Below, piece by piece: positions 1 through 9,924 of a stretch of DNA of 9,924 nucleotides. This DNA is from Microbacteriaceae bacterium. GTDB taxonomy: Bacteria; Actinomycetota; Actinomycetes; Actinomycetales; Microbacteriaceae. The first letter of the stretch is position 1; every line of letters begins with the position of its first letter. The stretch is taken from NCBI GenBank assembly GCA_025464125.1, contig JAODLU010000252.1, forward strand, positions 1-9,924, read 5' to 3'. The notes under the pieces are model-generated. The model had not been told where the DNA came from and made no database searches. It saw only the letters and a program-made list of their open reading frames with translations. The translations under genes and the position numbers were made by a program.

Positions 1-2012
1 ACATCGTTGGCATGGGCTCGAACACCTACGGCGTCGAATCCGCGGCCAACCAGTACTTCAGCACCACGGCGAAAGACGTGACGCTTGCCCAGGCCGCGAG
101 CCTGATCGCCATCGTGCAGCAGCCGAACCTCCACAACCTCAGCGATCCGAAGTTCTACCCGGCCAACAAGATCAGGCGCGACCAGATCCTGAACGCCATG
201 TACGTCGAGAAATACATCGACAAGAAACAGCTCGATGAGGCGCTCGCGACGACCATCGAATCCGAGGTGCACCTGAGCGCCCCGACCAGCGGATGCCTCC
301 ATGCCATCGCCGCGCCCCTGGCCTGTGACTACGTCACAAAGCTCATCACCGCATCGCCGGCCGCCAGCACCCCCGGCCTGCCGCCGCAGCTCGAGTCGCT
401 CGGAGCAACCCCGGCCGAGCGCAAGGCCAACTGGGAAATCGGTGGCTACAAGATCTACACCAGCATCGATCTCGACCTGCAGAAAACTGCAGAAGACCAG
501 CTGGCCGTGCAGACGCCATCGACCGAAGACAGGTTCCCGCTCGGTGCTACTGCCAACTCCGTGGAGGTGGGCACCGGTCGCGTGCTCGTGATGGCGCAGA
601 ACAAGGTGTTCGACGACTCGCTCGAGGGCGCGAAAGACCCGACACACTCAGCCGTCAACTTCACGACCGACTTCCCATACGGAGGCTCGAACGGCTTCCC
701 CACCGGCTCGACATACAAGGTCATCGACCTCGCCAACTGGCTGCAGACCGGCCACGGGTTGGGCGACCTCGTCGACGGCGCATCAGGCCAGAACTATAAG
801 GCTGCAAGCTTCACCGCGCCATGCGATCCTGGCGCGCTGGCCGACTTCGGCCCGCTGAAGAACGACTCGGGTGGCGGCGGCGTCATGACTGTCAAGAACG
901 CCCTCATCGGGTCTGTAAACAACGCGTTCATGCAGATGGCCGAACGCCAGGACCTCTGCAGCATCCGCGACACCGCGATCGCGATGGGCGCGCACCGCGC
1001 AGACGGCCAGCCGCTCACGGTCAACCCGAACTCCATCCTGGGCTCGAACGAACAGGCACCACTGACCATGGCTGGTGTTGCGGCGACCATCGGTTCCGGC
1101 GGCCTGCACTGTGACGCGGTCATCGTCGACAGGGTCGTTGATCCTGCAGGCAAAGATCTTCCAGGCCAGACGAGAACCTGCAACCAGGCCCTGACGTCTG
1201 ATATCGCGGCTGGCACAGCCGACGCGATGGTCGGCTCGATGACCAGCGGCACCAGCTCCCCCGGCAACCCGCGCGACGGCATCCAGATCGGTGGCAAGAC
1301 TGGAACGTCGGACGTCGCCGACCACGTCTGGATCATCGGCACGACGACGAAGGTCGCAACCTCAGTCTGGACCGGAAACATCCTCGGCCACACAAGCCTC
1401 CGAAAGATGAAGAACCCGATCACAGGGTCTTATTACGCAGGCACGTCCAGGTTCAACATCTTCAAGGCGATCATGACGCAGGCCGACCAGATGTATGGCG
1501 GAGACAAGTTCCCTGCACCGTCGGCGGCGGTCATCGGCGGCGCTTCCTCAACAGTGCCCAACGTGACAGGCCAGTCTCCTGAGCAGGCGAAGGCCCTACT
1601 CGAGAGCCTCAAGTACAAGTACCAGGACGGCGGTACGGTCGCGTCAGCCCTCCCGGCAGGCAAAGTCGTCGACACCGATCCGGGTGCTGGCACCAAGACC
1701 CCGACCGGGGCCACCGTGACCGTGTTCACCAGTGACGGAAGCCTTGCCACAACGGTGCCGGTGACAACTGGGCTAACCCGGCAGGCGGCTGATAGTGCCC
1801 TGGTGGCAGCGGGCTTCAGTTTGGCGAATGTGACCTATACCTGGCTCGCCGGTACGCCGACCACCGTCTGTAAGGTCACTGCCTCTAATCCGGCGAGCGG
1901 CACTGCGACATCGAAGAGTTCGGCAGTCACTTTGACCGTCTACGGTCTCGCGGCCGTGCCTGCTAACCCGAATGCTTCACATGATCCGGGCCTGACCGTC
2001 TGCCCAAGATGA
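1..2012 (+). CDS. Class A penicillin-binding protein (PonA2-like), 3' part, with two PASTA domains
   Basis: Bifunctional peptidoglycan synthase: glycosyltransferase (GT51) plus DD-transpeptidase, anchored in the membrane and acting outside it. The 5' end lies outside the window; the frame is open from base 3 and no start is visible. Numbering from the Met codon at base 12, residues 1-90 are the end of the GT51 domain (YGVESAANQYF, then TLAQAASLIAIVQQP). The transpeptidase follows, with active-site SxxK at S233-K236 (GSTYK), SxN at S301-N303 (SVNN) and KTG at 429-431 (GGKTGTS). All catalytic motifs of this domain are intact. Two C-terminal PASTA repeats lie at about 514-578 (starts VPNVTG) and 583-653; these modules bind muropeptides or beta-lactams in related proteins. 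The gene ends in ATGA, shared with the metallophosphoesterase start. A PASTA-bearing class A PBP followed by a metallophosphoesterase matches mycobacterial ponA2-Rv3683 as I recall it. The missing N-terminus (membrane anchor and catalytic Glu of GT51) cannot be judged. Confidence 0.95.
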   Translation, partial: IVGMGSNTYGVESAANQYFSTTAKDVTLAQAASLIAIVQQPNLHNLSDPKFYPANKIRRDQILNAMYVEKYIDKKQLDEALATTIESEVHLSAPTSGCLHAIAAPLACDYVTKLITASPAASTPGLPPQLESLGATPAERKANWEIGGYKIYTSIDLDLQKTAEDQLAVQTPSTEDRFPLGATANSVEVGTGRVLVMAQNKVFDDSLEGAKDPTHSAVNFTTDFPYGGSNGFPTGSTYKVIDLANWLQTGHGLGDLVDGASGQNYKAASFTAPCDPGALADFGPLKNDSGGGGVMTVKNALIGSVNNAFMQMAERQDLCSIRDTAIAMGAHRADGQPLTVNPNSILGSNEQAPLTMAGVAATIGSGGLHCDAVIVDRVVDPAGKDLPGQTRTCNQALTSDIAAGTADAMVGSMTSGTSSPGNPRDGIQIGGKTGTSDVADHVWIIGTTTKVATSVWTGNILGHTSLRKMKNPITGSYYAGTSRFNIFKAIMTQADQMYGGDKFPAPSAAVIGGASSTVPNVTGQSPEQAKALLESLKYKYQDGGTVASALPAGKVVDTDPGAGTKTPTGATVTVFTSDGSLATTVPVTTGLTRQAADSALVAAGFSLANVTYTWLAGTPTTVCKVTASNPASGTATSKSSAVTLTVYGLAAVPANPNASHDPGLTVCPR

Positions 2013-2980
2013 CCAACGGCCACTCCGCGCTGAGGGGCACCGGCTCCGCTTTGGCGGGGCTGGCAGCCATCGGACTTGGCGCGCTCGCATGGGGCACGCT
2101 CGTCGAGCGCAATCGCTTCACCCTGCGACGCGAGATCGTGCCGGTGCTGGCCCCGGGTGCGCGCTCGCTTACGGTGCTTCACCTCTCCGACCTGCACATG
2201 GCGCCGTGGCAGCGCGCGAAGCAGGAATGGATAAGGGGTCTTGCGGTCTATGAGCCAGACCTCGTGGTCGACACCGGAGACAACCTCGGGCACCTTCGCG
2301 GCAATGAGGGTGTCGAATATGCGCTCGAGCCGTTCCGCGGCATCCCAGGAGTTTTCGTGCATGGCTCGAACGACTTCCACGGCCCAGTGGCCAAGAACCC
2401 CTTCCGCTATTTCACCGGTCCGTCCAAAGGACACCAGTCCCCGCCAGATCTCGACACAGGTCGCCTCAACTCGTTCTTCGAGGGCCTCGGCTGGCTCGAT
2501 CTCAACAACGCTGCGCGCGCGATGACGATCAAGTCCAATCGCCTCGAGTTCGTGGGCGTCGGCGATGCACATGTCGGGGCGGAGCGCCTCGAAGCCCTGC
2601 CAGGAGCCATGGATGAGATGCGCGAGAACGTGGGCTGGGCCGACGAGATCGCAGGACCTGACCCCGTCACTATCGGTGTGACGCACGCGCCATACCGTCG
2701 GGTGCTTGACTCGTTCCTCACCAATGGCGCCGAGCTAGTCTTCGCTGGCCATACCCACGGCGGCCAGGTCTGCGTGCCCGGCTACGGCGCGCTCGTGACG
2801 AACTGCGACCTCCCACGCAGCCAGGCCAGCGGCCTGAGCCTCTGGAAGCATGCTCGCCGGGTGGCGTATCTCAACGTTTCAGCCGGGCTCGGAACATCCA
2901 TCTACGCCCCCGTGCGTTTCGCGTGCCCGCCGGAGGCCGTACTGCTGACACTCGTCGGTCGGGATTTCAGCTATTCTTGA
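2009..2980 (+). CDS. Membrane-anchored metallophosphoesterase (calcineurin-like, Rv3683/YaeI type)
   Basis: 323-residue two-metal phosphoesterase. An N-terminal hydrophobic stretch at about residues 10-33 looks like a signal anchor, placing the catalytic domain at the membrane. Metal-ligand motifs appear in the usual order: HLSDLH (58-63), DTGDN (88-92), GSNDFH (119-124) in the place of the common GNHD, THAPY (226 onward) and GHTHGG (247-252). The substrate cannot be read from sequence; relatives include UDP-diacylglucosamine pyrophosphatase-like and general phosphodiesterase enzymes. Its start ATG overlaps the stop of the penicillin-binding protein gene (ATGA) and no clear Shine-Dalgarno precedes it, so translation is probably coupled to the upstream gene. 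That coupling suggests, but does not prove, a role in cell-envelope metabolism. The GNHD-to-GSND change occurs in other actinobacterial relatives as I recall them, so I read it as a family variant and not damage. Confidence 0.92.
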
Positions 2981-2991
2981 TGAGGCTCCGA

Positions 2992-3007
2992 ACGAACCGC
3001 GGTTCGA
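2992..3007. promoter_or_regulatory. Near-consensus LexA-like palindrome upstream of tRNA-Pro
   Basis: The perfect inverted repeat CGAAC-CGCG-GTTCG lies at 2993-3006. Including flanks it reads ACGAAC-N4-GTTCGA, 11 of 12 matches to the actinobacterial SOS box TCGAAC-N4-GTTCGA. It sits in the 39-nt gap between the metallophosphoesterase stop and the tRNA, 13 nt before the tRNA 5' end. It could be a LexA site, a short hairpin in the tRNA leader, or chance. The GC-only centre and single mismatch make binding uncertain. No T-run follows, so a terminator role is unlikely. Confidence 0.35.
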
Positions 3008-3019
3008 TCGTTGCCAAAT

Positions 3020-3093
<74 letters not shown>

Positions 3094-3099
3094 CAGCCA

Positions 3100-3121
3100 G
3101 GGCCGTGACATGTCACGGCCC
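3100..3121 (+). terminator. Palindromic intrinsic-type terminator after tRNA-Pro
   Basis: Perfect 22-nt inverted repeat with arms GGGCCGTGACA and TGTCACGGCCC, 6 nt after the tRNA, followed by the T-containing stretch TTCTGCGTTT. The very stable GC stem and its position directly behind the tRNA support termination of + strand transcripts. The minus-strand oxidoreductase gene converges on it (stop at 3154). In that direction no T-run follows the stem, but the stem could still block read-through both ways. Confidence 0.8.
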
Positions 3122-3153
3122 TTCTGCGTTTAACCACCGAACGAGCTGGCGGG

Positions 3154-4164
3154 TTACTGGAACAGCTCGTTCACGATCTCCAGCGTGTGGACGCGGCTCG
3201 CCAGCTCCGCAGCACCTGGCGAGATGATCAACTCATCGGCCTGGGTGCTGTCGAGCAGCGAGGCCAGCTGGGACAGCACGTGATCAGGGGTGCCCACAGC
3301 CTGCCGACGGTTGCGCTCAGCGACGAACTGCAGCTCCTGCGGAGTGAAGTCGTAGGCCAGACCCTCCTCGACACTCAACGGCTCGGGCTTTGCACCCTGG
3401 CGCATGCGAATGAAGCTGATCAGCCCCGGGCGCGACTGCGCGTCGACCACTGCCGGGTCTTCATCGGTGACGACCCCGACGGCGATCGCGCTGTGCGGCG
3501 CATCGAGGGTGCCGGGCTGGAAGCTGCGACGGTAGAGGTCGAGCGCTGCTTCAGTGTTGTCGCCGGAAAAGTGGTGGGCAAAGGCGAAAGGAAGCCCGAG
3601 CGCGCCGGCCACCTGCGCGCTGTAACCGCTCGAGCCGAGCAGCCACACCTGCGGAAGGTCGCCGAGACCGGGCACGGCGATGATCGAGGCCAGCGGGTTC
3701 TCGTCAGCCATCGACCCCTCGAAGAAACCGATCAAGTCGAGCAGCTGCTGCGGAAAGTCTTCGACCGAGAGGCCTGCCTCGCTGCGGCGGAGCGCCATCG
3801 CTGTTGCACCGTCGGTACCTGGAGCCCGGCCAATTCCGAGGTCGATGCGATCGCCGTAGAGCGCACGCAGCGTGCCGAACTGCTCGGCGACGACCAGCGG
3901 TGAATGGTTGGGAAGCATGACTCCACCACTGCCAACCCTTATACGACTGGTACGCGCAGCGACGCCAGCGATAAGCACCGCAGGGGCGCTCGAGGCGATC
4001 CCCGGCATGCCGTGGTGCTCTGCCACCCAAAAGCGGTCGTAGCCGAGGGCCTCAGCGGCCTGGGCCAGCGCAATAGTGCCAGCGACAGCATCCCCATTGG
4101 TTCCGCCAGCTGGCCTGCTGGCCAGGTCGAGAACGGACAGGGGCACGCGACGTAGTTCAGCCAT
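3154..4164 (-). CDS. LLM-class flavin-dependent oxidoreductase (YhbW/MsnO8-like)
   Basis: 336-residue luciferase-like monooxygenase fold, expected to use reduced flavin (FMNH2) and oxygen on an unknown substrate. Family signatures visible in order: the N-terminal strand PLSVLDLA (8-15), [16 protein letters not shown] (46-61), [17 protein letters not shown] (74-90) then [20 protein letters not shown] (108-118), [13 protein letters not shown] (171-183) and AFAHHF (194-199). This set is typical of the single-component YhbW/MsnO8 subgroup and not of alkane or FMN-binding luciferases with large insertions. The ATG start has GGAG 5 nt upstream (TTGGAGACTGA) and the reading begins at the expected first beta strand. 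It lies 62 nt after thymidine kinase on the same strand with no terminator seen between them, so it may be the last gene of that transcript. Nothing in the context identifies the substrate. Confidence 0.93.
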
Positions 4165-4226
4165 TCAGTCTCCAACCTCGACGGGGTGCCTGCCATTCCA
4201 TCGACTGGACCTGGTGCGCGAGAGCG

Positions 4227-4919
4227 TCAGGCGAAATCCGGATCCGGTGCAGACGAGTAGACGGGGTCCGCGAGCTCCACCAGCACACGTCGCCGACCGC
4301 TGCCGAGCAGGCCGCCGCTTTCTTCGAGATAGCAGGCCCCGCAGAGCGACTCGTACGAGACCTCACCGCCGCCCGAGACCGAGGTATCGATCGCCACCTG
4401 GTCGCCGTCGAAGACGAACCGCCCGTCGATCTTTCTCGTGTTGAAGATGGCCTTGCGACCGCACCTGCAGATCGTCTTCAGCTCTTCGAGTGAATGGGCA
4501 ATCTCGAGCAAACGCCGACTGCCGGGAAATGCCACGGTCTGGAAGTCGGTGCGGATGCCGTACGCCAGCACTGGAACACCCTCCTGGATCGAGATGCGCA
4601 GCAGGTCGTCGACCTGCGCCTCGGTGAAGAACTGCGCCTCGTCGACGAGCAGGCAACTCACGTCGAGGCCGGTGCGCTCGAACACGGCGGCCCGCTTCGC
4701 GGCGAACAGCTCGTACACATCGTCATCCGGTGCCACCACGAAATCGACGGGCCTGCTGACCCCGAGGCGCGACATGATCGCCGCCTCGCCCTTGGTGTCG
4801 ATCGTGGGCTTGGCGAGCAGCACCTGCTGGCCGCGCTCTTCGTAGTTGTATGCGGCCTGGAGCATCGCCGTGCTCTTGCCGCTGTTCATGGCGCCGTAGC
4901 GAAAATAGAGCTTGGCCAC
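4227..4919 (-). CDS. tdk: Thymidine kinase (type II, TK1 family)
   Basis: 230-residue cytoplasmic enzyme that phosphorylates thymidine to dTMP with ATP, the salvage route to thymidylate. The Walker A loop GAMNSGKST is at 9-17. The DEAQF motif is at 93-97, with E94 the likely catalytic base. The lasso/substrate segment YGIRTDFQ (120-127) then FPGSRRL follows. A structural zinc site is formed by CRC (C151, C153) and CGAC (C193, C196), with SYESLC just before the second pair contributing to thymidine binding. Length and motif order match the E. coli-type enzyme, with about 25 extra C-terminal residues. The GTG start shares its first G with the TAG stop of the response-regulator gene (TAGTG), so translation is probably coupled. 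Only a weak GAGG-like sequence lies further upstream. The coupling to a signalling operon is unusual for this gene. Confidence 0.96.
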   Translation of the reverse strand: MAKLYFRYGAMNSGKSTAMLQAAYNYEERGQQVLLAKPTIDTKGEAAIMSRLGVSRPVDFVVAPDDDVYELFAAKRAAVFERTGLDVSCLLVDEAQFFTEAQVDDLLRISIQEGVPVLAYGIRTDFQTVAFPGSRRLLEIAHSLEELKTICRCGRKAIFNTRKIDGRFVFDGDQVAIDTSVSGGGEVSYESLCGACYLEESGGLLGSGRRRVLVELADPVYSSAPDPDFA

Positions 4920-5587
4920 TACTGGAGGTATCCATCCTCGGCGGCCCGGCGGATGAGTTCCGCTTTCTTGCTCGCCGGTCTGTTGGCCTTCACATATTTT
5001 TCCCGCACGCGTCGCAGGTACGTCTTGGCCGTTTCGTATTGCACGTTCATCCGCTGCGCCACCTCGAGAGTGCTGAAACCTGACACATACAGTTTAAAGG
5101 CCTCAGTCTCACCCGCGCTCAATTTCGGTCGCGACTGGTTCGCCGCCCCGACCGGCAAGGGGCGCCAGTCACGCTGGAGGTCCTGGCCCACAGCCAGGCC
5201 CATTACCGACCTGGCGGCATCCATGACCTCGCGCATCGGTACCGCCTTCGAAACGAAAGCTGACGCTCCGGCCTCGAGTGCCCGCTCACGAGCCTCACGG
5301 GTGTCGAGGCTGCTGAGCACGACCACCTTTGCGCCGGCGGCGCGGCACGTGCGAACCCTGGCCTCGATCGAGACAGGCTCCTTCAGCTGGAAGTCGATGA
5401 ACACGAGCTCGGTGGGAAAGTTGTCGCTGTGCACCAGTTGCAGCCAGGTGTGCGCGCTGAGCACGAGTTCGAAATCTGGCGCGTTCGAGGCGATCCAGCT
5501 GCTGATGCTGTCGAGCAGCACCTCGTGGTCATCGAGAATCGCGAGACGGATCCTGCGGGTCGCAACGACGCTTTCGCTATTTGTCAT
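4919..5587 (-). CDS. NarL/FixJ-type response regulator
   Basis: 222-residue two-component response regulator with a receiver domain (about 12-132) and a LuxR-type helix-turn-helix (about 155-222). The receiver has the acidic pair D19-D20, phospho-acceptor D65 in VFIDFQ, S92/S93 at the switch position and conserved K114 in FVSKA. The DNA-binding part shows KLSAGETEAFKLYVSGFS, then EVAQRMNVQYETAKTYLRRVREKY. All phosphorylation residues are intact, so it should act as a phosphorylation-controlled transcription factor. The ATG overlaps the end of the upstream pseudokinase gene by 11 nt and is preceded by GAGG with 7-nt spacing; its stop overlaps the thymidine kinase start. The cognate kinase is most likely the histidine kinase two genes upstream. 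Target genes are unknown; its own operon is the natural first guess. Confidence 0.94.
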   Translation of the reverse strand: MTNSESVVATRRIRLAILDDHEVLLDSISSWIASNAPDFELVLSAHTWLQLVHSDNFPTELVFIDFQLKEPVSIEARVRTCRAAGAKVVVLSSLDTREARERALEAGASAFVSKAVPMREVMDAARSVMGLAVGQDLQRDWRPLPVGAANQSRPKLSAGETEAFKLYVSGFSTLEVAQRMNVQYETAKTYLRRVREKYVKANRPASKKAELIRRAAEDGYLQ

Positions 5588-6767
5588 AGGAGAACCTCAC
5601 TGTCAGTGCCGAGCTGGTGAAATCGATGACGACGTTCGTGAAGACAGCACGCATGATTGCAAAGTACGGCGCGAGAGCAAGGCGCCGAAGGTAATCGTAG
5701 GATTGCAATTTCGCATCGATGACTCCGACGCTCCGCTCGCCGACCTCTGTGAGTTCGATCCTCAGGTCGCCCGCATCGAACTCCGCAGCTTCGATGAGCG
5801 CGACGATGAGCGTGCGGATGGCGGTGCGCTGTTCGGTGGACATGCCGCCGGCGAGATGCCGCTTATCGAGCACCACTGCCTTACCTCCCCCGCCAGGCCC
5901 GGAAGCTGACGACGCCGATGACTCGACGACGCTCTCCAGCCAGCTGCGGTCAGCTTCAGCGACCATCACGCTGCGGATCGAATTGGCGATCGCTCTCGCC
6001 TGCGCCCTGTCGTCATCCGTCACCTGATCGCGGGAAGCCATTTCCCGCAGGAAGGGAATCACATCCCTGCCGAGGATCGTGACCCGATCCTGCTGGATCG
6101 ATCGCGCGATCCCTGGCGAAGCTTCGTCGGTGAGGAGTGCAGATGCTGCCTTCGCACGCGATTGCCAGAGCGCAATTGATCGCACGGTGACTCTCGTGAA
6201 CGCCACGGAAGCGAAGCACAGCGCTAGCAGCGGCGTGACCGCCCTGATCACGAACGCCATCGGTGGCGCGTCGGCGGTGAAGCCGTGCACCTGCAGGATG
6301 ATCACGAACCCGATCACAACAGCGCCGAACACCCCGATCGCAGCCACCTGCCGCGCCGGACGATAAGGCCCACACGCCAGCAGCACCAGGCCGAACGAAA
6401 CCCCGCCCCAGTCGTTGCGGATGAGGGTATTCGTGCCCATCACCGATGCCGCAGACAACACGATCGATGCGATGCCAAGCACTGCGGCAAGCGCCAACGC
6501 GCGGCTCGAGAACGGCGCACGAGACGGCGTGGATGCGATGATCACCACCGCGCTGCTACCGCCAAGTGCTGCAAGCGCAAAGATCGCCACTATGGGATGC
6601 GACAACTCCCGTGCCGCGGTCACGGTCTCCACCAGCGCGAAGATGAAGGCGCCGATAGCTATGACGGAGGTGACCACGCGGTTCGCAACAGCGCCAGCCG
6701 GGTCCAGTTGCTGGCTCGTCGGCTCCGCCGCTGCCGACTCACGGTTCTCAACTGGTGCGGCGCTCAC
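5577..6767 (-). CDS. Six-TM histidine kinase-like protein lacking catalytic motifs (putative pseudokinase)
   Basis: 396 residues: a cytoplasmic N-terminal tail (1-29), six predicted membrane segments (about 30-50, 57-77, 89-109, 121-132, 139-160, 169-190), then a cytoplasmic region laid out like the neighbouring kinase. The segment ILGRDVIPFLREMA (231-244) lines up with LMHDTVLSHLAAIA of the neighbour, but the phospho-accepting His is absent (Gly/Arg in its place). The helix LIVALIEAAEFDAG (320-333) matches the N-box helix with Glu for Asn. VGVIDAK (347-353) stands where the neighbour has the IDSGIGF ATP-lid motif; both glycines are gone. The protein ends with a final strand ALTVRFSYDK. The fold thus seems retained while phosphotransfer is lost. 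The GTG start has a strong GGGAGG 7 nt upstream and overlaps the kinase stop (GTGA). It is in frame and without stops, so it is not a decaying gene. Likely role, by inference: partner or regulator of the adjacent kinase. Confidence 0.8.
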   Translation of the reverse strand: MSAAPVENRESAAAEPTSQQLDPAGAVANRVVTSVIAIGAFIFALVETVTAARELSHPIVAIFALAALGGSSAVVIIASTPSRAPFSSRALALAAVLGIASIVLSAASVMGTNTLIRNDWGGVSFGLVLLACGPYRPARQVAAIGVFGAVVIGFVIILQVHGFTADAPPMAFVIRAVTPLLALCFASVAFTRVTVRSIALWQSRAKAASALLTDEASPGIARSIQQDRVTILGRDVIPFLREMASRDQVTDDDRAQARAIANSIRSVMVAEADRSWLESVVESSASSASGPGGGGKAVVLDKRHLAGGMSTEQRTAIRTLIVALIEAAEFDAGDLRIELTEVGERSVGVIDAKLQSYDYLRRLALAPYFAIMRAVFTNVVIDFTSSALTVRFSYDK

Positions 6768-7981
6768 GGGCCGGCCTCCCCGAACGCGAACTGTGCAGGA
6801 GCTGCGATCGGCATCCTGATCATTATGGAAGTGCCCTGCCCCGGCGTCGACCAGACGTGCACTGCGCCGCCGACAAGCTGCACCCGCTGCCGAACCGAGT
6901 TGCGAAGACCGAGGCGGTCGACTCGTGTGTCCGCCTCAGAGAAACCGATGCCTGAGTCGATGATCATTACCGATATGTCCTGGTCGGCGATATAGGCGAC
7001 AACCTCGGCGCGGGTGGTGCCTGAATGGTCGAGAACGTTCACGAGGCACTGCTTGACGGCGCCGGCGAGCGCTTCGGCTCTCTCATCGTCAAGCCTGAGC
7101 ACGGCGCTGAGATCACCGGTCTGGGAGACATCGAGACCCAGCTCGCGCATCTCCTCGATCGCCGCGAATATGGGTGCCTGGCGCCAGTTGCGACTGATGT
7201 CCTCAGCGGAAATGGCGTGGTCGGCCAGCCATTCCTCCCCCACCACGATCTCGAGGTCACGGTGGATCTGCGCGCTCAACTGGGGATCGATCGGAGCGTC
7301 TGGCGCGTTCGCGATGGCAGCCAGGTGGCTGAGCACCGTGTCGTGCATCAACGCCGCCGCGCGTGCCTCGATGCGATAGCGGGCCAGTGCGAGTTGCTCA
7401 TCCTGCACCGCGCGATGCAGCAGCGGCTGCGCCCTGTTGAATCGACGGATGGTGGTGAACCAGAGCACCAGGATCACCACCGTGACCACGAGGCTCGACG
7501 CTGTGGCGATGTCGAACCGCCAGGCTTCACCACTCTGCAGGATCGCAGCCGCTGATGCGACCTCTGCGACCGCGTAACCGCAGAGCGCCCATGCCAACGC
7601 TCGGAGGAGCCCGACTCCCACGCCGCCAACCATGACGAGGGCGATCTTCGGCAGCGCGATCGAGAACGCGTCGCCCGCCAGGATCGGCTCCGCCTGTGCG
7701 TAGAAAGTCAGGATGTACCAATAGGTGCACGCGGCACCCACCAGCAGGTAGCTGGCGCTCGAAAAGAAGGTCGGCTCGGTGCGGTTGACCAGCAGCAGCA
7801 CCACCATGGGCACGATGGCGATCATCGCGGGCCAGAGAATCAAATGGGGGCGACCAGCCTGGAAAACCACAGCGGACAGGAAGGCCGAAACCAGAAGGGT
7901 GAGACCTATCGCGTGCAGCGACCTGGCGAATGCCTGTGTGATGGTGCGGGCTGCAAGGTGCGAGGGGAGCCCAAGGGACAT
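6764..7981 (-). CDS. Membrane sensor histidine kinase
   Basis: 405 residues with six hydrophobic segments (about 22-42, 45-65, 75-95, 104-126, 127-149, 158-177) and almost no extracytoplasmic domain, so any signal is probably sensed in or at the membrane. A helix leads to the dimerisation/phospho-acceptor motif ALMHDTVLSHL (H213, D214). The HATPase domain has the N-box QCLVNVLDHSG (N315), G1 DSGIGF (342-347), G2 RLGLRNS (357-362) and the closing GQGTSIMIRMP. It should autophosphorylate H213 and pass phosphate to D65 of the downstream NarL-type regulator. The ATG has an excellent AGGAGG with 7-nt spacing. It is first of a chain of overlapping genes (kinase, pseudokinase, regulator, thymidine kinase). 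A 120-nt gap separates it from the radical SAM gene upstream, the likely promoter site for this operon. The signal cannot be inferred. Confidence 0.93.
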   Translation of the reverse strand: MSLGLPSHLAARTITQAFARSLHAIGLTLLVSAFLSAVVFQAGRPHLILWPAMIAIVPMVVLLLVNRTEPTFFSSASYLLVGAACTYWYILTFYAQAEPILAGDAFSIALPKIALVMVGGVGVGLLRALAWALCGYAVAEVASAAAILQSGEAWRFDIATASSLVVTVVILVLWFTTIRRFNRAQPLLHRAVQDEQLALARYRIEARAAALMHDTVLSHLAAIANAPDAPIDPQLSAQIHRDLEIVVGEEWLADHAISAEDISRNWRQAPIFAAIEEMRELGLDVSQTGDLSAVLRLDDERAEALAGAVKQCLVNVLDHSGTTRAEVVAYIADQDISVMIIDSGIGFSEADTRVDRLGLRNSVRQRVQLVGGAVHVWSTPGQGTSIMIRMPIAAPAQFAFGEAGP

Positions 7982-7987
7982 GTCGCT

Positions 7988-7994
7988 TCCTCCT
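7988..7994 (-). promoter_or_regulatory. Strong ribosome binding site of the sensor kinase operon
   Basis: On the minus strand the sequence AAGGAGG precedes the ATG at 7981 with a spacing of about 6-7 nt. It is the best Shine-Dalgarno match in the window. It fixes the start of the first gene of the operon and suggests efficient initiation there, with downstream genes relying partly on coupling. Confidence 0.75.
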
Positions 7995-8101
7995 TAGCGC
8001 ACGACGATGGTCCAGTATCCCAGTAAACGAAGTGTTTTGTACCCTGTTGTTGCCTTGCAGAAGAGCAACATCGCCTCTGTCGCTGGGGCTTCGTACCCCG
8101 G
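7995..8101. promoter_or_regulatory. Intergenic region with repeats, probable promoter of the sensor operon
   Basis: This non-coding stretch lies between the radical SAM stop and the ribosome binding site of the kinase operon. It holds an inverted repeat TGTTGC (8048-8053) / GCAACA (8065-8070) with an 11-nt spacer. It also holds a direct repeat CCAGTA (8012-8017 and 8020-8025) with an 8-nt period, and on the minus strand GATACT (8019-8014) could be a -10 hexamer. No convincing -35 matches it (at best GGTACA with 18-nt spacing). The repeats could be binding sites for the operon's own regulator, but this is inference. A weak stem GGGG/CCCC near 8086-8100, without a T-run, lies just after the radical SAM gene. 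Confidence 0.35.
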
Positions 8102-9169
8102 CTAGAAAAGGGTAGGACCAGCCTGCGAAGTTCGCACACCCGGCGGCGCTGCCACGGGCCTGACCGCAGACCGCCCGAGAGCGACCGAACGGACGCCGCC
8201 AGTCGCCGGGTCTTCAACGCCGCGCTGCAGCCCATGGCGATGCACCAGCGGATTTATTTTTGCAGCGAGCCACGCCCTGTATTCCTTCGGAGCGTTTGCA
8301 CCTGTTCCATACATTGCGGCGTAGCGCTGAACGAGCTGCGGCTGGTTGCGCCGCAACCACTCGAAGTACCACTCCTTCGCGCCCTGCCGCAGGTGCAGCG
8401 CGGTGAACAGTACGGCAGAGGCATCCGCCTCTTTGATCTGCGCAAGTGCGGAGTCCAGGTGGGCGGTCGTGTCAGTGAGGTAGGGCAGGACGGGCATAAG
8501 GAACACCGAACAGGAGAGACCGAGACGCCTCGCCGCGGCCACGGTAGCGAGGCGGACCGCCGCCGTAGGAGTGCCAGGTTCTATTGAGCGCTGCAACTCG
8601 TCGTCAAAGACCGCGATCGACATTGACAGCTGAACGGGAACAACGCGGCTCGCTTCGGCAAGCAATTCCAGGTCGCGTCGCAGCAGCGTGCCCTTCGTGA
8701 GGATGCTGAAAGGCGTACCCGAATCGACGAGGGCTTCGATGATGCCCGGCATCAGTTTGTAGCGACCCTCCGCGCGCTGGTATGGATCGGTGTTGGTACC
8801 GAGAGCCACAGGATGCCTGCCCCAGCTCGGTTTCGCCAGCTCCCTGCGCAGCACCTCTGCCACGTTCACCTTGACCACTATCTGGCTGTCGAAATCGTGC
8901 CCGGAGTCGAGGTCGAGGTATTCATGGGTGCGCCTGGCGAAGCAGTAAACGCAGGCGTGGCTGCAACCGCGGTATGGATTGATCGTCCACCCGAACGGCA
9001 TCGAAGATGCTCCGGGCACATGGTTGAGCGCGCTCTTTGCGAGAACCTCATGGAACGTTATTCCGGCGAACTCCGGGGTCTGCACACTGCGCACGAAGTT
9101 AGACAGCCGCGCCAACCCGGGCAGGGCGTCAGGCTCTTCAGCCCCGAGTTGTTGTCCTTGCCACCGCAT
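8102..9169 (-). CDS. Radical SAM protein of the Rv2578c/SplB-like family
   Basis: 355-residue cytoplasmic radical S-adenosylmethionine protein of the COG1533 (spore photoproduct lyase-related) group. The [4Fe-4S] ligand motif CxxxCxxC is C69, C73, C76 in NPYRGCSHACVYCFAR. Other family blocks are EFAGITFHEVLAKSALN (33-49), ALGTNTDPYQ (122-131), FSILTKGT (154-161), RSIEPGTP (194-201) and PVLPYLTD (226-233). The C-terminal tail after about 315 is low in conservation. The reaction is unknown; family resemblance to photoproduct lyase suggests, without proof, a nucleic-acid repair or modification role. The ATG at 9169 gives the usual N-terminus (MRWQGQ...LPGL). No Shine-Dalgarno precedes it; instead a LexA-type operator lies 6 nt upstream, pointing to SOS control and a leaderless mRNA. 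Some actinobacterial relatives are annotated as intein-containing; there is no intein here. Confidence 0.93.
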   Translation of the reverse strand: MRWQGQQLGAEEPDALPGLARLSNFVRSVQTPEFAGITFHEVLAKSALNHVPGASSMPFGWTINPYRGCSHACVYCFARRTHEYLDLDSGHDFDSQIVVKVNVAEVLRRELAKPSWGRHPVALGTNTDPYQRAEGRYKLMPGIIEALVDSGTPFSILTKGTLLRRDLELLAEASRVVPVQLSMSIAVFDDELQRSIEPGTPTAAVRLATVAAARRLGLSCSVFLMPVLPYLTDTTAHLDSALAQIKEADASAVLFTALHLRQGAKEWYFEWLRRNQPQLVQRYAAMYGTGANAPKEYRAWLAAKINPLVHRHGLQRGVEDPATGGVRSVALGRSAVRPVAAPPGVRTSQAGPTLF

Positions 9170-9204
9170 ACGAACATTCGAACATGCGTTCGAATGAGAG
9201 TCAA
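9170..9204 (-). promoter_or_regulatory. Probable leaderless SOS promoter of the radical SAM gene
   Basis: On the minus strand TTGACT (9204-9199, five of six matches to TTGACA) is followed after 17 nt by TCGAAT (9181-9176) as a possible -10. A start about 7 nt later would fall on the A of the ATG at 9169, giving a leaderless transcript. The -10 lacks the usual A at its second position, so it is weak; the -35, spacing and absence of a Shine-Dalgarno support the reading. The -35 overlaps the mqo stop codon. Confidence 0.5.
9175..9196. promoter_or_regulatory. LexA (SOS) box upstream of the radical SAM gene
   Basis: Perfect inverted repeat with 9-bp arms CATTCGAAC (9175-9183) and GTTCGAATG (9188-9196) around a 4-bp spacer. 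The core TCGAAC-N4-GTTCGA (9178-9193) is a full match to the published mycobacterial/actinobacterial LexA consensus. An extra CGAAC half-site lies at 9171-9175. The operator fills the 31-nt gap after mqo and lies within the likely promoter spacer, so LexA binding would block RNA polymerase. Confidence 0.85.
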
Positions 9205-9924
9205 GCTATGGCGAGCTGCTTCTCAGTCAATTCGAGCGTCTTGCCGGCCAGCTTCGGGTCATCCGAGAGCTGCTTGCCGTAGCTCGGCACCATCTTCTTC
9301 AGCTGCGGAGTCCAGCCGGCCAGGCGGTCGGGGAAGCACTTCGCGAGCACGTCGAGCATGATCGGCACCGCAGTCGAAGCACCGGGGGATGCGCCGAGCA
9401 GGCCCGCGATGCTGCCGTCGGCGGCGGTGACCACCTCGGTGCCGAACTGAAGCACCCCGCCCTTCTTGGCATCCTTCTTGATCACCTGCACGCGCTGGCC
9501 AGCAGTGATGCGGTACCAGTCCTTTGGATCCGCGTTTGGCATGAACTCCTGGAGTGCGCCGAACTTGGTCTTTTTGCTCGCGGCAAGCTGCCCGATGAGG
9601 TACTTCACCAGGTCGAGGTTGGCGGCACCAGCAGCCAGCATCGGGATCAGGTTGTGCGGGCGAATGGTCGCGAAAAGGTCGAACCACGAGCCGCTCTTCA
9701 GGAACTTGGTGTTGAAGCCCGCGTACGGTCCGAACATCAGGCTGGCGTTACCGCCCACGATGCGAGTGTCGAGATGCGGCACCGACATGGGAGGCGAACC
9801 GACCGCGGCCTTGCCGTAAACCTTCGCCTGATGGCGGGCGACGACCTCGGGGTTGTCGGTGCGCAAGAACTCGCCGCTGACCGGGAACCCGCCGAAGCCT
9901 TTGGCCTCGGCTATGCCCGACTTC
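9201..9924 (-). CDS. mqo: Malate:quinone oxidoreductase, C-terminal part
   Basis: Membrane-associated FAD enzyme that oxidises malate to oxaloacetate and passes electrons to the quinone pool, joining the TCA cycle to respiration. Only the last 241 residues are in the window; the start lies beyond the right edge. Family-typical blocks seen in order are [59 protein letters not shown], then the C-terminal [20 protein letters not shown], which forms part of the flavin-binding region. The reading frame is intact to the TGA at 9203-9201 and no truncation is seen. No terminator is visible in the 31 nt before the radical SAM gene, so mqo transcripts may read into it in addition to the LexA-type promoter. 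Confidence 0.95.

Follow-up and report, generated by a model that had tools for sequence, protein, structure and literature searches.

We have identified an exact LexA-type operator core directly ahead of a gene for a radical SAM protein of the Rv2578c family in the window, i.e. the whole 9,924-nt stretch of DNA analysed here, and have associated this with a C-terminal peptide, recurrent across the family, that resembles the peptides which bind the DNA sliding clamp. Taken together, the operator and the clamp-like tail are best read as pointing to a role in DNA repair near replication, and we put at roughly 55 % the probability that the gene encodes an SOS-induced enzyme of the Rv2578c family which is tethered to the clamp by its tail and acts on a DNA lesion. 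The features of the window on which the argument turns are as follows.

4919-5587, - strand: response regulator gene, downstream of the radical SAM gene
5577-6767, - strand: ORF without a family match, downstream of the radical SAM gene
6764-7981, - strand: histidine-kinase-like gene, downstream of the radical SAM gene
8102-9169, - strand: Rv2578c-family radical SAM protein, 355 aa (NF038135, 510.4 bits, cut-off 430; PF04055; model pLDDT 85.7)
8105-8119, - strand: GPTLF, the clamp-binding-like peptide in the form seen in the window, closing the predicted-disordered tail
8942-8965, - strand: CX3CX2C cluster motif, residues 69-76 (C69, C73, C76), invariant in 52/52 aligned members
9176-9181, - strand: predicted -10, TCGAAT, 17 nt past the -35 and 6 nt from the ATG, mostly within the right-hand half-site (- strand reading)
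9178-9193, no strand: LexA-type operator core, TCGAACATGCGTTCGA (TCGAAC and GTTCGA around ATGC), 0 mismatches to TCGAAC-N4-GTTCGA, kept upstream in relatives
9199-9204, - strand: predicted -35, TTGACT, containing the mqo stop codon (9201-9203)
9201-9923, - strand: mqo (malate:quinone oxidoreductase), 3' part, upstream and co-directional

The operator in the window

The palindrome occupies positions 9175-9196 and reads, on the + strand, CATTCGAAC-ATGC-GTTCGAATG, with 9-bp arms (9175-9183 and 9188-9196) separated by a 4-nt spacer. The earlier note had described this palindrome, its core and its place in a 31-nt gap, and all were recovered on re-reading: the exact core lies at 9178-9193, and 31 nt separate the stop codon of mqo (TGA, 9203-9201, - strand) from the ATG of the radical SAM gene (9169-9167). 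The predicted -35 element TTGACT, which had been placed upstream of the start codon, was found at 9204-9199 on the - strand. The TCGAACATGCGTTCGA core ends 8 nt short of the ATG and overlaps the predicted -10, an element that the earlier note did not mention.

This core is the sole 0-mismatch match to TCGAACN4GTTCGA in the window, where matches with up to three mismatches number 14 against 4.99 expected (200 shuffles, largest 13). When the window was scored with a matrix derived from 35 boxes at recA and lexA promoters, and without any box of the radical SAM gene, the site at 9178-9193 came top with 22.8 bits, the next separate site reaching 12.9 bits. The best matrix site per random window (n=200) had a mean of 9.5 bits and a maximum of 24.2 bits; as this maximum exceeds 22.8 bits, a site this good in 9.9 kb is rare, yet could arise by chance. 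Within the window's assembly (2.09 Mb, 64.66 % complete) there are 8 copies of the 14-mer core CGAACN4GTTCG and 3 of a backwards control pattern, and only at 9178-9193 are the outer T and A of the full 16-mer present. The seven other copies were rejected as operators, none being a full 16-mer, and were taken as chance matches or other palindromes. A LexA-like palindrome with one mismatch was also seen at 2992-3007, 12 nt ahead of a tRNA-Pro (CGG) gene (3020-3094).

The same box at recA and lexA and upstream of relatives

In the 250 nt that precede the recA match, a box with at most two mismatches was found in 19/23 relatives' loci, a count that includes the window's own assembly (TCGAACATATCTTCGG), and upstream of lexA in 16/21. 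The lexA gene of the assembly is a C-terminal fragment at the start of a contig, and its promoter falls off that contig. Since recA and lexA of the lineage carry the same motif, TCGAAC-N4-GTTCGA can be taken as the LexA motif of this lineage.

The comparison of orthologues in related genera that the earlier note proposed has been run, and the box proved to be conserved. The loci, gathered by protein similarity, were the best 80 among the matches listed, and the box was sought up to 120 nt from the match start. Among these best 80 of the matches listed, zero, one, two, three and four mismatches were counted in 39, 26, 4, 9 and 2 loci, respectively (at most one in 65/80), and the box ended exactly 8 nt ahead of the start in 68/80; the background elsewhere in these 80 loci was 0 perfect and 6 one-mismatch matches in 531,016 positions. 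Eleven of the 15 loci in this set with at least two mismatches fall within the 16 Microbacterium loci (L071-L089); the box has decayed in these 11, while promoter-like elements are still there. SOS control may have been lost or altered in this one genus. A separate observation concerns L036, where two overlapping or neighbouring LexA-like palindromes precede the start codon.

A second set of 43 loci, comprising relatives and class members with the window included, gave 13, 13, 5 and 12 loci with zero, one, two and three mismatches (at most two in 31/43). Nine of the 12 three-mismatch loci belong to one large-genome genus, g9, whose box has the form GGGAACN4GTTCTA and lies 30-33 nt upstream of an ATG that has a GAGGAG-type ribosome site; a named Streptomyces has a similar box, GCGAACATGTGTTCTA. 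In other classes (40 loci, about 360 nt each), a box with at most two mismatches was present in 28/29 members of the Rv2578c clade and in 0/11 remoter homologues, against a background of 6 such matches in 58,440 positions. Of these 28 boxes, 19 end 5-15 nt ahead of the following candidate start and 5 would overlap the start codon; at L210 the best box lies far upstream and a nearer one has three mismatches. Judged by its sequence, the site is a real actinobacterial LexA-type operator, to which LexA is predicted to bind.

Other LexA motifs and published SOS control

Family members are found in Proteobacteria too, among which GTTC-N7-GTTC is the LexA motif of the alphaproteobacteria and CTGTN8ACAG that of the enterobacterial type. 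Plasmid records with homologues numbered 66, of which 16 were fetched, partly doubles of one genus. A perfect GTTC-N7-GTTC lies upstream in 7/8 alphaproteobacterial homologue loci, from four genera, and these seven are the only perfect matches to it in 33,546 positions on both strands; none was found upstream of the homologue in Pseudorhodobacter (L264). The one gammaproteobacterial homologue locus, that of Aeromonas, has a perfect CTGTATATATAAACAG (CTGTN8ACAG) 12 nt before a possible start. The proteobacterial boxes agree with the LexA sites reported at splB-like genes of alpha- and betaproteobacteria (PMC3323433).

Indeed, that SplB-like radical SAM genes are under SOS control had been published before and is not new here, so that the operator is less surprising than the earlier note held. 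Older LexA regulon papers of Mycobacterium tuberculosis and Pseudomonas aeruginosa reportedly list Rv2578c and PA0069, respectively. We found no open-licence paper that joins Rv2578c by name with LexA, an absence that carries little weight. A radical SAM gene belongs to the core SOS regulon predicted for Gram-positive bacteria, with Leifsonia xyli in the analysis (PMC7739468), predicted SOS networks of Bacteroidetes include SplB (PMC8565304), and SplB-like genes share operons with ImuB-C (PMC3765255). A radical SAM gene of Streptomyces venezuelae, vnz_31145, has a LexA peak and is induced 19.97-fold by mitomycin; its box, TCGACCGTTCGCTC at -61, differs from the Streptomyces box seen here, and it may not be an orthologue (PMC9380542). 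The published genes are of the same type and are under LexA, as is predicted for that of the window, and the accessible sections of these reports do not mention a clamp peptide.

A clamp-binding-like peptide at the C-terminus

The tail of the window's protein (residues 333-355) has a pLDDT below 50 and is predicted to be disordered. Across the family, a linker of variable length and composition leads into a short recurrent peptide, in many cases QPTLF-, QLTLL- or QLSLF-like. Among the nearest relatives (n=96, leaving out L070 with its broken frame and L107, which is the window itself, and keeping both L045 and L185, which look identical), LF occurs within the last four residues in 95/96 (shuffled mean 0.82, largest 3), and the form Qxx[LMI][FLIVMW] within the last nine residues in 36/96. 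This Q form is present in 11/11 members of genus g9 (QLTLL, QLSLI), 11/15 other members of the class or order, 21/29 clade members from other classes, 4/4 PA0069-like proteins and 3/7 remote homologues. In three sets of 120 proteins, whose members are mutually close, it was counted 72, 60 and 118 times, where shuffling gave means of 0.7, 0.5 and 0.9. The alphaproteobacterial tails are QLSLF, QLTMF, QLSLL, QLRLF, QYSLF or QLTLF, and that of Aeromonas is QLRLF. As a control, the lipoyl synthases of the same relatives showed the Q form in 0/21 loci (21 of 30 loci used, nine weaker model matches being left out).

The published clamp consensus is QL[S/D]LF, or more widely QxxLF, with xxxLF in DnaE3 polymerases (PMC12309361; PMC9690074), and in Escherichia coli the clamp is bound less strongly when position 1 is altered (PMC12309361). 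Y-family polymerases, which have a QxxLF-like form after IMS_C in only 3/30 loci (QPTLF, QASLL, QGDLL), were unhelpful as an in-lineage clamp control, and NucS was compared instead. NucS/EndoMS of Actinomycetota is a DNA enzyme whose C-terminal pentapeptide binds the clamp, the M. tuberculosis form being EYRLF (PMC12892979), and in 23/23 loci of the relatives it has a terminal LF but no Q at position 1 (SRLF in 13), like the tail in the window. It differs in being a nuclease unrelated to the radical SAM protein, for which no SOS control is claimed.

The C-terminal peptide might instead be some other signal, e.g. for degradation or for contact with a dimer mate or partner, and not a clamp ligand. 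Near relatives keep LF when Q is absent (60/96), and the window's own tail has no Q, a pattern that could fit another hydrophobic C-terminal signal. However, exact QLSLF, QLTLF and QLTLL recur in separate phyla and fit the published clamp consensus, and a clamp client of the same lineage, NucS, likewise does without Q; a signal of another kind is, in our estimate, rather unlikely. Clamp binding by the tail, which we infer for the family, is a weaker reading for the window's own protein, since GPTLF fits the consensus at positions 4 and 5 only and, with no Q at its first position, may give a weak grip on the clamp.

Five remote homologues (L205, L206, L209, L266 and L267) have tails reading QASLF, QGSLF, QEKLF, EQLGF and EQLSFF and are without the actinobacterial box, so the tail may be wider in distribution than the SOS box. 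Archaeal SplB-like genes often adjoin NreB, a protein with a putative PCNA motif, and a review suggests a role in crosslink repair (PMC4929162); in that pair it is the neighbour that bears the putative clamp motif, whereas in Rv2578c relatives the clamp-like peptide is on the enzyme itself. We found no open-licence paper linking the Rv2578c/SplB-like family with the bacterial clamp or describing its C-terminal peptide; this absence is weak evidence, and the recurrence across the family of a clamp-binding-like tail, which the earlier note had missed, is, as far as we found in print, the new part of the finding.

Family membership and relation to spore photoproduct lyase

The gene downstream of the box had been called SplB-like radical SAM. 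The protein matches NF038135, the Rv2578c family, over its full length and above the curated cut-off, with no difference in domain, and with 208.5 bits it stays below the cut-off (360) of the PA0069 family model NF033668. We know of no reaction for the Rv2578c family. At E 0.001 it was found in 135/296 genomes sampled from the phylum, 34/296 exceeding the family cut-off, and phages gave four weak matches, all from metagenomic records. Streptomyces phage Samy is reported to integrate into an Rv2578c-family gene (PMC12924846). Some members carry inserts: an intein-sized one is present in the radical SAM gene of L192, L181 and L184; P0060, P0081 and P0125 carry PF14890; and NCBIfam NF038136 is the model for intein-containing members. 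In L192 the reading changes exactly at the third cluster cysteine (ACTYCLQGDTP).

The solved fold nearest to the predicted model of the window's protein is that of spore photoproduct lyase (SPL; Geobacillus SPL, PDB 4FHC and mutants); an SPL-type fold, as predicted, and the cluster motif are both present. In solved SPL, Cys140 is what we take to be the hydrogen-donor cysteine. Across 52 aligned members there is no conserved cysteine column beyond the three of the cluster; the fullest other column has cysteine in 20/52 and Ala in the window's protein. Two MAFFT modes place Cys140 differently, and the claim is accordingly held to the absence of a conserved cysteine. This lack of a conserved counterpart counts against a plain SPL identity. 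The SPL Pfam family, PF20903, has no match in the window's protein, and 25/52 family members match it at E 0.01. The C-terminus of SPL, seen for chain residues 332-367, has no clamp peptide, unlike many Rv2578c relatives. The relation to SPL drawn in the earlier note consequently stands at the level of the predicted fold, but does not extend to a conserved counterpart of Cys140 or to a PF20903 match.

No repair gene recurs as a neighbour among 81 loci, and a repair partner suggested by gene neighbourhood was rejected: recurrence is limited to an mqo-like ORF on the upstream side (37 loci) and, on the downstream side, to two-component genes (35 and 31 loci). This bears on a further alternative, that the enzyme is SOS-induced as part of a general damage programme, its substrate being a protein, RNA or a free nucleotide and not DNA. 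Such a substrate would sit well with the structural matches of the model that rank after SPL, which act on proteins, RNA or small molecules, with the missing hydrogen-donor cysteine and with the lack of a recurrent repair neighbour. We consider a substrate other than DNA unlikely, and favour a DNA lesion.

Promoter, repression and proposed mechanism

Promoter elements were fitted in 81 upstream regions, allowing spacers of 16-18 nt and 5-7 nt to the start and scoring against TTGACA and TCGAAT, towards which the fit is hence biased: TTG begins the -35 in 62 regions, the -10 is TCGAAT in 54, and 57 regions fit best with the 17/6 spacing. In fixed columns, T, T and G at -35 to -33 are present in 90, 83 and 83 %, and conservation per base averages 87 % in the half-site holding the -10 and 81 % in the other half, so the need for a promoter may account for part of the conservation. 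TCGAAT is a poor -10, having no A at position 2, and a strict sigma-70 scan requiring that A found no promoter at the gap upstream of the radical SAM gene. Read-through from mqo into the gene is possible.

That the palindrome is kept mainly for its -10 half, or is a relic, expression coming mostly from mqo with LexA playing a minor part, is very improbable. In its favour, that half is slightly better kept, the box has decayed in most Microbacterium loci, and no - strand terminator-like site was found from mqo to the radical SAM gene. Against it, the half without the -10 is perfect in the window and well kept, the palindrome persists in other classes at different distances, and other LexA motifs replace it in Proteobacteria.

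Our working model for the SOS-induced, clamp-tethered enzyme begins at this promoter. Given the exact operator match and its overlap with the predicted -10, LexA would likely block the promoter by covering the -10, a repression by occlusion, until DNA damage sets off the SOS response and LexA is cleaved. Transcription is predicted to start on the ATG, which would give a leaderless mRNA. The C-terminal peptide is predicted to recruit the enzyme, if induced in this organism as the operator implies, to the DNA sliding clamp, where the enzyme would probably undo a nucleobase lesion by radical chemistry akin to that of SPL. The last chemical step would differ from SPL's, since the hydrogen-donor cysteine of SPL is not conserved. 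In the window's copy the tether may be weak, or may rest on the LF end as in NucS of the same lineage.

A wider proposal, which we offer tentatively and with less confidence than the reading for this enzyme, is that SplB-like enzymes across bacteria might form a clamp-tethered, SOS-induced system of direct-reversal repair, using SPL-type chemistry without the cysteine at stalled forks on an unassigned class of lesion, perhaps intrastrand crosslinks, with archaea achieving a similar coupling via NreB.

Significance

SOS control of these genes was known and the role of the enzyme was not; a clamp-like tail in a family with boxes in three LexA codes provides an entry point to it. Clamp binding, if true, would confine the range of likely substrates to DNA close to replication, and an oxygen-sensitive radical enzyme would then join the repair tools that are borne on the clamp.
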